From an archaeon (GTDB lineage Archaea > Nanobdellota > Nanobdellia > Woesearchaeales > UBA9642): DNA of 64,000 bases. The notes beneath the pieces were generated by a model. That model ran no database searches and was not told where the DNA came from. It saw nothing but the letters and a program-made list of their open reading frames with translations. Location of the stretch: NCBI GenBank assembly GCA_020057295.1, contig JAGVGF010000006.1, positions 62,001 through 126,000 of the forward strand, in the 5' to 3' direction. The position numbers and the translations under genes were made by a program. Shown in pieces: positions 1 through 64,000 of this stretch. Numbering within the stretch: the first letter of the stretch is position 1; every line of letters begins with the position of its first letter.

Positions 1-169
1 AGGACAGATTACTCCTGAAGAAGAAATGTTTGTTGAAAAACTTCGTAATCAATTCGAACAATTTACACAAAATCAACAGTATACTGAAAATGATCAGAAT
101 CAATATATTAAGAGATCTATGAGTGTTATCGATCAAATTGGTAAATACCATAAGATGAGGAGCGACTAA
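1..169 (+). CDS. 3' end of an unidentified protein (partial)
   Basis: An open frame enters from the left edge and stops at TAA 167-169, giving 55 C-terminal residues. They are hydrophilic and probably helical, rich in Gln, Asn and Glu, and end in HKMRSD. No family is recognisable from this piece. The stop codon abuts the ATG at 170, and the Shine-Dalgarno stretch GAGGAG of the next gene lies inside this frame, so the two are almost certainly co-transcribed and translationally coupled. Confidence 0.6.
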   Translation, partial: GQITPEEEMFVEKLRNQFEQFTQNQQYTENDQNQYIKRSMSVIDQIGKYHKMRSD

Positions 170-2089
170 ATGGCTATATTTAATATAGATTATTTTAATA
201 CTTTAGATCGCGGATATTATAGTGCTCAAACAATGAAAGATGCTAAGGAAGCTGGTACGTTTGTTGATTTTCCACAAGATGCTGGTCCAGGTACAAAATT
301 AACTGCTAAAGAAATTGGTACTACGATGGCTCCAGATACGTATCCATTACAAGAATTACAGGCTAAGATAAGGACTGGAGCTGCAAGATTAGAGATTGGT
401 TTTGCTGGTGCAGGTAAGAGTGGTTTTGGCGGAAGGGGAGCTACACCAGAAATATTAGGAAAACTTGAAAGAGAACAGTTTAGAGAATTACAAAAGGTCA
501 GTGATGTTAAAGTTACTACACACGCCACATTTGGCAAACAAGGACTTTCTGGATTAACACAACAAGGATTCAGTGAGGATGAAGCTCAAAAAACTTTAAA
601 AGAAATAAACAAAGCAATAGATTTTGCTGCAACAGCAACTCGCGGTGGAGCGGTAGTATTTCACGCTGGCGAATGGCAGAGACCTATAATGGATGCGGGC
701 GAAAAGAATCCAGATAAAACTTCAGCACGTGAAAGAGTTTTCAGCGAGTATGAAAACGAATATCAAAAGGCTCCAATATTTTTAGCTGATGAACGTACTG
801 GACAAATAATGGCATTAAATAGAGATATGAAATTCTATTTCCCAAAAGAAAAACGTGATCCAAAAACAGGCATGGTATACGTTGAAACAGCACAAGATGG
901 CACTCCTATAATAGAAGAGATGGATTATGGTCACGCATTAGGTCATATTAAACAACGTTATAAAGATAAACCTGAAATTCAAGGTAAGAGTGATGCTGAA
1001 ATACTATTATATGGTTATAGGGAACAACAATTGAAAGAAGCTAAAGGTACAGCTTTAAGATATACGGAAAATTTAGATAGTTTCAAGAAAAAATTAGAGT
1101 ATGTACAGGATCAACTCAAATTACAAGAAAAAATGTGGAATAATACTTCTGAAGAGGATCGTTGGAAATTACAGGAAAAGGATCCTAACATCCCAACGAT
1201 TTATAGACCTGTAAAAGATATTTTAGCTGAAGAAGAAAAAAATCTTAGACATCAAATTGAAGGAGTACAAACTACGGCAGCTGCAGCTCAGGAACAGTAT
1301 AAAAAGATTGAAGAGGAACAGAAGAGATTTAAGCCTATTGAAGAAGTTGGTATAAAGAGAACAGCAGATACTTTAGCCAAAGCAGGTATAAAGGCAATGA
1401 TTACTTCAGATCAGTATAAAAAAGATTTAACTGAACCAATATTTATCGCTCCAGAAAATGTCTTCCCAGAATTTTATGGTTCACATGCAGATGAAATGAT
1501 TAGAATAATACAAGATTCTAGAAAGACAATGGCTGATAAGTTAAAAAGGCAAGGATATAGTGCTGAAGACGCTAAAAAGAAGGCAGAAACACATATTAGA
1601 GCTACACTAGATACAGGTCACTTGAATAATTGGCGTCAACATTTTCAGGCTAAAACCGATGAGAATGGTAAGGTTTTAGAAAATCCTGAGCAAGTTGATA
1701 AGAGATTTAAGAAATGGTATCTTGAACAAGTTCAAAAGATGGTTGATAAGAAAGTTTTAGGGCACATACATTTAACAGATAATTGGGGTTATGATGATGA
1801 ACATATTACACCAGGTCAAGGTAATACGCCTACAAAAGAAGCTGTTAAAATTTTAGAGGAAGCTGGATTTAAAGATTTCATTGCTGAAGTTGGAAGCTTT
1901 AATTCTAATACAGTATTACAAGATACATTAGCAGAATTAGGTAGTCCAGTATATGCACTTGATAAGAGAATGACATTCGGAAAATTACGTCACGGACATT
2001 TTGGTTACAATGCACCTCCAAATTATATAGTTGGAGGATATGCTCCTAGTAATGACTTCAGGTTGTGGAGCGAAGTGCCATTAGAATAA
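170..2089 (+). CDS. TIM-barrel protein of the xylose isomerase/AP endonuclease 2 superfamily, with coiled-coil insertion
   Basis: This 639-residue cytoplasmic protein has C-terminal segments typical of metal-dependent sugar-phosphate isomerase/endonuclease IV barrels: DTGHLN (near residue 485), GHIHLTDN (near 535) and AEVGSF (near 575), which supply Asp, His and Glu metal ligands. An N-terminal barrel half includes FHAGEW near residue 165. Between the halves, about residues 280-400, lies a long charged coiled-coil segment not expected in the family, whose members are usually 260-320 residues. ATG directly follows the upstream stop, with a GAGGAG ribosome site. The substrate cannot be told: sugar phosphate and nucleic acid are both possible. 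Confidence 0.7.
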   Translation: MAIFNIDYFNTLDRGYYSAQTMKDAKEAGTFVDFPQDAGPGTKLTAKEIGTTMAPDTYPLQELQAKIRTGAARLEIGFAGAGKSGFGGRGATPEILGKLEREQFRELQKVSDVKVTTHATFGKQGLSGLTQQGFSEDEAQKTLKEINKAIDFAATATRGGAVVFHAGEWQRPIMDAGEKNPDKTSARERVFSEYENEYQKAPIFLADERTGQIMALNRDMKFYFPKEKRDPKTGMVYVETAQDGTPIIEEMDYGHALGHIKQRYKDKPEIQGKSDAEILLYGYREQQLKEAKGTALRYTENLDSFKKKLEYVQDQLKLQEKMWNNTSEEDRWKLQEKDPNIPTIYRPVKDILAEEEKNLRHQIEGVQTTAAAAQEQYKKIEEEQKRFKPIEEVGIKRTADTLAKAGIKAMITSDQYKKDLTEPIFIAPENVFPEFYGSHADEMIRIIQDSRKTMADKLKRQGYSAEDAKKKAETHIRATLDTGHLNNWRQHFQAKTDENGKVLENPEQVDKRFKKWYLEQVQKMVDKKVLGHIHLTDNWGYDDEHITPGQGNTPTKEAVKILEEAGFKDFIAEVGSFNSNTVLQDTLAELGSPVYALDKRMTFGKLRHGHFGYNAPPNYIVGGYAPSNDFRLWSEVPLE

Positions 2090-2189
2090 AGTTTAAGACA
2101 TAAAGGCAAGACTTAAATTTGAACTACTATTGAATGGTCATTAAGCTTAATAAAGTATTAACGTTTTATTATAACAAGAGGTGGGTTGA

Positions 2190-2999
2190 TTGGATTTTAA
2201 AGTTGAAAATCGTAAAAATTTGCATGCTCAAAAATATTCTAAAGAAGATGTAGATATAGTTTACGAATTCTCTAAAGATGTAAAAAAAGAATTAGGAGAT
2301 ATGCTTAAAGCAATAGTCCTATTCGGTAGTACAGCAAGAAGAATAGACACTAATAAGAGAGGTCATGATATAGATATATTATTAGTATTGGATGATGTTA
2401 GAATTCAATTATCTCCAGAACTTATCCAAACATATAGAATTATAGTTGAAAAAATAGTTATAAAAGTTTCTAAAAGAATTCATGTTACAAGTTTAAGATT
2501 AACAAATTTTTGGGAGTATGTTAGAGCTGGAGATCCTATCGCAATAAATATTTTAAGAGATGGTGTGGCTATTATTGATACAGGATTCTTTGAGCCACTA
2601 CAATTATTACTTTATCAAGGAAGAATCCGACCTAGTGCAGAATCAATACACAATTATTTGTTGATGGCACCACAAACATTACAGAATTCTCGCGGACACA
2701 TATTACAAGCAGTATTAGATTTATACTGGGCAGTTATTGACGCTGCACATGCAGCATTAATGTACGTTAACGAGATACCACCAAGTCCAGCACATGTGTC
2801 TGATATGATGGAAGAAAAATTGATTAAACCAGGATTACTAGATAAAAAATATGCTCACACGATGAGAATGTTCTATACGGTTGGTAAAAGTATAATGCAT
2901 GGCCAGTTAAACGATATTAGCGGAGATCAATATGATGGATATTATAGAGAAGCATATGATTTCGTTCTAGCAATGAAGAAATTTATAGAGAAGAAATAA
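2190..2999 (+). CDS. Nucleotidyltransferase-domain protein with HEPN-like C-terminal half
   Basis: Residues about 40-70 carry the polymerase-beta-type signature: LFGSTARR followed by GHDIDILLVL, the GS...DxD pattern that binds nucleotide and metal. The C-terminal 130 residues are helical with a conserved-looking RMFYTVGKSIMHG stretch, recalling the HEPN partners of minimal nucleotidyltransferases, here on the same chain. Transfer of NMP to a protein or RNA target is the family expectation; the target is unknown. Translation most likely starts at TTG 2190, preceded by GAGGTGGG at 2178-2185. Neither a separate HEPN toxin nor a second MNT gene is adjacent, so a toxin-antitoxin role is only one option. 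Confidence 0.65.
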   Translation: MDFKVENRKNLHAQKYSKEDVDIVYEFSKDVKKELGDMLKAIVLFGSTARRIDTNKRGHDIDILLVLDDVRIQLSPELIQTYRIIVEKIVIKVSKRIHVTSLRLTNFWEYVRAGDPIAINILRDGVAIIDTGFFEPLQLLLYQGRIRPSAESIHNYLLMAPQTLQNSRGHILQAVLDLYWAVIDAAHAALMYVNEIPPSPAHVSDMMEEKLIKPGLLDKKYAHTMRMFYTVGKSIMHGQLNDISGDQYDGYYREAYDFVLAMKKFIEKK

Positions 3000-3017
3000 A
3001 TTCTAAAAATTTTTAAA

Positions 3018-3662
3018 ATGCATAATTATTCTAAGAATATGAATAAAGATAAAACTAAAGATATTCCGTCAAAAGATTTCAATCTACAAAAAAAGCTTTG
3101 TCTAGAAAAATTATACAAACCAGATAATAGTAGGAAAGGTACTGTTGATAAAGCTATAATCCCACTGATAGAATATATTAATTCTTTAGATAATTATTAC
3201 ACCACAAGTTCTTGTTCTGGACGTATACAATTATTAACTGAAGCTGATTCTAAACATGATGTTAAATGGTTATTATCAACACATTCGAAAACAACATATG
3301 CCAAAATTAATCAAATATTATCTTCTAAAAATTTAAAAAAGTATTCTAAAGACAGGGTTTGGTTGAGACAAGAAAATCTTATTTTACATGTAGCGTGTAG
3401 AACGATCGATGATGCTAATAGATTATTGAAAATTACACGCAATATAGGATTACGTAGAGGGGGAATTATTGCTGACTCTAAAATAATCATTGTAGAAATT
3501 TGCTCAACAGAAAAAATGAGTATTCCGGTAGCGGATAAAGGTAAATTAATTGTGTCTTCTGAATATATTAAATTAATATTAAAGATTGTAAATCAAAAAT
3601 TCTCCAAAGGTCAAGACAGACTTCAAAGATTAGAAGAAGGAATAAAAGAAAAATTAAAATAG
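3018..3662 (+). CDS. taw3: tRNA wybutosine/wyosine-synthesising protein Taw3 (TYW3 family)
   Basis: The 214-residue protein has the TYW3 hallmarks: SSCSGRI near residue 63, a following segment with HSKTTYAKIN, and HVACRTIDDANRLL with GLRRGGII near residues 122-150. TYW3/Taw3 is the SAM-dependent methyltransferase that N-methylates the tricyclic wyosine base at G37 of tRNA-Phe, which supports reading-frame maintenance. The ATG lies 18 nt behind the stop of the nucleotidyltransferase gene without a strong ribosome site; a second in-frame ATG at 3039 is possible. No other wyosine-pathway gene lies in the window. Confidence 0.85.
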   Translation: MHNYSKNMNKDKTKDIPSKDFNLQKKLCLEKLYKPDNSRKGTVDKAIIPLIEYINSLDNYYTTSSCSGRIQLLTEADSKHDVKWLLSTHSKTTYAKINQILSSKNLKKYSKDRVWLRQENLILHVACRTIDDANRLLKITRNIGLRRGGIIADSKIIIVEICSTEKMSIPVADKGKLIVSSEYIKLILKIVNQKFSKGQDRLQRLEEGIKEKLK

Positions 3663-3721
3663 CTTACAAAAATATAAAATAAAAAGCATAAATCAAATAA
3701 AATATTTCTATTGTTTTGAAT

Positions 3722-6700
3722 TCAACACTTATACACATTCATATCGCTTAGTGAGCCACTTACACATACTTCTGATGCATCTTTAAACACATCATTATAT
3801 TTATTCCAATTTGCAAGTACTCTTGTTGCCATCGTCGTATCCTTTGCATCATATCCGTGTACTAATAATTTATAGCTACTTCCAGTTTTTACTAAATGTA
3901 TTTTTCCGACACCAGGAGTATCTTGTACCGTACACTCAACAGGATTTCCATAAATACTTGCTGCTACAAGATTAGCACATATTCCACCAACAACAATCAT
4001 ATTTGTATTATAATCATCATTAGATATTTGATCATCAAATATAACTATTCCTGGAGGGAATGGATTATTTCCAGCATATCTTTGCATACTTGCAACTATG
4101 TCGGTTATACCCATCACATCATCAACAGCGGCTCTTCTACCAACAACAAACATTGTGTCAGGTTGACCTCCTTTATTTAAGAATGGTTGAGGGAAATCTT
4201 TTAATGTTTCTGTTGATTGTTGTACTGTCACGAGTGGAGCACAAGCATATACTGTTAAAGAATTTGTTAATTCTCCTGTAACACATAAGCTATTAGTATT
4301 GGCTGTAATGTTTTCAAGATTATAATCTTTCCAATTTGCAAGAACTTTTGTAGCCCTCTTCAAATCTTCATCGCTATATCCGTGAACTATAATTACAGGT
4401 TTATCATAATCAGTTACTATGAAATCTATACGTCCAACACCTTCAACGTACCCCTCGGCACAATTTGTAGGATTATCATAAACTTTTTCAGTTATGCTAT
4501 TACTACATATTCCACCAATTACTATAAATCCTTTAGAGTCCCAATCATTTTGAGTTATTTCTGTATCTAACTTAGCCCATCCTACTCCAACGTTTCCGGT
4601 TTTATTAGAATATCTTTGTAGACTCGCCGCAATATCCACTCCTGAGAGAACATTTACAGGTGTTGCTCTAGCACCTACAACAATTACTCCGGTAAAATCT
4701 TTTATGTCATTAAAGAAATATTTAGGATAATCTTTAAGGATCAGTGAAATTGCTGTACTATTCTGTATACATGCACCATTAATACATCCATTTTGGCATG
4801 TTTGCCAACCTCTCTTGAAAAAGTTTCCATCACAATAATATTCTGATACAGATGGTCCTGTAGGACTTGGTGCATTTAAACAATTTGTACAACACGAATC
4901 ATTAATAGAAACTACAAATCCGTCAGGGAATGTTTCTGTAACAGTTCCCTTAGTATATATATTTCCATTATCAGACTTACTACAAGTAACATCTGCTAGT
5001 TTTGCAAAGTGTCTAACAAATTTCTGCGACGCATTATAAGATCTTCCACCATAATCATAATTCATAGTTACAAATATATCATATGTTCCGGATGTTAATG
5101 CTAATGGTAAATTTATGTTGAATTGTTCAGTTGAATAACTATATCCTGAAGATAAACCGGTCACAGTTTTTACTTCAGATAAATGCAAAGCAGGTATACT
5201 TAAAGTAATATATACTGCACCTACTGTTGATGGGAAGTTATTGATAACTGAAACATCAGCATAGATATAATCTGCATTATATGCTCCTATAACGACAAAG
5301 TCTTGTGGATATACATTAACACTATGGAATTGTACACCTGAGTTTGTAGTAGAATTAATACATGCTCCTAATCTACATCCATTTGGACAATCATTCACTA
5401 TGAAAAATTCTCTATATGCAGGCAATGTTGCTTTATCACAGTACGCTTCCGCAATGTAGCATGCATTTCCACTACATGAATCGTTGTCAAAATTATTATA
5501 GTGATACCCTTGACCATTGTAAGAAACATACACAGAACTTCCTGATATAGGTGTTACACATTTATCGTTATAAAAACTGCCATCAACAGTTGTAAAACCT
5601 TTAACATAATAATATTTGCCACCGTCAGTATCTGTACATGTTGAATAAACATCTTCCGCAATATATCTCGCATAATATGAACCAAATATTACTGGAAAAT
5701 TGGTAAAAGGTCTATTTTCACCAATTACAATAACAAAATTTTCTGAAATCCATACTAGAAGGGTGTCGTTGTCATTATCTACATTGGCCGATACATATTT
5801 TCTACCGTTATGTTCCAAAATTGTGTATGAACCTTTATTACTTATATCTGCTAAAGCAACCTTTAAGAAGGATTGCGCTTCTGAAGAAGAAGAGAATACT
5901 GCAACAGTAGCTCTTGCTGTAATATCATTAGTAGAATCATAATATTCTATATTATATGCTGAATGCTTAAAACCATATTCTGTGGATTCAATTAAAGAAG
6001 GAGTTCTATTAACAAAATTTCCGATAGTAGTCACTATAAGATATTTGGAAAAGTCTATAGATATTGGAGTAGATTTACATGCTCCATCATCACATCCGTT
6101 TGGACAAGTATATTTTTCTCCAGATCCGCCTTTGTCAAGTGTACAAAATAATTCCATTACAGTATTACTATCATAACAATGATCTTCGCCAGTATCATCT
6201 TCAAAAGTTACAGTCCCTTTTAAATAATAATTTTTACCATCTGGATATTGCGAATTAGCGTCAGTATCTGTACACACTGATGCTTTCTTATATACTTTGA
6301 ATTGTCCATGCATTGTTCCAGGAGAGTATCCTGTACCATCATTGAATTTTAGAGTCCATGAATTGTCAAAATTATATTTTATGCCATAATATCCTTGCCT
6401 AGTATTTAGTCCTGGACTGTTAGAATAAAATGGGCCATAAGTTCCTGCACGCCATGCAGTATTGTGATTAAATATTAATTCTCTACCCACAGTAAAATGT
6501 CCTAAATAAATTTCAGAAGGCATTGGAGGATAATATCCGTAAAACGATCCTAATTTTATAGTGTGATTAAATAAATATAAATCTACATTAGCTGCTGCAT
6601 TAAACCATTCCATTTTAACATAATAATCTCCATCTTCACGTATTATTAAACGATTTTTTTTTGAGGCTGAATCGGTATAAGTTTCTGAAGTAACATCTAA

Positions 6701-6874
6701 AGCATCAAGATTAGAGTCTGTAGAAGAGTACTGCAAACCATCAGTTACTGCTCCTATAGCCATTCCAATATTATTAGCAGCTAAACTTGTTGTAGATGAT
6801 GCATATATCATCCCTACAATACCCAAAAATGCAACTATACCCACTACATATAGAACTATTGATTCTTCACGCAT
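3722..6874 (-). CDS. Large N-anchored surface protein with Cys repeats and two S-layer-like C-terminal modules
   Basis: A 1050-residue extracellular protein. Residues about 7-27 form one hydrophobic anchor (LYVVGIVAFLGIVGMIYA) preceded by MREES. Three repeats of the type CPNGCxxGAC occur near residues 260, 498 and 698, each preceded by a ~60-residue Cys-containing module starting with CTDTD or a related sequence. Two homologous ~165-residue modules close the protein (about 705-875 and 888-1050). Each contains a VVGARA/VVGRRA strand, a D-(I/V)-A-S-L/M-QRY helix, IVIGGICSN/VVGGICAN and VHGY, and ends near CVTGEL/CVSGSL. They resemble the repeats of archaeal S-layer proteins. Start chosen at ATG 6874 behind AGGAGG. 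A cell-wall lattice or adhesin component is likely. Confidence 0.7.
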   Translation of the reverse strand: MREESIVLYVVGIVAFLGIVGMIYASSTTSLAANNIGMAIGAVTDGLQYSSTDSNLDALDVTSETYTDSASKKNRLIIREDGDYYVKMEWFNAAANVDLYLFNHTIKLGSFYGYYPPMPSEIYLGHFTVGRELIFNHNTAWRAGTYGPFYSNSPGLNTRQGYYGIKYNFDNSWTLKFNDGTGYSPGTMHGQFKVYKKASVCTDTDANSQYPDGKNYYLKGTVTFEDDTGEDHCYDSNTVMELFCTLDKGGSGEKYTCPNGCDDGACKSTPISIDFSKYLIVTTIGNFVNRTPSLIESTEYGFKHSAYNIEYYDSTNDITARATVAVFSSSSEAQSFLKVALADISNKGSYTILEHNGRKYVSANVDNDNDTLLVWISENFVIVIGENRPFTNFPVIFGSYYARYIAEDVYSTCTDTDGGKYYYVKGFTTVDGSFYNDKCVTPISGSSVYVSYNGQGYHYNNFDNDSCSGNACYIAEAYCDKATLPAYREFFIVNDCPNGCRLGACINSTTNSGVQFHSVNVYPQDFVVIGAYNADYIYADVSVINNFPSTVGAVYITLSIPALHLSEVKTVTGLSSGYSYSTEQFNINLPLALTSGTYDIFVTMNYDYGGRSYNASQKFVRHFAKLADVTCSKSDNGNIYTKGTVTETFPDGFVVSINDSCCTNCLNAPSPTGPSVSEYYCDGNFFKRGWQTCQNGCINGACIQNSTAISLILKDYPKYFFNDIKDFTGVIVVGARATPVNVLSGVDIAASLQRYSNKTGNVGVGWAKLDTEITQNDWDSKGFIVIGGICSNSITEKVYDNPTNCAEGYVEGVGRIDFIVTDYDKPVIIVHGYSDEDLKRATKVLANWKDYNLENITANTNSLCVTGELTNSLTVYACAPLVTVQQSTETLKDFPQPFLNKGGQPDTMFVVGRRAAVDDVMGITDIVASMQRYAGNNPFPPGIVIFDDQISNDDYNTNMIVVGGICANLVAASIYGNPVECTVQDTPGVGKIHLVKTGSSYKLLVHGYDAKDTTMATRVLANWNKYNDVFKDASEVCVSGSLSDMNVYKC

Positions 6875-7000
6875 CTTAACCCATCCTCCTAATAAAAGTA
6901 TATTAATCGAAATATTTTATAAAAACTGGATAAACTAATATTTAAAGATATCCTTTTGTATATCTGGAGAGAAATAAGGTGTTAGAATTAAAATTTAGAA

Positions 7001-7438
7001 TTATATTATAACATCTTTTACTGTAACATACGTTATGCTTATTTTTTGTAATTGCCCTATTGCTAAAAATTCTGAAACACTATTCACACTCAGTATACAT
7101 CCATTAGAATTAACTTCTTCTATAGTTATAGTATTTCCCGCATAGTATGTTGATGCACCTTCTCCCAACGTTACGGACAAAGTATTAGTATCATAATTGT
7201 TATTAACAGATACTAGTATTTTACATGATCGTGTTTCCTGTAATACTGCTGTTGCTTGACCAACATTTGGCAAGGCACTGGTTATGGTTGATTGTGCTCC
7301 ACTCTTTAATGCCAATATCACTATAATAACTATTGCAACGATAGCAAATATTGCTATCAAATAATTATTAGTTCTAGAAATCCTTGGCTGTTCCACATGT
7401 TTCTCAACGTGCGTTTTAACGCGCTTCTTTGCAACCAT
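7001..7438 (-). CDS. Small membrane-anchored extracytoplasmic protein, unknown
   Basis: Of 145 residues, the first 25 are basic (MVAKKRVKTHVEKH), followed by one transmembrane helix at about 27-46 and a Ser/Thr/Asn-rich exported domain. That domain holds two Cys (RSCKIL and NGCIL) that could form a disulfide, and ends in beta-type sequence. I do not recognise the family. It lies directly upstream, in transcription direction, of nothing obvious and downstream of the m5C methyltransferase gene's promoter side; a TATA-like TATATAAATAAG about 27 nt before the ATG suggests its own leaderless transcript. Confidence 0.6.
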   Translation of the reverse strand: MVAKKRVKTHVEKHVEQPRISRTNNYLIAIFAIVAIVIIVILALKSGAQSTITSALPNVGQATAVLQETRSCKILVSVNNNYDTNTLSVTLGEGASTYYAGNTITIEEVNSNGCILSVNSVSEFLAIGQLQKISITYVTVKDVII

Positions 7439-7526
7439 AAAGTCATCTTAGAGAATCTTATTTATATATTTTGTGTTATGAAATCACAATGTGTAAGATA
7501 ATTATTCTACAACAGCGATTATATCT

Positions 7527-8645
7527 TCATATCTTTCTTATTTTTGCAACGAAAAACCCTTCAGTATCATTATCGTAAGGATGTATTCGTAAACATTTTG
7601 ATACTTCAGGATTAATAACTAAATCTTCAAATTTCAGGATAGGCTTTGTTGTGTTTATTCCTAATTCCTTAAAATCTATAATTTCTAATTTTGCATTAGG
7701 ATACTTGTCTAATAAATATGATACTACAGCCTCATTTTCTTCAGGCTCTATTGTGCATGTACTATATACCATTACGCCATTAGGTTTCAACAAATTAAAA
7801 GCTAAATCTATAAGATTTTTCTGTATTTTACTCAATTTAGTTATACCGAGTGAATTCCACATTATAATTGTCTTTAATGATTTTCTAATAGTTCCAGTGC
7901 CTGAACATGGTGCATCTACTAAGATTCTATCAAATCTAAATTCTGGGTGTTCTTCGCTGATTCTCTTAAACCGATGTTCTTGCATCATAGTCTGTACAGC
8001 ATTTCTCACACCACACCTTTGCATATTCATTCCAAGTGCTCTAAGTCTTGCCCCAGCAATATCGTTGGCAATAAGTATCCCTTTATTATGCATATACATC
8101 GCTATCTGTGTAGTTTTACTTCCTGGAGCAGCACATAAGTCTAGTACAGTTTCTCCAGGTTGTGGATCAAGTACTACTGGTGGTATCATTGATGCAGATT
8201 CTTGGACATAAACATATCCTAAATGATGTTCTATTAAATTTCCTAAGTCAAAACGTTTGCCATCTTTGTATGTTATCCAGAATCCTTCTTTACACCAAGG
8301 GATTGGTTCTAAAATCCATCTATCGGATAACATTTTTCTAACTTCTTCAATATCTGCCTTTAAAGTGTTTACACGAATACATTTACGAATATATGATGTT
8401 GAATAATTCATAAATTTATCATAATCTTCACCTAATAATATTCTATAATGATCTTCAAATCTTTTCTTAACATCAACATTACGAGGAATTTTTTCTAACT
8501 TATGTGCACTGCCAGAATCATTACATTCAATGCAGAATTCATTAGTAGATGTATCAACATCCTCATTAATATTATCGCTGATATTGTTTTTTTCTATATT
8601 CTCTGCTTCTGCTGCTGCTTGATCTATATCTAATAACTTAGCCAT
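7527..8645 (-). CDS. NOL1/NOP2/Sun-family RNA m5C methyltransferase
   Basis: The 372-residue enzyme transfers methyl from SAM to cytosine C5 in tRNA or rRNA. Visible motifs are the SAM-binding loop LDLCAAPGSKTTQ (about residue 168), motif IV VDAPCSGTGT with the enzyme-release Cys, and motif VI YSTCTIEPEENE with the catalytic Cys. The N-terminal ~50 residues are an acidic Asn/Asp-rich stretch with a CxxC (CIECND) not part of the core. No PUA domain is evident. Whether it is the archaeal tRNA enzyme (Trm4 type) or an rRNA enzyme cannot be decided from sequence alone. Confidence 0.88.
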   Translation of the reverse strand: MAKLLDIDQAAAEAENIEKNNISDNINEDVDTSTNEFCIECNDSGSAHKLEKIPRNVDVKKRFEDHYRILLGEDYDKFMNYSTSYIRKCIRVNTLKADIEEVRKMLSDRWILEPIPWCKEGFWITYKDGKRFDLGNLIEHHLGYVYVQESASMIPPVVLDPQPGETVLDLCAAPGSKTTQIAMYMHNKGILIANDIAGARLRALGMNMQRCGVRNAVQTMMQEHRFKRISEEHPEFRFDRILVDAPCSGTGTIRKSLKTIIMWNSLGITKLSKIQKNLIDLAFNLLKPNGVMVYSTCTIEPEENEAVVSYLLDKYPNAKLEIIDFKELGINTTKPILKFEDLVINPEVSKCLRIHPYDNDTEGFFVAKIRKI

Positions 8646-8713
8646 AATATTCAGAATAAGCGTTAGTTTATAAAAATTGTTGATAGTGAAAAGAAATTTA
8701 CTGTAATTTTGGT

Positions 8714-11473
8714 TTACTGCAGTTTAGGCAAGGTTATTTCTGGTGGTGTATTAAATTGATATTTTTCTTTAACAAAATATTTACTAATTTCCATCATTAT
8801 AAATCCAAGACAAGATATAGAAAGTATAATTATCCATTCCATAAATCCTAATGGGACAGTACCAAATACTTGCTGCAAAAACGGAACATATATCACGATT
8901 AATTGTATTCCTATAGAAGCTGCTATCCCTAATGATAACCATTTATTGCTTAATGGACTGATTTTTTTAAACGAAGCAAAACTTCTAGCACTCATTACTG
9001 CAAACATTTCAAACATTACAAGCGTAGTGAATGCTACTGTCTGTCCAAGTTGTAAATTACTTTTATAATATATACTAAATGCGAATAATGTTCCTAAACC
9101 CATAGCTACACCAAATATTAGTATAAGCCATAGCATTTGTTTTGTCAACGGATTCTCTTTAGGATTCCTCGGGCTATGCTTCATAACATCATCTTCTGCA
9201 GGTTCAGATCCTAAACCTAATGCTGGCAAGCCATCTGTCAATAAATTCATTAATAATAATTGTAAAGTAATTAAGGGTAACGGAAATGAGAGCAATACTG
9301 CAAAGAATACAGTAGTAACTTCACCGACATTGCAAGCCAATAAATATTTTGTCGACTTGATAATCCTATCATAAATATTTCTACCTTCAGCAATAGCATT
9401 GACTATGGTTGCAAAATTATCATCTGCAAGAATTGTTTTAGCAACCTCTTTACTAACATCAGTTCCTGAAATACCCATAGCTATACCTACATCAGCTTTT
9501 TTTAATGCTGGAGCATCATTTACACCATCACCAGTCATAGCAACAATGTGTCCTTTCTTTTGTAATGCTTCAACAATTCTAGTTTTTTGAATTGGAAGAG
9601 CTCTTGCGATTATCCTTATATTATCTATTTGTTGTTCTAATTCTAAGTTAGATAATTTGTCTAATTCTTGACCTGTTAATACTATATCACCATCACGTAA
9701 TAATCCTATCTGTCTACCTATAGCTTTAGCCGTCGTTGGATGATCTCCTGTAATCATCATAACTCTAATGCCTGCAGTACCACACTGCATTATAGCTTCC
9801 TTAACACCTTCTCTTGGAGGATCAATCATTCCAACAAGTCCTACAAAAATCAAATCTTTTTCAACACTAGAAACATCATATTTTTTTAAACTGCTAACGT
9901 CTCTATATGCAAGAGCTAAAACACGTAGTGAATCTTCAGCAAAGATATTATTAGAACGTAATATTCCATCTTTATCACTCTTAGTTATTAAACGTATTTT
10001 ACCATCAATTAGAATTTTACTACATGATCTTAAAATAAAATCTGGAGCTCCTTTAACATATGCTTCCGTTTTTTCATTAATATAATTTTCATATATTACA
10101 GACATTAATTTTCTATCCGAATCAAATGGTAATTCCTGAACTTTACTAAATGTACCTTCAAAATATTTTTCATCTAATTTACCTTTTCTTGCAAGTACAA
10201 TTAATGATCCTTCTGTAGGATCTCCGATTATCGACCATTTACCATCGCTACTGTCAGAACTTTTAGAGTCACCAGTATTGCTCACAAGTTTCGCATCATT
10301 ACACAAATATCCTATTCTAAACAACAATTCTAAGCCTTTTAGATTTTTATCATCTAAAACCTTATTATCAACAACAAATTCTCCAACAGGAGCATATCCT
10401 GAACCCTTTACTTCAATAACTTTTTTTCCAGTATACATTCTAGTTATAGTCATCTGATTTCTAGTTAATGTTCCTGTTTTATCAGAACATATTACTGTAA
10501 CAGCACCTAAACTTTCAGCAGCGGGTAATCTCTTGATAATCATATTTTTTGATGCTAATCGTTTTGCACCGCGTGACAAACTAATGGTTACTATTGCAGA
10601 TAATGCTGAAGGCACAGCAGCCACTGCTAAACTCAGAGAGAATATGAATAAACTCGCTAAGAATTTTCCCCACTGAACGTTACTTCTATCTAAAGTTATT
10701 AAACCTATAACAAATACTACAACAACTAATCCTAAAACTATATAAGTTAATTCTCTAGACATCTTTGCGAATTTTATTTCTAATGGTGTTGCAGTTTCTT
10801 CAATTTCTGAAATCGTTTGAGCTATCTTTCCAAATTCTGTTTTTTGACCTGTAAATGTAACAATTCCTTTACCATCTCCTCTAGTTACTATAGTTCCACT
10901 AAAAGCCATATTTTTTTGATCAGCGACAGATGATTCAGGTTTTAACTGTGTAACTAATTTTTTTGCAGGAACACTTTCCCCTGTTAGTGATGATTCATCA
11001 ATTTCTAAACTGTCAGAATCTATTAATCTAATATCTGCCGGGACAATATCTCCCTCCTCAATTAACACTATGTCTCCTGGTACTAATTCTCTTGAAGGAA
11101 TTTTTATTTCTCCACCATCTCTTAAGACTTTAGCATAAGGTGCACTAATTTTTTGTAATGCGTCCATTGCTTTTTCTGCACTGTATTCTTGAATAAACCC
11201 TAAAATAACACTTAATATTATTATTGCAAGTATCCCATAAAATTCTAGATGTTCTCCAACGAATAAACTTATTAGAGCAGCAGCAATTAAAAGCAATATC
11301 AAGAAATTTTTGAATTGATTAATAAATATTTTTAAGGCGGTGTTTTTGTTTTTTTTGTCTAATTCATTGAATCCATAATCTTTAATTCTCTTCTTAGCCT
11401 CAAGAGTATTTATTCCTTTATCATTAGAATTAAGTCTAAGAAATACATCTTTTACAGATTCATCAAAATACAA
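8714..11473 (-). CDS. P2-type cation-transporting ATPase with altered M4 motif
   Basis: A complete 919-residue P-type ATPase: N-terminal cation-ATPase domain, actuator loop LTGES, phosphorylation site CSDKTGTLT, hinge TGDGVNDAPALKKADVG, and about ten membrane helices. M5 NVGE and M6 NLLTDGLP match residues of Ca2+ site I in SERCA pumps. M4, however, reads VPSALSA where Ca2+ pumps have PEGLPA, so the acidic ligand is replaced by Ser; Na+/K+-extruding ENA pumps (P2D) also have PSSL at this place. Export of Ca2+ or Na+/K+ is therefore open. Translation probably starts at TTG 11473 (AGAGGTGA 4-5 nt upstream). Confidence 0.88.
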   Translation of the reverse strand: MYFDESVKDVFLRLNSNDKGINTLEAKKRIKDYGFNELDKKNKNTALKIFINQFKNFLILLLIAAALISLFVGEHLEFYGILAIIILSVILGFIQEYSAEKAMDALQKISAPYAKVLRDGGEIKIPSRELVPGDIVLIEEGDIVPADIRLIDSDSLEIDESSLTGESVPAKKLVTQLKPESSVADQKNMAFSGTIVTRGDGKGIVTFTGQKTEFGKIAQTISEIEETATPLEIKFAKMSRELTYIVLGLVVVVFVIGLITLDRSNVQWGKFLASLFIFSLSLAVAAVPSALSAIVTISLSRGAKRLASKNMIIKRLPAAESLGAVTVICSDKTGTLTRNQMTITRMYTGKKVIEVKGSGYAPVGEFVVDNKVLDDKNLKGLELLFRIGYLCNDAKLVSNTGDSKSSDSSDGKWSIIGDPTEGSLIVLARKGKLDEKYFEGTFSKVQELPFDSDRKLMSVIYENYINEKTEAYVKGAPDFILRSCSKILIDGKIRLITKSDKDGILRSNNIFAEDSLRVLALAYRDVSSLKKYDVSSVEKDLIFVGLVGMIDPPREGVKEAIMQCGTAGIRVMMITGDHPTTAKAIGRQIGLLRDGDIVLTGQELDKLSNLELEQQIDNIRIIARALPIQKTRIVEALQKKGHIVAMTGDGVNDAPALKKADVGIAMGISGTDVSKEVAKTILADDNFATIVNAIAEGRNIYDRIIKSTKYLLACNVGEVTTVFFAVLLSFPLPLITLQLLLMNLLTDGLPALGLGSEPAEDDVMKHSPRNPKENPLTKQMLWLILIFGVAMGLGTLFAFSIYYKSNLQLGQTVAFTTLVMFEMFAVMSARSFASFKKISPLSNKWLSLGIAASIGIQLIVIYVPFLQQVFGTVPLGFMEWIIILSISCLGFIMMEISKYFVKEKYQFNTPPEITLPKLQ

Positions 11474-11603
11474 CAGCTCACCTCTAATACAATTAATGCA
11501 ATACTAGTATAAACCCGAAAACCATATTTATAAATATTCTTATTTATTTGAATAACAGGAACATAATAAGATTTATATATTAGAAATCTTCAGTTATTCT
11601 TAT

Positions 11604-12341
11604 ATGGTTGAAAAGGAAATCTCTGAAGAGGATTTGAAGAATATGTCTGCTGAAGAGATTGCAGAATTACAGAAACAAAATTGTATATTTTGTAAAATTG
11701 CTAGCAAGGAAATTCCTGCAAAAATAGTACACGAGGATTCTGATTGTATATGTATTCTCGATATTAATCCTGCATCTGAAGGACACATATTAGTATTTCC
11801 AAAAAAACATTATATGATTATGCCACATGTTCCTGAAGATATACTTGCTAAAATGTTTAAGAATGTTGAATTGATGTCACACACATTACTAAAAACATTA
11901 CAATGTAGAGGAACTACGGTGTTTGTTGCTAATGGAGTGGCTGCAGGTCAAAGAGCACCACATGTTCTTATACATGTTTTTCCTCGTCGAGAAAATGATG
12001 GTTTAGTTCAATTGCCTAAATATGAAATGAATGATGAACAAATTTCTAAATTAAAATCCTTGTTGAAACCTTATATTACACAAGTGTTTGGCGGAAAAAA
12101 ATCTACAATTAAAGAAGCTGAATTTATAGAGAAGAAAAACGAAAAGATAGAAGAAGATATTGTTAATGAAGAAGTTGTTAAAGAATTAAAAAATGATAAC
12201 GTAGAAGAAAAAGATTTGAAAAAAAATCTCAAGAAAAAATCCACAGATAATAAAAATAATGAAGATAAAAAAGAGATTAGCAAAGATAAAAACAAAGAAA
12301 AGAAATTAGATTTAGATGATATATCGAGGTTATTTGGATAA
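11604..12341 (+). CDS. HIT-superfamily protein lacking the central catalytic His, with charged tail
   Basis: The HIT fold covers about residues 25-150: zinc-type start CIFCKI, DINPASEGH, FPKKHY and the terminal motif APHVLIHVFPRR. Normal HIT hydrolases read HxHxH; here the middle, nucleophilic His is Leu (H-V-L-I-H). The last 80 residues are a Lys/Glu-rich low-complexity tail. A TATA element TTTATATAT (11572-11580) lies about 28 nt before the ATG, implying a leaderless mRNA. Its stop overlaps the next gene's ATG (TAATG), so the two HIT proteins are co-translated and may form a heterodimer, as HIT proteins are usually dimers. Binding without hydrolysis is inferred. Confidence 0.8.
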   Translation: MVEKEISEEDLKNMSAEEIAELQKQNCIFCKIASKEIPAKIVHEDSDCICILDINPASEGHILVFPKKHYMIMPHVPEDILAKMFKNVELMSHTLLKTLQCRGTTVFVANGVAAGQRAPHVLIHVFPRRENDGLVQLPKYEMNDEQISKLKSLLKPYITQVFGGKKSTIKEAEFIEKKNEKIEEDIVNEEVVKELKNDNVEEKDLKKNLKKKSTDNKNNEDKKEISKDKNKEKKLDLDDISRLFG

Positions 12342-12883
12342 TGGAATGCGTTATTTGTAATAAAAATTTTGAAAATAATATTTTATTCGAAGATGATAAA
12401 ATTATAATAATGTTAGCTGTTGAACCATCAGTCAATGGACACATACAAATATTTTCTAGAGAACATCATACTATACTTGAGCAAGTGCCTCAAGATATTT
12501 TGAATTTAATGGTTAATGCTGCTAATAAAATTTCTATAATATTATTTGAATTATTAAAAGTTCACGGTACAAATATAATTGTTAATAATGGTGTTCCAGC
12601 GGGTCAAAAAATTCCGCATGTATCAATAGATATTTTACCTCGACGTACAGAAGATAATTTGAAACTTGATTGGACATTGAAACAAGCTCCTCCTGAAGCA
12701 CTTGATAGTATTCATAGAATTATTGAAGAGGGAATGAGTAAGTCTGACATTATAGCAGTTACAGATGATAAAAAAGAAGAATTCAAGAAAGAGATTAAAG
12801 AGGAAAAAGTCGAAGAAAGTAACGATCAACCTCGTGAAAAGAAAACTAATTATTATCAGCAGTTGTTTGAGAGAACTCCTTGA
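12341..12883 (+). CDS. Second degenerate HIT-superfamily protein
   Basis: This 180-residue paralogue of the preceding gene keeps the fold (CVICNKNF start, EPSVNGHIQIF, GVPAGQKIPH), but its terminal motif is HVSIDILPRR: of the three histidines only the first remains, with Ser and Asp in place of the catalytic and third His. The C-terminus is again Lys/Glu-rich. ATG overlaps the upstream stop by one base. A canonical HIT enzyme exists elsewhere at 32414-32809, so hydrolase activity need not reside here. A regulatory or structural partner role for the tandem pair is inferred. Confidence 0.75.
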   Translation: MECVICNKNFENNILFEDDKIIIMLAVEPSVNGHIQIFSREHHTILEQVPQDILNLMVNAANKISIILFELLKVHGTNIIVNNGVPAGQKIPHVSIDILPRRTEDNLKLDWTLKQAPPEALDSIHRIIEEGMSKSDIIAVTDDKKEEFKKEIKEEKVEESNDQPREKKTNYYQQLFERTP

Positions 12884-12989
12884 TTTTTATTAAAAAATTT
12901 GAGAAGTAAAGTTTTTTAAAATTTGTTAAAAAAATAAATTATCTATAATATTCTTCTAGAAATATTAGATCGGATTGCAAGCAATCAGA

Positions 12990-13184
12990 TTAGTATCCTT
13001 TCTTCTTCTTATAGCATTCTTTGCAAAAAACTGGTTTTCCTTCTGTTGGCTTGAATGGTACTTCACATTCTTGTCCACATTCAGAACACGTTGCTTTATG
13101 CATTTCTCTAGGGCCGAAATCTCTTCGGAAACCGCCACTGCTGCCTCCGCCTGAACTTCTACCGCCTCGATTGAATCCTTCCAT
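12990..13184 (-). CDS. CxxC-x17-CxxC zinc-binding small protein
   Basis: 64 residues: a Gly/Arg/Ser-rich N-terminus (RGG-like, GGGSSGGFRRD) followed by CSEC, exactly 17 residues, and CKEC, then KKKKGY. This matches the CxxC-x17-CxxC domain often seen in DPANN archaea and candidate-phyla bacteria. The RGG-like tail with a zinc ribbon suggests nucleic-acid binding, but no function is established. ATG is preceded by GGAGG, a strong ribosome site, which fits abundant expression. Confidence 0.75.
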   Translation of the reverse strand: MEGFNRGGRSSGGGSSGGFRRDFGPREMHKATCSECGQECEVPFKPTEGKPVFCKECYKKKKGY

Positions 13185-13244
13185 GCGCTTACGCCTCCAT
13201 TATAATATAAGGAAGAAACTACTAGTTATAAAGGTGACGGTATT

Positions 13245-14111
13245 TTAGAATATACCAGCATAATACATTATTATCGTTGCTATAAACGCCATTAAGAATG
13301 CAGGTATAAAGGGTATACCTTCCTTGATTGTTACTGTTTTAATCTTTCCTTTTGCAGCATATTTTTTTAATAATACTATTTGTTCTCTTGATATTCCTAA
13401 ATCTTTTGGTCCTGTAATGCGTTTTTTATCAATCCTTACATCCTTGTATATCCAGTCACCTTCTGTTAATTTAGATATCGATATGTCCTTGACCATACAG
13501 CTCTCCTCAATAACTTTTACAAATAACCACACATAAAACATTACATAGAACATCGCAACGAAAGATAAAAGTATCAGCCTAAATTGTTCTGGAATAAATA
13601 AAAATACGCATAATAGTAGAATTATTGTCGTGAATAACATTACTCTTCTGATTAATAATATTTGACTTTTTTGTGACCACTCTGCTAAGCTTTTAATAAA
13701 TATTTTACGATTTTTTATGGCAAGACCTATACTCCATATTAGTCCATAAATTGCACCAAATAATATTATATTTGCTAGTAGAATTAATATCCAAAAATTA
13801 TCTTGACCGAATAATGGAAAAAAATTAAATCCTAAGACAGCGCCGAGACCCATTATTAGTTTACTATCTCCACCACCCCATTGTCCCATATAAAACATCG
13901 CGTATGCTATTATAAGTCCTACTATAAAACCCATAATTGATTGTGATATATAGGTGTAATCTAAATATACTATAGAATATATAACCGATATTCCTAACGC
14001 AATAAATGTTAGACCATATGAAATATAATCAGGAACTTCTCTCTTCTTTATATCTGTAATTGTTGAGATTACAAGAGCAACAAATGCAATGATTATAGCA
14101 ATTAAAAGCAT
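13245..14111 (-). CDS. A24 prepilin peptidase (archaeal preflagellin/prepilin type)
   Basis: Polytopic membrane aspartyl protease of 288 residues. The two catalytic aspartates are visible in TDIKKREVPD (residues about 20-30) and in the GxGD-type motif GGGDSK near residue 79. It would cleave class III signal peptides of archaellins and type IV pilins. The C-terminal half adds further helices and a ~55-residue cytosolic stretch (KRITGPKDLGISREQ) before a last helix, longer than minimal FlaK/PibD enzymes of ~230 residues. A TATA-like CTTTAAATAC lies about 27 nt before the ATG. No pilin gene is adjacent. Confidence 0.85.
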   Translation of the reverse strand: MLLIAIIIAFVALVISTITDIKKREVPDYISYGLTFIALGISVIYSIVYLDYTYISQSIMGFIVGLIIAYAMFYMGQWGGGDSKLIMGLGAVLGFNFFPLFGQDNFWILILLANIILFGAIYGLIWSIGLAIKNRKIFIKSLAEWSQKSQILLIRRVMLFTTIILLLCVFLFIPEQFRLILLSFVAMFYVMFYVWLFVKVIEESCMVKDISISKLTEGDWIYKDVRIDKKRITGPKDLGISREQIVLLKKYAAKGKIKTVTIKEGIPFIPAFLMAFIATIIMYYAGIF

Positions 14112-14216
14112 AAATCATATTTCAAGGCAGAGTATTTAAAGTTTATGAGTTTTAGTAACTCCCCCATAATAACACAATATTTATATATTAGTATATCTTT
14201 TAGTATATTGGTTTAT

Positions 14217-14558
14217 ATGCAAATTCATAAAATCTGCAATTTGTGCGGAACTGGATCTGAGGAAACAGCAATATTTACGTGTAACTATGCTAAAGGCGAG
14301 TTACAGATATGTTTAGGCTGCCTAGCAGAAGGAATTCTAGAAACTGCTGCACAAAACAAACCTAAAATTCCTGCAACTAAACAAAATCCTGAAATAATCG
14401 ATCCGATGCTGTTCGATTTAAGCATTCCAGACGAAGTTTACGGCTTTGCCTGCGAATCATGTAAAAACATTCTATTCGCTGATTCATTTCCAGTACAATG
14501 TGAATCATGCCAACACATCAATCACGAACACGTTCTAGAAAGACAAATTAAAAAATAA
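14217..14558 (+). CDS. Small protein with three CxxC-type zinc motifs
   Basis: 113 residues from ATG 14217. Pairs CNLCG, CLGC, CESC and CESC suggest two zinc ribbons separated by a Pro-rich linker. The frame is open further upstream to 14145, but TTATATATTA at 14181-14190 sits about 28 nt before 14217, the normal TATA distance of leaderless genes here, which decides the start. The family is not recognised; an RNA- or protein-binding adaptor is plausible. A 13-nt gap separates it from the following secreted-protein gene, so they may share a transcript. Confidence 0.6.
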   Translation: MQIHKICNLCGTGSEETAIFTCNYAKGELQICLGCLAEGILETAAQNKPKIPATKQNPEIIDPMLFDLSIPDEVYGFACESCKNILFADSFPVQCESCQHINHEHVLERQIKK

Positions 14559-14571
14559 TCGAGACAATAAA

Positions 14572-14847
14572 ATGGAAGAAAAACACAGTTTATACATTGT
14601 AGGAATAGTTGGAATAGTAGCCGTTGTTGCACTAGTAATACTAACATTAGGCGGAAACCAAAACAACACATCAACATCAGAAGATCCAGCAGGACAAGCA
14701 ATGGTTGTTGCAGATAGCGTAGCAGGATGCTTCGTGTACTGTGATAATACATATGTTCCTCAAGGAGGAGCAGACGCTAGCGGAATACATCAAAACAGCG
14801 ATTGTAAAAATTGGTGCAGAGGATACTACAATAGATTCTTACAATAA
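14572..14847 (+). CDS. Small N-anchored exported protein with twin CX3C motif
   Basis: 91 residues: MEEKHS, one transmembrane helix (LYIVGIVGIVAVVALVILTL, about 7-26), a polar linker, then a C-terminal domain with two CX3C pairs (CFVYC and CKNWC) separated by 20 residues. Outside the cell these four Cys could form two disulfides in a helical hairpin. The anchor resembles that of the 1050-residue surface protein at 3722-6874. I do not recognise the family. Neither signal peptidase nor prepilin cleavage is obvious. Confidence 0.55.
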   Translation: MEEKHSLYIVGIVGIVAVVALVILTLGGNQNNTSTSEDPAGQAMVVADSVAGCFVYCDNTYVPQGGADASGIHQNSDCKNWCRGYYNRFLQ

Positions 14848-14898
14848 AGTATAATTTTTTTTCATTAACTTTTTAATTCTTTAAACATTTAATCAATC

Positions 14899-15528
14899 AT
14901 GAAAGATAAATTCGATTGGAAAAAAATCGATAAAATAGTATATGATAGACTTCATGATGAAAAATCTGGCCACGATTATTCTCACGTTAAAAGAGTTTTT
15001 AGTAACGCTATGATTATTGCAAAATCTGAAAAAAAAGTAGATTATGATATTCTAAAAGCCGCATGTTTACTACACGATATAACAATGATTAATCCTAAAA
15101 CTCATCATGTTGAAAGTTCTATAACAGCTGGAAAGATACTCAAAGATATGAACATATCTGATAATAATATTTTGAAAATTCAGCATTGTATAATTAATCA
15201 TAATAGAAATTTTGGCAAAGAAAAACCACTTCCAAAATCTAAATTATCTATTGAAGCTAAAATATTGGTTGATGCAGATAATATTGATGCATTAGGAAGC
15301 ATAGGGATTGTTCGTATGATACAATTTTCTACAAGGCAAGGAGTTCCATTGTTTCATTCCAAAAACGATAAATTAGATACTACATTATATGGTAACATGA
15401 AATTTATGATAAATATATCTAACAAAATGCTAACAGTTTCTGGAACAAAACTTGCAAAGACCAGAGTTAAAGTAATGAATGATTTTCAGAAATGCTTAGC
15501 TGATGAATGTAAACAATCACATTTATAA
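14899..15528 (+). CDS. HD-domain phosphohydrolase
   Basis: 209 residues with the HD signature: GHDYSHVKRV (His-Asp pair, near residue 22), LLHDIT (near 60), H-N-R-N (near 103) and VDADNIDALG (near 127). Proteins of this type hydrolyse nucleotides or related phosphate esters with divalent metal. The substrate cannot be predicted from these motifs. It stands immediately upstream of the translation block; a TATA-like TTTATAAAA overlaps its last codons and probably drives the L7Ae transcript. Confidence 0.8.
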   Translation: MKDKFDWKKIDKIVYDRLHDEKSGHDYSHVKRVFSNAMIIAKSEKKVDYDILKAACLLHDITMINPKTHHVESSITAGKILKDMNISDNNILKIQHCIINHNRNFGKEKPLPKSKLSIEAKILVDADNIDALGSIGIVRMIQFSTRQGVPLFHSKNDKLDTTLYGNMKFMINISNKMLTVSGTKLAKTRVKVMNDFQKCLADECKQSHL

Positions 15529-15551
15529 AATAATAATTGTTTCTATGCATT

Positions 15552-15711
15552 ACCAATGATTTGTGAGGCTCGAATGAGCTGAATGAGGTATTATATTTCT
15601 AATGTAATACCAAAGGTATATAGGGAGAACTTTGTTATTAACCGATAGCTTCGATGAAGTCGAACTATCAGTTTTAATAAAACTTTTCCTAAAAGTTTTG
15701 GAGGAATAAAA
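15552..15711. promoter_or_regulatory. Structured 5' leader of the L7Ae operon (plus strand)
   Basis: TTTATAAAA at 15522-15530 predicts a start near 15552, leaving about 160 nt before the L7Ae ATG. The leader contains four inverted repeats: GGCTC/GAGCT around 15567-15581, flanked on both sides by GA as in kink-turns; GGTATTA/TAATACC at 15587-15611; an arm AAC-GATAG-TTCGA with its complement at 15640-15673; and a perfect 9-bp hairpin at 15679-15699 that runs directly into the ribosome site GGAGG at 15700-15704. L7Ae binds kink-turns and represses its own mRNA in Sulfolobus, so feedback control is plausible. The transcription start and exact folds are inferred. Confidence 0.5.
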
Positions 15712-16011
15712 ATGGATCATAAAGGATACGAACTTGTTGAAATAGCAAGAAAAAGTGGAAAGATAAAGAAGGGAACTAATGAAGCAACTAAGATGGTTGA
15801 ACGTGGCACTGCAAAGGCAATAGTCTATGCAACAGACGTAACACCAAAAGAGATTGTGATGCATATTCCATTACTAGCAAAGGAAAAAGGCATACCATGC
15901 TTTGAAGTTCCTAGTAAGGAAGAGTTAGGTGCAGCAGCAGGTTTAACTAAACCAACAGCAGCTGTCGCAATAGTTGATGCAGGCGATGCTAAAGCATTAT
16001 TAAAAGAATAA
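15712..16011 (+). CDS. rpl7ae: Ribosomal protein L7Ae
   Basis: 99 residues with the L7Ae RNA-binding core (SGKIKKGTNEATK, VERGTAKAIVYATDV, CFEVPSKEELGAAAGL). L7Ae binds kink-turns in 23S rRNA, box C/D and H/ACA guide RNAs and RNase P RNA. It is shorter than the usual ~118-124 residues; the family's N-terminal first strand is trimmed to MDHKGY. It opens the classic archaeal order L7Ae-S28e-L24e-NDK. GGAGG seven nt upstream supports the start. Confidence 0.95.
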   Translation: MDHKGYELVEIARKSGKIKKGTNEATKMVERGTAKAIVYATDVTPKEIVMHIPLLAKEKGIPCFEVPSKEELGAAAGLTKPTAAVAIVDAGDAKALLKE

Positions 16012-16028
16012 ATTTTGAGGTCTAAAAA

Positions 16029-16340
16029 ATGGCTGATAACAAAAAGAAACCTATGAAATTCGACAATGCTCCGCAGCAAACTACTGCAAGCGAAGAGCGT
16101 AAGGGTGGTAGTGTAAACTTCACTTTAGCTGTTCCTGCAAAAGTTGAGGAAGTTGTTGGAAGAACAGGTACAAGAGGAGAAGCCACACAAGTACGATGTA
16201 AAATCCTAGACGGCAGAGACAAAAACAAAAGTATGAGAAGAAACGTTCGAGGACCAGTACAAGTTGGCGATATATTAATGCTTAGAGAAACAGAAATCGA
16301 AGCAAGACCATTAAACAAGATGGGTAGAGGAAACCAATAA
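16029..16340 (+). CDS. rps28e: Ribosomal protein S28e
   Basis: The OB-fold core matches S28e: [41 protein letters not shown] and a [14 protein letters not shown] end. S28e sits near the mRNA exit region of the small subunit. The chain is 103 residues, about 30 longer than typical archaeal S28e, because of a polar N-terminal extension ([17 protein letters not shown]...). An upstream TTGAGGT supports ATG 16029, so the extension appears genuine. Confidence 0.93.
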
Positions 16341-16350
16341 AGGTGAAAAT

Positions 16351-16530
16351 ATGAAATGCTCATTTTGCAATAATGAAATGTCAAAAGGCACTGGTAAAAT
16401 GTACGTAAAAGTATCAGGCCAAATACTTTATTTCTGTTCAAGTAAGTGTGAAAAGAATATGTTAAAATTAGAAAGAATACCACGAGAACAAAAGTGGGTC
16501 AATAATGCTGTTGAAAAGAAAACTAAGTGA
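16351..16530 (+). CDS. rpl24e: Ribosomal protein L24e
   Basis: A 59-residue frame translated from the DNA begins MKCSFC and contains the second zinc half YFCSSKCEKN, giving the C2-C2 zinc finger of L24e, and ends in a basic tail ending KKTK. It has the expected length and place between S28e and NDK. AGGTGA lies 5 nt before the ATG. Stop TGA is at 16528-16530, four nt before the NDK start. Confidence 0.92.
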   Translation: MKCSFCNNEMSKGTGKMYVKVSGQILYFCSSKCEKNMLKLERIPREQKWVNNAVEKKTK

Positions 16531-16534
16531 GAAG

Positions 16535-17059
16535 ATGACAGATAAACCAAAAGTAGATCCGAACGAACCAATAATGCAGAGAACATTAATATTGTTCAAA
16601 CCAGATTCTGTACAACGAGCAATCGTTGGAAAAGTCTTACAAAGATTTGAAGATGCAGGATTTAAGATTGTTGGTATGAAAATGCGATGGATTGATAGAA
16701 ATTTCGGTAAGAAACACTATTTTGATGTTGCACAAAGACATGGCGAAATTGTACTCAATAGATTATTGAACAGTATTACTGAAGGACCAGTAATTGCAAT
16801 GGTATTGGAAGGAATATCTGCGGTTGAACAGGTAAGAAAAATTGTTGGAAGTACAGAACCAAAATCAGCTACGCCTGGAACAATAAGGGGAGATTTCGCG
16901 CAACACTCGTATGCTGTTGCAGATAGCAAAGATGTCGGTATAAAAAACATCGTGCACTCTTCTGGAAGCTTGAAAGATGCAGAATATGAAATCGCATTAT
17001 GGTTTACACCAGACGAACTTCACACATACAAGACAGTACATGAAATACATGTATTTTAA
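16535..17059 (+). CDS. ndk: Nucleoside diphosphate kinase
   Basis: NDK equilibrates NTP pools by a phospho-histidine. Visible are LILFKPDSVQR, RHGEIVLNRLL, GTIRGDF and the catalytic-His motif IKNIVHSSGS with the following AEYEIALWF. It is 174 residues from ATG 16535, longer than most (~140-150): an N-terminal ~15-residue extension and a short insertion around MKMRWIDRNFGKKHYF-DVAQRH. The frame is open upstream to 16505, but that would overlap L24e, and GTGAGAAG precedes 16535. Confidence 0.93.
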   Translation: MTDKPKVDPNEPIMQRTLILFKPDSVQRAIVGKVLQRFEDAGFKIVGMKMRWIDRNFGKKHYFDVAQRHGEIVLNRLLNSITEGPVIAMVLEGISAVEQVRKIVGSTEPKSATPGTIRGDFAQHSYAVADSKDVGIKNIVHSSGSLKDAEYEIALWFTPDELHTYKTVHEIHVF

Positions 17060-17149
17060 TTTTTTATTTTAATATACTATTATAATTAACTAAAAATATG
17101 GAGGTAGGAGAACATACACTTGTTTTCCTAAAACTTTATGGGAGAAAAA

Positions 17150-19318
17150 ATGGTTGATCGCGTTATGCGAATCATGAACAAGCCTGACTTTATTAGAAAT
17201 ATTGCCACATGTGCACATATTGATCACGGTAAGACAACATTCTCAGATAACTTACTTTTTGGTGCTGGTATGATGTCACAAGAACTTGCTGGAAAAGCAT
17301 GTGTTCTAGATTTTCACGAAGATGAGAAGGCTAGAGGAATCACAATCGATGCAGCAAACGTTTCAATGGTACACGAGTGTGAAGGAGAAGAATATCTAAT
17401 TAATTTAATTGATACTCCTGGACACGTAGATTTCGGTGGAGACGTAACAAGAGCAATGAGAGCAGTAGATGGTGCAATAGTATTATGTTGCGCTGTTGAA
17501 GGAATCATGCCACAAACAGAGACAGTATTGAAACAAGCATTAAGAGAGCGAGTTAAACCGATATTATTCATCAATAAAGTTGACAGATTAATTAAGGAAG
17601 TAAAATTAACTCCTGAAGCAATGCAAGAAAGATTCATGAAGATTATTAATCATGTAAATAAATTAATTATAGATATTAGTCCAGACATGGGACCAAAATG
17701 GCAAGTAAATGTACTTGATGGTTCAGTATGTTTTGGTTCAGCATTTCATAATTGGGCAATGAGTGTTCCTTACATGAAAAAGAAAGGATTAACATTCAAA
17801 ACAATAATTGAAGCATATGATAACGATAGTTGGAAAGAATTAAAGAATATAGCACCTTTACATGAAGTAATTCTAGATGCTGTAATTCAACATCATCCAA
17901 GCCCGGTAAAGTCTCAAGTATATAGAATACCAAAGATATGGCATGGAGAAGTAGATAGTACAATTGGACAATCATTAATGCATGCAGATCCAAAAGGACC
18001 ATTAGCATTTGTTGTGACAAAGATGACTATAGATCCTCAAGCAGGAGAAATATGTGCAGGAAGAGTATTCAGTGGAACTGTACGTAGGGGAGAAACTGTC
18101 AGATTAAACAGAGCAAAAACAGATGTACGTATACAGCAAGTATTCATTTACAATGGAGCAAAAAGAGAAATAGTAGACAATGTTCCAGTAGGAAACATCA
18201 TTGGAATTGCAGGTTTAAGAGGAGCATATCCTGGAGAAACTGTTTCATTTGGTGAAATGGATACATTCGAAGCAATCACACACATTTTCGAACCAGTAAT
18301 GACTAAAGCAATCGAAGCAAAGAAGGCATCAGACTTACCAAAATTAGTAGAAGTATTAATACAAGTCTCTAAAGAAGATCCTTCAATAGTAATTCAGATT
18401 AATCAAGAAACTGGAGAACACTTAATGTCTGGTATGGGAGAATTACACCTTGAAATTATAGAAAATAGAATCAGAACAGAAAAAGGAGTAGATATTCAAT
18501 CCTCACCACCAATTGTAGTATATAGAGAGACAATTACAAAGAATAGTCCGGGATCATTTGAAGGAAAATCTCCAAACAAACACAACAAGTTCTACTTTAC
18601 TGTTGAACCATTGAGTCAAGAATTAAGAGATTCAATAAAAGCTGGAAAGATTCCAACTGGAAGAGTAAAGAAGAATATGCAAGATTTATGGGCAGAACTT
18701 GAAGCCGCAGGAATGGAAACTAAAGAATCAAGAAAAGTTAGAGATGTATACAATGGAAACTTATTAGTAGATGGTACAAGAGGAATTGTACACATTGGTG
18801 AAGTAATTGAAATGGTTTCTGATATGTTTGAGGATGTAATGATGAAAGGACCTCTTGCAAAAGAACCATGCATCGGTGTAAAAGTAATTTTAGATGATGT
18901 AAAACTTCACGAAGATGCAATTCACAGAGGACCAGCACAAGTATACCCAGCAGTAAGAGAGGGTATAAGGGGTGCGATGATGCAGGCAAATCCATTAATG
19001 TTTGAGCCAACTCAAGTATTACAATTTGATGCACCGGTAGAATTTATGGGAGAAATCTCAAAGTTAATCAGCAGCAAGAGAGGACAATTATTAGACATGC
19101 AACAGGAAGGAGCACATATTGCAGTAAAAGGAAAATTGCCTGTTGGAGAGATGTTTGGACTTTCATCTGATTTAAGATCCGCTACTGAAGGACGAGGAAA
19201 CTTCTTCGTATTAGACCAGACATTCGAGAAATTACCTGAAGAATTACAAGGTAAAATAATCAATAACATAAGAAGCAGAAAAGGTCTAAAAGGCGGCGAA
19301 GAAGAGCAATCTGAATAA
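17150..19318 (+). CDS. fusA: Translation elongation factor EF-2
   Basis: Five-domain translocase GTPase, 722 residues. G motifs: AHIDHGKT, RGITID, DTPGH, NKVD. The domain IV tip reads DAIHRGPAQVYP, preserving the His that archaea and eukaryotes modify to diphthamide. Start chosen at ATG 17150 because GGGAG (17140-17144) precedes it; an in-frame ATG at 17138 has no ribosome site. The ~55-nt leader contains GGAGGTAGGAGAAC and a GGAGAAC/GTTTTCC hairpin (17107-17128) that could occlude an upstream ribosome site. Confidence 0.96.
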   Translation: MVDRVMRIMNKPDFIRNIATCAHIDHGKTTFSDNLLFGAGMMSQELAGKACVLDFHEDEKARGITIDAANVSMVHECEGEEYLINLIDTPGHVDFGGDVTRAMRAVDGAIVLCCAVEGIMPQTETVLKQALRERVKPILFINKVDRLIKEVKLTPEAMQERFMKIINHVNKLIIDISPDMGPKWQVNVLDGSVCFGSAFHNWAMSVPYMKKKGLTFKTIIEAYDNDSWKELKNIAPLHEVILDAVIQHHPSPVKSQVYRIPKIWHGEVDSTIGQSLMHADPKGPLAFVVTKMTIDPQAGEICAGRVFSGTVRRGETVRLNRAKTDVRIQQVFIYNGAKREIVDNVPVGNIIGIAGLRGAYPGETVSFGEMDTFEAITHIFEPVMTKAIEAKKASDLPKLVEVLIQVSKEDPSIVIQINQETGEHLMSGMGELHLEIIENRIRTEKGVDIQSSPPIVVYRETITKNSPGSFEGKSPNKHNKFYFTVEPLSQELRDSIKAGKIPTGRVKKNMQDLWAELEAAGMETKESRKVRDVYNGNLLVDGTRGIVHIGEVIEMVSDMFEDVMMKGPLAKEPCIGVKVILDDVKLHEDAIHRGPAQVYPAVREGIRGAMMQANPLMFEPTQVLQFDAPVEFMGEISKLISSKRGQLLDMQQEGAHIAVKGKLPVGEMFGLSSDLRSATEGRGNFFVLDQTFEKLPEELQGKIINNIRSRKGLKGGEEEQSE

Positions 19319-19404
19319 ATATTTATTATTTTTTCTTTTATTATTTTATTATTCAACTTATTTCTAAACAACAACTATTTAAATAATCATTCTTATCGTA
19401 AGCT

Positions 19405-19713
19405 ATGACTTTCATCATTATATATGTTACACATAAGAATTTGAAAGAAGCAAAAAAGATAAGCTCGCATCTTCTTAAGAAAAGACTCATAGCATGCGTG
19501 AATTTCTTTCCAATAGAAAGTAATTATTGGTGGAATAATAAAATAACTAATTCAAAAGAGATTATCTCATTGTTGAAGACTAAGAAAGAAAATTGGTTGA
19601 AAGTAAAGTCAGAAGTTAAGAAAATTCATCCATACACAACTCCATGCATTATGAAGTTTGACGTTGAAGCAAATGATGATTATGAGAAATGGATTAATAA
19701 AGAAATAACATAA
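19405..19713 (+). CDS. cutA: CutA-like divalent-cation tolerance protein
   Basis: 102 residues, full length for the trimeric CutA family: FIIIYVTHKNLKEAKKIS start, LIACVNFFPIESNYWWNNKI with the conserved Cys and aromatic signature, and HPYTTPCIMKF. CutA was linked to copper tolerance in E. coli, but its role in archaea is not settled. TATTTAAATAA lies about 27 nt before the ATG (leaderless). It stands alone between EF-2 and EF-1A. Confidence 0.9.
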   Translation: MTFIIIYVTHKNLKEAKKISSHLLKKRLIACVNFFPIESNYWWNNKITNSKEIISLLKTKKENWLKVKSEVKKIHPYTTPCIMKFDVEANDDYEKWINKEIT

Positions 19714-19892
19714 AATTCATTGCCAATCTATCACTTTCTAATGGAAAATATCCTCTAGGTATCTTTAATATATTCTCCTATACAAAAGCAAAATATTTAT
19801 AAAGGAACTAAAATTCCTAGTATCATCCCGTTGTTGGGGTAATTATTTAAAATAAAGTTATATTTAGCTTACAATATTAGGAGGAATGTAAA

Positions 19893-21203
19893 ATGGCAAA
19901 GAATAAGGAACATATAAATCTTGTATTCGTAGGTCACGTAGATCACGGAAAATCAACTACTGTAGGTAGATTATTATACGATTCTGGTAATGTAGACGAA
20001 CAAGCAATGAGAAAATTAAAGGATAAGGCTCAAGAATTAGGAAAGGGCGGATTCGAATTTGCATTCGTTATGGATAATTTAAAGGAAGAACAAGAGAGAG
20101 GAGTTACAATTGACTTATCTCACAAGAAGTTCGAAACTGATAAATATTTCTTCACAATAATCGATGCTCCTGGACACAAGGACTTCGTTAAGAATATGAT
20201 TACTGGTGCATCCCAAGCAGATGCTGCAGTTTTAGTATGTGGTGCAAACGAGATTAAGGGAACTGAAGGAGTTACAGAATTACCACCACAAACAGTTGAA
20301 CACGCAAGATTAACAAAAATCTTAGGCGTAGGACAATTAATAGTTGCTGTAAATAAAATGGATATGCAGGGTTACTCACAAGAAAGATTTGAAGGAGTAA
20401 AGAAAGCAATCACAGCATTACTAAAGACTTCCGGTTGGAAAGTTGAAAATGTACAGTTTATAGCTATTGCATCATTACCTGGAGAAAATATTGTAAAAAA
20501 ATCCGATAAGATGCCATGGTATACTGGACCAACATTATTAGAAGCAATTAACAATTTAGCTGTTCCACAGAAACCAACTGATTTACCATTGAGATTACCA
20601 ATCCAAGATGTATATAACATCACAGGTATTGGTGTAGTCCCAGTAGGTAGAGTTGAAACTGGTGTAATTAAGGTTAACGATAAGGTTGTAGCAGTTCCAG
20701 GAAGAGAAGGTAAAGGAGTTCCTGGAGATGTAAAGACTGTCGAGATGCATCACGAGCAGATGCCAGAAGCAGGTCCTGGTGACAATGTCGGATTATCAAT
20801 CAGAGGATTTGGTAAGAAAGATGTTGCAAGAGGAGATGTTATTGGTCATGCTACTGATGTTCCAACTGTAGCAACAGAATTCACAGCACAGATTGTTGTT
20901 TTAAATCATCCAAGTGTAATAACTGTAGGTTATACTCCAGTATTTCACATACATACAGCACAGGTTGCATGTACAGTTTTGGAGATTGTTAAACAATTAA
21001 ATCCTATGACTGGTGAAACATTGAAGGAGCATCCAGACTTTATCAAGAATGGAGACGCAGCAATTGTAAAGTTCAAGCCAGTACAACCATTAGTAATTGA
21101 AACTCACAAGACAATACCACAAATGTCAAGATTTGCAATCAGAGATTCTGGTTCAACAGTAGCAGCTGGTATGTGTATTGAAGTTGTCAAGAAACAAATG
21201 TAA
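19893..21203 (+). CDS. tuf: Translation elongation factor EF-1 alpha
   Basis: 436-residue archaeal EF-1A delivering aminoacyl-tRNA. GTPase motifs [13 protein letters not shown] and NKMD are present, followed by the two beta-barrel domains with [11 protein letters not shown] and a C-terminus rich in conserved strands ([16 protein letters not shown]). GGAGG lies 8 nt before the ATG. The promoter is probably ATATTTATAAAGG at 19792-19804, leaving a ~65-nt leader that includes CCCGTTGTTGGGG. S10 follows after 67 nt, the usual archaeal arrangement. Confidence 0.97.
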
Positions 21204-21270
21204 ATATTATTTTTATAATTTTTTTATTATTATGATATGATGAACTAACTGTTCACCATTGGAGTAAACA

Positions 21271-21582
21271 ATGCAGAAGGCAAGAATCAAATTAGCAAGC
21301 ACCGACATCAATAAGATTAATCAGACATGTGAGTATATCAAAGATGTCGCTTCAAAGACTGGCGTAGTAATTAAAGGACCAATACCTCTTCCTACTAAAA
21401 AGTTAAAGATAACTACTAGAAAAGGTCCATGCGGTAACGGTACAGCAACTTGGGACAGATTTGAAATGCGAGTTCATAAAAGATTAATTGACTTAGGCAT
21501 TGATGAAAGAGCATTGAGATTAGTCATGAAGGTTCCAATTCCAGAAGGATTGAACATTGAAATCGAAATGATTGATGAATAA
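21271..21582 (+). CDS. rps10: Ribosomal protein S10
   Basis: 103 residues matching uS10: [61 protein letters not shown] and an [13 protein letters not shown] end. The loop between PLPTKK and the [16 protein letters not shown] segment binds the 30S head. Start ATG 21271 with GGAGTAAACA upstream. The gene sits downstream of tuf and may be co-transcribed with it. Confidence 0.96.
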
Positions 21583-21650
21583 ATACTGATTCTAAATTTT
21601 TTATTTAAGAACAATTCTTTAAAGTTTAATTGATTCACATTTTTGTGATT

Positions 21651-22118
21651 TTAATTTTCTATTAACGTCTCTAATGCTTTCAAAGCATAGAATTTTATAT
21701 CTTCTTTAATATCTTTTGCAGATTCTAATTCCTCACTAGTAAACCATTTACAGTTTTCTGTTTTTTCAGTTTCTGACAGAACAAGTTCATCTGTTTTCGC
21801 TTTAGCAAAAAATGTGAGTGTAACATGTTCATGATTCTCATTTATTCTGTGTCTATTCATGAATATTGGCGGTATAAGTTCTTTATAATTCGCATATTTC
21901 CATAAGGGATGATTATGATTAAAGTACAATTCAACATCTAATCCTACTTCTTCTTTAACTTCACGTATTGCCGCCTGATTTGGATCTTCATCTAGTTCGA
22001 TATGACCTCCGACGCTCAGCCATATATGATATTTATCATGCTTTCGTAAGAGAACCTTATTTTTATAAACAACAAAAACTTCTACACAGAAATCTATTTT
22101 TTCGTGAATGTGAGGCAT
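21651..22118 (-). CDS. Nudix hydrolase
   Basis: 155 residues with a perfect Nudix box from Gly38 to Gly59 (G-x5-E-x7-REVKEEVG), preceded by VEVFVVYKNKVLLRKHDKYHIWLSVGG. Nudix enzymes cleave nucleoside diphosphate-linked compounds; the substrate is not predictable here. The gene stands convergent to the EF-1A/S10 unit and divergent from the EEP-family gene. Confidence 0.87.
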   Translation of the reverse strand: MPHIHEKIDFCVEVFVVYKNKVLLRKHDKYHIWLSVGGHIELDEDPNQAAIREVKEEVGLDVELYFNHNHPLWKYANYKELIPPIFMNRHRINENHEHVTLTFFAKAKTDELVLSETEKTENCKWFTSEELESAKDIKEDIKFYALKALETLIEN

Positions 22119-22194
22119 AATATTAAATTAGTATCATAATTTATAACTTTTTTGTTAATTGCTTTGCTTTTAGTAAACTTTATTAATATCTTCG

Positions 22195-22953
22195 ATGAGT
22201 TTTATGTTTATGTCTGATTCGATAAAAGTGGTGAGCTTTAATATAGAGTATTGTGCGTCTATAACTCAAGGTTATTGGGAATATGCTTTTTCTTGGTGGA
22301 AATATATTATACCGCATAATATTAATGCTATATGGAAAATTTCTGAATTAATTAATAAAGATGATATTGATATAGCCACATTCACAGAGATTGATGGTGG
22401 AAGTTATAGAACTAAGCATAAGAATTATCTTAATATAATGTCTCAACTAACTAATCTTAAGAGAAATACATTTTTCCCAGTACACAGTCTTGGTAAATTA
22501 TTTAATCAAGGTAATGGGATATTAACAAAATACGATTTGATAGAAGCTAAAAATATTAAGCTAGAGACTAATGGAGAAAATAGATATTTAAGCGTTAGTA
22601 AATTAAAATTCGGCGATACAGAAGTTAACGTGATGACTACACAATTAGCTTTAGGACACATTAGCAGAGTAAAAGAATTAAGACATATTGTTAGAATAAT
22701 TAATGAAACTCCTGGACTAGTAATATTTACGGGAGACTTGAATACACATAACGAAAAAGAATTAGATATATTAAAAGAGACTAGATTAAAAAGGATAGAA
22801 ACACCGCAAACATTTCCATCATGGGCCCCTAAAAAAAGGTTAGATTATGTATTTTACAGTCCTGAATTTGAGGTAGTAAATAGTTACGTTCTAGAAGAGT
22901 TAAAAATCTCAGATCATTTACCGATAGTTGCAGAATTTAAAATAAAAAAATAA
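22195..22953 (+). CDS. Endonuclease/exonuclease/phosphatase (EEP) family hydrolase
   Basis: The 252-residue protein has the EEP active-site set: SFNIEY near the start, TFTEID (metal-binding Glu), FTGDLNTH, RLDYVFYSP and a terminal SDHLPI (catalytic Asp-His). The family includes AP endonucleases, phosphodiesterases and lipid phosphatases; no signal or membrane segment is present, so it is probably cytosolic. In-frame ATGs at 22204 and 22210 also fit; 22195 is used because TTTATTAATA lies near its expected TATA distance. Confidence 0.8.
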   Translation: MSFMFMSDSIKVVSFNIEYCASITQGYWEYAFSWWKYIIPHNINAIWKISELINKDDIDIATFTEIDGGSYRTKHKNYLNIMSQLTNLKRNTFFPVHSLGKLFNQGNGILTKYDLIEAKNIKLETNGENRYLSVSKLKFGDTEVNVMTTQLALGHISRVKELRHIVRIINETPGLVIFTGDLNTHNEKELDILKETRLKRIETPQTFPSWAPKKRLDYVFYSPEFEVVNSYVLEELKISDHLPIVAEFKIKK

Positions 22954-22963
22954 AGTAAAATAA

Positions 22964-24076
22964 TTATCTCACGCTAGTATATCCGCCCTTAATACCTTTC
23001 TTTGAGAATACTATCTGATATAATTGTATATTTCTACATCTAAACGAACCAGCGCAACTTAAAAGATAGTATCGCCACATACGATAAAATCTATCATCAT
23101 ATATCGGTTTTGTTCCTTTTAGTTCATGCCATGTTCTTTCAAAGTTTGCATGCCATCCCATCAATGTTTTATCATAATCAGCACCAAAATTGTGCCAGTC
23201 TTCAAGAGTAAAAAGTCCTTCAGCTGCTGCTGTAAGCTGTTTTGCTGATGGCAACATCGAATTAGGGAATATATACTTAGCAGTCCACGGTTCTGTAACA
23301 ACTACAGACTTATTTCCGGCAATAGTATGCAATAAGAATAATCCATGATCCTTCAAACATTTGTTTGCAAGCTCCATAAATGCTCGATAGTTCTTGTAAC
23401 CTATATGTTCACATAATCCTACAGATACTATACGATCAAACTGTCCGTGAGCTTCACGATAATCTGCTTCTATGAACGTTACAGGTAAACCTTTACACCA
23501 TTCTCTAGAATAAGCAATCTGTTCTTTACTAATATTGTAACTTACAACTTCACAACCGTATTCTTTTGCCATGAATCTTGCAAGTCCTCCGAATCCTCCT
23601 CCTAATTCAAGAACTCTCATTCCTTTTTTTAACTGAAGTTTTTCACATACTAATCTTAATTTTGCAACTTGTGCTTGATCTAATGTTTTTGCATTCTTCC
23701 AATATCCACAAGTGTACTGCATATTTTTGTCAAGCATTCTTGTGTACAATTCGTTTCCTAAATCGTAATGTTCCTGTGCTACAACTTTAGATTTAGATTT
23801 TGTTTGTTGATTAAACAATAACGATTTTATTGCTCCAGCCACAATTATTGTTTTTGAAACATGTTTATCTAATTCAGCATCTAATACTTTGTAGAAGAAT
23901 TGGTCTAAATCTTTTACATCCCACCAACCGTCCATATATGCTTCTCCAAGTCCTAAAGTACCTTGTGACAAAATTCTAGAGTATAAATTAGGATTATGTA
24001 CATGTATGTCCCACGTATTAGGACCATCAATTACGACTCCTGCATGATTCAACAATTTCTGTATTTTTTCTTTCAT
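22964..24076 (-). CDS. Cyclopropane-fatty-acid-synthase-type SAM methyltransferase
   Basis: 370 residues. The SAM site LELGGGFGGLARFMA is flanked by the residues that bind bicarbonate in bacterial CFA synthase: Cys in QYTCGYWKNAKTLDQAQ, Glu in VGLCEHIGYKNY, His and Ile in LLHTIAG, and Tyr in HNFGADYDKTLM. The enzyme class methylenates or methylates a cis double bond in a lipid acyl chain. ATG 24076 is chosen because GAGGT precedes it; the frame is open to 24163. It follows the FAD reductase gene by 68 nt on the same strand. The substrate in an archaeon with isoprenoid lipids is unknown. Confidence 0.88.
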   Translation of the reverse strand: MKEKIQKLLNHAGVVIDGPNTWDIHVHNPNLYSRILSQGTLGLGEAYMDGWWDVKDLDQFFYKVLDAELDKHVSKTIIVAGAIKSLLFNQQTKSKSKVVAQEHYDLGNELYTRMLDKNMQYTCGYWKNAKTLDQAQVAKLRLVCEKLQLKKGMRVLELGGGFGGLARFMAKEYGCEVVSYNISKEQIAYSREWCKGLPVTFIEADYREAHGQFDRIVSVGLCEHIGYKNYRAFMELANKCLKDHGLFLLHTIAGNKSVVVTEPWTAKYIFPNSMLPSAKQLTAAAEGLFTLEDWHNFGADYDKTLMGWHANFERTWHELKGTKPIYDDRFYRMWRYYLLSCAGSFRCRNIQLYQIVFSKKGIKGGYTSVR

Positions 24077-24144
24077 AATAAATACCTCGCATTTATTTTT
24101 TATATTTTTATTTCTTATATTTTGAATAATATCTGAGTTCAGAG

Positions 24145-25491
24145 TTATTTTCTCAAAACACATTTATCATACAAATTTTTAAATCTGTAATTAGCATCAT
24201 ATTTTTTCTTTAGTTTATCGTAAGTCTTTTTATTATATAACTCCCAAAATTTTTTCTCATCGTAATACGCTGTTGAATATAAAGATTTTTTTCCGCGGAG
24301 TTTCTCTACGATAAATTCTACTTTCTTGTTTAAGTATCCGTCTTCTTTACCTGTTTTTACTACATCCCAGAATCCAAAATTAATATATAATATTTCTGGT
24401 TTCATCACGTATAAATCGTATTTCGCTTTACCGTTAAGCGGTTGTGTTGGGCACATCCATACAGGAGCTATTCCTATCTCTTTTTGAAAAAAATCCAAAA
24501 ATTCTGGAGCGTTTGCTATAGGAATTTCTACATCTTGTATAACTGATTCTTTTTTTATTCCAAAAAATGCATCTATCTTTTCTAATATTTTAGTTTTTCC
24601 TGCAAATGCACGTATTTTCCAATAAGTTGTAGATTTCAAAAATTTCTTACCAACTAAAAATCTTACAATTTTATTTTGCACTCCAAAACTTGATGAACAC
24701 CAGAACCAGTCAGTATCCCATCTCCAGATATAATCTTTTATTGTTAAATAATCAGTAGTTTTTGTTTTTATCGATTTATAATAGATATTCATATAAGTAT
24801 AATCACTAACATAAGGAGCAGAGCTAACGCATTCTCCAATAGTTAGATACATTTCATTTTCACTAAATATAGATCCATCTACAAATGTCAAATCTTTTGA
24901 TTTTCTATATTTTTTACAATTAGAATTCACAGCATCAAAATAAGATTTAGAATTATCATATTTAGTGTGTGTTAACTTCACGTAAGGAAGTGTTTTTACA
25001 AGTTTGACTTTTAATCTTAATACATATCCAAATGTTCCGTAAGAGTTCGGAAATCCATAAAATAAATCTTTATATTTATTAGTTCTAGTGCATACGACTA
25101 TTCTTCCATCGCCAAGTAATAGTTCTAATTCTTCTATTGTTTCATGAACTAAGCCGTATTTGAATGATGAAGATTCAATCCCTCCACCAGTTGTTGCTCC
25201 TCCAATAGTTATGGATTTTAATTGTGGAACGACAGTCGGCATTAAACTATATTTTAGTGTCTCTTCTACTAATTCTTCGTACGTTGTCATTCCTTCTACA
25301 TCTGCTATAAGATTTTTTGAGTCAATATTAAGAACGTGATTAAAATTTTTTACATTAATCTTTTTTGCATTAACATCTCTGTGCCTAAACAGATTTGAAG
25401 TATCTTTCTGGAGAACAACTGCACCATCAATTGATTTAAATTCTTCTAATAGAATACGTTTACGTTCTTCAAAACCCCCATAACTATCCAT
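24145..25491 (-). CDS. DHCR24-like FAD-linked oxidoreductase
   Basis: 448 residues with a PCMH-type FAD domain. ADVEGMTTYEELVEETL and TVGG-like TIGGATTGGGIESSSFKYGL match the signature of the DHCR24/Diminuto Delta24-reductase group (GIESSSxKYGL), followed by ELLLGDGRIV. These enzymes reduce an isolated C=C bond. Start is set at ATG 25491 because the longer frame would run into tRNA-Ser(CGA); a TTTTTAAAAG element lies about 27 nt upstream. Pairing with the methyltransferase parallels actinobacterial TmsA/TmsB (BfaA/BfaB), which make 10-methyl fatty acids. Confidence 0.82.
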   Translation of the reverse strand: MDSYGGFEERKRILLEEFKSIDGAVVLQKDTSNLFRHRDVNAKKINVKNFNHVLNIDSKNLIADVEGMTTYEELVEETLKYSLMPTVVPQLKSITIGGATTGGGIESSSFKYGLVHETIEELELLLGDGRIVVCTRTNKYKDLFYGFPNSYGTFGYVLRLKVKLVKTLPYVKLTHTKYDNSKSYFDAVNSNCKKYRKSKDLTFVDGSIFSENEMYLTIGECVSSAPYVSDYTYMNIYYKSIKTKTTDYLTIKDYIWRWDTDWFWCSSSFGVQNKIVRFLVGKKFLKSTTYWKIRAFAGKTKILEKIDAFFGIKKESVIQDVEIPIANAPEFLDFFQKEIGIAPVWMCPTQPLNGKAKYDLYVMKPEILYINFGFWDVVKTGKEDGYLNKKVEFIVEKLRGKKSLYSTAYYDEKKFWELYNKKTYDKLKKKYDANYRFKNLYDKCVLRK

Positions 25492-25542
25492 GAAATTATC
25501 AATAATAATGCTTTTAAAAAGGTTGCTAAAATGAAAGTATAA

Positions 25543-25667
25543 CGCCGACGCCCAGATTTGAACTGGGAAACCTTTCGGAAATGGTTCTTTTGGGCGAAAG
25601 ACCAAAAGTTTCGAAATAGCATTTCGCCATTCGAGACCATCGCAGTACCAGATTGTGCCACGCCGGC
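25543..25667 (-). tRNA. tRNA-Ser(CGA), intron-containing
   Basis: Class II tRNA with 7-bp acceptor stem (one G-T pair), long variable arm, T-arm CCCAG/CTGGG and discriminator G. The anticodon stem ATGGT/ACCAT is interrupted: loop CTCGAA, then a 43-nt intron (25587-25629), then A. The anticodon is CGA (25631-25633). The intron sits at canonical position 37/38, and its ends pair (GGCGAAA/TTTCGCC) to form the bulge-helix-bulge cut by the archaeal splicing endonuclease. The exact boundaries could shift by 1-2 nt. Without the intron it is 82 nt, like tRNA-Ser(TGA) at 32161. Confidence 0.92.
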
Positions 25668-25758
25668 ATAGTATATGAGATAGATAACATCTTATAAATT
25701 TTCTCGAAAAATATATAAAACAGCATTGGTTTCAAAAAGTATACTTGGAGGATTAAGA

Positions 25759-26001
25759 ATGGATGATATAGAACCTTACGATCACTTAAGAACAATATTA
25801 AGAGCAGAAGGATTCATGGCAGAAATATATAGAAGTACTAAAGGAATATATTTAGGAATACCTGTAGAGCAAATAGCTCAAGATAAAAATAAACAAAGCA
25901 TGGTTAAAGAAGCAATGGATAGAATTGCTGATGATTTAGGATTACATCCAGAAACTCATATATGTCAACACAGAATACAAATAAAATATTCTTTACTATA
26001 A
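25759..26001 (+). CDS. Small conserved-looking protein, unknown
   Basis: 80 residues from ATG 25759, preceded by GGAGG (25747-25751). The sequence is soluble and mixed alpha/beta: MDDIEPYDHLRTILRAEGF, then GIYLGIPVEQIAQ, an MVKEAMDRIADDLGL helix and HICQHRIQIKYSLL. No family is recognised. An upstream in-frame start at 25726 lacks a ribosome site. It lies between tRNA-Ser(CGA) and the phosphoribosyltransferase gene. Confidence 0.6.
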   Translation: MDDIEPYDHLRTILRAEGFMAEIYRSTKGIYLGIPVEQIAQDKNKQSMVKEAMDRIADDLGLHPETHICQHRIQIKYSLL

Positions 26002-26059
26002 ATATGCGGCAGCTAGAACATATCGATAATTTTTTATAGACATAATATTCTCTAAATGT

Positions 26060-26716
26060 ATGGCGTCTAAACCTATAATTATTCCAGACAATAACAATAA
26101 TTATTCAATTGAACAATTAAGCGTTCCAACACATTATCGTGAATATTTAAGTAATGTAATGATTCCAAGAGGTCTTATAAAAGATCGTATTGAAAAACTT
26201 GCTCAAGAAATTCACGAAGATTATCAAGATAAAAGTATACATTTAGTGTGTGTATTGAAAGGTGGAGAAAAGATTTTTGCTGATTTAACAAATAGTTTAC
26301 ACACGTTAAATAGCAGATATGGTCAGAAAAGCATTCCTATAACACATGACTTCATCAAAGCTTCAAGCTACATCAATACACAGACAAGTGGTTCAGTAAA
26401 TGTATCTACAGATCATAAACAATTAGAAAGTCTCAAAGATAAACATATACTTCTCGTTGAGGACATAATCGATACTGGAAAAACGATAGTTGCATTGAAG
26501 GAAATAATATCGAAGCACAATCCTAAATCATTAAAGGTAATTAGCCTATTAATTAAACGAATTAATCACAGTAATGGTTTTGTTCCAGATTATTGTGGAT
26601 TTTCTATACCAAACGAATTTGTCGTTGGATACTGTCTTGATTATAATGAACATTTTAGAGATTTACAACACATATGTGTTCTCAATACTCTTGGAAAGAA
26701 TTCATTCAAAGCATAA
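26060..26716 (+). CDS. hpt: Hypoxanthine/guanine phosphoribosyltransferase-like enzyme
   Basis: The 218-residue protein carries the HPRT features: LVCVLKGGEKIFADL (PPi-binding loop), a flexible loop with KASSYINTQTSGSVNV, the PRPP motif HILLVEDIIDTGKT (near residue 135), and a C-terminal hood with FVVGYCLDYNEHFRDL, the eukaryote/bacterial HGPRT style rather than the short archaeal Hpt. It would salvage purine bases with PRPP, in line with a host- or community-dependent lifestyle (inference). Confidence 0.85.
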   Translation: MASKPIIIPDNNNNYSIEQLSVPTHYREYLSNVMIPRGLIKDRIEKLAQEIHEDYQDKSIHLVCVLKGGEKIFADLTNSLHTLNSRYGQKSIPITHDFIKASSYINTQTSGSVNVSTDHKQLESLKDKHILLVEDIIDTGKTIVALKEIISKHNPKSLKVISLLIKRINHSNGFVPDYCGFSIPNEFVVGYCLDYNEHFRDLQHICVLNTLGKNSFKA

Positions 26717-26735
26717 ATATAATATCGCAAAATAT

Positions 26736-27953
26736 TTATTTCTTATAAGCTGCTTCTAGTATTCTGGAATAGTTTCTACTAATAAAATTAGAAAGATGCA
26801 ATAACGCTTCTCCGCCAATACCTGCTGTATTCAATCTTGATGTTCCATTTTCAGTTATCATAAATTGATTTACGAAGTGTCCAGATCCATCAGTTAGCCA
26901 TCTAATTGAATCATCAGTTGTTTTTTTATCTGCTTCCTTTCCACCTAGGAACATCTTTTTTGAACCATCACCATAGGTTTTTATTTCTATTCCAGCATCT
27001 GCAATTCTATTTTTTGGAAGAGATACATCTAAATGTTGTAATCCAATCTGTGGATTAAGGTGTCCGTCAACCCATTTTAGCACAACATCTATTTTTTCTC
27101 CATAAACACCTATTGCAAGATATTTTGCAGTTATTGATTTGCCATCAGTACTAATTCTTGCACGAATACGGCTCTGATCTGAACCAGATTTTAATTTTAC
27201 AATAGTTTCTCTACGACCATAAGTATCGTTATCAATATATGCTTCAGAATCTAAGATTTTTTCTAATGCATCTAAATTTAATTCTGATGAAGGATAATAA
27301 GCTCCAACATATCCTGTGAAAAAATGGAATAAAGGATACTCTCTTAAAATTGCAGCCTTTGAAGATGCATCTATTAAAGCATAAGCAAACACAGGATCTC
27401 CTACGGATAGATTTAATGGAATAGTATTTCCAATTGCGGCAGATTGTGTATGATTTTTGACAAGATGTGCAGCTTCTATATATTTTTCTTTAAATGTTTC
27501 TGTTACATCTACTTTAGCAATACTGTGTTTTAGTTGTTCAAAAAATTCTTGTGGAAGAAATCTTAACGGATAGCTTAAGCCGTATGCTTCTATAGCTGCT
27601 CTCTCAACAAGAAATTGTGATATATCTGGATGTAAGCTATCTAAATGTTGTTCAAATTTTCTAAGATTACCCATTCCTTCAAGTACAATGTCAGCTCTAG
27701 GGAAACTAAACTGTGATTCTGCTATATGATATATTTCTGCAAATGTTATAAGCTTTTTTCTTAATACATCCACACTTCCATTCATTATTTTAGCAGCATT
27801 TCCATTCATAGAACCAGATTCTAGCATATGGTCTATTCCTTTAAAACGTGTATCTTTATAGAAATCTACGGATTTTTTTAATATAGCACCAGCTACTTGT
27901 GTATCTCTTTGAAACTGTTCAAGATTCTTTAATAGTGTACTATTGTCGACCAT
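26736..27953 (-). CDS. Hypothetical 405-residue cytosolic protein
   Basis: I do not recognise this protein. It has no signal peptide or membrane helix. The N-terminal half is helical (DVLRKKLITFAEIYHIAE, DISQFLVERAAIEAYGLS), the C-terminal half is beta-rich with many charged residues (DTYGRRETIVKLKSGSDQ). No metal or nucleotide motif stands out. ATG 27953 is preceded by GGGG 5-9 nt upstream. It is convergent with the hpt gene (19 nt apart) and has normal codon use for the window. Confidence 0.55.
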   Translation of the reverse strand: MVDNSTLLKNLEQFQRDTQVAGAILKKSVDFYKDTRFKGIDHMLESGSMNGNAAKIMNGSVDVLRKKLITFAEIYHIAESQFSFPRADIVLEGMGNLRKFEQHLDSLHPDISQFLVERAAIEAYGLSYPLRFLPQEFFEQLKHSIAKVDVTETFKEKYIEAAHLVKNHTQSAAIGNTIPLNLSVGDPVFAYALIDASSKAAILREYPLFHFFTGYVGAYYPSSELNLDALEKILDSEAYIDNDTYGRRETIVKLKSGSDQSRIRARISTDGKSITAKYLAIGVYGEKIDVVLKWVDGHLNPQIGLQHLDVSLPKNRIADAGIEIKTYGDGSKKMFLGGKEADKKTTDDSIRWLTDGSGHFVNQFMITENGTSRLNTAGIGGEALLHLSNFISRNYSRILEAAYKK

Positions 27954-28029
27954 AAAAACCCCTAAATATGTTATTACTAGAGAGTGACATCTATTTATAA
28001 ATTTATCGTTATATTCAATAATTTATAGA

Positions 28030-28398
28030 CTACAAACCTTCACGAAGAACTTCAAAATCAGAATAATCTTGCAACAATTCATCTCCTTTTTTTATATCTG
28101 TTTTGGCAAATATTTTTCCAAAAGATTTTGCATAAATATTAGGATTCTTAGAATGATTACAGAATCTAATATCGTCATGCGATAAATGCCACATATTCTT
28201 GTTTTTATCTAAATAACCATAGTGTTTAAAGAATTCTTTATACTTATCCGTAAGAATGTCAAATTCTTTTACAGAAAGCCATACATCAAGATCATGATTA
28301 GGAGTATAAACCAATTCTCCCTTAGAAATATCTTCATTAGCAAATACACCAGCGCCATGAATCCTACTCTTTCCAACCTTAATCTCTACGTGAAACAT
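28030..28398 (-). CDS. Short SET-domain protein
   Basis: 122 residues comprising almost only a SET core: GKSRIHGAGVFANEDISKGELV at the start (SET-N), FCNHSKNPN near residue 80 (the NHS-x-xPN pseudoknot/active-site motif), and KKGDELLQDY at the end with the catalytic Tyr. SET proteins methylate lysine; targets in archaea include chromatin proteins. There is no post-SET cysteine cluster, unlike the second copy at 58682-59191. It is followed after 6 nt by the small gene 28405-28707 upstream on the same strand, suggesting an operon. Confidence 0.8.
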   Translation of the reverse strand: MFHVEIKVGKSRIHGAGVFANEDISKGELVYTPNHDLDVWLSVKEFDILTDKYKEFFKHYGYLDKNKNMWHLSHDDIRFCNHSKNPNIYAKSFGKIFAKTDIKKGDELLQDYSDFEVLREGL

Positions 28399-28404
28399 AA
28401 ATAT

Positions 28405-28707
28405 CTAAGAAAGATACGCGATTAATCCATTCAAGCGTTTCTCAGGAGTTGGAAAATATTTATCAGTTTTTAATCTAGGATATTTCGTTTTTAGACCTAC
28501 ATATATTTCTCTTATTTTTTCTAAATTAGTTTTACACTCACCATAATCTTCACTAGTTATACAACTTAAACAAAGTCCCCACAGATTTTGTATTTCTCTA
28601 TCTTCACTTTTAAAATCTATTTCTAACATTTTTAGATGACGACTAACAATGTTATACTCTCCTAAAAATCCGTTCAAAAGTTCTCTAGCTTCCCTCTTAT
28701 CAACCAT
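28405..28707 (-). CDS. Small helical protein, unknown
   Basis: 100 residues, probably all-helical, with MVDKREARELLNGFLGEYN at the start and one CLSC near residue 47. No family is recognised. AGGTGA precedes the ATG by 5 nt. It is the upstream partner of the SET-domain gene (6-nt spacing), so the pair is likely translated together; a role as substrate or adaptor of the SET protein is only a guess. Confidence 0.55.
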   Translation of the reverse strand: MVDKREARELLNGFLGEYNIVSRHLKMLEIDFKSEDREIQNLWGLCLSCITSEDYGECKTNLEKIREIYVGLKTKYPRLKTDKYFPTPEKRLNGLIAYLS

Positions 28708-28827
28708 AAACTATCACCTAAATGTTTAATGGCAAATATACTTTAAAAATGTTTCCAAGATAATTTGTTAAAAAAAGTTAATGCTCCAGCAGATTAATGG
28801 TTATCTTTATTTTTCTTTAGAAAAAAC

Positions 28828-29544
28828 TTATTTTTTGGCAATGTTCCACAGCAATTCAAAATATGTTTTGAATGAATTGGACACAGATTTGCTCGTTATT
28901 AACGTAGCCATTGGCGTCTCTCCCCAACTTAATATGGCAACTTTTTTGCCATAAATAATCATTGTTATCGGTATTGAATACGAATCAGGCAAATATTTGA
29001 TTTCGGCATATGCTACTTTCCTTAAATCATCTTTTTGTTTTGTTGATTCAGTCGGTATTACCTTTGATTTAATATCCAATTCCTTTTTTCTGTTCTGAAA
29101 AGCAATAAAATCGTGTTTCATTATTTCCATAAATTTTCCCGAAGAGCCATATGCTATGTATTCTTTATACAGCAAAATATCATTAAGTATGGATTTTATT
29201 CCTTTTTTTCCAACATATGTTTGGGATTCTTCTACTTGTTTGGTAGAATTGTATAATCCAGAAAGTTCCGGCAATATCTCATTTGCGGCTTCTTCTTTTT
29301 CCTTTATCTGATTAAGGAATATTTTTGGGTCTGTCGCTCTGAATATTTTTCTATTTGCAGATATAGCATAACTTATCACGCCTTTTTCAATCAATCTTTC
29401 TGTCGCGTCATATGTCGCAGGTCTGTTTATTTGCGCCTTCTTGCTTAATTTACCAACTTGTGCATCTCCTATTTCTAATAACGAGACATATATTCTCGCC
29501 TCGTTTTTTGTGAGTCCTAATTTTTCTAGTTTTTCGCTTATCAT
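28828..29544 (-). CDS. TrmB-family HTH transcriptional regulator (copy 1)
   Basis: 238 residues. The N-terminal winged helix (LEKLGLTKNEARIYVSLL ... INRPATYDATERLIEKGVI) is of TrmB type, followed by a coiled-coil segment and a C-terminal domain starting YVGKKGIKSILNDIL. It lacks the long sugar-binding domain of classical TrmB. Paralogues are at 38510-39241 and 60521-61255. A perfect inverted repeat (29554-29568) sits between its likely TATA box and ATG, suggesting autorepression. Confidence 0.85.
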   Translation of the reverse strand: MISEKLEKLGLTKNEARIYVSLLEIGDAQVGKLSKKAQINRPATYDATERLIEKGVISYAISANRKIFRATDPKIFLNQIKEKEEAANEILPELSGLYNSTKQVEESQTYVGKKGIKSILNDILLYKEYIAYGSSGKFMEIMKHDFIAFQNRKKELDIKSKVIPTESTKQKDDLRKVAYAEIKYLPDSYSIPITMIIYGKKVAILSWGETPMATLITSKSVSNSFKTYFELLWNIAKK

Positions 29545-29553
29545 TGTCGTAAA

Positions 29554-29568
29554 TATGTTTACAACATA
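29554..29568. promoter_or_regulatory. Palindrome in the TrmB copy 1 promoter
   Basis: TATGTT-TAC-AACATA is a perfect 6-bp inverted repeat 10 nt from the regulator's ATG, in the divergent region shared with the gene at 29628. Its position would overlap the transcription start of the regulator, as expected of an autoregulatory operator. Binding is inferred. Confidence 0.4.
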
Positions 29569-29627
29569 AATTAATATATAAGTTTAACGTTACTACTATT
29601 AAATAATTAATAAAAGAGGTAAACAAA

Positions 29628-30047
29628 ATGAAAACACAAAAAATAAACTCAGCATTCAAAATCGGAGCAATATTAATAGGACTAACAGGAACATATATTG
29701 CAGGATACTTTAACGGACAAAACAATACTGAAGAATACTATGCAAAGAAACCCGTTCCAGAGTATCATATAGAAATTAACAGACAAAAAAACCACATAAT
29801 GAGCATAGACCTGCAAACTTCAATGAATGGATTGGAACCAAACCGTATAAGAATAAATCCAGACGGAACAATCGAAGACATAACTAAAAATAATCAAAAC
29901 AGATTACAAATTACTCCGTTTGCAGATTATCAACACAAAGAACTAGGTCTGCAAGGAACATACAACTCACAGATTAATTTACAAATAAAAGAATCCAGAC
30001 TGCTAGAACACAACAGCATAGACGCAAAAGTTTGCCAATATAATTAG
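29628..30047 (+). CDS. Single-anchor exported protein, unknown
   Basis: 139 residues: basic MKTQKINSAFK, one membrane helix at about 12-28 (IGAILIGLTGTYIAGYF), then an Asn/Gln-rich polar domain with beta character and a single Cys near the end. The family is not recognised. GAGGT lies 9 nt before the ATG. It is divergent from TrmB copy 1 across 83 bp containing the palindrome, so it may be that regulator's target. Confidence 0.55.
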   Translation: MKTQKINSAFKIGAILIGLTGTYIAGYFNGQNNTEEYYAKKPVPEYHIEINRQKNHIMSIDLQTSMNGLEPNRIRINPDGTIEDITKNNQNRLQITPFADYQHKELGLQGTYNSQINLQIKESRLLEHNSIDAKVCQYN

Positions 30048-30084
30048 GGAACATTGTCCCATGCAAATGTCCTGAGAGGACGAA

Positions 30085-30159
30085 TGCTCCCGCCGGGATT
30101 TGAACCCGGGTTTCTACCGTGAGAGGGTAGAGTGATTGACCGGTCTACACTACAGGAGC
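30085..30159 (-). tRNA. tRNA-Glu(CTC)
   Basis: A 75-nt cloverleaf on the minus strand: acceptor GCTCCTG/CGGGAGC, anticodon stem CTACC/GGTAG with loop CTCTCAC giving anticodon CTC, T-arm CCGGG/CCCGG, discriminator A. CCA is not encoded. A TTTATAAAAC element upstream (30179-30188) could be its promoter. Confidence 0.93.
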
Positions 30160-30190
30160 ACATTCTTAGAACTGAAAGTTGTTTTATAAA

Positions 30191-30210
30191 TATTTCGTCG
30201 GTACGAAATA
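30191..30210. promoter_or_regulatory. Perfect 8-bp inverted repeat upstream of tRNA-Glu/nitroreductase
   Basis: TATTTCGT-CGGT-ACGAAATA is an uninterrupted 8-bp palindrome with a 4-nt centre in the 188-bp gap between tRNA-Glu and the nitroreductase gene. It lies next to the tRNA promoter. A regulator-binding site or a small hairpin are the options. Confidence 0.35.
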
Positions 30211-30257
30211 GTTTCGAACGAATTGAGAAAAGATAATTATTTATACGTTATTCAGTC

Positions 30258-30283
30258 GTGAAATTATAATAAATAAATTTCAC
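30258..30283. promoter_or_regulatory. Perfect 8-bp inverted repeat upstream of nitroreductase
   Basis: GTGAAATT and AATTTCAC flank 10 A/T-only bases (ATAATAAATA) that could themselves be a TATA box. The repeat is 65 bp before the nitroreductase ATG. An operator enclosing a promoter element is inferred. Confidence 0.35.
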
Positions 30284-30347
30284 TACCGTCGATAAAAATT
30301 CATAAGTCTTATAAAGAAGTGTGGCTTTCCAAGCACAGGTGATATGA

Positions 30348-30947
30348 ATGGAATTTAAGGAAATTGTACAGAAGAGATATGCTACTAAAACGTTTGATGA
30401 AAAACAAATCCCACAAAATAAAGTTGACGAATTATTAGAGTTAATAAGACTTAGTGCTTCCTCAGCAAATATTCAACCATGGAAAATAAAAATAATAAAA
30501 GATCATAAAATAAAGGAACAACTTGCACCAATATCATGGAATCAACCTCAAATAACAACATGTTCTCACCTTTTAGTATTCTGCGCAGATAAAGATGTAC
30601 AAACCAGAGTAAAAACTATTGAAAAGAATCTGATAAAGAACGGCGCAACAAATGAAAGTTTGAAAGGATATATGGAAATGATAAACGGAATAGCAACAAG
30701 AATGAATGATGAACAAAGTTTAGCATGGGCTCAAAGACAAACATACTTAGCAGTAGGAAACGCAATCAACGGAGCAAAGAGTTTAGGATTTGATTCATGT
30801 CCTATGGAAGGATTTAATGCAACAGAATATTCTAAAATATTAAAGTTGCCTGAGAATCTAGTGCCAACATGTTTAGTGCCTATAGGATATGCAACAGACA
30901 CACCAAAGCCAAAAACAAGACTACCAAAAGAAGAATTATTTTTCTAA
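30348..30947 (+). CDS. Nitroreductase-family FMN oxidoreductase
   Basis: 199 residues. The FMN-binding start KEIVQKRYATKTFDEKQIP, SASSANIQPWKIKII, and the C-terminal SLGFDSCPMEGF ... LVPIGYATDTP ... KTRLPKEELF are typical of NfsB-like NAD(P)H-dependent flavoproteins. They reduce quinones, nitro compounds or other electron acceptors; the physiological substrate is not evident. AGGTGA precedes ATG 30348 by 5 nt. Confidence 0.88.
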   Translation: MEFKEIVQKRYATKTFDEKQIPQNKVDELLELIRLSASSANIQPWKIKIIKDHKIKEQLAPISWNQPQITTCSHLLVFCADKDVQTRVKTIEKNLIKNGATNESLKGYMEMINGIATRMNDEQSLAWAQRQTYLAVGNAINGAKSLGFDSCPMEGFNATEYSKILKLPENLVPTCLVPIGYATDTPKPKTRLPKEELFF

Positions 30948-30999
30948 ATTTTTTTATAACTCTAAAAATGTAGAACACATACCGACTGTAAGAATATAT

Positions 31000-31572
31000 T
31001 TATCCGAATTTTGACAAAATCTGTCGTCCCATTTTTGCAACATACTCTTTGGTTTCTTTGCTTCCTTTAGAAGTAATGTGAATTAAGTATGTATCTTTGC
31101 AAATCCAAAGATGATAATAATAAACATTCGGCTCATTATTAATATTACCTCCATAATCGTTCACATTATTAACACGAAATCTGCTTTGATCTCCATAATC
31201 ATTCTCACTTATAAGTCCTTCAACACTATACAAGTGTAGGGAATCATATTGATATGTGCCATTCAGGGATTCAAAATTTGTAAATTTCTTCAATTCAACA
31301 ATTACTTGACTATCATTCAAATTATTAATATTATAATTACAGACACTATACTGCATCAGCGGCGAATACTCGCTAGTTTCATATTCCTCTGTTTGACACT
31401 CGGTCCCGTTGATTGTTATCCCGAGTTGTTGAAGATCTTGTTCATTAAACACCAACTCTTGAGTTCCTGATAGTGTACTGTTTGTAATTATTGTCGAATT
31501 AGATGAATTATTCACTATTGAACATCCTGTAACAAATATCAGGAAAATCCCTAAAAGTATAATCCTCTTCAT
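31000..31572 (-). CDS. Lipoprotein-like exported protein, unknown
   Basis: 190 residues with a signal sequence MKRIILLGIFLIFVTGC ending in a lipobox-like TGC, followed by a Ser/Asn/Thr-rich linker and a polar domain with three further Cys (ECQ, VCNY, ICKD) and several Asn-x-Ser/Thr sequons. It is probably lipid-anchored outside the cell. The family is not recognised. A TATA box AAATATATAAAT lies about 28 nt before the ATG. Confidence 0.65.
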   Translation of the reverse strand: MKRIILLGIFLIFVTGCSIVNNSSNSTIITNSTLSGTQELVFNEQDLQQLGITINGTECQTEEYETSEYSPLMQYSVCNYNINNLNDSQVIVELKKFTNFESLNGTYQYDSLHLYSVEGLISENDYGDQSRFRVNNVNDYGGNINNEPNVYYYHLWICKDTYLIHITSKGSKETKEYVAKMGRQILSKFG

Positions 31573-31692
31573 AATACTTTTTCAATTTACGGATTTATAT
31601 ATTTTATTATAAGCGATTTTGTCATCCACAAAACCTTTGACTGTAGAATTAGTAGATGAACCCACGCAGTTCGTGAGTTCGTCACTTTTGAC

Positions 31693-31713
31693 TCGCCTTT
31701 TTGTAAAAGGCGA
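31693..31713 (-). terminator. Hairpin abutting the 3' end of tRNA-Lys
   Basis: TCGCCTTTT-TGT-AAAAGGCGA forms a perfect 9-bp stem starting at the base after the tRNA discriminator (tRNA on the minus strand). There is no T-run behind it. It may act in 3' processing or termination. The next 80 bases contain only the promoter of the lipoprotein gene. Confidence 0.35.
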
Positions 31714-31787
31714 CGGGCCATGGGAGATTTGAACTCCCGACCAACAGATTAAGAGTCTGCTGCGCTACCAGGCTGCGCTAATGGCCC
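31714..31787 (-). tRNA. tRNA-Lys(CTT)
   Basis: 74 nt: acceptor GGGCCAT/ATGGCCC, D-arm TAGCGCAGCCTGGTAGCGC, anticodon stem GCAGA/TCTGT with loop CTCTTAA (anticodon CTT), T-arm GGGAG/CTCCC and discriminator G. No intron; CCA not encoded. Confidence 0.94.
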
Positions 31788-31867
31788 ACATCGACTAGAA
31801 TCTGAATGTGTTTTTTAAAGGTTTTGATTTGAGTAAACTTTATAATAACATATTGCTTTCAATAAAT

Positions 31868-32104
31868 ATGGAAGTCGCAGGTATGGTAATAGGAACGTTT
31901 CTGATTATGGTATTGTTCTTTTTAGCTATAGCTGCCATAGCTATACTTGCGTTAGTATTTTGGATATTAATGCTTGTTGATTCTATAAAGAGAAAATATA
32001 AAGATGATAATGATAAAATAGTGTGGGTTTTGGTAATAGTTCTATTAGGAATTTTAGGAGCAATAGTATATTACTTTGTTATTAAGAGAGATAAAAAGAA
32101 ATAA
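31868..32104 (+). CDS. Two-helix membrane protein of the PLDc_N type
   Basis: 78 residues from ATG 31868: one long hydrophobic helix pair (GMVIGTFLIMVLFFLAIAAI onwards), then FWILMLVDSIKRKYKDDNDKIVWVLVIV and a C-terminal helix ending VIKRDKKK. The W-x-x-M-L-D-x-I-K ... K-x-x-W pattern is that of the small phospholipase D N-terminal membrane domain found alone in many archaea and bacteria; function unknown. TTTATAATAA lies about 26 nt before the ATG, which supports this start over the longer open frame from 31808. Confidence 0.65.
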   Translation: MEVAGMVIGTFLIMVLFFLAIAAIAILALVFWILMLVDSIKRKYKDDNDKIVWVLVIVLLGILGAIVYYFVIKRDKKK

Positions 32105-32160
32105 TTCTATAATTTAATTTAAGTATTTATCTATAAGTAAATAAAGGTATAAATATAATA

Positions 32161-32242
32161 CGCCGCGGCCCAGATTTGAACTGGGAAACCTTTCGGAACT
32201 GGCTCTCAAGGCCAGCGCAGTACCAGATTGTGCCACCGCGGC
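32161..32242 (-). tRNA. tRNA-Ser(TGA)
   Basis: 82-nt class II tRNA: acceptor GCCGCGG/CCGCGGC, anticodon stem CTGGC/GCCAG with loop CTTGAGA (anticodon TGA), long variable arm TTCCGAAAGGTTT, T-arm CCCAG/CTGGG and discriminator G. It shares D-, variable and T-arm sequence with intron-containing tRNA-Ser(CGA) at 25543 but has no intron. The hairpin TGATCG/CGATCA at 32246-32263 separates it from tRNA-Met, probably in one precursor. Confidence 0.93.
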
Positions 32243-32274
32243 ATTTGATCGCTTGGTCGATCATTAAACTTTAC

Positions 32275-32350
32275 TGTGGGTGGCGAGATTTGAACTCGCG
32301 ACTTCGAGCTTATGAGACTCGCACTCTAAACCAAGCTGAGTTACACCCAC
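32275..32350 (-). tRNA. tRNA with CAT anticodon (Met elongator, or Ile2)
   Basis: 76 nt: acceptor GTGGGTG/CACCCAC, anticodon stem CGAGT/GCTCG with loop CTCATAA, T-arm GCGAG/CTCGC, discriminator A. The CAT anticodon fits elongator Met; an agmatidine-modified tRNA-Ile2 cannot be excluded. An initiator is unlikely, as there is no GGG/CCC run in the anticodon stem. It lies 32 nt upstream of tRNA-Ser(TGA) on the same strand. Confidence 0.88.
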
Positions 32351-32413
32351 ACGGATATAAATTTATCTATGAATTAAGAACAAATGATTATTTATAAAGG
32401 TTATTTATAGAAT

Positions 32414-32809
32414 CTACATGCTTCTTAATTTTTTAGCTAAGTCTTCTAATACTTTCGGGTCAGCTTTTTTTGCTAGACAAGGATCTAAATCATTAACGTT
32501 ATTCACAGGAACAAGATGTAAATGCACATGGTCAACAGAAATTCCTTCAATAGCCAAACCTATCTTTTTAGCTTGAGTTACTTCTTTTAATTTAACAGAC
32601 AATTTTTTTGCAGTCTTAAATAATTCAGAGTAGAGTGGGTCATCAACGTCAAAAATATATTCTTGATGTTCTTTAGGAAGCAATAATGTGTGACCAGGAT
32701 GCATCGGATTAATGTCTAGAAATGCATATGTTTTTTCATCTTCATATATCTTATAACTAGGAATTTCTCCCTTGATGATTTTACAGAATATACAATCATC
32801 TTTTTTCAT
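32414..32809 (-). CDS. HIT-family nucleotide hydrolase (canonical)
   Basis: 131 residues: CIFCKIIKGEIPSYKIYEDE, DINPMHPGHTLLLPKEH and the complete triad motif VDHVHLHLVP (H-V-H-L-H), as in HINT-type phosphoramidase/nucleotidyl hydrolases. It is the intact counterpart of the two degenerate HIT proteins at 11604-12883. AGGTGA precedes the ATG. The HAD gene lies upstream on the same strand after 29 nt, suggesting an operon of small phosphate-chemistry enzymes. Confidence 0.92.
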   Translation of the reverse strand: MKKDDCIFCKIIKGEIPSYKIYEDEKTYAFLDINPMHPGHTLLLPKEHQEYIFDVDDPLYSELFKTAKKLSVKLKEVTQAKKIGLAIEGISVDHVHLHLVPVNNVNDLDPCLAKKADPKVLEDLAKKLRSM

Positions 32810-32838
32810 TAAATCACCTAAATATTTGACGTAATTAA

Positions 32839-33474
32839 TTATTCTAAATATTTCTGTAAATCTGTTAATTCTAAAACCTTAGGATCATATTCTCTACGAT
32901 TTCTTCTATCGATAAGTATGCCTTTGATACCTATAGCTTTAGCTGTTTCCATGTCTGAATCTATACTATCACCGATCATTACAACATCTTCAGGCATTAA
33001 ATTATATGTGTCAATAATATTATTATAGAATTCTTTTTCATTTTTTAAAGTTCCAGTATCACAAGATAATATTATTAGATCAAAATATTCTTTAAACTTA
33101 TACCGTTCGATTACTTCTTTACTAAAGCAATCAATATTAGCCACGAGTATTAATTTATATTTACCTTTTAACTCTTCCAATGAAGATAAAGTGTCAGGAT
33201 AAAGTTTAGTTAATAATTTATTTTTATTCCATAAGCCAACTAATTTATCTATCAAATAGTCTTTAGGAACAAGATGAAATTCTTCACATACTTTAGCAAA
33301 TGCATCTTTCAATGATGCATGTGTCTGTGTCATGAAAACTTTTTCAAAACGCATTACAAAATCACTAAATGGCGCATCGATTCGTAGAATATATTTAACC
33401 TGTTTTAATGGACTTGGAAATACTCCATTTTCTACTAATGTACCTTGTAAATCAAATATTAATGCTTTAACCAT
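32839..33474 (-). CDS. HAD-superfamily hydrolase with variant motif I
   Basis: 211 residues with a C1-type cap. Motif I reads FDLQGTLVE: the nucleophile Asp8 is kept, but the +2 acid/base Asp is Gln. Motif II ILVANID, a Lys near KNEKEF and motif IV MIGDSIDSDMETAKAIG complete the fold. Canonical phosphatases need DxD, whereas phosphonatase-like members tolerate another residue there, so the reaction may differ or be slow. It is adjacent to the canonical HIT gene. Confidence 0.8.
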   Translation of the reverse strand: MVKALIFDLQGTLVENGVFPSPLKQVKYILRIDAPFSDFVMRFEKVFMTQTHASLKDAFAKVCEEFHLVPKDYLIDKLVGLWNKNKLLTKLYPDTLSSLEELKGKYKLILVANIDCFSKEVIERYKFKEYFDLIILSCDTGTLKNEKEFYNNIIDTYNLMPEDVVMIGDSIDSDMETAKAIGIKGILIDRRNRREYDPKVLELTDLQKYLE

Positions 33475-33510
33475 AAATAGCCCCCATTATTACGAATAAT
33501 TAGAGTGAGG

Positions 33511-33906
33511 TCAGGTTTTTAAAGTTTGCTCTTTATCCTCTTGATTCTTAAAGAACAACCATCCATTTTTAGCCTTAAGAAATTTTAATAAAGTATATCT
33601 GCCTTTTAGTTTCTTACCATGTAGGACAAATACGAATTTATTATCATGAACACTTTCCATCTCGTAAAAGCCATTATCCCATATTTTTACTGAACCTTTA
33701 CCATAGCCTTCCTTTATTTCTCCATGAAATGTTGCATAAGAAAGCGCATGATCATCTACTAATATTGCAAGTCTTTTTACACCTTCTTCAACTGATGGCT
33801 CTTTTGGAACGGCCCAAGATTTTAGAACACCATCTAATTCAAGACGAAAATCCCAATGTAAACGTGTAGCATGATGTTCTTGAACTACAAATATTAGTTT
33901 TTTCAT
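33511..33906 (-). CDS. Stand-alone LigD-type 3'-phosphoesterase domain protein
   Basis: 131 residues matching the PE domain of bacterial ligase D: FVVQEHHATRLHWDFRLELDGVLKSWAVPKEPS at the start (the His, Asp and Arg of the active site), then FHGEIKEGYGKGSVKIWD. PE domains trim 3'-phosphate and ribonucleotide ends before end joining. No Ku, polymerase or ligase domain is fused or adjacent, the usual arrangement in archaea that have the free domain. ATG 33906 follows the Cax stop at 33908 in the same transcript. Confidence 0.88.
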   Translation of the reverse strand: MKKLIFVVQEHHATRLHWDFRLELDGVLKSWAVPKEPSVEEGVKRLAILVDDHALSYATFHGEIKEGYGKGSVKIWDNGFYEMESVHDNKFVFVLHGKKLKGRYTLLKFLKAKNGWLFFKNQEDKEQTLKT

Positions 33907-33907
33907 T

Positions 33908-35011
33908 TTATATGAAATAGAATGCTATGGCGATTATTAAATATAATGATATTAATTGTACCCCTTCAAGCCAATTACATCTTCCATCACCTGATAAATA
34001 ATTTATAATCATTACAGCCAGAAGCATGGATAATATTTCGAATAAGGTAAATACGAGCGAAAACCCGTAATTAAATATTGCACTGATAAATACTAGTATC
34101 GGAACGACAAATAACGCTATCTGTATCGCGCTGCTAAGACCTATCTCGAGAGCGGTATCAATATCATTTTTTAGAGCAAAGTGTATAGCGGTAGATTTTT
34201 CTGCCACATTAGTTAAAATTGCAATTAATATTACACCAATAAAAGTTTCAGTCATACCAAGCGAAGTTACGGCATGTTTTATAGTATTTACAAGTAATTC
34301 CGATTCTAAAGCGACAAAGAGTACTGCAATCAATAATATTATAAAAGCAGTTTTTTTACTTAAAGTAGGTTTTTCTTTCGTTGCTTGTATCTCATCACTA
34401 GAATCAAAAAGATGTTTATGAGTAAATAATGAAAATGATAATCCTGCTATGTACGTTAATGCCAAAACTATGGATATAGCATTACTTATTGCGACAGCAT
34501 TCCCTAATATTACTATCTCGGTAGGGTCAGCATGGGATGTTAGTGAGTAAACCGTAGGAATTGCAAGTCCTGCAACAGCGATAATCAACATTGTTGAAGA
34601 AACACCTACAGAATTTTTATTGAATTGTTGTTCTTTATACTTTAATCCACCGAAGAGAATACTAAGACCTGTTAATAATAACAGATTTCCTAAAATACTA
34701 CCTATGATTGATGCCTGTACAACAATAACAAGTCCTTCACTTAAGGCAATAATTGCAATCATTAATTCGATAATATTTCCAAATGTTGCATTAACAAGTC
34801 CTCCGATAGTAGGATTGCTTTGCAAAACAATTTCCTTAGTACAATATCCTATGATTGTCGCTAAAGGAAGTATTGCAAGTATTGAACTAATAAACGCCAT
34901 TGTTTGATTATCAGTAAAAAAAGAGAAATATACACTTATAGGAATAAATATTAACATCCATAAAATAATTTTTTCTAAAACATTAAGTACTATTTTCTTC
35001 GAATGAGTCAT
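33908..35011 (-). CDS. cax: Ca2+/H+ antiporter of the CAX family
   Basis: 367 residues and about 11 membrane helices. Both alpha-repeats are visible: GGLVNATFGNIIELMIAIIAL near residues 68-88 and ILTNVAEKSTAIHFALKND in the second half, with an acidic stretch between halves (SSDEIQATKEK). CAX proteins extrude Ca2+ in exchange for protons. The second-repeat N-x-A-E is retained. The gene overlaps the LigD-type phosphoesterase unit in one operon and lies 93 nt from the IMPase gene. Confidence 0.9.
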   Translation of the reverse strand: MTHSKKIVLNVLEKIILWMLIFIPISVYFSFFTDNQTMAFISSILAILPLATIIGYCTKEIVLQSNPTIGGLVNATFGNIIELMIAIIALSEGLVIVVQASIIGSILGNLLLLTGLSILFGGLKYKEQQFNKNSVGVSSTMLIIAVAGLAIPTVYSLTSHADPTEIVILGNAVAISNAISIVLALTYIAGLSFSLFTHKHLFDSSDEIQATKEKPTLSKKTAFIILLIAVLFVALESELLVNTIKHAVTSLGMTETFIGVILIAILTNVAEKSTAIHFALKNDIDTALEIGLSSAIQIALFVVPILVFISAIFNYGFSLVFTLFEILSMLLAVMIINYLSGDGRCNWLEGVQLISLYLIIAIAFYFI

Positions 35012-35103
35012 TAACGTTCCGTGTGAATAAGGATTTATATAGTTTTCTTAAAAAGTGTCAAGAAATATAAATTAAAACGCAACAAAAGTGATTTATTCAG
35101 AAT

Positions 35104-35943
35104 CTATTTCGGAAATGATTTTACTTGAGGTAATAATTTAGCTATTTCTTTAGCTGCAACATCGTGTAAAATACTATTTGTTGCAAAATAAGATCTTGTA
35201 AGAACGCTACTTGATGCAGTGTAATCAATAGGTAAATCGTCAAGAGTTCTTAGTTTTCCGCCCGCTTCTTCTAATAGTATTTGTGGTCCACAAACATCCC
35301 ATTTACTAGATGCATAATTAGTATTTACGTGAATATCGAACTCTCCCATTGCAAGTCTCGCGAGCTTAATCCCGCTGCTTCCTTCTGGAATCTTGCTCTT
35401 TACTAAAAGATTATCCGAAACTACATCAAGATCGCGACTATTATTAAAGTTATTTCTAGTTACAAGAATTGCATCAGATAGAACACCAATCTTACTAACA
35501 GATAAACGTTTAGTTATCTCATTGTGAAAATAATATGCTCCCTTTCCTTTCTCTGCAAACCACAGCCTTTTATCTGTTGGGGCATAAACCAAACCAAATT
35601 CTGGAACTCCATTAATACATAAACCAATTATTATTGAAAACGAATCTGAATTACCAACAAATTCTTTTGTTCCATCAAGAGGGTCAATCATCCACACCCT
35701 TCCAGAGTAGCTAGGAGGTATAGCACCATTTTCTTCAGATAGAATATCATCCTTTGGAAATAATTTTTTAAACTCGCTTCTCAAAAAATCATCCGATTCT
35801 CTATCAGCAATAGTTACTGGATCAAATTTATCTCTCTTATAATCTACAGAAAAATCCTTACGATAATACTTCAATAAAATATTTCCAGCTTCTTCTACAA
35901 TAGGGAAAACTTTATCTAATAAAATAATATTGTGATTATTCAT
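35104..35943 (-). CDS. Inositol-monophosphatase-family phosphatase, CysQ-like
   Basis: 279 residues with the metal sites of the family: DPVTIADRESD, LSEENG (Glu), WMIDPLDGTKEF and the C-terminal WDVCGPQILLEEAGG. The LDGTKEF form is typical of 3'(2'),5'-bisphosphate nucleotidases (CysQ/Hal2), as opposed to LDGTxNF in inositol monophosphatases. The substrate is thus probably pAp or a sugar phosphate. Cytosolic; ATG 35943. Confidence 0.87.
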   Translation of the reverse strand: MNNHNIILLDKVFPIVEEAGNILLKYYRKDFSVDYKRDKFDPVTIADRESDDFLRSEFKKLFPKDDILSEENGAIPPSYSGRVWMIDPLDGTKEFVGNSDSFSIIIGLCINGVPEFGLVYAPTDKRLWFAEKGKGAYYFHNEITKRLSVSKIGVLSDAILVTRNNFNNSRDLDVVSDNLLVKSKIPEGSSGIKLARLAMGEFDIHVNTNYASSKWDVCGPQILLEEAGGKLRTLDDLPIDYTASSSVLTRSYFATNSILHDVAAKEIAKLLPQVKSFPK

Positions 35944-35981
35944 ATCAAATAGGTAGAATACAATATTAATTTAAAAATTTA

Positions 35982-36024
35982 TGGGCTTCCCAAGAGTCGA
36001 ACCCGGGGTCTTTCCGTTGCGAAC
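35982..36024 (-). pseudogene. 3'-half tRNA-like fragment (tRNA-Ala related)
   Basis: On the minus strand this runs from an anticodon-loop-like TTCGCAA through a variable region and well-formed T-arm (CCGGG-TTCGACT-CTTGG, two G-T pairs) to an acceptor strand GAAGCCC and discriminator A. Bases 36001-36024 are identical to 36125-36148 inside the neighbouring tRNA-Ala(CGC), 124 bp away, and similarity continues for another 7 nt with two mismatches. No 5' half (GGGCTTC plus D-arm) lies nearby, and the anticodon stem cannot form. A duplicated tRNA remnant is the simplest reading. Confidence 0.55.
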
Positions 36025-36064
36025 ACACGTACCCTTTACAAAAGGTTACATCGAAAGTAATCAA

Positions 36065-36083
36065 GGACAACATAAAGTTGTCC
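36065..36083. terminator. Perfect 7-bp hairpin between tRNA-Ala and the tRNA fragment
   Basis: GGACAAC-ATAAA-GTTGTCC lies downstream of tRNA-Ala on the minus strand. Its arms resemble the tRNA-Ala 3' acceptor strand (CTTGTCC), so it could be a terminator, a processing element or another relic of the local duplication. Confidence 0.35.
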
Positions 36084-36105
36084 GAATTTCTACAATAAAA
36101 TAACA

Positions 36106-36177
36106 TGGACAAGCCGGGAATCGGACCCGGGGTCTTTCCGTTGCGAACGGAACGTATTACCATTCTACTACTTGCCC
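36106..36177 (-). tRNA. tRNA-Ala(CGC)
   Basis: 72 nt: acceptor GGGCAAG/CTTGTCC with the G3-T70 wobble that identifies alanine tRNA, anticodon stem TTCCG/CGGAA with loop TTCGCAA (anticodon CGC), T-arm CCGGG/CCCGG and discriminator A. Divergent from gltX. Confidence 0.93.
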
Positions 36178-36245
36178 AATTATTAACAATTTAATAAAAG
36201 GTATTATAAACAAACTTTATAAATTATTCTCTTATCTTGAATGAT

Positions 36246-37943
36246 ATGAATATCAGTGAATTACAATTAAGTATCAGAAAGCATGCATTAGCTAATGCTG
36301 TAAAATTCAATGGAAAAGCTAATCCTGGTTCTGTAATAGCAAAGATAATTGCAGAATTTCCGGAAGCAAAATCTGATATGAAAACAGTAAGTAAAGAAGT
36401 TAATGAAATTATAAAACATATCAACGAATTACCTTTGGATGTGCAAATGCATGAGTTAGAAGAACAATTTCCAGAAATGTTAGAAAAGAAGGAAAGAGAA
36501 GAAAGAAATATTTTTGCATTCTTAAATATTAAACCAGGAGAGAGGGTAAAAACGGGATTTCCGCCAGGACCGGAAAAATATCCGCATATAGGACATGCAA
36601 AATCTGCATTAGTAAATTATCTAATAGCAAAACAGTATGGCGGAGAATTTGTATTAAGATTTGAAGATACAAATCCTAATCTTGTAAAAGCAGAATTTTA
36701 CGACGTGATACAAGATAACTTAGCTTGGGTAGGGGCTAAATGGGATGAGTTACAATATGCTTCTGATTATATGGAATTATTTTATGAGTATGCTCTTAAA
36801 GTAATACAAAACGATAAGGCGTATATGTGTTTCTGTGATGATGAAAAAATAAAAAAATCAAGAGCTGAAGGACAAGCATGCAAGTGCAGATCACATACTG
36901 TTGCTGAAAATCTAAAATATTGGAACGAGTATAATACATATCCTGAAGGTAAAGCAATACTTAGACTAAAAATTGATTTAGAACATCAAAATAGCACAAT
37001 GCGTGATCCTACTATATTTAGGATTATAGATACGCCACATGCAAGACATGGAACAAAATATCGTATATGGCCTAATTATGATTTCCAAAATTCTATAATG
37101 GATGGATATTTCAAATTAACTCACCGCATACGTGGAAAAGAGTTTGAGATGCGTAACGAATTACAAAGATATATACAAGAAATATTAGAATTACCTCAAA
37201 CAAACATCTACGAATATGCCAGATTTAATATGGTGGGTGTTGAAAGTTCTGGCAGAAAAATAAGAGAATTAGTTCAGAGCGGAGAGTATATTGGATGGGA
37301 TGATCCTAGACTAACAACTATAGTAGCTCTTAGAAGAAGAGGATTTCTTCCAGAGGCAATAAAAAATTTTGTGTTAAGTAGTGGAATGAATAAATCCGAA
37401 AGTACAATGACTTGGGATGATTTGATAATACAAAACAAAAGAATAGTGGATAAGACAGCTAAAAGGTTTTTCATGATGCATGATTATGAAACAATAACAA
37501 TAGAAGGAGCACCACATCAAATATTAAAATTAAGATATCACCCAGATATTGATGAATTAGGACATAGAGAATTAGAAGTAGAAAAAGAATTTTTAATACT
37601 AAAATCCGACTTAAAAGAATTGAAAGATAATGATTTATACAGGTTTATGGATTGTTTAAACTTTAGAAAAAACGAGCAAATATATACTTTTGATAGTCAA
37701 GAATATGAACATTTTAAAAATAAAGGCAGAAAAATAATGCACTATCTACCAGCGTATGGAAATATAGATGTAGAGATATTTATGACTGATGCAACAATCA
37801 TTAGTGGAGTTGCAGAGCATAATATAAGGCATTTAAAAGTTAACGAAGTGATACAATTTGAAAGATTCGGATTCTGTCGATTAGATGCAATAGAAAAAAA
37901 GAATGGAAAAGAAATTTACAAATTCTGGTTCACACACAAATAA
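36246..37943 (+). CDS. gltX: Glutamyl-tRNA synthetase, archaeal type
   Basis: 565 residues. An archaeal/eukaryotic GlxRS N-terminal helical region precedes the class I site: PPGPEKYPHIGHAKSALVNY (HIGH) and RFEDTNP. The KMSKS region reads ESSGRKIRELV, a relaxed form, followed by GWDDPRLTTIVALRRRGF. The C-terminal anticodon-binding part is of beta-barrel type as in GlnRS. It is probably non-discriminating, charging tRNA-Gln for transamidation (family knowledge). ATG 36246 is chosen over TTG 36237 because CTTTATAAATT lies ~27 nt upstream. Confidence 0.93.
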   Translation: MNISELQLSIRKHALANAVKFNGKANPGSVIAKIIAEFPEAKSDMKTVSKEVNEIIKHINELPLDVQMHELEEQFPEMLEKKEREERNIFAFLNIKPGERVKTGFPPGPEKYPHIGHAKSALVNYLIAKQYGGEFVLRFEDTNPNLVKAEFYDVIQDNLAWVGAKWDELQYASDYMELFYEYALKVIQNDKAYMCFCDDEKIKKSRAEGQACKCRSHTVAENLKYWNEYNTYPEGKAILRLKIDLEHQNSTMRDPTIFRIIDTPHARHGTKYRIWPNYDFQNSIMDGYFKLTHRIRGKEFEMRNELQRYIQEILELPQTNIYEYARFNMVGVESSGRKIRELVQSGEYIGWDDPRLTTIVALRRRGFLPEAIKNFVLSSGMNKSESTMTWDDLIIQNKRIVDKTAKRFFMMHDYETITIEGAPHQILKLRYHPDIDELGHRELEVEKEFLILKSDLKELKDNDLYRFMDCLNFRKNEQIYTFDSQEYEHFKNKGRKIMHYLPAYGNIDVEIFMTDATIISGVAEHNIRHLKVNEVIQFERFGFCRLDAIEKKNGKEIYKFWFTHK

Positions 37944-37945
37944 AA

Positions 37946-38383
37946 CTAACACACAGATAAAATCTTTGCATCTTCAATTTGTTTTTTGTTTCTCAAAGCA
38001 CGATATGTGGTTATGGGTCCGCGAGTTATCGAATTCTTAACAACGCCATAAGCCGTTCCTAGAGCATGTCCAACTGCACCAGTTGCATATCCAGCAACTA
38101 ATCCCAAAGGTACGCTAAGACCGCCTGATATTATTGCCATAGGAAGATATGTGCCAGTAATTGAATCATCATAAGGGAAACTGTTACCAGCCAAAAAATT
38201 CCAAGCACAATATCCTGCTAACGATGCTAAGCCTAAAAATGTTGCTCCTCCGCCTAAAAGAGCGGTTGTGCAACTTACATTATCAGCACAGTTGGAGACA
38301 GATTCTCTTATTTTATAATTTTCAAATAGTTCTCTATTAACTACGTTTTCTAAATCTTTATTTTTTGTAATTGTATTGTTCAT
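37946..38383 (-). CDS. Membrane protein with two or more Gly-rich helices, unknown
   Basis: 145 residues: a polar N-terminus with two Cys (CADNVSCTT), a first Gly/Ala-rich helix (LLGGGATFLGLASLAGYCAWNFLAG), a second (YLPMAIISGGLSVPLGLVAGYATGAVGHALG) and a basic tail. The Gly-zipper-like helices recall small membrane-fusion or pore-forming proteins, but no family is recognised. Its leader contains the inverted repeat AGAGAT-AAAAA-ATCTCT (38403-38419). It is divergent from TrmB copy 2. Confidence 0.5.
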   Translation of the reverse strand: MNNTITKNKDLENVVNRELFENYKIRESVSNCADNVSCTTALLGGGATFLGLASLAGYCAWNFLAGNSFPYDDSITGTYLPMAIISGGLSVPLGLVAGYATGAVGHALGTAYGVVKNSITRGPITTYRALRNKKQIEDAKILSVC

Positions 38384-38458
38384 TGTTAATCCCCTCTTTT
38401 TTAGAGATAAAAAATCTCTTATATACCACTATGTAGTGAATATTATATTTAAATGTTT

Positions 38459-38477
38459 GTTGGTTTAAAAAACCGAC
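38459..38477. promoter_or_regulatory. Imperfect palindrome before TrmB copy 2
   Basis: GTTGGTTT-AAA-AAACCGAC (one mismatch) sits immediately upstream of the TATA box ATATTTATATAG of the regulator gene. The arrangement is the same as at 60467-60489 in front of TrmB copy 3, with related half-sites (TTGGTTT and TTGTTT). A TrmB operator is inferred. Confidence 0.45.
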
Positions 38478-38509
38478 ATATTTATATAGCTAAATTATTA
38501 AATTAGAGC

Positions 38510-39241
38510 ATGACCAATCAAGCACTCGTTGATGCTCTTAATTTTTATGGATTCTCAGATAAAGAAACAAAAGTGTATCTCACAACACTAGAATTAGGTT
38601 CAGCCACAGCACAAGCCATATCCGAAAGAAGTACTCTTAACAGATCAACAGTATACGACATATTGCGATCACTAATATCTAAAGGAATAATATCTAATTC
38701 AGAAAAAAATTCTACACAGTACTTTGAAGCAGCAGGACCAGAAAAGCTTTTAGGAATACTAGATGAAAAACGTAACAAAATACAAAACGTGATGAAAGAA
38801 TTAAAGTTAGTGCAAGAATACGTAGTAAATAAACCAAAAGTAAGAGTTTTTACAGGAAAAGAAGGATTCAACACAGTGTTGGAAGATATATTATACACGA
38901 AAAAACATACAGATGTAATATCAACATCAAAAATATTTGACATAATGAGATTTGACTTTCCACACTATATAATAAACAGAGCCAAATATGGAATTACAGC
39001 GAGAGTAATACAAGAAGACTCGCAGGAAACAAAAGATCTAAAAAAATCTGACAAGAAACAATTAAGAGAAACAAGATCTATAAAATCATGGAATATAAAC
39101 AGCATGATGTTCATGTACTCAAACAAAACAGCAATAATAAAATTAGTAGAAGGAGAAATAATAAGCATATTAATCGAGGATAAAACATTATATGAAGATA
39201 ATGAAAAAATATTTGAAGTTCTTTGGGAAAAAGCAAAATAA
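38510..39241 (+). CDS. TrmB-family HTH transcriptional regulator (copy 2)
   Basis: 243 residues: winged helix (LNFYGFSDKETKVYLTTLEL ... LNRSTVYDILRSLISKGII), a helical linker around 80-105, and a C-terminal domain beginning VFTGKEGFNTVLEDIL. It has the short TrmB form shared with the copies at 28828 and 60521. TATA box 38479-38490 lies ~27 nt before ATG 38510 (leaderless). Likely targets are itself and the divergent membrane protein gene. Confidence 0.86.
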   Translation: MTNQALVDALNFYGFSDKETKVYLTTLELGSATAQAISERSTLNRSTVYDILRSLISKGIISNSEKNSTQYFEAAGPEKLLGILDEKRNKIQNVMKELKLVQEYVVNKPKVRVFTGKEGFNTVLEDILYTKKHTDVISTSKIFDIMRFDFPHYIINRAKYGITARVIQEDSQETKDLKKSDKKQLRETRSIKSWNINSMMFMYSNKTAIIKLVEGEIISILIEDKTLYEDNEKIFEVLWEKAK

Positions 39242-39286
39242 TTAAATTTATATACAATATAACTAATAAAATCTAAAGGTGATATC

Positions 39287-39457
39287 ATGAATGAATGGGT
39301 TATAGTTAAGACGAAAATTAAGGAAATGGTTGGAACATATAATGTATCACAAGATTTTACAGAAACATTAAATGCTAAAGTAAAACAGATGATACAAGAC
39401 TCTATGAAAAGAGCAGAAGCTAATGGTAGAAAGACAGTCATGGGACGAGACTTATAA
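39287..39457 (+). CDS. Minimal histone-fold protein (56 residues)
   Basis: Translated from the DNA: a short N-terminus (MNEWVIVKTKIKEMVGTYN), then VSQDFTETLNAKVKQMIQDS, MKRAEANGRKTV and MGRDL at the very end. VS-x-D ... L ... RA-x-x-NGRKTV-x-x-xDL aligns with helices 2 and 3 of archaeal histones (VSDDA... ARHAGRKTIKAEDI). It ends where a normal HMf-type histone continues into the last part of helix 3, resembling short DUF1931-like histone-fold proteins. AAGGTGA precedes the ATG by 5-6 nt. DNA binding is not shown. Confidence 0.7.
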   Translation: MNEWVIVKTKIKEMVGTYNVSQDFTETLNAKVKQMIQDSMKRAEANGRKTVMGRDL

Positions 39458-39465
39458 GAATTTTT

Positions 39466-39894
39466 TTATACATAACTTTTTTGTTCTAATAACATTTTCA
39501 GTCGAAGAATAGTACTTTGTAAAATAGGAATCTTAGGATTATGTTTGTCTGTAGACTTTACTTTTATCAACAATAATTCAGCATTTTCCAAATCATTTCT
39601 CAACTCAAGAAGTAAAGGATCATCAATAATTCGTTTAACTTTCTCGTCAATTTTTTCAACAATTTTTGTTTTAGTAAATACAGGCTTTAAAGGATAATGC
39701 AAAGGAATGTGAGACACTTTCTCGTCAATAGTTTTTTCTATTTTATTTTTTATTAAGGGTTTAAATTCTTGAATAGGTCTAGCAGAAGTAACAGTTGGCA
39801 ATACAGAACTCGACTTGAATATTTTATTTAACAATCTATCTTTCTGTGCACTAAGTACTAAATGAGCATATAAATCTAGACGAGGATTTATCAT
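39466..39894 (-). CDS. Hypothetical protein, helical, operon partner
   Basis: 142 residues without membrane or metal motifs. There are two related charged stretches, IEKTIDEKVSHIPLHYPLKP and IVEKIDEKVKRIIDDPLL, and a C-terminal helical hairpin (LLELRNDLENAELLLIKV ... LQSTILRLKMLLEQ). No family is recognised. Its ATG overlaps the TAA of the upstream gene 39896-40462, so both are one transcription/translation unit and probably interact. Confidence 0.55.
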   Translation of the reverse strand: MINPRLDLYAHLVLSAQKDRLLNKIFKSSSVLPTVTSARPIQEFKPLIKNKIEKTIDEKVSHIPLHYPLKPVFTKTKIVEKIDEKVKRIIDDPLLLELRNDLENAELLLIKVKSTDKHNPKIPILQSTILRLKMLLEQKSYV

Positions 39895-39895
39895 T

Positions 39896-40462
39896 TTACA
39901 TTAATCCTAAGAATTTTTTTCTTGAAGTTGGAGGACCATCTAATGGAGGCATCTGATCCATTGGAGGAAGATCATTCATCGGAGAAAATTGCCCCTGATT
40001 AAAATTCATCGACGGAATAGCATTATTAGGTTGCATCGTAGGAGGCATCATAGTCCTATTATTAATATTATTTACTGACGGAGGATTCATCTGCACATTA
40101 TTCATCATAGGTGATTGTATAGATTGATTACCACCTTGCATCGAAGTTTTTGCAACAGTTAAATTGTCGTTAATAGCAAGTAATGCTTTTGCAATCATCT
40201 CGTTCTGTTCTAACAATTTATCTAATTTCTCTGTAGGTTTTGAAGCTTGATATTCTTCAATTATGTCCTTCTGTGCATCGTCAAGAATAGTTATCAATCT
40301 ATTAACCGATATTGTAAGTCTATCCATAGAATCTATTAATGCACGACCTTTTTCGCCATCAGTTAAAGAACCTCGCTTAATTATTGATAGTTCCTTACGT
40401 AAATCGTCAATCTCATGTTTAGGCATGAGCTCGTAATCATCAGAATCTGGACCATTATCCAT
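39896..40462 (-). CDS. Coiled-coil protein with disordered Pro/Met/Asn tail
   Basis: 188 residues. The first ~115 are acidic and helical (coiled coil: EIDDLRKELSIIKRG, LLEQNEMIAKALLAINDN). The rest is low-complexity with many MPP, NN and QPN stretches and a short basic end RKKFLGLM. Such tails often mediate multivalent contacts. The family is not named, but a terminal K-K-x-L-G-L peptide on a disordered tail recurs in DPANN proteins in my recollection. Upstream ribosome site AAAGGGG. Confidence 0.55.
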   Translation of the reverse strand: MDNGPDSDDYELMPKHEIDDLRKELSIIKRGSLTDGEKGRALIDSMDRLTISVNRLITILDDAQKDIIEEYQASKPTEKLDKLLEQNEMIAKALLAINDNLTVAKTSMQGGNQSIQSPMMNNVQMNPPSVNNINNRTMMPPTMQPNNAIPSMNFNQGQFSPMNDLPPMDQMPPLDGPPTSRKKFLGLM

Positions 40463-40606
40463 ACTACACCCCTTTCAATAAGAATACTAGTATTTTGATT
40501 TATATATTTTTCCCTTTTGATAGACTTATTATCGAATAGCATTATCAGATAAATTATCGAACAGTATTTAAAAAAAATTTATAAATATACCACAATTTAT
40601 CAGTTT

Positions 40607-41926
40607 ATGATTGATATAAAGCTCATTAGAGAAAATCCTGAACGTGTAAAGGATAATATTAGAAGAAAGTTTCAAGATGAAAAAATAAAATTTGTAGATG
40701 AAATTCTAGAATGGGATAGAGAACTAAAAATAATTAAAGGAGAGTCTGAATCATTAAGAAACCGAAGAAATGTATTGAGTGAAGAGATAAATAAACTGAA
40801 GAAAGAAAAAAAGGAAATAACTCACGTATTACAAGAAGTTAAAGAAATACCTGAAAAAATTAAGAAGATAGAGGAAAAAATATTACATTTAGAAGATAAA
40901 ATCAATAAGAATATGCTTCAGATACCAAATATCATTTATGAAAATACACCCTCAGGAAAAGATGCTGGTGAAAATGTTGAATTAAGACGTTGGGGAACTA
41001 TTAAAAAGTTTGATTTTACACCAAAGACACACATAGAATTAGCTGAAAGTCTTGATATAGCAGATTGGGATGCTTCAGCAAAAGTTTCTGGGACAGGATT
41101 TTATTATTTAAAAAATGAATTAGCATTATTAAATCAGGCATTGATAAGATTTGCTATAGATTTTATGATAAATAAAAATTATGAGTATATAGAACCACCA
41201 TTAATGTTGAATGAAAAAGCAATATTTGCATCTATGGATAAGACAGCAATAGAACAATCAGTATACTCTATAAAAGATGAAGATCTTAATTTAATAGGAA
41301 CGTCTGAACAAGCAATACTTGCAATGCATACTAATGATACAATTCCAGAATCAGAATTGCCTAAAAAATATTTTTCATATTCTATGTGTTTTAGAAAAGA
41401 AATCGGAGCGCACGGTATAAATGAGAAAGGATTATGGAGAACACATCAATTTAACAAAGTAGAGCAATTCATTTTTTGCAGTCCAGAGGATTCAGAAAAA
41501 TATTATGATGAGTTGTTGAATAATTCGGAAAAAATATTACAAGCACTAGAAGTACCATATAGAGTAATAGAACTTTGTACAGGAGATTTAGCGGATTGGA
41601 AATATAGAAGTGCAGATGTAGAAGTATGGAGACCAACAACAAACGAATACGGTGAAGTAATGTCTTTATCAAATTGTACAGAATATCAGGCAAGAAAATT
41701 AAATATTAGATGCGTAGATAAAAAAGGAAATAAACGAGTTTTACATACACTGAATGACACAGCACTAGCAACATCAAGAATAATGGTTGCAATCTTAGAA
41801 AATAATCAGAATATAGATGGTAGCGTCACAATACCAAAAGTCCTTGTGCCATTTATGCATGGACGTACAGTCATTGCTCCAAAAAACAGAGTTCAGACAG
41901 CATTTACAGGACAAGAAAAAGAATAA
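40607..41926 (+). CDS. serS: Seryl-tRNA synthetase
   Basis: 439 residues: the N-terminal long coiled coil (residues ~30-110) that reads the long variable arm of tRNA-Ser, then the class II core with TSEQAILAMH, CFRKEIGAHG, GLWRTHQFNKVEQF (motif 2) and a motif 3 region containing TALATSRIMVAILEN. This is the common SerRS form, not the rare methanogen type. TATA TTTATAAATATA ~27 nt upstream of ATG 40607 suggests a leaderless mRNA. Two tRNA-Ser genes occur in this window. Confidence 0.95.
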   Translation: MIDIKLIRENPERVKDNIRRKFQDEKIKFVDEILEWDRELKIIKGESESLRNRRNVLSEEINKLKKEKKEITHVLQEVKEIPEKIKKIEEKILHLEDKINKNMLQIPNIIYENTPSGKDAGENVELRRWGTIKKFDFTPKTHIELAESLDIADWDASAKVSGTGFYYLKNELALLNQALIRFAIDFMINKNYEYIEPPLMLNEKAIFASMDKTAIEQSVYSIKDEDLNLIGTSEQAILAMHTNDTIPESELPKKYFSYSMCFRKEIGAHGINEKGLWRTHQFNKVEQFIFCSPEDSEKYYDELLNNSEKILQALEVPYRVIELCTGDLADWKYRSADVEVWRPTTNEYGEVMSLSNCTEYQARKLNIRCVDKKGNKRVLHTLNDTALATSRIMVAILENNQNIDGSVTIPKVLVPFMHGRTVIAPKNRVQTAFTGQEKE

Positions 41927-41940
41927 TTCTCACTTAATAG

Positions 41941-41980
41941 TGACAAATTTCGTAAAGTATTTAAAGCAAAGAATTTGTCA
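41941..41980. promoter_or_regulatory. 9-bp inverted repeat upstream of gene 42015
   Basis: TGACAAATT and AATTTGTCA enclose 22 A/T-rich bases, 35 bp before the next ATG and just upstream of the likely TATA box AATATAAAAATA (41985-41996). It may be an operator, or a weak terminator of serS. Confidence 0.3.
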
Positions 41981-42014
41981 TTCAAATATAAAAATAGTAG
42001 AACAACTTATAAAA

Positions 42015-42740
42015 ATGAACAATCCAACATTAGAATCAATAGCAAAAGAACCTTTCAAAAGAGATATAAGAGGAAGAGTAATATGGTTCAAAGAAGATAA
42101 TGCTCGACTCGCAGCAGCATACGTCTTGAAAAATCTAGGTTATGATCTCGATATGCCTCGAGAGAAAAAAGTTCAATTTCTAGAACAAATAACAGAATAT
42201 AAAAGTATAATAACTCCCAAACATAACGGCGCAACAGGATTCTTATGTGAAAGGGCAAACCTTGCAGGATTATTAAATCACAGCAGGGCATATATGGACT
42301 ACGTAAAAAGCAGTCCGTTAGAATTCTTCAAATGGTTAGATCCGACTATTTTAGATACTAAAGAACAACATCATGTGCATGAATGGGACTTATCAATGAA
42401 TTATTGGGATGATAAACATTATGATATTCATGAGAGAAAGATTAGAAATGCTGTTCAGCATATGTTTGAGGAAAAACTTGGATACAGTTCAATAATGAGT
42501 CCTGAAGAGAAAGTAGAAACGTTTAGGAGTATGTTTGAATATAAAAATTCTGGAGAAGGAGGAGCTTTAAAATACTGTTACAACGTTCTTAAATTAAGAG
42601 GATTGATGAGTATTAAAAGGTCATATCTTGAAAATGTCACAGGAAGTCATCATGCACTTCTAAAATGGTTTTTTGAAGAAGACAAGGAAACTTGGAAGCT
42701 AATAGAAGAAAAATACTATAAAGGTAGAAAAGAAAAATAA
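42015..42740 (+). CDS. Hypothetical 241-residue soluble protein
   Basis: The protein is basic and helical with many Trp and His (EWDLSMNYWDDKHYDIHERK). Two related segments occur: QFLEQITEYKSIITPKHNGATG with CERANLAGLLNHSRAYMDYVKS, and TFRSMFEYKNSGEGGALKY with CYNVLKLRGLMSIKRSYLEN, so the chain looks like an internal duplication. The family is not recognised; DNA or RNA binding would fit the basic helices. ATG 42015 is chosen from the TATA spacing; the open frame extends upstream into serS. Confidence 0.55.
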   Translation: MNNPTLESIAKEPFKRDIRGRVIWFKEDNARLAAAYVLKNLGYDLDMPREKKVQFLEQITEYKSIITPKHNGATGFLCERANLAGLLNHSRAYMDYVKSSPLEFFKWLDPTILDTKEQHHVHEWDLSMNYWDDKHYDIHERKIRNAVQHMFEEKLGYSSIMSPEEKVETFRSMFEYKNSGEGGALKYCYNVLKLRGLMSIKRSYLENVTGSHHALLKWFFEEDKETWKLIEEKYYKGRKEK

Positions 42741-42746
42741 TTCAAA

Positions 42747-43121
42747 TTACCAAGTCTCAAATCTTTTATCCATTGCTTCATTAAGTAGCTTATCGGCACC
42801 CAATGATTTGTCAACTACAATATTTGTTTTTCCACAATAAGGACACTTAGAAACTTCTTGCGTAGATTTTCTGGAAAACTTGTAATGACAGCTGGTACAG
42901 ATATATCTAACCATCTTTTCAGTCTTTTCTGAAGTCTTCTTAACTGGTGGTTTATGTTCAGCAGCAATTTCCGAGACACTAGCTGTTGCACCCTTTAATG
43001 AAGAATTACGCTTATAACAGTCTACACATATCATATTTTCTCCACTAGAATCGGTTCTCATGTTGTGCATTAAGACTTTTCTACCACAACTTCTACATAC
43101 AATTAATAAATTATCATCCAT
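42747..43121 (-). CDS. Protein with two zinc ribbons
   Basis: 124 residues: an N-terminal CRSCGRK ... CVDCYKR pair, a linker, and a C-terminal YICTSCHYKFSRK ... CPYCGKTN ribbon, as in many archaeal RNA- or transcription-associated small proteins. No specific family is recognised. Start is set at ATG 43121: the longer frame would begin at GTG 43130, which is itself part of the ribosome site AGGTGA. Confidence 0.65.
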   Translation of the reverse strand: MDDNLLIVCRSCGRKVLMHNMRTDSSGENMICVDCYKRNSSLKGATASVSEIAAEHKPPVKKTSEKTEKMVRYICTSCHYKFSRKSTQEVSKCPYCGKTNIVVDKSLGADKLLNEAMDKRFETW

Positions 43122-43180
43122 AATAATCACCTACAATCGTTAATAACTATTCTATAATAGTGTAAAGATATTGTATTTAT

Positions 43181-43999
43181 TTATATTTTTTTCTCTATTG
43201 CTTGCGTTAAGTCCTTAATATTCTCTATGGCTATGATTAATTTAGGGTTCTTAATCTTTATATCATCAAAATGCAGTGTTATTTTGTCAGCAGTCTCTAA
43301 AATGTATCTTAACCAGAACTCTACACTCTTATCCTTCCATGAAATTTTATGTTCTTCAAGAAAATCTATGAACTTTGTTAACTTAGTTAATGAATCCTCA
43401 ATATTTGTTATCACCATCAAGTATTGTGAATCACTAATTTTATGTTTGTGAATATTCTTTACACTAAACATTGTGTCGATATCCAAAAATGTGACATATA
43501 ATCCGTCAATTATAGCTTCAATTTCTTTAATATCTACGTCATGTTTTGTCTTAGATTTGAATTCGGATTTTATCCTATCGATATCTGTTCTGAATATAGA
43601 CATTGTTAGTATCATGGTATTAATTTTTCTATCTTGCGTATGATGCACATGATAGTGAGGAAAAATATGTTTTTGTAATAGCTTATCAATTAGTATTAAT
43701 ATTAGTATCGCACTAAGTATCAACTGTATGTATATTACTATCTGTAATGTTGAACTTGCATTAATTTTTACAACACCGAATATCGTAGCTGTAAGAAAGC
43801 TCAAGTATAATGATTCTAACAACCCATTAAATGTAAAGGATATATTCAATCCATTAAAAGTTAATTCCGAAAAAATAAAAGGCAATAATGAATATATTAT
43901 TGCGAATAAGAATATAGAAATAAGCCACGACATAAAAAAATTTAGGAACGAAGTCTTTCTAATCCATTCAAATAATCCCACCTTTTCTGTCATGTCCAT
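43181..43999 (-). CDS. K+-channel-like membrane protein with non-standard selectivity filter
   Basis: 272 residues: one helix (SWLISIFLFAIIYSLLPFIF), a pore-like region ESLYLSFLTATIFGVVK, a second helix (IVIYIQLILSAILILILIDKLL) and a ~165-residue cytosolic helical domain. The order helix-pore-helix and the phrase SLY-S-x-T-x-T match two-helix ion channels (Ion_trans_2), but the filter TxGYGD is replaced by TIFGVVK. Ion conduction is therefore uncertain. TATA ATTTATAAATTT lies ~25 nt before the ATG. The CPA2 antiporter is divergent, 273 bp away. Confidence 0.55.
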   Translation of the reverse strand: MDMTEKVGLFEWIRKTSFLNFFMSWLISIFLFAIIYSLLPFIFSELTFNGLNISFTFNGLLESLYLSFLTATIFGVVKINASSTLQIVIYIQLILSAILILILIDKLLQKHIFPHYHVHHTQDRKINTMILTMSIFRTDIDRIKSEFKSKTKHDVDIKEIEAIIDGLYVTFLDIDTMFSVKNIHKHKISDSQYLMVITNIEDSLTKLTKFIDFLEEHKISWKDKSVEFWLRYILETADKITLHFDDIKIKNPKLIIAIENIKDLTQAIEKKI

Positions 44000-44272
44000 A
44001 AAATGATATACTAAATTTATAAATATGATTATTTATTGATGACGCATTATTCAATAAGAGTTCTTAATGCTGAAAATAAACAAAAATAGAGACATTTTGT
44101 GCTTATTTAAGCATAAACCATAACATTTAAATATAACAACATACTAAAAGATATTCTAGTATACAAAAGAGTATATTTGATGAGAGTTTTAGATAATTGA
44201 AATATCAATAAATATCGACGGTAAAAAACATTTAACGGAACAATTAGAATCGTTGGAACAAAGTAGATTAAA
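44000..44272. other. Intergenic region between divergent channel-like and antiporter genes
   Basis: The 273 bp hold promoters for both genes. Besides the channel gene's TATA box there is a perfect inverted repeat TGCTTA-TT-TAAGCA (44099-44112), followed by CATTTAAATATAA (a TATA-like element at 44125-44137) and the arms ATACTA/TAGTAT near 44140-44161. A TATA at ~44130 would give the antiporter a leader of more than 100 nt. No ORF or stable RNA is recognisable. Confidence 0.35.
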
Positions 44273-46021
44273 ATGGAACAAGAATTAATGACATTAGGAA
44301 TACTATTCTTCTTTGCACTAGTAGGAGGAGTACTAGCATCAAAATTCAAACAACCCATGCTTATGGGATTATTATTAGTAGGTGCATTCATAGGACCACA
44401 CATGCTCGGATTAGTAGAAGATACTAATATGATTAACATGATGATAGATTTCGGAGCAATCCTTATGTTATTCATGATTGGCCTAGAATTTGATCTAAGC
44501 AAGTTAAGAAAAATCGGATTAAAGGCTATAATTGTCGGAGTACTAAAAAGTGCAATAGTTGTATTTGTAGGATTCAATGTAGGACTATTATTAGGATTAG
44601 GCGTACCAACATCATTATTCATCGGCATAATAATAGCATTTAGCAGTACTGTAGTAATTGTAAAAGTTTTAGAACAAAAAGAATTAATGAATAGACAAGA
44701 GGTACCATTGTTAATTGCTGTATTAATAATTGAGGATATCTTGGCAGTATTAATATTAACATTCTTTTCTGGGATGATGGATAAGAATGCTGGAATGATT
44801 AACACTGCACAAAATTTAGTAATATCTATGTGTTCATTAATAGTAGTATATATGCTATTCGTAAAAATTGTTAAACCAATATTAGTAGCAATATTAAAAG
44901 ATAACATGAGTGAAGAAGTAATGACATTCTTGGCATTAACATTATGCGCAGGATTCAGCGGATTAGCATACTACTTAAATTTAAGCCCAGCAGCAGGAGC
45001 ATTCCTAGCAGGAAGTATTATAGCATCGTTATCTGAAGCCAAGAGTTTTGAAAAAGCAATCGCACCATATAATCTAATAATCAGCAGTTTGTTTTTCATA
45101 GCAATAGGAACATTAGTAAATTTTGCATCAGTAAAAGTAAACATCATGTTAATACTCGTATTAGTACTAACAGTAATATTAACAAGACTGTTCGCCTTTG
45201 GACTAATAGTTTATCTATTCGCAAATTTCAAGGGAGATAAAATGTTTTTCAGCAGTATGGCTATGTTTAGCGTAGGAGAATTTGCATTATTAATAGCTCA
45301 ACAGAGTAAAAATTTCAATATAGGCATAGATTTAATGAGTATAAGCGCAGCGATAATATTTATTACAGCAGTTTTGATGTCATTAACATTAAACTATAGC
45401 GACAGATTGTATCAGCCAACTAGCGAGAGCGTACCATATGGATGGAGAAAGAAGATGGATAGATACGCAGGATACATCAAATCATTATCGGAAGAATTAG
45501 ACCTAGATAATAAATATAGCCAAAATTTAAGAAAGAATTTTTTCGGCACAATGATGGGAATACTAATAATCTTACTAACAATATTTGGATGGCGCAAGTT
45601 GTCAAGCATACTATCAATTAACGAAGTAAGTCAGACCATTATAACCACATCATATCTTGCAACAATCGCACTAATCATAATTACAATGTTTTATGTAATA
45701 TTCAAGAGCCAAAAAGTGTTAAAATCGTTGAGTGAAATATTTACTAATGCAACAAGCAATAGAAGTATCAAACATAGCAGACATATAGTTATTAGAGCAT
45801 TTATAGCATTCACATTATTAATAGTTGCTTTAATATTCCCTTTCATAATGTTCATGTTTGGATTACCAACAATATACGTATTAATACCCTTTGGACTATT
45901 AATATTATTTGGATGGCAAATACATAAACTATCAGACGCTACAGCAGATACAACCAGTAGCTTTCAAAGTGTAGAACATTGGCATAAAGAACACCATAAC
46001 AAACTAGGATGGAGAGCATAA
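44273..46021 (+). CDS. CPA2-family monovalent cation/proton antiporter
   Basis: 582 residues. About 12 helices of Na_H_Exchanger type with KFKQPMLMGLLLVGAFIGPHMLG, an AFSSTVVIVKVLEQKE segment, LIAVLIIEDILAVLIL (the ion-site Asp) and LSPAAGAFLAGSIIAS. The C-terminus has further hydrophobic helices (LATIALIIITMFYVIF, IVIRAFIAFTLLIVALIF) but no TrkA-N/RCK domain, so gating by NAD(H) or nucleotides is unlikely. It would exchange Na+ or K+ for H+. Confidence 0.9.
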   Translation: MEQELMTLGILFFFALVGGVLASKFKQPMLMGLLLVGAFIGPHMLGLVEDTNMINMMIDFGAILMLFMIGLEFDLSKLRKIGLKAIIVGVLKSAIVVFVGFNVGLLLGLGVPTSLFIGIIIAFSSTVVIVKVLEQKELMNRQEVPLLIAVLIIEDILAVLILTFFSGMMDKNAGMINTAQNLVISMCSLIVVYMLFVKIVKPILVAILKDNMSEEVMTFLALTLCAGFSGLAYYLNLSPAAGAFLAGSIIASLSEAKSFEKAIAPYNLIISSLFFIAIGTLVNFASVKVNIMLILVLVLTVILTRLFAFGLIVYLFANFKGDKMFFSSMAMFSVGEFALLIAQQSKNFNIGIDLMSISAAIIFITAVLMSLTLNYSDRLYQPTSESVPYGWRKKMDRYAGYIKSLSEELDLDNKYSQNLRKNFFGTMMGILIILLTIFGWRKLSSILSINEVSQTIITTSYLATIALIIITMFYVIFKSQKVLKSLSEIFTNATSNRSIKHSRHIVIRAFIAFTLLIVALIFPFIMFMFGLPTIYVLIPFGLLILFGWQIHKLSDATADTTSSFQSVEHWHKEHHNKLGWRA

Positions 46022-46075
46022 TTAATTCGTGCGAAAATCATCTAAAGAAGAAATTTTTTATTTTATTCCATATTT

Positions 46076-48076
46076 TTATTCTATATACATTTCGTGTATT
46101 AATTCTATGAATGTAGTAATACTCCATGTTTGACACAAACATCCTCCGGATTTAAACCATCCGCTAGAGGCTAATTCTGAAGCGTAGCCAATAAATCCCC
46201 AGTACAGTATGTCTTGTGTTGATGCATGCATTATTTTTTGTATATAAGTATCATATTTTTCTTTATTTAATCTATACATTGCTATAGCAGCAAGATTGTT
46301 TATCCAGAACCAACTATCGCCGCGATGATAGCTTTTATTATCAATTCCTGTATAATATGGTTGATATAATCCGTTGCTCTTATCTATAGTGCTTAATCCA
46401 CCACATTTTACTGTATCTATATCCCATTCGCACCAAAGTTTACTTAGAGCATTGTCAAAAGTTGATTCCCAATCCTTAGGAGATACTAATTCAGGATATA
46501 AATAATAGGCTAAGAATATGTTAGGCCTAACAATTTCACTCATTGTGCAATCATATCCGTCGTTTAATACATTTAAGCCATTAACTCCTTTAAAGAATTT
46601 GTTACGTACAATCTCTGTTGTATCTTCTTCTAATTTTTTATAGTTATACTGATTATCTGTAATGCTTACAAGTTTTTCGTGTTTTTTAACAAACTTATTA
46701 GCTAAGTAATTATTCAATAGATTCATTAATTTTAACATGTTTAAAAATAGTGTTTGTATCTCTATCCTTGCACCCTCACGATAATCTGTATTATATGCTG
46801 AACCATTAAAGTATGTGTCCATCCATGTCTCCAGGTTACCATTAATTAATAATCCCTCCTTAGAATAATTCTTTAATAAAGATTTTATTGTGAACTGCAG
46901 CCTCTCTCTAATATATTTGAGATCATATAATGTGAAGTATACATCAAAATTATTACGTTGTTCGCAAATAATCATATAATCATATATTCTCTTAAATAGC
47001 CATCCTATACCATCAGCGTTGCCTAATTCTGTTGAAGGATATCTATTAGATAATCTACCATCAATTTTTATATCGGACAAGTATCTTAATATTATCTCCT
47101 TAGAACTTTCGTATCTATGTTCTAGAATTAATGCTTGCATAGATATTAGTTCGTCTCTAGCCCAGTATTGATGAAACCACGGAAGTCCAGCCCATAATCC
47201 GGTAACTTTCTTATGATCTACTTGTAAATGCATTAATAACCCATCAATAGCATGCACACAATTAGCATATGCCATTGCAACTTCTGGACCGGTGACTTTA
47301 TGTATTTCGCTCTTAGTCTTAATAACATTCTCAATATAATGATCATATACCGTTCCTATTTTTTCATCATTATCACTTATATCATTAACTTTAGATATTG
47401 CTTCTTCTTTATCATCACTAAATCCGAAATATAATTTAACATTTTTTTTGCACAACACTTGTAATGCATTATACACATAGCGCTCAGGATCGTTCTTTCT
47501 GTATGCATCATAGTGATAATATTTGTGAGACCACGTGTTTTTTAAAGTGTATCCAAAATTTGCGCCTTTAATTGCTAGATAAGATTTTTTAACCATTTCC
47601 TTTAATGATTCATCTCTATATTTAGTGTATTCAACAAGTAATATGTTCATGCCTTCCAATTTGTAAATTTTATAGATTCTTCCCTTATCATCAGAATCAT
47701 ATATTCCTCTAAAGTCTAAATCTATATTTATAAGTCCGTGGTACGATGATACATTGTATATCAAACCATTTTTTGCTATAACAAAATTCTCAATGACTTC
47801 AGAAGATCTGCGTTCAATGTTTGTGAAATTATTTATTAACTCAGTAGGATCTTTATCAATATATATGTTATCAACAGTCTTGTAGAGTGTAAATCCGTCG
47901 CTTGAACCTATCGCATTAAACCATCCTGTAAAATTTGTTATAGCATCTTTAGGATTAGCAGATAATGCAAAATAATGTCCGCGTCTACTAACTAAAAATA
48001 ATGACAGACCACGCTCTAAAGTATTACTAACATCTTTACTAACTTTTAATTTTTTTATCTTGTGTGTTATTAACAT
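46076..48076 (-). CDS. Glycogen debranching enzyme (amylo-alpha-1,6-glucosidase type)
   Basis: 666 residues. The catalytic (alpha/alpha)6 barrel shows LWAGLPWFHQYWARDELISM, NADGIGWLFKRIYDY, NTDYREGARIEIQTLF and SYHRGDSWFWINNLAAIAMY, as in archaeal GDE and the C-terminal half of eukaryotic debranching enzyme. The ~260-residue N-terminus is the beta-sandwich part. It removes alpha-1,6 branch glucose from glycogen-like polymer. It is last in the glucan island; the gaps to galT (81 nt) and beyond are short, so an operon is likely. Confidence 0.85.
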   Translation of the reverse strand: MLITHKIKKLKVSKDVSNTLERGLSLFLVSRRGHYFALSANPKDAITNFTGWFNAIGSSDGFTLYKTVDNIYIDKDPTELINNFTNIERRSSEVIENFVIAKNGLIYNVSSYHGLINIDLDFRGIYDSDDKGRIYKIYKLEGMNILLVEYTKYRDESLKEMVKKSYLAIKGANFGYTLKNTWSHKYYHYDAYRKNDPERYVYNALQVLCKKNVKLYFGFSDDKEEAISKVNDISDNDEKIGTVYDHYIENVIKTKSEIHKVTGPEVAMAYANCVHAIDGLLMHLQVDHKKVTGLWAGLPWFHQYWARDELISMQALILEHRYESSKEIILRYLSDIKIDGRLSNRYPSTELGNADGIGWLFKRIYDYMIICEQRNNFDVYFTLYDLKYIRERLQFTIKSLLKNYSKEGLLINGNLETWMDTYFNGSAYNTDYREGARIEIQTLFLNMLKLMNLLNNYLANKFVKKHEKLVSITDNQYNYKKLEEDTTEIVRNKFFKGVNGLNVLNDGYDCTMSEIVRPNIFLAYYLYPELVSPKDWESTFDNALSKLWCEWDIDTVKCGGLSTIDKSNGLYQPYYTGIDNKSYHRGDSWFWINNLAAIAMYRLNKEKYDTYIQKIMHASTQDILYWGFIGYASELASSGWFKSGGCLCQTWSITTFIELIHEMYIE

Positions 48077-48157
48077 TTTATTTTCACAAAGCGAAAATAT
48101 AAAGCTATTAAGTGACAGTAATTAGCTGCTTATCTCTTAACGGTTATATTAATTATC

Positions 48158-49135
48158 TTACTGTTCTCCCCTGTAGAATCTTGCAGCTGTTTCTGGACTA
48201 ACCTGGTTAACAATGGTTTCTGAGCCATGTTCTACACCACCCCAAAGTTGTATCCTTGGAGTTATTTCTATATGGAAATGCAGAGTTTTAGCCGCAGGAT
48301 TATTCATATAACCTTTAGGCGTACAATGCAGATAATAATTATATGAACAATTCAAGTCTTTTAATCTGGACAAAACTCTCTTCATAATAGAAGCTAAATC
48401 TAAAAGGGCGTCATCACTAATTTCTGTAAGTGAGGCATAATGTTTTTTTGGGAAAATCCATATCTCATAATTAAATCTTGAGGCATAAGGAGTAAAAGCC
48501 ACGAAAGTATTATTCTCAAAACATCTTCTATAAGAAGCATTCTCTATATTTAATATTTCACAATGTGGGCAGGTTTGATAAGTATTAACAACAGTTAATT
48601 CTTCTCTTACTAATCTAGGAATATGCGCTAATGCTAATATTTGACTATGTGAATGTTTTACAGAAGTTCCTGCATCTTTACCATGATTCTTAAATAGATG
48701 AACATATTGTATGTGATCTTTAGAATATAACTCCTGCATTCTATTCTTATAGACTGTCAACAAGTTTTTTATTTCTACTTCATTAAAATCGTACAATTGT
48801 TTATTATGATCATTAGTTTCTGCAATAACTTCATGATATCCATAAGCATCAGAGAATGTAAAATATTTATTATCTGTCTGTATAAAATATTTACCAAGAG
48901 GTTCAACGATTGGAAATTTATTCTCAAACCATCTTATGATCCAAGGATTACCAAATCTACCTTTTTCTTTAGGTGTTAAATATTCATTTCCTGCACAAAA
49001 ATGACATGCAATTTGATTGTCAGAAAGATTGTTTGGATGAATAACACCATCTCTCCTAAAGCTATCAGGTCTTAATGTACGTTGCTCTGCAATTATTACA
49101 TATCGATCCAAAATATAATCCTTACGTAATTCCAT
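48158..49135 (-). CDS. galT: Galactose-1-phosphate uridylyltransferase-like enzyme
   Basis: 325 residues: LPDSFRR near the N-terminus, zinc ligands CHFC near residue 41, SVKHSHSQILALAHIP with the catalytic His, and a second repeat with HFHIEITPR. The H-S-H-S-Q form is that of archaeal/plant GalT-like transferases, where NDP-sugar specificity varies (UDP- or ADP-glucose phosphorylase activity is known in relatives). In this island it may supply or recover the NDP-glucose used by the synthases. Confidence 0.85.
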   Translation of the reverse strand: MELRKDYILDRYVIIAEQRTLRPDSFRRDGVIHPNNLSDNQIACHFCAGNEYLTPKEKGRFGNPWIIRWFENKFPIVEPLGKYFIQTDNKYFTFSDAYGYHEVIAETNDHNKQLYDFNEVEIKNLLTVYKNRMQELYSKDHIQYVHLFKNHGKDAGTSVKHSHSQILALAHIPRLVREELTVVNTYQTCPHCEILNIENASYRRCFENNTFVAFTPYASRFNYEIWIFPKKHYASLTEISDDALLDLASIMKRVLSRLKDLNCSYNYYLHCTPKGYMNNPAAKTLHFHIEITPRIQLWGGVEHGSETIVNQVSPETAARFYRGEQ

Positions 49136-49189
49136 AAATTTTACCCCTGATAATTTCTTTTATAAATCTTAGTCGCGTATTTTTGAATT

Positions 49190-50980
49190 TTATTTACCTA
49201 TTTTTGCTAAGGCCATATTGTGTGCAGTGATATAATTTTCAGCAAATATCTTCCAATCTGCTAAACTTGCAAAATTTTTAGCATTTAATTTTGCATCTAT
49301 ACGTTGTTGCTGTGTAAATTTCGAAAATTTAAACATGATATTAGCAAAATCATCAACAACTTTATCTTCAGACTTATTTAATCGTTCAAGTAAATAAACA
49401 CCATCCTTACGAGCATCATGATTTTTAATGAATGCACCAAATCCGCTTAAATCAGTTGTGAGAGCTGGAACGCCCAATGCTACGCTTTCTAAAGGAGTGT
49501 ATCCCCAAGGTTCATAGTAACTAGCAAACAATCCTAAATGACATCCTATAATCGCATCGTAGTAAGGTAAATCAATGAATCCATCATTACCATCCATATA
49601 TACTGGCTCAATTATTACTTTAACCATATCTTCCTTGCGATTCATCAAACCATTTTGTTTAAAGGCTATTACAAGTGCATTATTTAATTCGTCAATGTTA
49701 TGTGTAGAAAATGGAGGATTGCCTTTACGTTCAAAAGCAATTAAATCTTTCTTTAAGTGAGTATTAAAAGTGTCATGAATTAATTCTTGCTCGGCATTAT
49801 CTTTTTTTGCCAACATATCATAAATCATTCTGGTTAATATTTCTGCACCATTACTATTAACATAATTTTTTATATGCATATAATAATTTTTATTTTCCAA
49901 GAGTTCAATCTTTAAACCATGATTCTCCATCGGTATCCAGAAAAACACTGTGACTGTATGAACATTAGATCCAGAATCTTTTTTCAATTGTTCATTAAGT
50001 TTGCCCAAAGCCTTTATTAGAATATCATATCCTTTATTTTTATATTCGTAACGTCCAATAGTATAAAATATTAAGTTTTTGTCCATATCAAAAGTGTAGT
50101 AAGGAAAATAAAAATATGTTAGGAATTCTCTAATTTTATCTCGTGATACTCTATGTTTTATTGATGTATCTTCAAAGCTTGGGAATTGTGCAATATCCAA
50201 ACCGTTAAACAACAATATGTCGGGTTTTCTTGATAAAAATCGTTCAGATTCTATACCAGTAATTTCCGATACTGTAGTAAATACGTCAGCATTTAAAGCT
50301 GCAGCTTTTTCAGTTAAATGTTTAGCTTCTACAGTAAATCTGTATGCTTCAGATAGCGGTTCTATATTATTAAGAGTATGATATAAATCGATGCCGTTGG
50401 AAGCTAAAGTTCTACCTAGAACAGTAGCATGAGTTGTAAATATTGTGCCTACAGATTTGCAATTCTTTTTTAAGTACAACAAACCGCATGCCGATAACCA
50501 TTCATGAAATTGTGCAACAACTTTTTTATCTCTTAATGATTTATCGTTTAAGGAACCGATGAGCTTTCCTGTACAATAAGACCATAACAATGGTTCTTCA
50601 AAATCCCAGTATCCTCTTAAAGAATCAATTTTATAATCGTTCCAAAACATTTCTTTAATATAATTTTTTTGATCGATAACACCCATAAATTCTATTAATA
50701 TAACCTTAGGCTTACCCTTAACATCTTCCCATGTACCAAAATGACATTTAATATTTTCGCGTGCTAAATCATCGAATACTTGTTTAAATTGTGCTGGAGG
50801 AGGAGATTCTGTAAGTTCTACACGAGCATTATTTTCAAAGTAGGGACCGATTAAGTAATAATTTTTATAATATGATTGCATCTGCTCTACTTTAGAAGTT
50901 AGCACAGTGTATATTCCGCCAACTTTATTACATACTTCCCATGACACTTCAAACATATAATCAGCCAGTGCATTAATCAT
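49190..50980 (-). CDS. Glycogen synthase, GT3 (eukaryotic GYS) type
   Basis: 596 residues. The N-terminus EVSWEVCNKVGGIYTVLTSK and the C-terminal PWGYTPLESVALGVPALTTDLSGFGAFI are diagnostic of GT3 glycogen synthase, otherwise best known from fungi and animals, and distinct from bacterial GT5. VAQFHEWLSACGLLYL and a THATVLGRTLA segment are also present. It extends alpha-1,4-glucan from UDP-glucose (family knowledge). AGGTGA precedes the ATG. The regulatory phosphorylation tails of the animal enzyme are absent. Confidence 0.92.
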   Translation of the reverse strand: MINALADYMFEVSWEVCNKVGGIYTVLTSKVEQMQSYYKNYYLIGPYFENNARVELTESPPPAQFKQVFDDLARENIKCHFGTWEDVKGKPKVILIEFMGVIDQKNYIKEMFWNDYKIDSLRGYWDFEEPLLWSYCTGKLIGSLNDKSLRDKKVVAQFHEWLSACGLLYLKKNCKSVGTIFTTHATVLGRTLASNGIDLYHTLNNIEPLSEAYRFTVEAKHLTEKAAALNADVFTTVSEITGIESERFLSRKPDILLFNGLDIAQFPSFEDTSIKHRVSRDKIREFLTYFYFPYYTFDMDKNLIFYTIGRYEYKNKGYDILIKALGKLNEQLKKDSGSNVHTVTVFFWIPMENHGLKIELLENKNYYMHIKNYVNSNGAEILTRMIYDMLAKKDNAEQELIHDTFNTHLKKDLIAFERKGNPPFSTHNIDELNNALVIAFKQNGLMNRKEDMVKVIIEPVYMDGNDGFIDLPYYDAIIGCHLGLFASYYEPWGYTPLESVALGVPALTTDLSGFGAFIKNHDARKDGVYLLERLNKSEDKVVDDFANIMFKFSKFTQQQRIDAKLNAKNFASLADWKIFAENYITAHNMALAKIGK

Positions 50981-50988
50981 TTATTCAC

Positions 50989-51591
50989 CTATGACAATAA
51001 CTTATAAAGTAATAGTACAAAGATCAATATTATTAATATAAAATATAACAAAGTCCATAAAATATTTTCACGATAATCATCATCAATCTCTTTACCTAAA
51101 CCTTTTTCTGGACGATATTTGTCTTCTTCATTATGACCCATACTAGATAATTTCTTATCAGATAATTTTTTCCTAGAAAATACGTGAAACCATTTCTTTC
51201 TGTTTTTAGCATCTTTTAATTGTTCATGATTTTTTTCTGTGTTGCTCAACTCAGACATTACAACTTTTTTAGTTGATTCTCGAGTTCTTTCCATCTCCAC
51301 TTCTTTTCGAGTCATCTTCATTATAGACTCTTCAACAGCTATTTCATTAATTCTATCTTTGAGAATATTTACGGTAGTATTTTTTGATAACACATATCTT
51401 ATCTTATCAGCTAAATTCTTATCTAATAACACAAATTCTATCCAGTTAGAGAAATCATTTTTTTGAGTATTAACAAATTTCGAGAATGCTACATCAGAAA
51501 TCTTTTCTAAGGCTATGGTTAAATCTAATAAATTTCTTATTCTACTACCATCATGTAATACAAACTCTTTGTCATGCGGAGCATTTATCAC
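50989..51591 (-). CDS. Tail-anchored DUF5752-like protein of the glucan island
   Basis: The N-terminal ~75 residues (EFVLHDGSRIRNLLDLTIAL, FSKFVNTQKNDFSNWIEFVLLD) are homologous to the neighbour 51627-51977. A charged coiled coil follows, and the chain ends in a single hydrophobic helix (ILWTLLYFILIILIFVLLLYKLL), so it is a C-terminally anchored cytosolic protein. The domain recalls DUF5752, which I remember beside archaeal glucan genes. It lies 8 nt upstream of the glycogen synthase. GTG 51591 is the likely start; TTG 51594 and GTG 51600 are alternatives. Confidence 0.6.
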   Translation of the reverse strand: MINAPHDKEFVLHDGSRIRNLLDLTIALEKISDVAFSKFVNTQKNDFSNWIEFVLLDKNLADKIRYVLSKNTTVNILKDRINEIAVEESIMKMTRKEVEMERTRESTKKVVMSELSNTEKNHEQLKDAKNRKKWFHVFSRKKLSDKKLSSMGHNEEDKYRPEKGLGKEIDDDYRENILWTLLYFILIILIFVLLLYKLLS

Positions 51592-51626
51592 CAAAATCAC
51601 CTCTTTAAATAAAATTTATGATTAAA

Positions 51627-51977
51627 TTATTTTTTATTTAATTTTTCTAGTTTCTCGAATAAATATCTATACAATTCTATACTCATATCTAGTCTATTTC
51701 TTAAATTATGAATCTTCTTGGATAGATCCTCTTCTCTAAATACATCAGTTATCCAGTTCGCAAAGTCATTTCGTGTATCATTAACATGGTAACTAAACAT
51801 ATCATCGTTTATTGTTTGTAGAATATCTGCTAATTCTCTATAATTCTTTATCTGTCTTCCATCACACATCACAAAATATTTGTCAGGTGTTACCTCAACA
51901 AAAAGTGTATATTTTTTTGCTACAGGTTTAACGACGGATTTCTTTTGTTTCTCGATCGCACTTTTCTCCTTTTTCAC
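51627..51977 (-). CDS. DUF5752-like small protein
   Basis: 116 residues: a Lys-rich N-terminus, then the domain YFVMCDGRQIKNYRELADIL ... FSYHVNDTRNDFANWITDVF ... LSKKIHNL. The pattern F-x-x-x-DG-I-N-x-x-EL ... V-N-x-x-NDF-NWI is shared with the adjacent tail-anchored protein, so the pair is a tandem duplication. No catalytic motif is visible; a glucan-binding or scaffold role is inferred from location only. GTG 51977 is preceded by AGAGGTGA. Confidence 0.6.
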   Translation of the reverse strand: MKKEKSAIEKQKKSVVKPVAKKYTLFVEVTPDKYFVMCDGRQIKNYRELADILQTINDDMFSYHVNDTRNDFANWITDVFREEDLSKKIHNLRNRLDMSIELYRYLFEKLEKLNKK

Positions 51978-52018
51978 ACTCTCACCTCTAATTTTAATTC
52001 TGAATAATTAATCGTAAT

Positions 52019-53302
52019 CTAACGGATTACTTCATTAAGCATTTTTGCCGGTCGATCAGTAATCCTATGTTGAACATGATATTTATCTTTTAATTCAATT
52101 ACTATGCTTTTTTCTTGAATATGTTTTTTCATTCTTAAAATTAAGTCATTAAGTATATTCATAAAATTAATGTATGATTCATAAGGTGTATCATAAGGGT
52201 TGAAATATTTATGTACGTCTCCATCATTAAAATATTTTGTACACATGTAATAAAAGTGATCACTAGTGGTAAGTTTTCTCCAATCTTCTAATAAAACTTT
52301 ATTATTTAATTCTTTAACCATTTTTTCTAGAGCATAAAGTTCAGTTAATGCAGAATTTTGCATGTTATTACCAATCCAAGCACTTAAATCTCTCTCAATA
52401 TCAGCCCATGATACAAAATTATGTATGTCTAACTCTGCTACAGGTTCATTAAGTGCTAATTCTGAAGGCCATACAAAATGCGTGTGAGGATTCTTAAATA
52501 ATTCGTGAGGTAAATGTCTTAAGAAATTAAATATTCCTGTATCTTCCCACTGATGTTCACCGAATGTTTCATAATCCATAAACAAATTAACAGAATGCTC
52601 TGCATGTTGATTTAACCAAGTAGCATATTTCTCCGCAGTTAAGGGATATTCTTTCCAAGACTTTTGTCCGAATCTGAAAGCTATATCATCACTTAACTTG
52701 TAATTTTTCAATAATAATTTTAAATTTTTAGTTGTTTTAGCTTTGTAAACATAATTCGGACTACGCCAATCTAAAATATGATCTGCGCCCTCAGCAAGTA
52801 CTGCTTTAAATCCTAAACTTTCAACAAAATGTGCTAATTCGTTATTAAATATTAATTCAGTATTTCTAAAGACGACAGGTTCTTGACCAAATAATTCTTT
52901 AATTTTTTTACGATGCAATTCTATCTGCGCTTTAAACTCTTCTTTAGAGTAAAGATAAGAAAGCGAATGATAATATGTTTCTGATAAGAATTCTACACAT
53001 CCTGTATCGGCTAATTTTTTGAATGATTCTAAGACTTCTGGAGCATACTTTTCAAATTGTTCTAACGCTACACCGGTTATACTATATGAGACTTTAAATT
53101 GCCTGCCTGACTTTTTGTAAGTGTGTATAAGATCAAGTATTGCTTTATTTGTTGGTAAATAACATTTTTTAGCAACCTTCTGCATTACTTCTTTATTTTT
53201 ATGCTCATCAAAATAGTCGCTAGTATTGCCTATATTAAATACCGAATACCTCTTCATTCTGTAAGGTTGGTGTACTTGAAAATAAAAACATACATTTGGC
53301 AT
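52019..53302 (-). CDS. GH57 alpha-amylase-type glycosidase
   Basis: 427 residues: CFYFQVHQPYRMKRYSVF, GRQFKVSYSITGVALEQ, ETYYHSL, VFRNTELIFNN (nucleophile Glu) and FMDYETFGEHQ (acid/base Asp region) are the conserved GH57 regions. There is no signal peptide, so it works in the cytosol, consistent with trimming or degrading internal storage glucan. Branching-enzyme or 4-alpha-glucanotransferase activities also occur in GH57 and cannot be excluded. AAGGTGA precedes ATG 53302. Confidence 0.9.
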   Translation of the reverse strand: MPNVCFYFQVHQPYRMKRYSVFNIGNTSDYFDEHKNKEVMQKVAKKCYLPTNKAILDLIHTYKKSGRQFKVSYSITGVALEQFEKYAPEVLESFKKLADTGCVEFLSETYYHSLSYLYSKEEFKAQIELHRKKIKELFGQEPVVFRNTELIFNNELAHFVESLGFKAVLAEGADHILDWRSPNYVYKAKTTKNLKLLLKNYKLSDDIAFRFGQKSWKEYPLTAEKYATWLNQHAEHSVNLFMDYETFGEHQWEDTGIFNFLRHLPHELFKNPHTHFVWPSELALNEPVAELDIHNFVSWADIERDLSAWIGNNMQNSALTELYALEKMVKELNNKVLLEDWRKLTTSDHFYYMCTKYFNDGDVHKYFNPYDTPYESYINFMNILNDLILRMKKHIQEKSIVIELKDKYHVQHRITDRPAKMLNEVIR

Positions 53303-53336
53303 AATTAACTCACCTTATATAAAATTTGTACAATAA

Positions 53337-54596
53337 TCACGGAGCTTTTTCACCATGAGCGTGTTCGTGTAATACTAAATTATAAATGTCAATACATTTT
53401 TGTGCTGGAACATTCCAACTAAATGTTCTAACTTCTATTGCACCATGATGTAATAATTCATGATGTAATCCTCGATAATTTAATACTGTTAGTATCTTGT
53501 TAGCTAATTCGTCAACATCCCAAAAATCTACTTTAAGAGCGTTCTTTAAGACTTCACTAACGCCTGATTGTTTAGAGATTATTACAGGAACATTATTTCT
53601 TAATGCTTCTAAAGGCGTAATACCAAAAGGCTCGCTTACTGAAGGCATCACGTACAAATCTGCGAGCTTGTACATTCTATCAACATCTGGTCCTGAAGCC
53701 CATCCAGCAAATAGTACTTTACTACCTATACCTAACTGCGCAACTCTATCAACAAGTCTTGCTTCCATATCACCATTACCTACTACAATAAATTTCACTT
53801 CAGGATCATAATCCAAAACTTTTTTTGCAGCCTCAATAAAATAGTCAGGACCTTTTTGTAATGTTAATCGTCCTAAATATAACACAACTTTTTCATTCTT
53901 CTTAACATTAAAATTAGGTTCATCAGTAAAATCTACAGCATTATGAACTACAACAATTTTATCTCCAGAAATACCATAATGCTGCATAATTTTTTGTTTA
54001 GTAAAATAAGATACCGCGATCACTCTATCAGCTTGCAACATTCCTTGTCTTTCAATATCATAAACATACTGATTAACGCTGTTGCCTCCAGTCCTATCAA
54101 ATTCTGTAGCATGCACTTGAACAATTAATGGTTTTCCAGTTGCCTTTTTTGCTTCAATACCAGCCGGGAAAGCCATCCAATCATGACAATGTATAACATC
54201 AAATTCTTCAGTCATAGCTATAGCTTTTGCAGCCATTGATAAACGATATACTTCATCATAAATATTTCTACCGTATAATACTTTAGAATTTTCAGATTTA
54301 GTTTTTAATGTTTCAATATATTGTTCATAATTGGTAGAATATTGCGTTTCAGTAAGATAAGGTTTTAACAAACTATCAATACGTTTTATCTTAAGATTAT
54401 ATCTAGAAAGATTAGATGCGATTAAGAGTTTAACGAATTCTGCCTTCATATCTTCTGGCCCATGCGGAATGACGAAAGTTACATCAACATTCTTGTTCGT
54501 TAAACCCTTGGTTAAGCCATAACATGCTGTGCCAAGACCGCCCGACATAAATGGTGGAAATTCCCATCCAAACATGAGTACCTTTAACTTATTCAT
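53337..54596 (-). CDS. GT4 glycosyltransferase (glucan synthase-like)
   Basis: 419 residues of GT-B fold: FGWEFPPFMSGGLGTACYGL at the start (glycogen-synthase-like glycine loop), DVIHCHDWMAFPAG, VLYLGRLTLQKGPDYFIEA and SVSEPFGITPLEALRNNVPVI with the E-x7-E motif. It probably adds glucose from an NDP-sugar to an alpha-glucan or a lipid/protein acceptor. ATG 54596 is preferred; the longer GTG start at 54602 overlaps the AGAGGTGGG ribosome site. As the first gene of the island it follows directly on the regulatory region. Confidence 0.87.
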   Translation of the reverse strand: MNKLKVLMFGWEFPPFMSGGLGTACYGLTKGLTNKNVDVTFVIPHGPEDMKAEFVKLLIASNLSRYNLKIKRIDSLLKPYLTETQYSTNYEQYIETLKTKSENSKVLYGRNIYDEVYRLSMAAKAIAMTEEFDVIHCHDWMAFPAGIEAKKATGKPLIVQVHATEFDRTGGNSVNQYVYDIERQGMLQADRVIAVSYFTKQKIMQHYGISGDKIVVVHNAVDFTDEPNFNVKKNEKVVLYLGRLTLQKGPDYFIEAAKKVLDYDPEVKFIVVGNGDMEARLVDRVAQLGIGSKVLFAGWASGPDVDRMYKLADLYVMPSVSEPFGITPLEALRNNVPVIISKQSGVSEVLKNALKVDFWDVDELANKILTVLNYRGLHHELLHHGAIEVRTFSWNVPAQKCIDIYNLVLHEHAHGEKAP

Positions 54597-54602
54597 ACCC
54601 AC

Positions 54603-54901
54603 CTCTTTAAGGGCAACCCACTAGTATCTCTAACACAAAATATCTTCATTATACTAATACCCACTTTTGTAATACTAGTTACGTGAAGAAGATATATAAA
54701 AATGTTGTGTTTTTTTAAGCCTAAAATAAAGTCTAAGATATTTTTCTGAGCTTGAAAAATTATGTTTTTTAGGATTTTTCGCACAAAAAAAGCACAAATA
54801 AATAAATAACTTAATAACTTTAATAACAACTTAATATAATAAGTTAATTTAGTTTTAAATAATCGTAAAATTTATATAGTTCCTATGTCTTGTAAAATAA
54901 C
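54603..54901. promoter_or_regulatory. Divergent control region of the glucan island and its putative regulator
   Basis: 299 bp without an ORF. On the island side, ACTAGTAT (54620-54627), ATACTAAT (54651-54658) and ATACTAGT (54672-54679) are inverted or variant copies of one 8-mer around the start site; ATATATAAAAAT (54691-54702) may be the island's TATA on the opposite strand. On the regulator side, AACTTA-ATATAA-TAAGTT (54828-54845) lies before the TATA box TTTATATAG (54871-54879). Tandem GCACAAA copies occur at 54781 and 54792. Autoregulation plus control of the island is inferred. Confidence 0.5.
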
Positions 54902-55588
54902 ATGAACAACATAACATACGAAGAAATAAATCCTGAAATATTTTCAAATAACAAATGGCTTATCCTCAAGGAAATAGCTGAAGCACCACAATCGCCTAGC
55001 GATTTAGCATTAAAAACAAATACGAGCTTATCAAACATAACACAACAATTAAAATTGTTAGAAGCGTATAGACTTGTTCGTAAAGAGAAATCTGAAGAAA
55101 AAAGTAGCGGTAAACCAAGGACAATATATTACATTAACACAGAATTAGTATACTCTGTAATTCTAAGAAATGGCAAGGCTGAACGTAAATTGTTTATGAT
55201 TGATAACGCTAACAGTCTATTTTTTAATATCATCTTTAGTATGAATCAAGAAGATTTAACATTTATGCTTAAATTCAGTTTCAAGTATGAAGATATTCTT
55301 AAAAAATGCAAGGCTATAGGATTCTTAAAATCTACAAAGGACAGTATTGAATTGTTCTTAATAACCGATCATTTAGATGAGATAAGATCAAAGTTTAGCA
55401 ATATATTTGTTGATGATCATCATGGTAAAACTAAAAAAATAATTAATTGGAGCCATAACGAGTTTGAAGTTAATGATGGTCTAACCCGTAAAGATAAATA
55501 TTATATGGATATGATTAAGAATGTTCAGATAATACATGACCCTAACTCAATATTAAGAAATATAAAGACACACAGAGAAAATATGTAG
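54902..55588 (+). CDS. Winged-helix (ArsR-like) transcriptional regulator
   Basis: 228 residues. Residues ~17-70 (NKWLILKEIAEAPQSPSDLALKT and SLSNITQQLKLLEAYRLVRK) form a winged helix, and SGKPRTIYYINT is the wing. The C-terminal 140 residues contain an IELFLITDHLDEI ... VQIIHDPNSI pattern like a degenerate nucleotidyltransferase-type sensor domain seen on other archaeal wHTH proteins. No metal-binding Cys pair is evident. TATA TTTATATAG is ~27 nt upstream of the ATG. It is divergent from the glucan island, its most likely target. Confidence 0.75.
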   Translation: MNNITYEEINPEIFSNNKWLILKEIAEAPQSPSDLALKTNTSLSNITQQLKLLEAYRLVRKEKSEEKSSGKPRTIYYINTELVYSVILRNGKAERKLFMIDNANSLFFNIIFSMNQEDLTFMLKFSFKYEDILKKCKAIGFLKSTKDSIELFLITDHLDEIRSKFSNIFVDDHHGKTKKIINWSHNEFEVNDGLTRKDKYYMDMIKNVQIIHDPNSILRNIKTHRENM

Positions 55589-55623
55589 GTGTGATAAATA
55601 CTTGATTTAATAAGAGATTAAAA

Positions 55624-55920
55624 ATGAATAAAGTTATTAAATTTTTAGATGAATTGAATGATGAAGAAATTTATGAGTTTGAGAAAGATTTAAAGAGTGG
55701 TAGTTTACAAAAATTCATAGAGCAAAAAAAGGAATATTATAAAATTAAGGATAAAATGTGCAGTACGTGCGGTAATAATGTTAATGAAGATTGTACTGTT
55801 TTAATCTTTGGAGATCCTAAGATAGGTGTTCGTAAAAAGGCTCACTTCTGTGGCTTTGATTGTCTGGAATATTTTATTAATAAGAATATTAAAAGAGTAA
55901 ACGTTAAAAAGAAGCGATAA
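55624..55920 (+). CDS. Small treble-clef-like zinc protein, unknown
   Basis: 98 residues: a helical N-terminus, CSTCGNN, a beta hairpin (CTVLIFGDPKIGVRKKAHF) and CGFDCLEYF, then a basic tail KRVNVKKKR. The two C-x2/3-C pairs separated by ~25 residues fit a zinc-binding TRASH/FLYWCH-like module. The name of the family is not recognised. It is the first of three closely spaced genes ending with the rubrerythrin-like gene, so a metal- or oxygen-related job is possible. Confidence 0.55.
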   Translation: MNKVIKFLDELNDEEIYEFEKDLKSGSLQKFIEQKKEYYKIKDKMCSTCGNNVNEDCTVLIFGDPKIGVRKKAHFCGFDCLEYFINKNIKRVNVKKKR

Positions 55921-55944
55921 CCCTTAAATTATTCTGGTGAGTCT

Positions 55945-56172
55945 ATGGCATTACAACAGTTAAAATCATTATACGAAAAACGCAAGGCTAACCTTGTTAG
56001 TTTATTGGAGAGAAACCCTAAACTTGATCCTGCGAGACAACATCAGATTTATGGGGCAATATGTGAGATAGACATATTGTTAAAAACTATTGACCATTTA
56101 CGTGATCAAGAAATTCAAGAGAATTACGAGCTGGATGCTAAAGGCAGAGGTATGCGACCAGGTAGCATGTAA
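55945..56172 (+). CDS. Free-standing copy of the rubrerythrin-fused helical domain
   Basis: 75 residues, homologous over its whole length to the first ~70 residues of the next gene: both have LK-x-x-YEKR+, NPKLD-x-x-R, I-GAI-EID, KTID-LR-QEI-E. It is a helical hairpin with no metal site. GGTGAGTCT precedes the ATG. The duplication next to the rubrerythrin-like gene suggests a hetero-complex in which this domain docks with itself. Confidence 0.6.
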   Translation: MALQQLKSLYEKRKANLVSLLERNPKLDPARQHQIYGAICEIDILLKTIDHLRDQEIQENYELDAKGRGMRPGSM

Positions 56173-56215
56173 GATAATTAAATAAGACATTCATGATTAA
56201 TATTTAAGGTGATTT

Positions 56216-57007
56216 ATGCCATTAAGAAAGTTAAAAAACATTTACGAGAAAAGAAGAAGTACTTTAAAGAATCTTTTAGATACTAATCCTAAACTAGATA
56301 AATCTAGGAAAAGTGAAATTACTGGTGCAATAGCAGAAATCGACGCTTTAGCTAAAACAATAGATACATTAAGAGAACAGGAGATTGAAGAAGGTAGATT
56401 ACTGGAAGTTAAAGCTACGAGTTCGTTTTTAGATAATATTCCATTAGTTCAAAACTTTAATGATAAAGTCAAATTAAAATTTGATAATTCTGCAACAAAA
56501 CAAGGTTTGGTTGATGCTTTTAATAAAAAGTGTGCTTCTAGAACTAAGTATGAACTGTTTGGACAAATTGCACGTGGTGAAGGTTATGAGCATATTGCTC
56601 AAATATTTTTTGAAACAGCATCTAATGAGCGAGAACAGGCACGCATAATACTAGAGTTTATGAAAGAAGATAAAGATACAGCGCACAATTTACGTAATAG
56701 TGCTGATCTTGAACGTAAAAATCACGAGTATTACTATGCTCAATATGAAAAAATAGCAGGTGATGAAAAATATCCTTATATTGTTGAGTTCTTTAAAGAA
56801 TTGTCACAGATTGAAGCAGAGCATGAGAAAAGATTTTTAAAATTATTAAAAACTTTTAATGAGAAAAAAGTTTTTAGAAGAGAAACCGTTGTTAGATGGA
56901 AGTGTAAGAATTGTGGATATATTTTTGAGGGTAAAGAAGCTCCACAAAAATGTAAAGTATGTAGACAGGGAAGAGCATATTTTGAGTTAAATCAAGAGAA
57001 TTATTAA
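56216..57007 (+). CDS. Rubrerythrin-like protein with N-terminal helical domain and altered diiron site
   Basis: 263 residues: N-terminal helical domain (1-70), ferritin-like four-helix bundle (about 95-215) and a C-terminal rubredoxin-like module with CKNCGYIF ... CKVC. Aligning to rubrerythrin, the first iron-ligand pair is changed: AFNKKCASR replaces AFxGExxAR (Glu to Lys), and EREQA replaces EREHA (His to Gln). The second half (HEYYYAQYEKIA, EAEHEKRF) is kept. Peroxidase chemistry would be impaired or altered. AGGTGATTT precedes the ATG. Confidence 0.82.
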   Translation: MPLRKLKNIYEKRRSTLKNLLDTNPKLDKSRKSEITGAIAEIDALAKTIDTLREQEIEEGRLLEVKATSSFLDNIPLVQNFNDKVKLKFDNSATKQGLVDAFNKKCASRTKYELFGQIARGEGYEHIAQIFFETASNEREQARIILEFMKEDKDTAHNLRNSADLERKNHEYYYAQYEKIAGDEKYPYIVEFFKELSQIEAEHEKRFLKLLKTFNEKKVFRRETVVRWKCKNCGYIFEGKEAPQKCKVCRQGRAYFELNQENY

Positions 57008-57042
57008 AGTATTTCTTAAGAATAATATAAAATGTTTACAGC

Positions 57043-58599
57043 TTATATTTGATCCCATGTTTTTTCTTGGTTAATCAATGATTCTATTATATGTCTAACA
57101 TGAGTTATTGATATTCTTTTCTGTTCTTCTGTATCTCTATTTCTAATTGTTACAGTTCCATGTTTATCGGAAGTTGTTTCTATAGAATCATAGTCAACAG
57201 TTATGCAAAATGGTGTTCCTGACTCATCTTCACGAAGATATCTTTTACCTATGCTTCCTGAAATATCATATCGTACGGAAAATTCTTTTTGTAATTCATC
57301 ATAAATTTTCTTTGCTACATCAGGAAGTCCATCTTTTTTCATTAATGGAAATACTGCTACATTTACTGGACTCATATGCCACGGTACTAAGAATTTTGTT
57401 TTACCTTCTTTTTCATCAATTCTTCTATAGAATAAATCAAGTAGCGCGAATGTTGGTCTGTCTGTTCCGAATGCTATTTCTATAATATTTGGTGTTTCTG
57501 TTTTTTCTGCTGCTGTTGATTCTTCGTTGAATAATTTTAATTCTTTGCCTGAATGTTTTCCATGCTGTGTCAAGTCATAATCTGTTCTATCATGAACACC
57601 ACATAATTCGAACCATCCGAAACTGTTAAGTTTTACTTCAATATCCCACGCATCTTCCGCATAGAATGCCTTTTCATCAGGGAAATGTTGTCTTAACCTT
57701 ATCTTATCTTCAGGGATTCCTATCTGTCTAAATAATGAGTATGCCATATATACAGCCCATGCGTAAGCCTTATTTTTGAAATATCCTTTTTCCATTGCTT
57801 CATACACAGATAAAGGTTTATGCTCATGATTTTGTTCTTGGAACTGCCAAGGCCATAAAGGCATTTTTTCATGTTTTATGTCATCATATTTTTCGAAATT
57901 ATTTTTTTGTTCTTTAAATAAGAATATTTGTGCTTCGGCTTGTGTAAATTCTCTGCATCTTAAAACATGCTGTCTTGGACTTATCTCGTTACGATATGCT
58001 TTACCAATCTGAAATACTGCATAAGGAAGTTTTTTTCTAAAGAATTCGTTATATCTCAAGAATGGAAGATATGTTGTTGTTGCAGTCTCTGGTCTGTTAT
58101 ATGCTTCTACATCAAGACCAACAGTTGTTTTCATCATTAAAGTGTGTCGCTTGATTGTTTTAGCAAATTCCGATTTACAGCTAGGACATTTAACATGATT
58201 TTGTTCTATAAAATGTAATAATTCATCATCTGTCTTATGATCAAAACTCTGTTCAGGAAATAATTCGCTAAGTAAATTATCTACTCTAAAATTTCCTTTA
58301 CACTTAGAACATGTAATTACCGGATCTGTAAATCCTCCTAAATGTCCTGATGCCTGCCACACTTCCTTCTGCATTACAGTAGGACATTCAACTTCCCAGA
58401 AACCATTCTTTTGATATAATTTTCTAATTTGATTCTCTACATTATTCTTTAATAATTTTCCTAAAGGAGCGTAAGTATAAAATCCTGCAAGTCCGCCATA
58501 TATTTCTGGCTCAGGACCCCAAATGAAACCTTTCTGCTGCATAAAACTAAGTAATTCGTCATAGAATTTGTTACCTGTTTTGCTAGTATTATCAACCAT
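57043..58599 (-). CDS. glyS: Glycyl-tRNA synthetase (alpha2 type)
   Basis: 518 residues, class II: PEIYGGLAGFYTYAPLGKLLKNNVENQIR, ASGHLGGFTDPV, zinc pairs CSKC and CPSC, motif 2 FQIGKAYRNEISPRQHVLRCREFTQAE, motif 3 EIAFGTDRPTFALLDLFY and a C-terminal anticodon-binding domain (VNVAVFPLM). This is the archaeal/eukaryotic form. It is convergent with the rubrerythrin gene. Confidence 0.95.
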   Translation of the reverse strand: MVDNTSKTGNKFYDELLSFMQQKGFIWGPEPEIYGGLAGFYTYAPLGKLLKNNVENQIRKLYQKNGFWEVECPTVMQKEVWQASGHLGGFTDPVITCSKCKGNFRVDNLLSELFPEQSFDHKTDDELLHFIEQNHVKCPSCKSEFAKTIKRHTLMMKTTVGLDVEAYNRPETATTTYLPFLRYNEFFRKKLPYAVFQIGKAYRNEISPRQHVLRCREFTQAEAQIFLFKEQKNNFEKYDDIKHEKMPLWPWQFQEQNHEHKPLSVYEAMEKGYFKNKAYAWAVYMAYSLFRQIGIPEDKIRLRQHFPDEKAFYAEDAWDIEVKLNSFGWFELCGVHDRTDYDLTQHGKHSGKELKLFNEESTAAEKTETPNIIEIAFGTDRPTFALLDLFYRRIDEKEGKTKFLVPWHMSPVNVAVFPLMKKDGLPDVAKKIYDELQKEFSVRYDISGSIGKRYLREDESGTPFCITVDYDSIETTSDKHGTVTIRNRDTEEQKRISITHVRHIIESLINQEKTWDQI

Positions 58600-58681
58600 A
58601 ACATAATGAGAATGACGAGAATTTAAAAATGTTATTTTATTTCGACACTAAATTTATAAATTATTAACGTTTTAAATTAGC

Positions 58682-59191
58682 ATGGAAGATTTACATAAAG
58701 TTTGGTCACATAGATGGGTTACACCAAAAGCCAAATGCAGAAATTCTCCGATACAAGGATTAGGAGTATTTGCGATTGCGCCAATAAAAAAAGGAGAGCT
58801 AATAGCGATATTAGGCGGAGTAATTGTTCAAAAATCAGAGATAAGAAAATATTGGAAGATTATGGGACATGTTGGAATACAAATTGCTGATGATTTTTTT
58901 ATTGTGCCGACAACAAGAAAAGAGTTAGAAGAAACCGGTGTTTTCAATCATTCATGCGAACCGAATATAGGATTTGTAGACAGTACACAGTTCGTTGCAA
59001 TCAAAGATGTAAAAAAGGGCGAAGAATTAACTTTTGATTATGCATTTAATGAAACAGAGAATGAATCTTTTAAATGTGAGTGTGGATTTAAAAATTGTAG
59101 AGGAACAATCACGAAAGAAGATTGGAAAATACCATCAATCAGGAAAAAATATAAAAAATATTTCTCTCCTTATTTGAAAAGAAAAATATAA
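58682..59191 (+). CDS. SET-domain protein with post-SET cysteine cluster
   Basis: 169 residues: NSPIQGLGVFAIAPIKKGELIAIL (SET-N), FNHSCEPNIGFV, KKGEELTFDYAF and the post-SET CECGFKNCRGTI, whose cysteines with the Cys of NHSCEPN make the zinc site near the lysine channel. The architecture is that of eukaryote-like protein lysine methyltransferases. The substrate is unknown; the histone-fold protein at 39287 is one candidate. AATTTATAAATT ~27 nt upstream implies a leaderless mRNA. Confidence 0.88.
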   Translation: MEDLHKVWSHRWVTPKAKCRNSPIQGLGVFAIAPIKKGELIAILGGVIVQKSEIRKYWKIMGHVGIQIADDFFIVPTTRKELEETGVFNHSCEPNIGFVDSTQFVAIKDVKKGEELTFDYAFNETENESFKCECGFKNCRGTITKEDWKIPSIRKKYKKYFSPYLKRKI

Positions 59192-59230
59192 AAAGTTATA
59201 TATTAAAAAAATCTATAAAAACTAATCAAA

Positions 59231-60433
59231 TCAATCATCATATTTAACAAACTTGTCTCCCTTAACAGTCTTAACAATTAATGGTTTTGTAACATCGCCG
59301 TTCTTATCAAATGTTAGTATTCCTGATGCACCAGTATAATTTTTAATTGTATATATGCAATTTTTCACATCGTCGACATAATCACCATATCGTTCAATGC
59401 ATAAACTAAGTATCATGAGAGAATCATAACCGTTTGCCGATATCATTTCCGGACCAGAATCATATTCTTTTGTATATTTATGTTTATATAATAGCATGCT
59501 ATCTGTTTGTGATTTATCGTCATAAGGATAAGGGTATATTATTGATTCATTAACATAACCTGCTATTTGTATTAGTTCTTGACCCTCCATAGGGCTCGGA
59601 CCATAATAATTCATACTATAACCTAATTCTCGAGATTGTTTAATAATTTGCCCAACATTTCTAGGAGAACCTAATATAAATAAATGTTTAGCACTGAGTT
59701 TTTTTAACTTTAATAGATAAGTTCTAAAATCTGATTCTTTACTATCAAAATATTGTATAGAACCGACAGCATTAGTTTTATTATATACCTCTAAAAAAGG
59801 TTTTAAGTAAGAAACACTATAGTCGGTATTTATAGCTATAATATATAATTTTTCGTCGATTCTCTTTGATAAATATTCTGCCCAAAATGGTGCTTCTTCC
59901 ATGACATTTATTTGTGTTCTGAAAATATAATCACCCATTAGACTAATTTCACTGGCTTGGGCAGCTGGAATAATTGTTAATATCTTATCTTTTTCAGCAA
60001 GAGGTGCTACAGCCAATACTTCTGATGAACCATAAGGTCCAATAATATAATGTACGTTATCAATATCTCTAACTTTAGTATAAGCAGTAACTGATTGACG
60101 TGGATCATACTGCGTATCTTCAAAGATTAACTCAAAAACATATTTATTTCTTGGGATAGCATTAATATCTTTTTGAGCAAGCAGCACTCCACGTCTTAAA
60201 TAGTTACCGGCTTCAGCCCTAACACCAGTGAGTGGAGCTAGGACGCTGATCTTGATGATTTGTTTAGATTCTTGAGGAATCTCTTGTACAACGTGACCAG
60301 TTGTATCAACCCGACCTGTTGTATCTGTTTCAATACCTGTTGAAAGCAAGTATACAAATGCGCCCATACAAGCGAGTATAATCACAATGAATATTATTAT
60401 TCCCACATTTCTAGACTTAAAAGATTTAACCAT
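59231..60433 (-). CDS. Membrane-anchored solute-binding protein (Leu/Ile/Val type)
   Basis: 400 residues: an N-terminal helix (VGIIIFIVIILACMGAFVYLL), a Thr/Val linker, and a periplasmic-binding-protein type I domain starting IKISVLAPLTGVRAEAGNYL, with IGPYGSSEVLAVAPLAEKDKI and ILGSPRNVGQIIKQSRELG. Family members bind branched-chain amino acids, amides or aromatic acids. No ABC permease or ATPase gene lies in the window, so it may be a receptor or work with a distant transporter. It is divergent from TrmB copy 3 across a shared palindrome. Confidence 0.85.
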   Translation of the reverse strand: MVKSFKSRNVGIIIFIVIILACMGAFVYLLSTGIETDTTGRVDTTGHVVQEIPQESKQIIKISVLAPLTGVRAEAGNYLRRGVLLAQKDINAIPRNKYVFELIFEDTQYDPRQSVTAYTKVRDIDNVHYIIGPYGSSEVLAVAPLAEKDKILTIIPAAQASEISLMGDYIFRTQINVMEEAPFWAEYLSKRIDEKLYIIAINTDYSVSYLKPFLEVYNKTNAVGSIQYFDSKESDFRTYLLKLKKLSAKHLFILGSPRNVGQIIKQSRELGYSMNYYGPSPMEGQELIQIAGYVNESIIYPYPYDDKSQTDSMLLYKHKYTKEYDSGPEMISANGYDSLMILSLCIERYGDYVDDVKNCIYTIKNYTGASGILTFDKNGDVTKPLIVKTVKGDKFVKYDD

Positions 60434-60466
60434 GAAAGAGTAGTATCTAAATCACTATTTAAATCT

Positions 60467-60489
60467 TTGTTGTTTTAAATAAACAACAA
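60467..60489. promoter_or_regulatory. Perfect 23-bp palindromic operator between binding protein and TrmB copy 3
   Basis: TTGTTGTTT-TAAAT-AAACAACAA has two perfect 9-bp arms. On the plus side it abuts the TATA box ATATTTATATATT, 25 nt before the TrmB ATG. On the minus side it lies just upstream of GATTTAAATAG, the likely TATA of the binding-protein gene. One bound regulator could therefore control both promoters. Confidence 0.6.
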
Positions 60490-60520
60490 TATTTATATAT
60501 TCTAATTATTAATAAAAAAG

Positions 60521-61255
60521 ATGGATTCAGATAAATTAAGGGAAGTAGGTCTCAACGACAAAGAATCAAAAATATATCTAACATTACTACAATTACAGGA
60601 AGCCATAGTATCAGATATAGCTAAAAAAAGTAAACAAAACAGAAGTTCATTATATGCCATTCTAGATTCTCTATGCGATAAAGGCATCGTAACATACATC
60701 ATAAAAAATAACACAAGATACTACAGAGCTGCTGAACCAGAGAAATTGCAAGATATGTTAAAAGATAAAGAAGAAGCACTAAGATTAATGATGCCAGAAT
60801 TAGCAGCACTATTCAAGCCCATGAGCAAAAGACCTGTAATAGAGATTCTGGAAGGAAAAGAAGGAATAAAGACCATGTTAAATGACATAATACATCAACG
60901 ACAGGAGTGGTTAGCATATACTGCACCCGGGGCAGGCAAAAGAATAATGGGACAATATGTGAATTTATTTCATAAAAATAGAGAAAAAGAGAAAATACAA
61001 TTAAAAGCAATTTTACTAAATACTCGTGAAGGGCAAAATAGAGCAAAAGAACTGAAAAAAATGAAATATACAGAGGTAAGATTTATACCAACAACATATA
61101 AATCTCCAGCATCAAATTGGGTATACAGCGATAGGATTGCAATAATGTTCTGGGATGAAGAGTTTCCATTTGCTGTGAGAATTATTGACAAAAAACTTGC
61201 AGACAGTTACCGAGAACATTTTAAGATGATATGGAATGTATCAGAAAAATCGTAA
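60521..61255 (+). CDS. TrmB-family HTH transcriptional regulator (copy 3)
   Basis: 244 residues: winged helix LREVGLNDKESKIYLTLLQL ... QNRSSLYAILDSLCDKGIV, a coiled-coil segment, and a C-terminal domain starting IEILEGKEGIKTMLNDII, shared with the two other short TrmB proteins. The C-terminal domain probably binds an effector; the adjacent solute-binding protein hints at the same ligand. Leaderless start. Confidence 0.87.
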   Translation: MDSDKLREVGLNDKESKIYLTLLQLQEAIVSDIAKKSKQNRSSLYAILDSLCDKGIVTYIIKNNTRYYRAAEPEKLQDMLKDKEEALRLMMPELAALFKPMSKRPVIEILEGKEGIKTMLNDIIHQRQEWLAYTAPGAGKRIMGQYVNLFHKNREKEKIQLKAILLNTREGQNRAKELKKMKYTEVRFIPTTYKSPASNWVYSDRIAIMFWDEEFPFAVRIIDKKLADSYREHFKMIWNVSEKS

Positions 61256-61282
61256 TTAAAACATTAATCTAACCATTCTAGT

Positions 61283-62203
61283 CTATTCTAATCTCGTCTT
61301 ATAGAAATGATGATTCTGTATCGGAACTATTTGCGAATATCGTATCATGTCATGAAATTGACTTCGGACTTTATTCAATTTCTCATTTATATGAACATAA
61401 TTATTATCAACTATCTCAAACATATAACTGAATTCTCCAACGCATGCGAATCTACGCACAACTAATGGATCAAGTTTTAGTTGAGAGTTAAATTTTAAAA
61501 AATCATCAAATTTATCGTCAGCAAATTTTAATAACACGCTATAATACATGAATCCTTCCCTATCAAAATCTATTACTGTTAAAAAATTCTCTATCACTTT
61601 ATTTTTTATTAGATGTTTTAGTCTATTATGGACAATATCGTATGTTAACCCTGTAATCTTAGATAGTTCTAACGCACTTAATCTGCAATTGATGCTTAGT
61701 TCATTCAATATTTTTTTGTCTTTGTCGTCTATTTCTACACTAATTACGGGTTTTTCTAATCTTTGAAGTATAAAATGTGAAGTTATTATCTTTTTCTTTA
61801 CGAAAAATTGTTGTAACTCAAGCATCATCTTGTATAAATCCTTAGTGATTATTTTTAGGTTATAACTATATTGTGTAATAGATTTCATTATAATTATGCA
61901 TCCGTTGATTTGACTTAATTCTTTGATAAATTCTGTCTCATCTTCTATGTATCGTGTTTGTATAAAAATATAATATGTCGCATATCCTATTTTTTGATAA
62001 TCGATATATGCATGAAATCCTTTGATAACCTTGTCCTTAACTAATTTATTTATTCTATAAAGTGCGGTTTGTTTACTTACACGACATTTTGTTGCTAAAT
62101 CTTTTAGCGGAATGCGTGCATTATCCCTTAAAGCGCTTAATATTTTTATATCTACCTTGTCTAATTCAGAACCTTCAAATAAATATTCTATCATTCCATC
62201 CAT
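61283..62203 (-). CDS. Tandem Lrp/AsnC-type regulator
   Basis: 306 residues made of two consecutive Lrp units. The first winged helix is LDKVDIKILSALRDNARIPLKDLATKC ... VSKQTALYRINKLVKDKVI, followed by a RAM-like alpha/beta part; the second is DDKDKKILNELSINCRLSALELSKITG ... IVHNRLKHLIKNKVI with its own RAM-like part. Normal Lrp proteins are ~150 residues and dimerise, so this is a covalent pseudo-dimer. The ligand is unknown. A TATA element lies ~27 nt before the ATG. Confidence 0.85.
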   Translation of the reverse strand: MDGMIEYLFEGSELDKVDIKILSALRDNARIPLKDLATKCRVSKQTALYRINKLVKDKVIKGFHAYIDYQKIGYATYYIFIQTRYIEDETEFIKELSQINGCIIIMKSITQYSYNLKIITKDLYKMMLELQQFFVKKKIITSHFILQRLEKPVISVEIDDKDKKILNELSINCRLSALELSKITGLTYDIVHNRLKHLIKNKVIENFLTVIDFDREGFMYYSVLLKFADDKFDDFLKFNSQLKLDPLVVRRFACVGEFSYMFEIVDNNYVHINEKLNKVRSQFHDMIRYSQIVPIQNHHFYKTRLE

Positions 62204-62311
62204 AAAATAGTATAATTATGTATTATTTATATATTTTTCCTAAATTATTAGAATTTTCTACATTGTTATTTTATTATGCCAAGAAGCTATACTAATACTA
62301 TCATTATTTGA

Positions 62312-62330
62312 TTCCGAAATATTTTCGGAA
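62312..62330. promoter_or_regulatory. Perfect palindrome upstream of gene 62390
   Basis: TTCCGAAA-TAT-TTTCGGAA is the most G+C-rich word in a very A+T-rich 186-bp gap and lies ~20 bp before the TATA-like AATAAATATAAAAC of the next gene. An operator or, less likely, a terminator hairpin for an unseen transcript. Confidence 0.45.
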
Positions 62331-62389
62331 AAATAAGAAATAGTGTAATAAATATAAAACAATTTAAAAAAAAAATACGAGGGATTAAT

Positions 62390-63364
62390 ATGGCAAGCGT
62401 AACATTGGATAAAGTTGTACAGAATGTTGGAACATTTAAAGGAGATATAAAGGAACAACGAAGAGATTATGAGAGAGCAAAACAAGGCGTCGAATTATTA
62501 GATAACGACCTAAGTAAAGAAAAACTTGAAGATGCATTAAGAAGAGCTTCTGAGTATAGTGAATTTAACATACCAACTGCGCCAGTAGATACAGAGATAG
62601 TTCGTGGAGATGTTTCATTTAATGTAAGATCTGAAGCAACAACTAAAAGACCACAATACAAAACAGCTGTTACAGGAATAGAAAATTACATTAATGGCAC
62701 ACATTTTTTAGTTAATAATGGACATACAATTACAGGAGTTGTTAAAGAAGGAAATAAATGGTATGTAGCAACAGACACTTTACTCGAACATTGTGAAATT
62801 ATGCTAGCAAGCATAATGATTCCGGATATTAAACAAACAATAACATACATTCTAAGCGGAGATTTGTCTGCCGAACCAACACCAAAAACAATTGATTTGG
62901 GAAGTCAAAAGTCTTCACGTGCATTAAATGCAGAGAATTTTGCAAATTATGCAAGAAGAGATAGATTGAGACAAGATCTAAGTAAATTTGTTGAATCATA
63001 CGAGCTAGCACTATCTCAAGAAGAAAAAACAGGAGAAGGTATTGTACAAGTAAATACTAGAGCAGGTTACAAAGAAGAGAAAATTAAGAGCAAAGGTGCA
63101 AATTGGGCATATGTAGCAAAGACTCTGATAAGAATTAAAGAAAAAGATGATGAAGGAGAATTAAACATGCTAGCTGATTCGGAAACAAGTCTTGCATCAA
63201 AGAAGCGCGAATTACCATTCTACGACTTGAGAACAAGAGATGTAAGAGGAAGCGAAAAAGTATATGTTAGTCTACAAAGTGTATACGATAGAATACAAGA
63301 TTTAAAGGAACAGGAAGTAATCAAATCAAGTAGAAGTAAAATCAAGGCACAAGAAATCGTATAA
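62390..63364 (+). CDS. Hypothetical 324-residue soluble protein
   Basis: I do not recognise it. Residues 1-70 are charged and helical (VQNVGTFKGDIKEQRRDYER). A middle beta-rich domain reads FLVNNGHTITGVVKEGNKWYVATD, and the C-terminal third is helical and charged, ending SSRSKIKAQEIV. No signal peptide, membrane helix or metal motif. GAGGGA precedes the ATG. The palindrome at 62312 suggests specific control, perhaps by the divergent tandem Lrp protein. Confidence 0.5.
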   Translation: MASVTLDKVVQNVGTFKGDIKEQRRDYERAKQGVELLDNDLSKEKLEDALRRASEYSEFNIPTAPVDTEIVRGDVSFNVRSEATTKRPQYKTAVTGIENYINGTHFLVNNGHTITGVVKEGNKWYVATDTLLEHCEIMLASIMIPDIKQTITYILSGDLSAEPTPKTIDLGSQKSSRALNAENFANYARRDRLRQDLSKFVESYELALSQEEKTGEGIVQVNTRAGYKEEKIKSKGANWAYVAKTLIRIKEKDDEGELNMLADSETSLASKKRELPFYDLRTRDVRGSEKVYVSLQSVYDRIQDLKEQEVIKSSRSKIKAQEIV

Positions 63365-63428
63365 GATATCTAAATAAACGTAGAAAAATTTTTATTTTAT
63401 TTTTTTATATAAGGTTTTTATTTTTTTC

Positions 63429-63758
63429 TTATACTTTTTGATGTTTTTCCAAATAAAGTTTCACGTGCGAGTCAATCATAGGATTAGCACCCTTATCTAA
63501 TTCATAAATAATATTTTCTGATGTTCCACCCCATGAATATTTACCTGATTTTTTATCAATTTTATAGATTTTAAACTCTCCTGTGGATACGCCCTTCTTT
63601 AAATGATAATATATTAATCTCATCGTCACAGGAGGATATAACTCTATATATACTTTGTATAATTCATAACCATGTAATTTTTTATAGAAATATAATATCT
63701 CTACAATATTCTGTCTAACTTTTGATCCTAATGGTCTTCCTTGTTTTCTATCAGGCAT
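63429..63758 (-). CDS. Small winged-helix-like protein, unknown
   Basis: 109 residues from ATG 63758: MPDRKQGRPLGSKVRQNIVEILYF, GYELYKVYIELYPPVTMRLIYYHLKKGVSTGEFK and KSGKYSWGGTSENIIYEL. The order helix, helix, Y-x-L-K recognition-like helix, and beta wing resembles PadR-type wHTH. The open frame continues upstream to 63890, but 63758 shares a divergent TATA region with gene 63809 (AACTTTAAAAAGTT, 63777-63790). DNA binding is inferred. Confidence 0.6.
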   Translation of the reverse strand: MPDRKQGRPLGSKVRQNIVEILYFYKKLHGYELYKVYIELYPPVTMRLIYYHLKKGVSTGEFKIYKIDKKSGKYSWGGTSENIIYELDKGANPMIDSHVKLYLEKHQKV

Positions 63759-63808
63759 AATATTTATTCGATGAATAACTTTAAAAAGTTGATGCCTATA
63801 TTGTTTGT

Positions 63809-64000
63809 ATGCATCTATTAATTTTATCTGGGGAAAACTTAGAATTAGCAAAGATTGAAGCAGAATCATTACTTGGTTTAGAAAGTACATCGCTTGTTAA
63901 TGAGCAATTATACTGTACAATACCAACAGAAAATATTAATAAAATTTCACGATTAGCATACACTAAAAAAGTTTATGAGATAGCATATATCACAAATATT
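63809..64000 (+). CDS. N-terminus of a THUMP-type tRNA guanine methyltransferase (partial)
   Basis: 64 residues reach the right edge: MHLLILSGENLELAKIEAES, CTIPTENINKISRLAYTKKVYEI. The start LSGE-N-LA-x-x-E and the R-LAYTK phrase match the N-terminus of archaeal Trm-G10/Trm11-like enzymes that make m2G/m22G at position 10 of tRNA; the SAM domain would lie beyond the window. The TATA element TTTAAAAA lies ~28 nt before the ATG. Confidence 0.6.
   Translation, partial: MHLLILSGENLELAKIEAESLLGLESTSLVNEQLYCTIPTENINKISRLAYTKKVYEIAYITNI

Follow-up and report, generated by a model that had tools for sequence, protein, structure and literature searches.

In the actinobacterial 10-methyl fatty acid pathway, BfaA and BfaB (also TmsA and TmsB) together yield 10-methylstearate in E. 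coli via a methylene intermediate (PMC5660069), and NADPH is the donor for reduction of the methylene by BfaA from T. curvata (PMC7791843). For both enzymes, the substrates known from characterised relatives are monounsaturated acyl chains of phospholipids (PMC7791843, PMC5660069). A second reductase type is represented by TmpA of the tmp operon, a putative reductase that has been described as similar to archaeal geranylgeranyl (GG) reductases. As for Woesearchaeota, genes for cyclopropane fatty acid (CFA) synthase have already been published (PMC10936187), and acquired lipids have already been suggested for this group on different evidence (PMC11868695).

Focusing on this type of pairing, we analysed a locus in a 64,000-nt stretch of DNA (the window) from a member of the Woesearchaeales, in which a reductase gene is directly followed by a CFA-synthase-type methyltransferase gene. 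With a probability of about 0.62, we consider that the two encode a module that methyl-branches acquired phospholipid chains in two steps. The features of the locus are as follows.

24145..25491, minus strand: predicted BfaA/TmsA-type FAD-dependent methylene reductase, 448 amino acids, first gene of the pair (FAD_binding_4 its sole family match, 8.6e-15)
22964..24076, minus strand: CFA-synthase-type SAM methyltransferase, 370 amino acids, second gene of the pair (CMAS, 6.4e-76)
24077..24144, minus strand: spacer from reductase to methyltransferase, 68 nt
23405..23413, minus strand: methyltransferase codons for C222-E223-H224, with Cys at the position of E. coli Phe238, beside the equivalent of Glu239
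25541..25667, minus strand: tRNA-Ser(CGA) with a 43-nt intron (Rfam tRNA, 37.2 bits; ARAGORN with introns allowed)

The sequence-only reading had described two same-strand genes 68 nt apart, and both minus-strand frames are indeed open and intact, starting at ATG 25491 for the reductase and ATG 24076 for the methyltransferase. Mechanical ORF calls extended them to TTG 25605 and ATG 24163, respectively; both longer starts look wrong, because the former lies inside the tRNA gene and the latter overlaps the 3' end of the reductase gene. The tRNA-Ser(CGA) gene, at which the default tRNA scan gave no match, lies about 50 nt ahead of the start codon of the reductase gene and is a possible candidate for an integration site. 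An Rfam mir-218 match at 23658-23751 scored under the gathering threshold and was taken as chance. The host had been read as an archaeon, and the contig of the window encodes an archaeal EF-1 alpha; the genome comprises 1.20 Mb in 6 contigs and is listed as 100% complete. Elsewhere in the window, a glycogen gene cluster at 46076-54602 (minus strand) contains a GT3-type glycogen synthase (PF05693, 475 bits), a debranching enzyme, a GH57 protein and a GalT-like protein.

The reductase is, by its sequence, a member of the BfaA/TmsA-type family. In a protein search of a plasmid collection it was 41-49% identical to actinobacterial and Variovorax homologues, with a methyltransferase alongside at four of the five loci examined. 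Among genome contigs 590 relatives were found, and the best 80, which were kept for analysis, were mostly bacterial (Proteobacteria, Nitrospirota, Acidobacteriota, Patescibacteria, Chlamydiota, Verrucomicrobiota and Actinomycetota), together with one archaeon. As shown in a 67-row tree, in which BfaA was represented by actinobacterial loci with the gene order of PMC5660069 and not by the assayed BfaA sequence, and which held neither TmpA nor DHCR24 sequences, the window reductase falls into a single 57-row family (SH-aLRT 99) with the actinobacterial BfaA-type proteins and the linked reductases of other archaea, as the earlier reading of kinship to TmsA/BfaA had proposed. The motif GIESSSFKYGL, which had been reported for this protein, is present at residues 104-114; as a specific signature of Delta24-reductases it fails, the same stretch being common in the bacterial BfaA family. 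A sterol-type DHCR24 assignment was rejected because of this shared motif and because the PDB, searched by sequence and by fold, gave cytokinin oxidases and DprE1 but no DHCR24. At least ten genomes of the same archaeal class encode a further and divergent family of DHCR24/BfaA-like FAD reductases (subfamily B); it falls outside the 57-row family and its genes have no linked methyltransferase (loci L035, L036, L037, L038, L039, L040, L042, L043, L215 and L216). Several subfamily B proteins carry KKKSVSHQVP near the start, and genome G093 encodes reductases of both subfamily B and the BfaA type.

The identity of the methyltransferase bears on the main rival explanation, which is that it is an ordinary cyclopropane synthase, that the reductase does separate, unrelated work, for example on another unsaturated lipid, and that the two genes are neighbours for regulation only. 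Much about the protein would suit such an enzyme. It scores 556.8 bits over its full length against the NCBIfam equivalog PRK11705 for E. coli-type Cfa (cut-off 400), its best PDB match is E. coli Cfa (6bqc, 417 bits, near-complete length including the N-terminal part) and the two proteins are about 51% identical. The retention of the residues holding bicarbonate and the acyl chain (Cys, Glu, His/Ile and Tyr), noted earlier from the sequence, is borne out by alignment for all five positions: C139, E239, H266, I268 and Y317 of E. coli Cfa correspond to C123, E223, H250, I252 and Y301. Unlinked ordinary Cfas also occur in the same archaeal order.

The position of the enzyme among its relatives speaks for a different assignment. 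The BfaA-type reductase family has three types of methyltransferase partner, of which the actinobacterial BfaB type is about 30% identical to the window enzyme, the proteobacterial type 31-35% and the Cfa type, common to Woesearchaeota, Nitrospirota, Acidobacteriota, Patescibacteria and others, 48-62%. Since the actinobacterial BfaB-type proteins form a separate long branch (SH-aLRT 100) at about 30% identity, the methyltransferase was rejected as a BfaB/TmsB orthologue; the proposed match of the pair to TmsA/TmsB thus stands for the reductase and not for the methyltransferase, which belongs to the E. coli-Cfa clade. Within that clade, a tree of 51 Cfa-type proteins separates 25 reductase-linked members (counting the loci of genomes G017 and G044, which have a GG-reductase-family partner, as linked) from 26 unlinked ones, with branch support of 78/89, and the unlinked side includes E. 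coli Cfa and most archaeal copies. Immediately before the catalytic Glu, 25/25 linked and 0/24 unlinked Cfa-type proteins compared have Cys or Met; the unlinked proteins have Phe, Ile, Val or Ala there, with Phe in six of the eight bacterial Cfas, including that of E. coli, whereas the actinobacterial BfaB-type proteins have Thr and the proteobacterial partners Leu. A Fisher test on the contrast between Cys222 and Phe238 (p = 1.6e-14) was discarded as statistical proof and is invalid through kinship, since the tree shows a single change of linkage and a single change of residue. The Cys/Met residue is a clade-level mark and a hypothesis, representing one change and not independent replication. 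Judged from sequence, the subclade context and Cys222 point away from a cyclopropane product.

The linkage of the two genes had been expected to recur in relatives, and it does so in all nine reductase-bearing archaeal genomes: the BfaA-type reductase occurs in 5/353 genomes of the order, with an adjoining methyltransferase in 5/5, and a sample of the phylum yielded four more, from the same class, with the methyltransferase adjoining in 4/4. The genes overlap by 4 nt in five of these nine pairs, and both gene orders are seen, the reductase being first only in the window. Among the best 80 of the 590 reductase relatives, 66 have a methyltransferase on the same strand at most 500 nt away. In the order, 32 further genomes encode a Cfa-type protein with no linked BfaA-type reductase. 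We examined 25 of these loci and placed two (G017 and G044) in the reductase-linked methyltransferase clade; in both, a flavoprotein of the GG-reductase family adjoins the methyltransferase, with convergent genes at one locus and a 4-nt overlap in G017. In these archaea the methyltransferase clade is thus tied to a reductase, whichever its family. Relatives of this GG-reductase-like partner gave no match in the plasmid collection. A GG-reductase-family protein also lies beside a DUF1858-like gene in genome G000 (L034 11884-12972; L178 9179-10267), and its counterpart in G093 is near the methyltransferase and divergent. Two genomes of the same genus have no reductase and an unlinked Cfa of the ordinary type, so members of the group can do without the pair. 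The same type of pair is carried by Nitrospira MAGs, and Nitrospira species make 11-methyl-hexadecanoic acid (PMC5516240); by this analogy, pair genotype and branched-acid phenotype would agree, at the level of the genus only.

The linked methyltransferases thus form a clade of their own, apart from ordinary archaeal and bacterial Cfas, their linkage is retained in different phyla, with either gene order and even where the reductase has been replaced, and the reductase belongs to a known family of methylene reductases. Against this background, ordinary cyclopropanation beside an unrelated reductase is an unlikely account of the locus, although it is the strongest of the rivals.

The lipid genes of the host bear on the source of the chain. 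The evidence for missing lipid synthesis comes from three protein families, GGGP synthase, CDP-alcohol phosphatidyltransferase and ketoacyl synthase: none of them was matched in the window's genome, and each was matched in 4/4 archaeal controls. GGGP synthase was likewise absent from all five genomes searched, and of the 11 genomes of the linked clade that were searched for ketoacyl synthase, 10 had none. The window's genome encodes a polyprenyl synthase, a GG-reductase-like protein and a PlsC-type acyltransferase, the last of which had no match in any archaeal control. The acyltransferase gene adjoins those of a PIG-L-type deacetylase and a GT4 glycosyltransferase (L177 9171-12158, G000 contig C6), possibly a cluster for the synthesis or remodelling of a glycolipid. 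On another contig (L183 4793-9875, G000 contig C3), four consecutive genes resemble those of a pyruvate dehydrogenase complex (E1 alpha, E1 beta, E2 and E3) by N-terminal sequence. The lack of matches to these isoprenoid and acyl lipid-synthesis families, together with the presence of PlsC, suggests acquired acyl lipids. The earlier proposal had left the substrate as either the archaeon's own isoprenoid or an acyl chain from a partner organism; the failure to find a GGGP synthase makes the former unlikely, and an acquired acyl chain is favoured.

An isoprenoid substrate nevertheless deserves weighing in its wider form, in which the pair would methylate and saturate a double bond of an archaeal lipid, own or from a partner, or of a polyprenol. 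DHCR24 reduces the double bond of an isoprenoid side chain, and the polyprenyl synthase and GG-reductase-family proteins of the genome are in keeping with such chemistry. The absence of GGGP synthase, the monounsaturated phospholipid acyl chains used by the characterised relatives of both enzymes and the full-length Cfa architecture retained by the methyltransferase all weigh against this alternative, and we consider it quite improbable.

It is also conceivable that the flavoprotein works in the oxidative direction and desaturates the methylated chain, a reaction of the kind seen when furan fatty acids are made. Enzymes of the PCMH/VAO fold are often oxidases, and the AlphaFold model of the reductase (mean pLDDT 90.7) shows a PCMH/VAO-type fold, the nearest solved folds being cytokinin oxidases and DprE1 with TM-scores of 0.60-0.66; in Rhodobacter, moreover, UfaD desaturates a methylated chain. 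However, the description of UfaD, which connects it with phytoene-type desaturases and has it requiring O2, places it in a different family, so that furan-type chemistry was set aside, whereas the window reductase lies in the BfaA-type family, for which reduction is demonstrated; oxidation is accordingly very improbable. Least probable of all is that the pair is a recently transferred passenger that does little or nothing in this cell, as its patchy spread (5/353 genomes of the order), its position near a tRNA gene and the missing reductase in the same-genus genomes searched might suggest, since its frames are intact, its catalytic residues conserved and its linkage kept in nine divergent archaeal genomes.

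The two-step module would operate as follows. The Cfa-type methyltransferase would use SAM to methylate a monounsaturated chain of a membrane phospholipid at its double bond. The resulting carbocation would lose a proton, leaving a mid-chain methylene and not a cyclopropane. The BfaA-type flavoprotein would then use NAD(P)H to convert the methylene into a saturated methyl branch. As the archaeon apparently makes neither isoprenoid-glycerol lipids nor acyl phospholipids, the substrate is most likely an acquired phospholipid of the bacterial type, which may come from a partner organism or from debris. Branching may keep the chain fluid with no double bond present. We infer the product, the source of the substrate and the benefit of the pair from these comparisons.

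If this reading is true, an archaeon with no detected route to its own membrane lipids edits acquired chains of the bacterial type, which would bear on the membranes of host-dependent archaea and on the lipid divide. A broader version, to which we give somewhat less than even odds, is that some Woesearchaeota and their relatives have membranes of scavenged bacterial phospholipids, which they remodel themselves with this Cfa-type clade and two unrelated reductases, of the BfaA type and of the GG-reductase type; on that version, a widespread clade that is automatically named cyclopropane synthase would consist of methyl-branching enzymes.

In comparison with the known systems, the locus is closest on the reductase side to BfaA/BfaB, with which it shares the reductase family (41-49% identity, as given above) and the arrangement of adjacent same-strand genes with the reductase first, but from which it differs in its E. 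coli-Cfa-clade methyltransferase, about 30% identical to the BfaB type, and in its archaeal host. The TmpB/TmpA operon for 10-methylpalmitate (PMC7791843), compared by description only, is similar in linking a Cfa-family methyltransferase to a flavoprotein reductase, and the archaeal loci of G017 and G044 resemble it further in their GG-reductase-like partner, whereas the partner in the window is a FAD_binding_4 protein of the BfaA type and not of the GG-reductase family. E. coli Cfa (PDB 6bqc) shares full-length homology and all five bicarbonate-site residues with the window methyltransferase, which differs in having Cys in place of Phe238, YNIS in place of VTIS near the SAM site and a linked reductase. 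The CFA synthases published for Woesearchaeota (PMC10936187) come from the same archaeal group and the same enzyme superfamily; the available text of that report mentions no reductase partner, and the archaeal copies that we found fall mostly into the ordinary, unlinked clade. To what was known, the present analysis adds a reductase partner of the BfaA type, a Cfa subclade that is linked to a reductase, a GG-reductase-like protein as alternative partner and the context given by the lipid genes.
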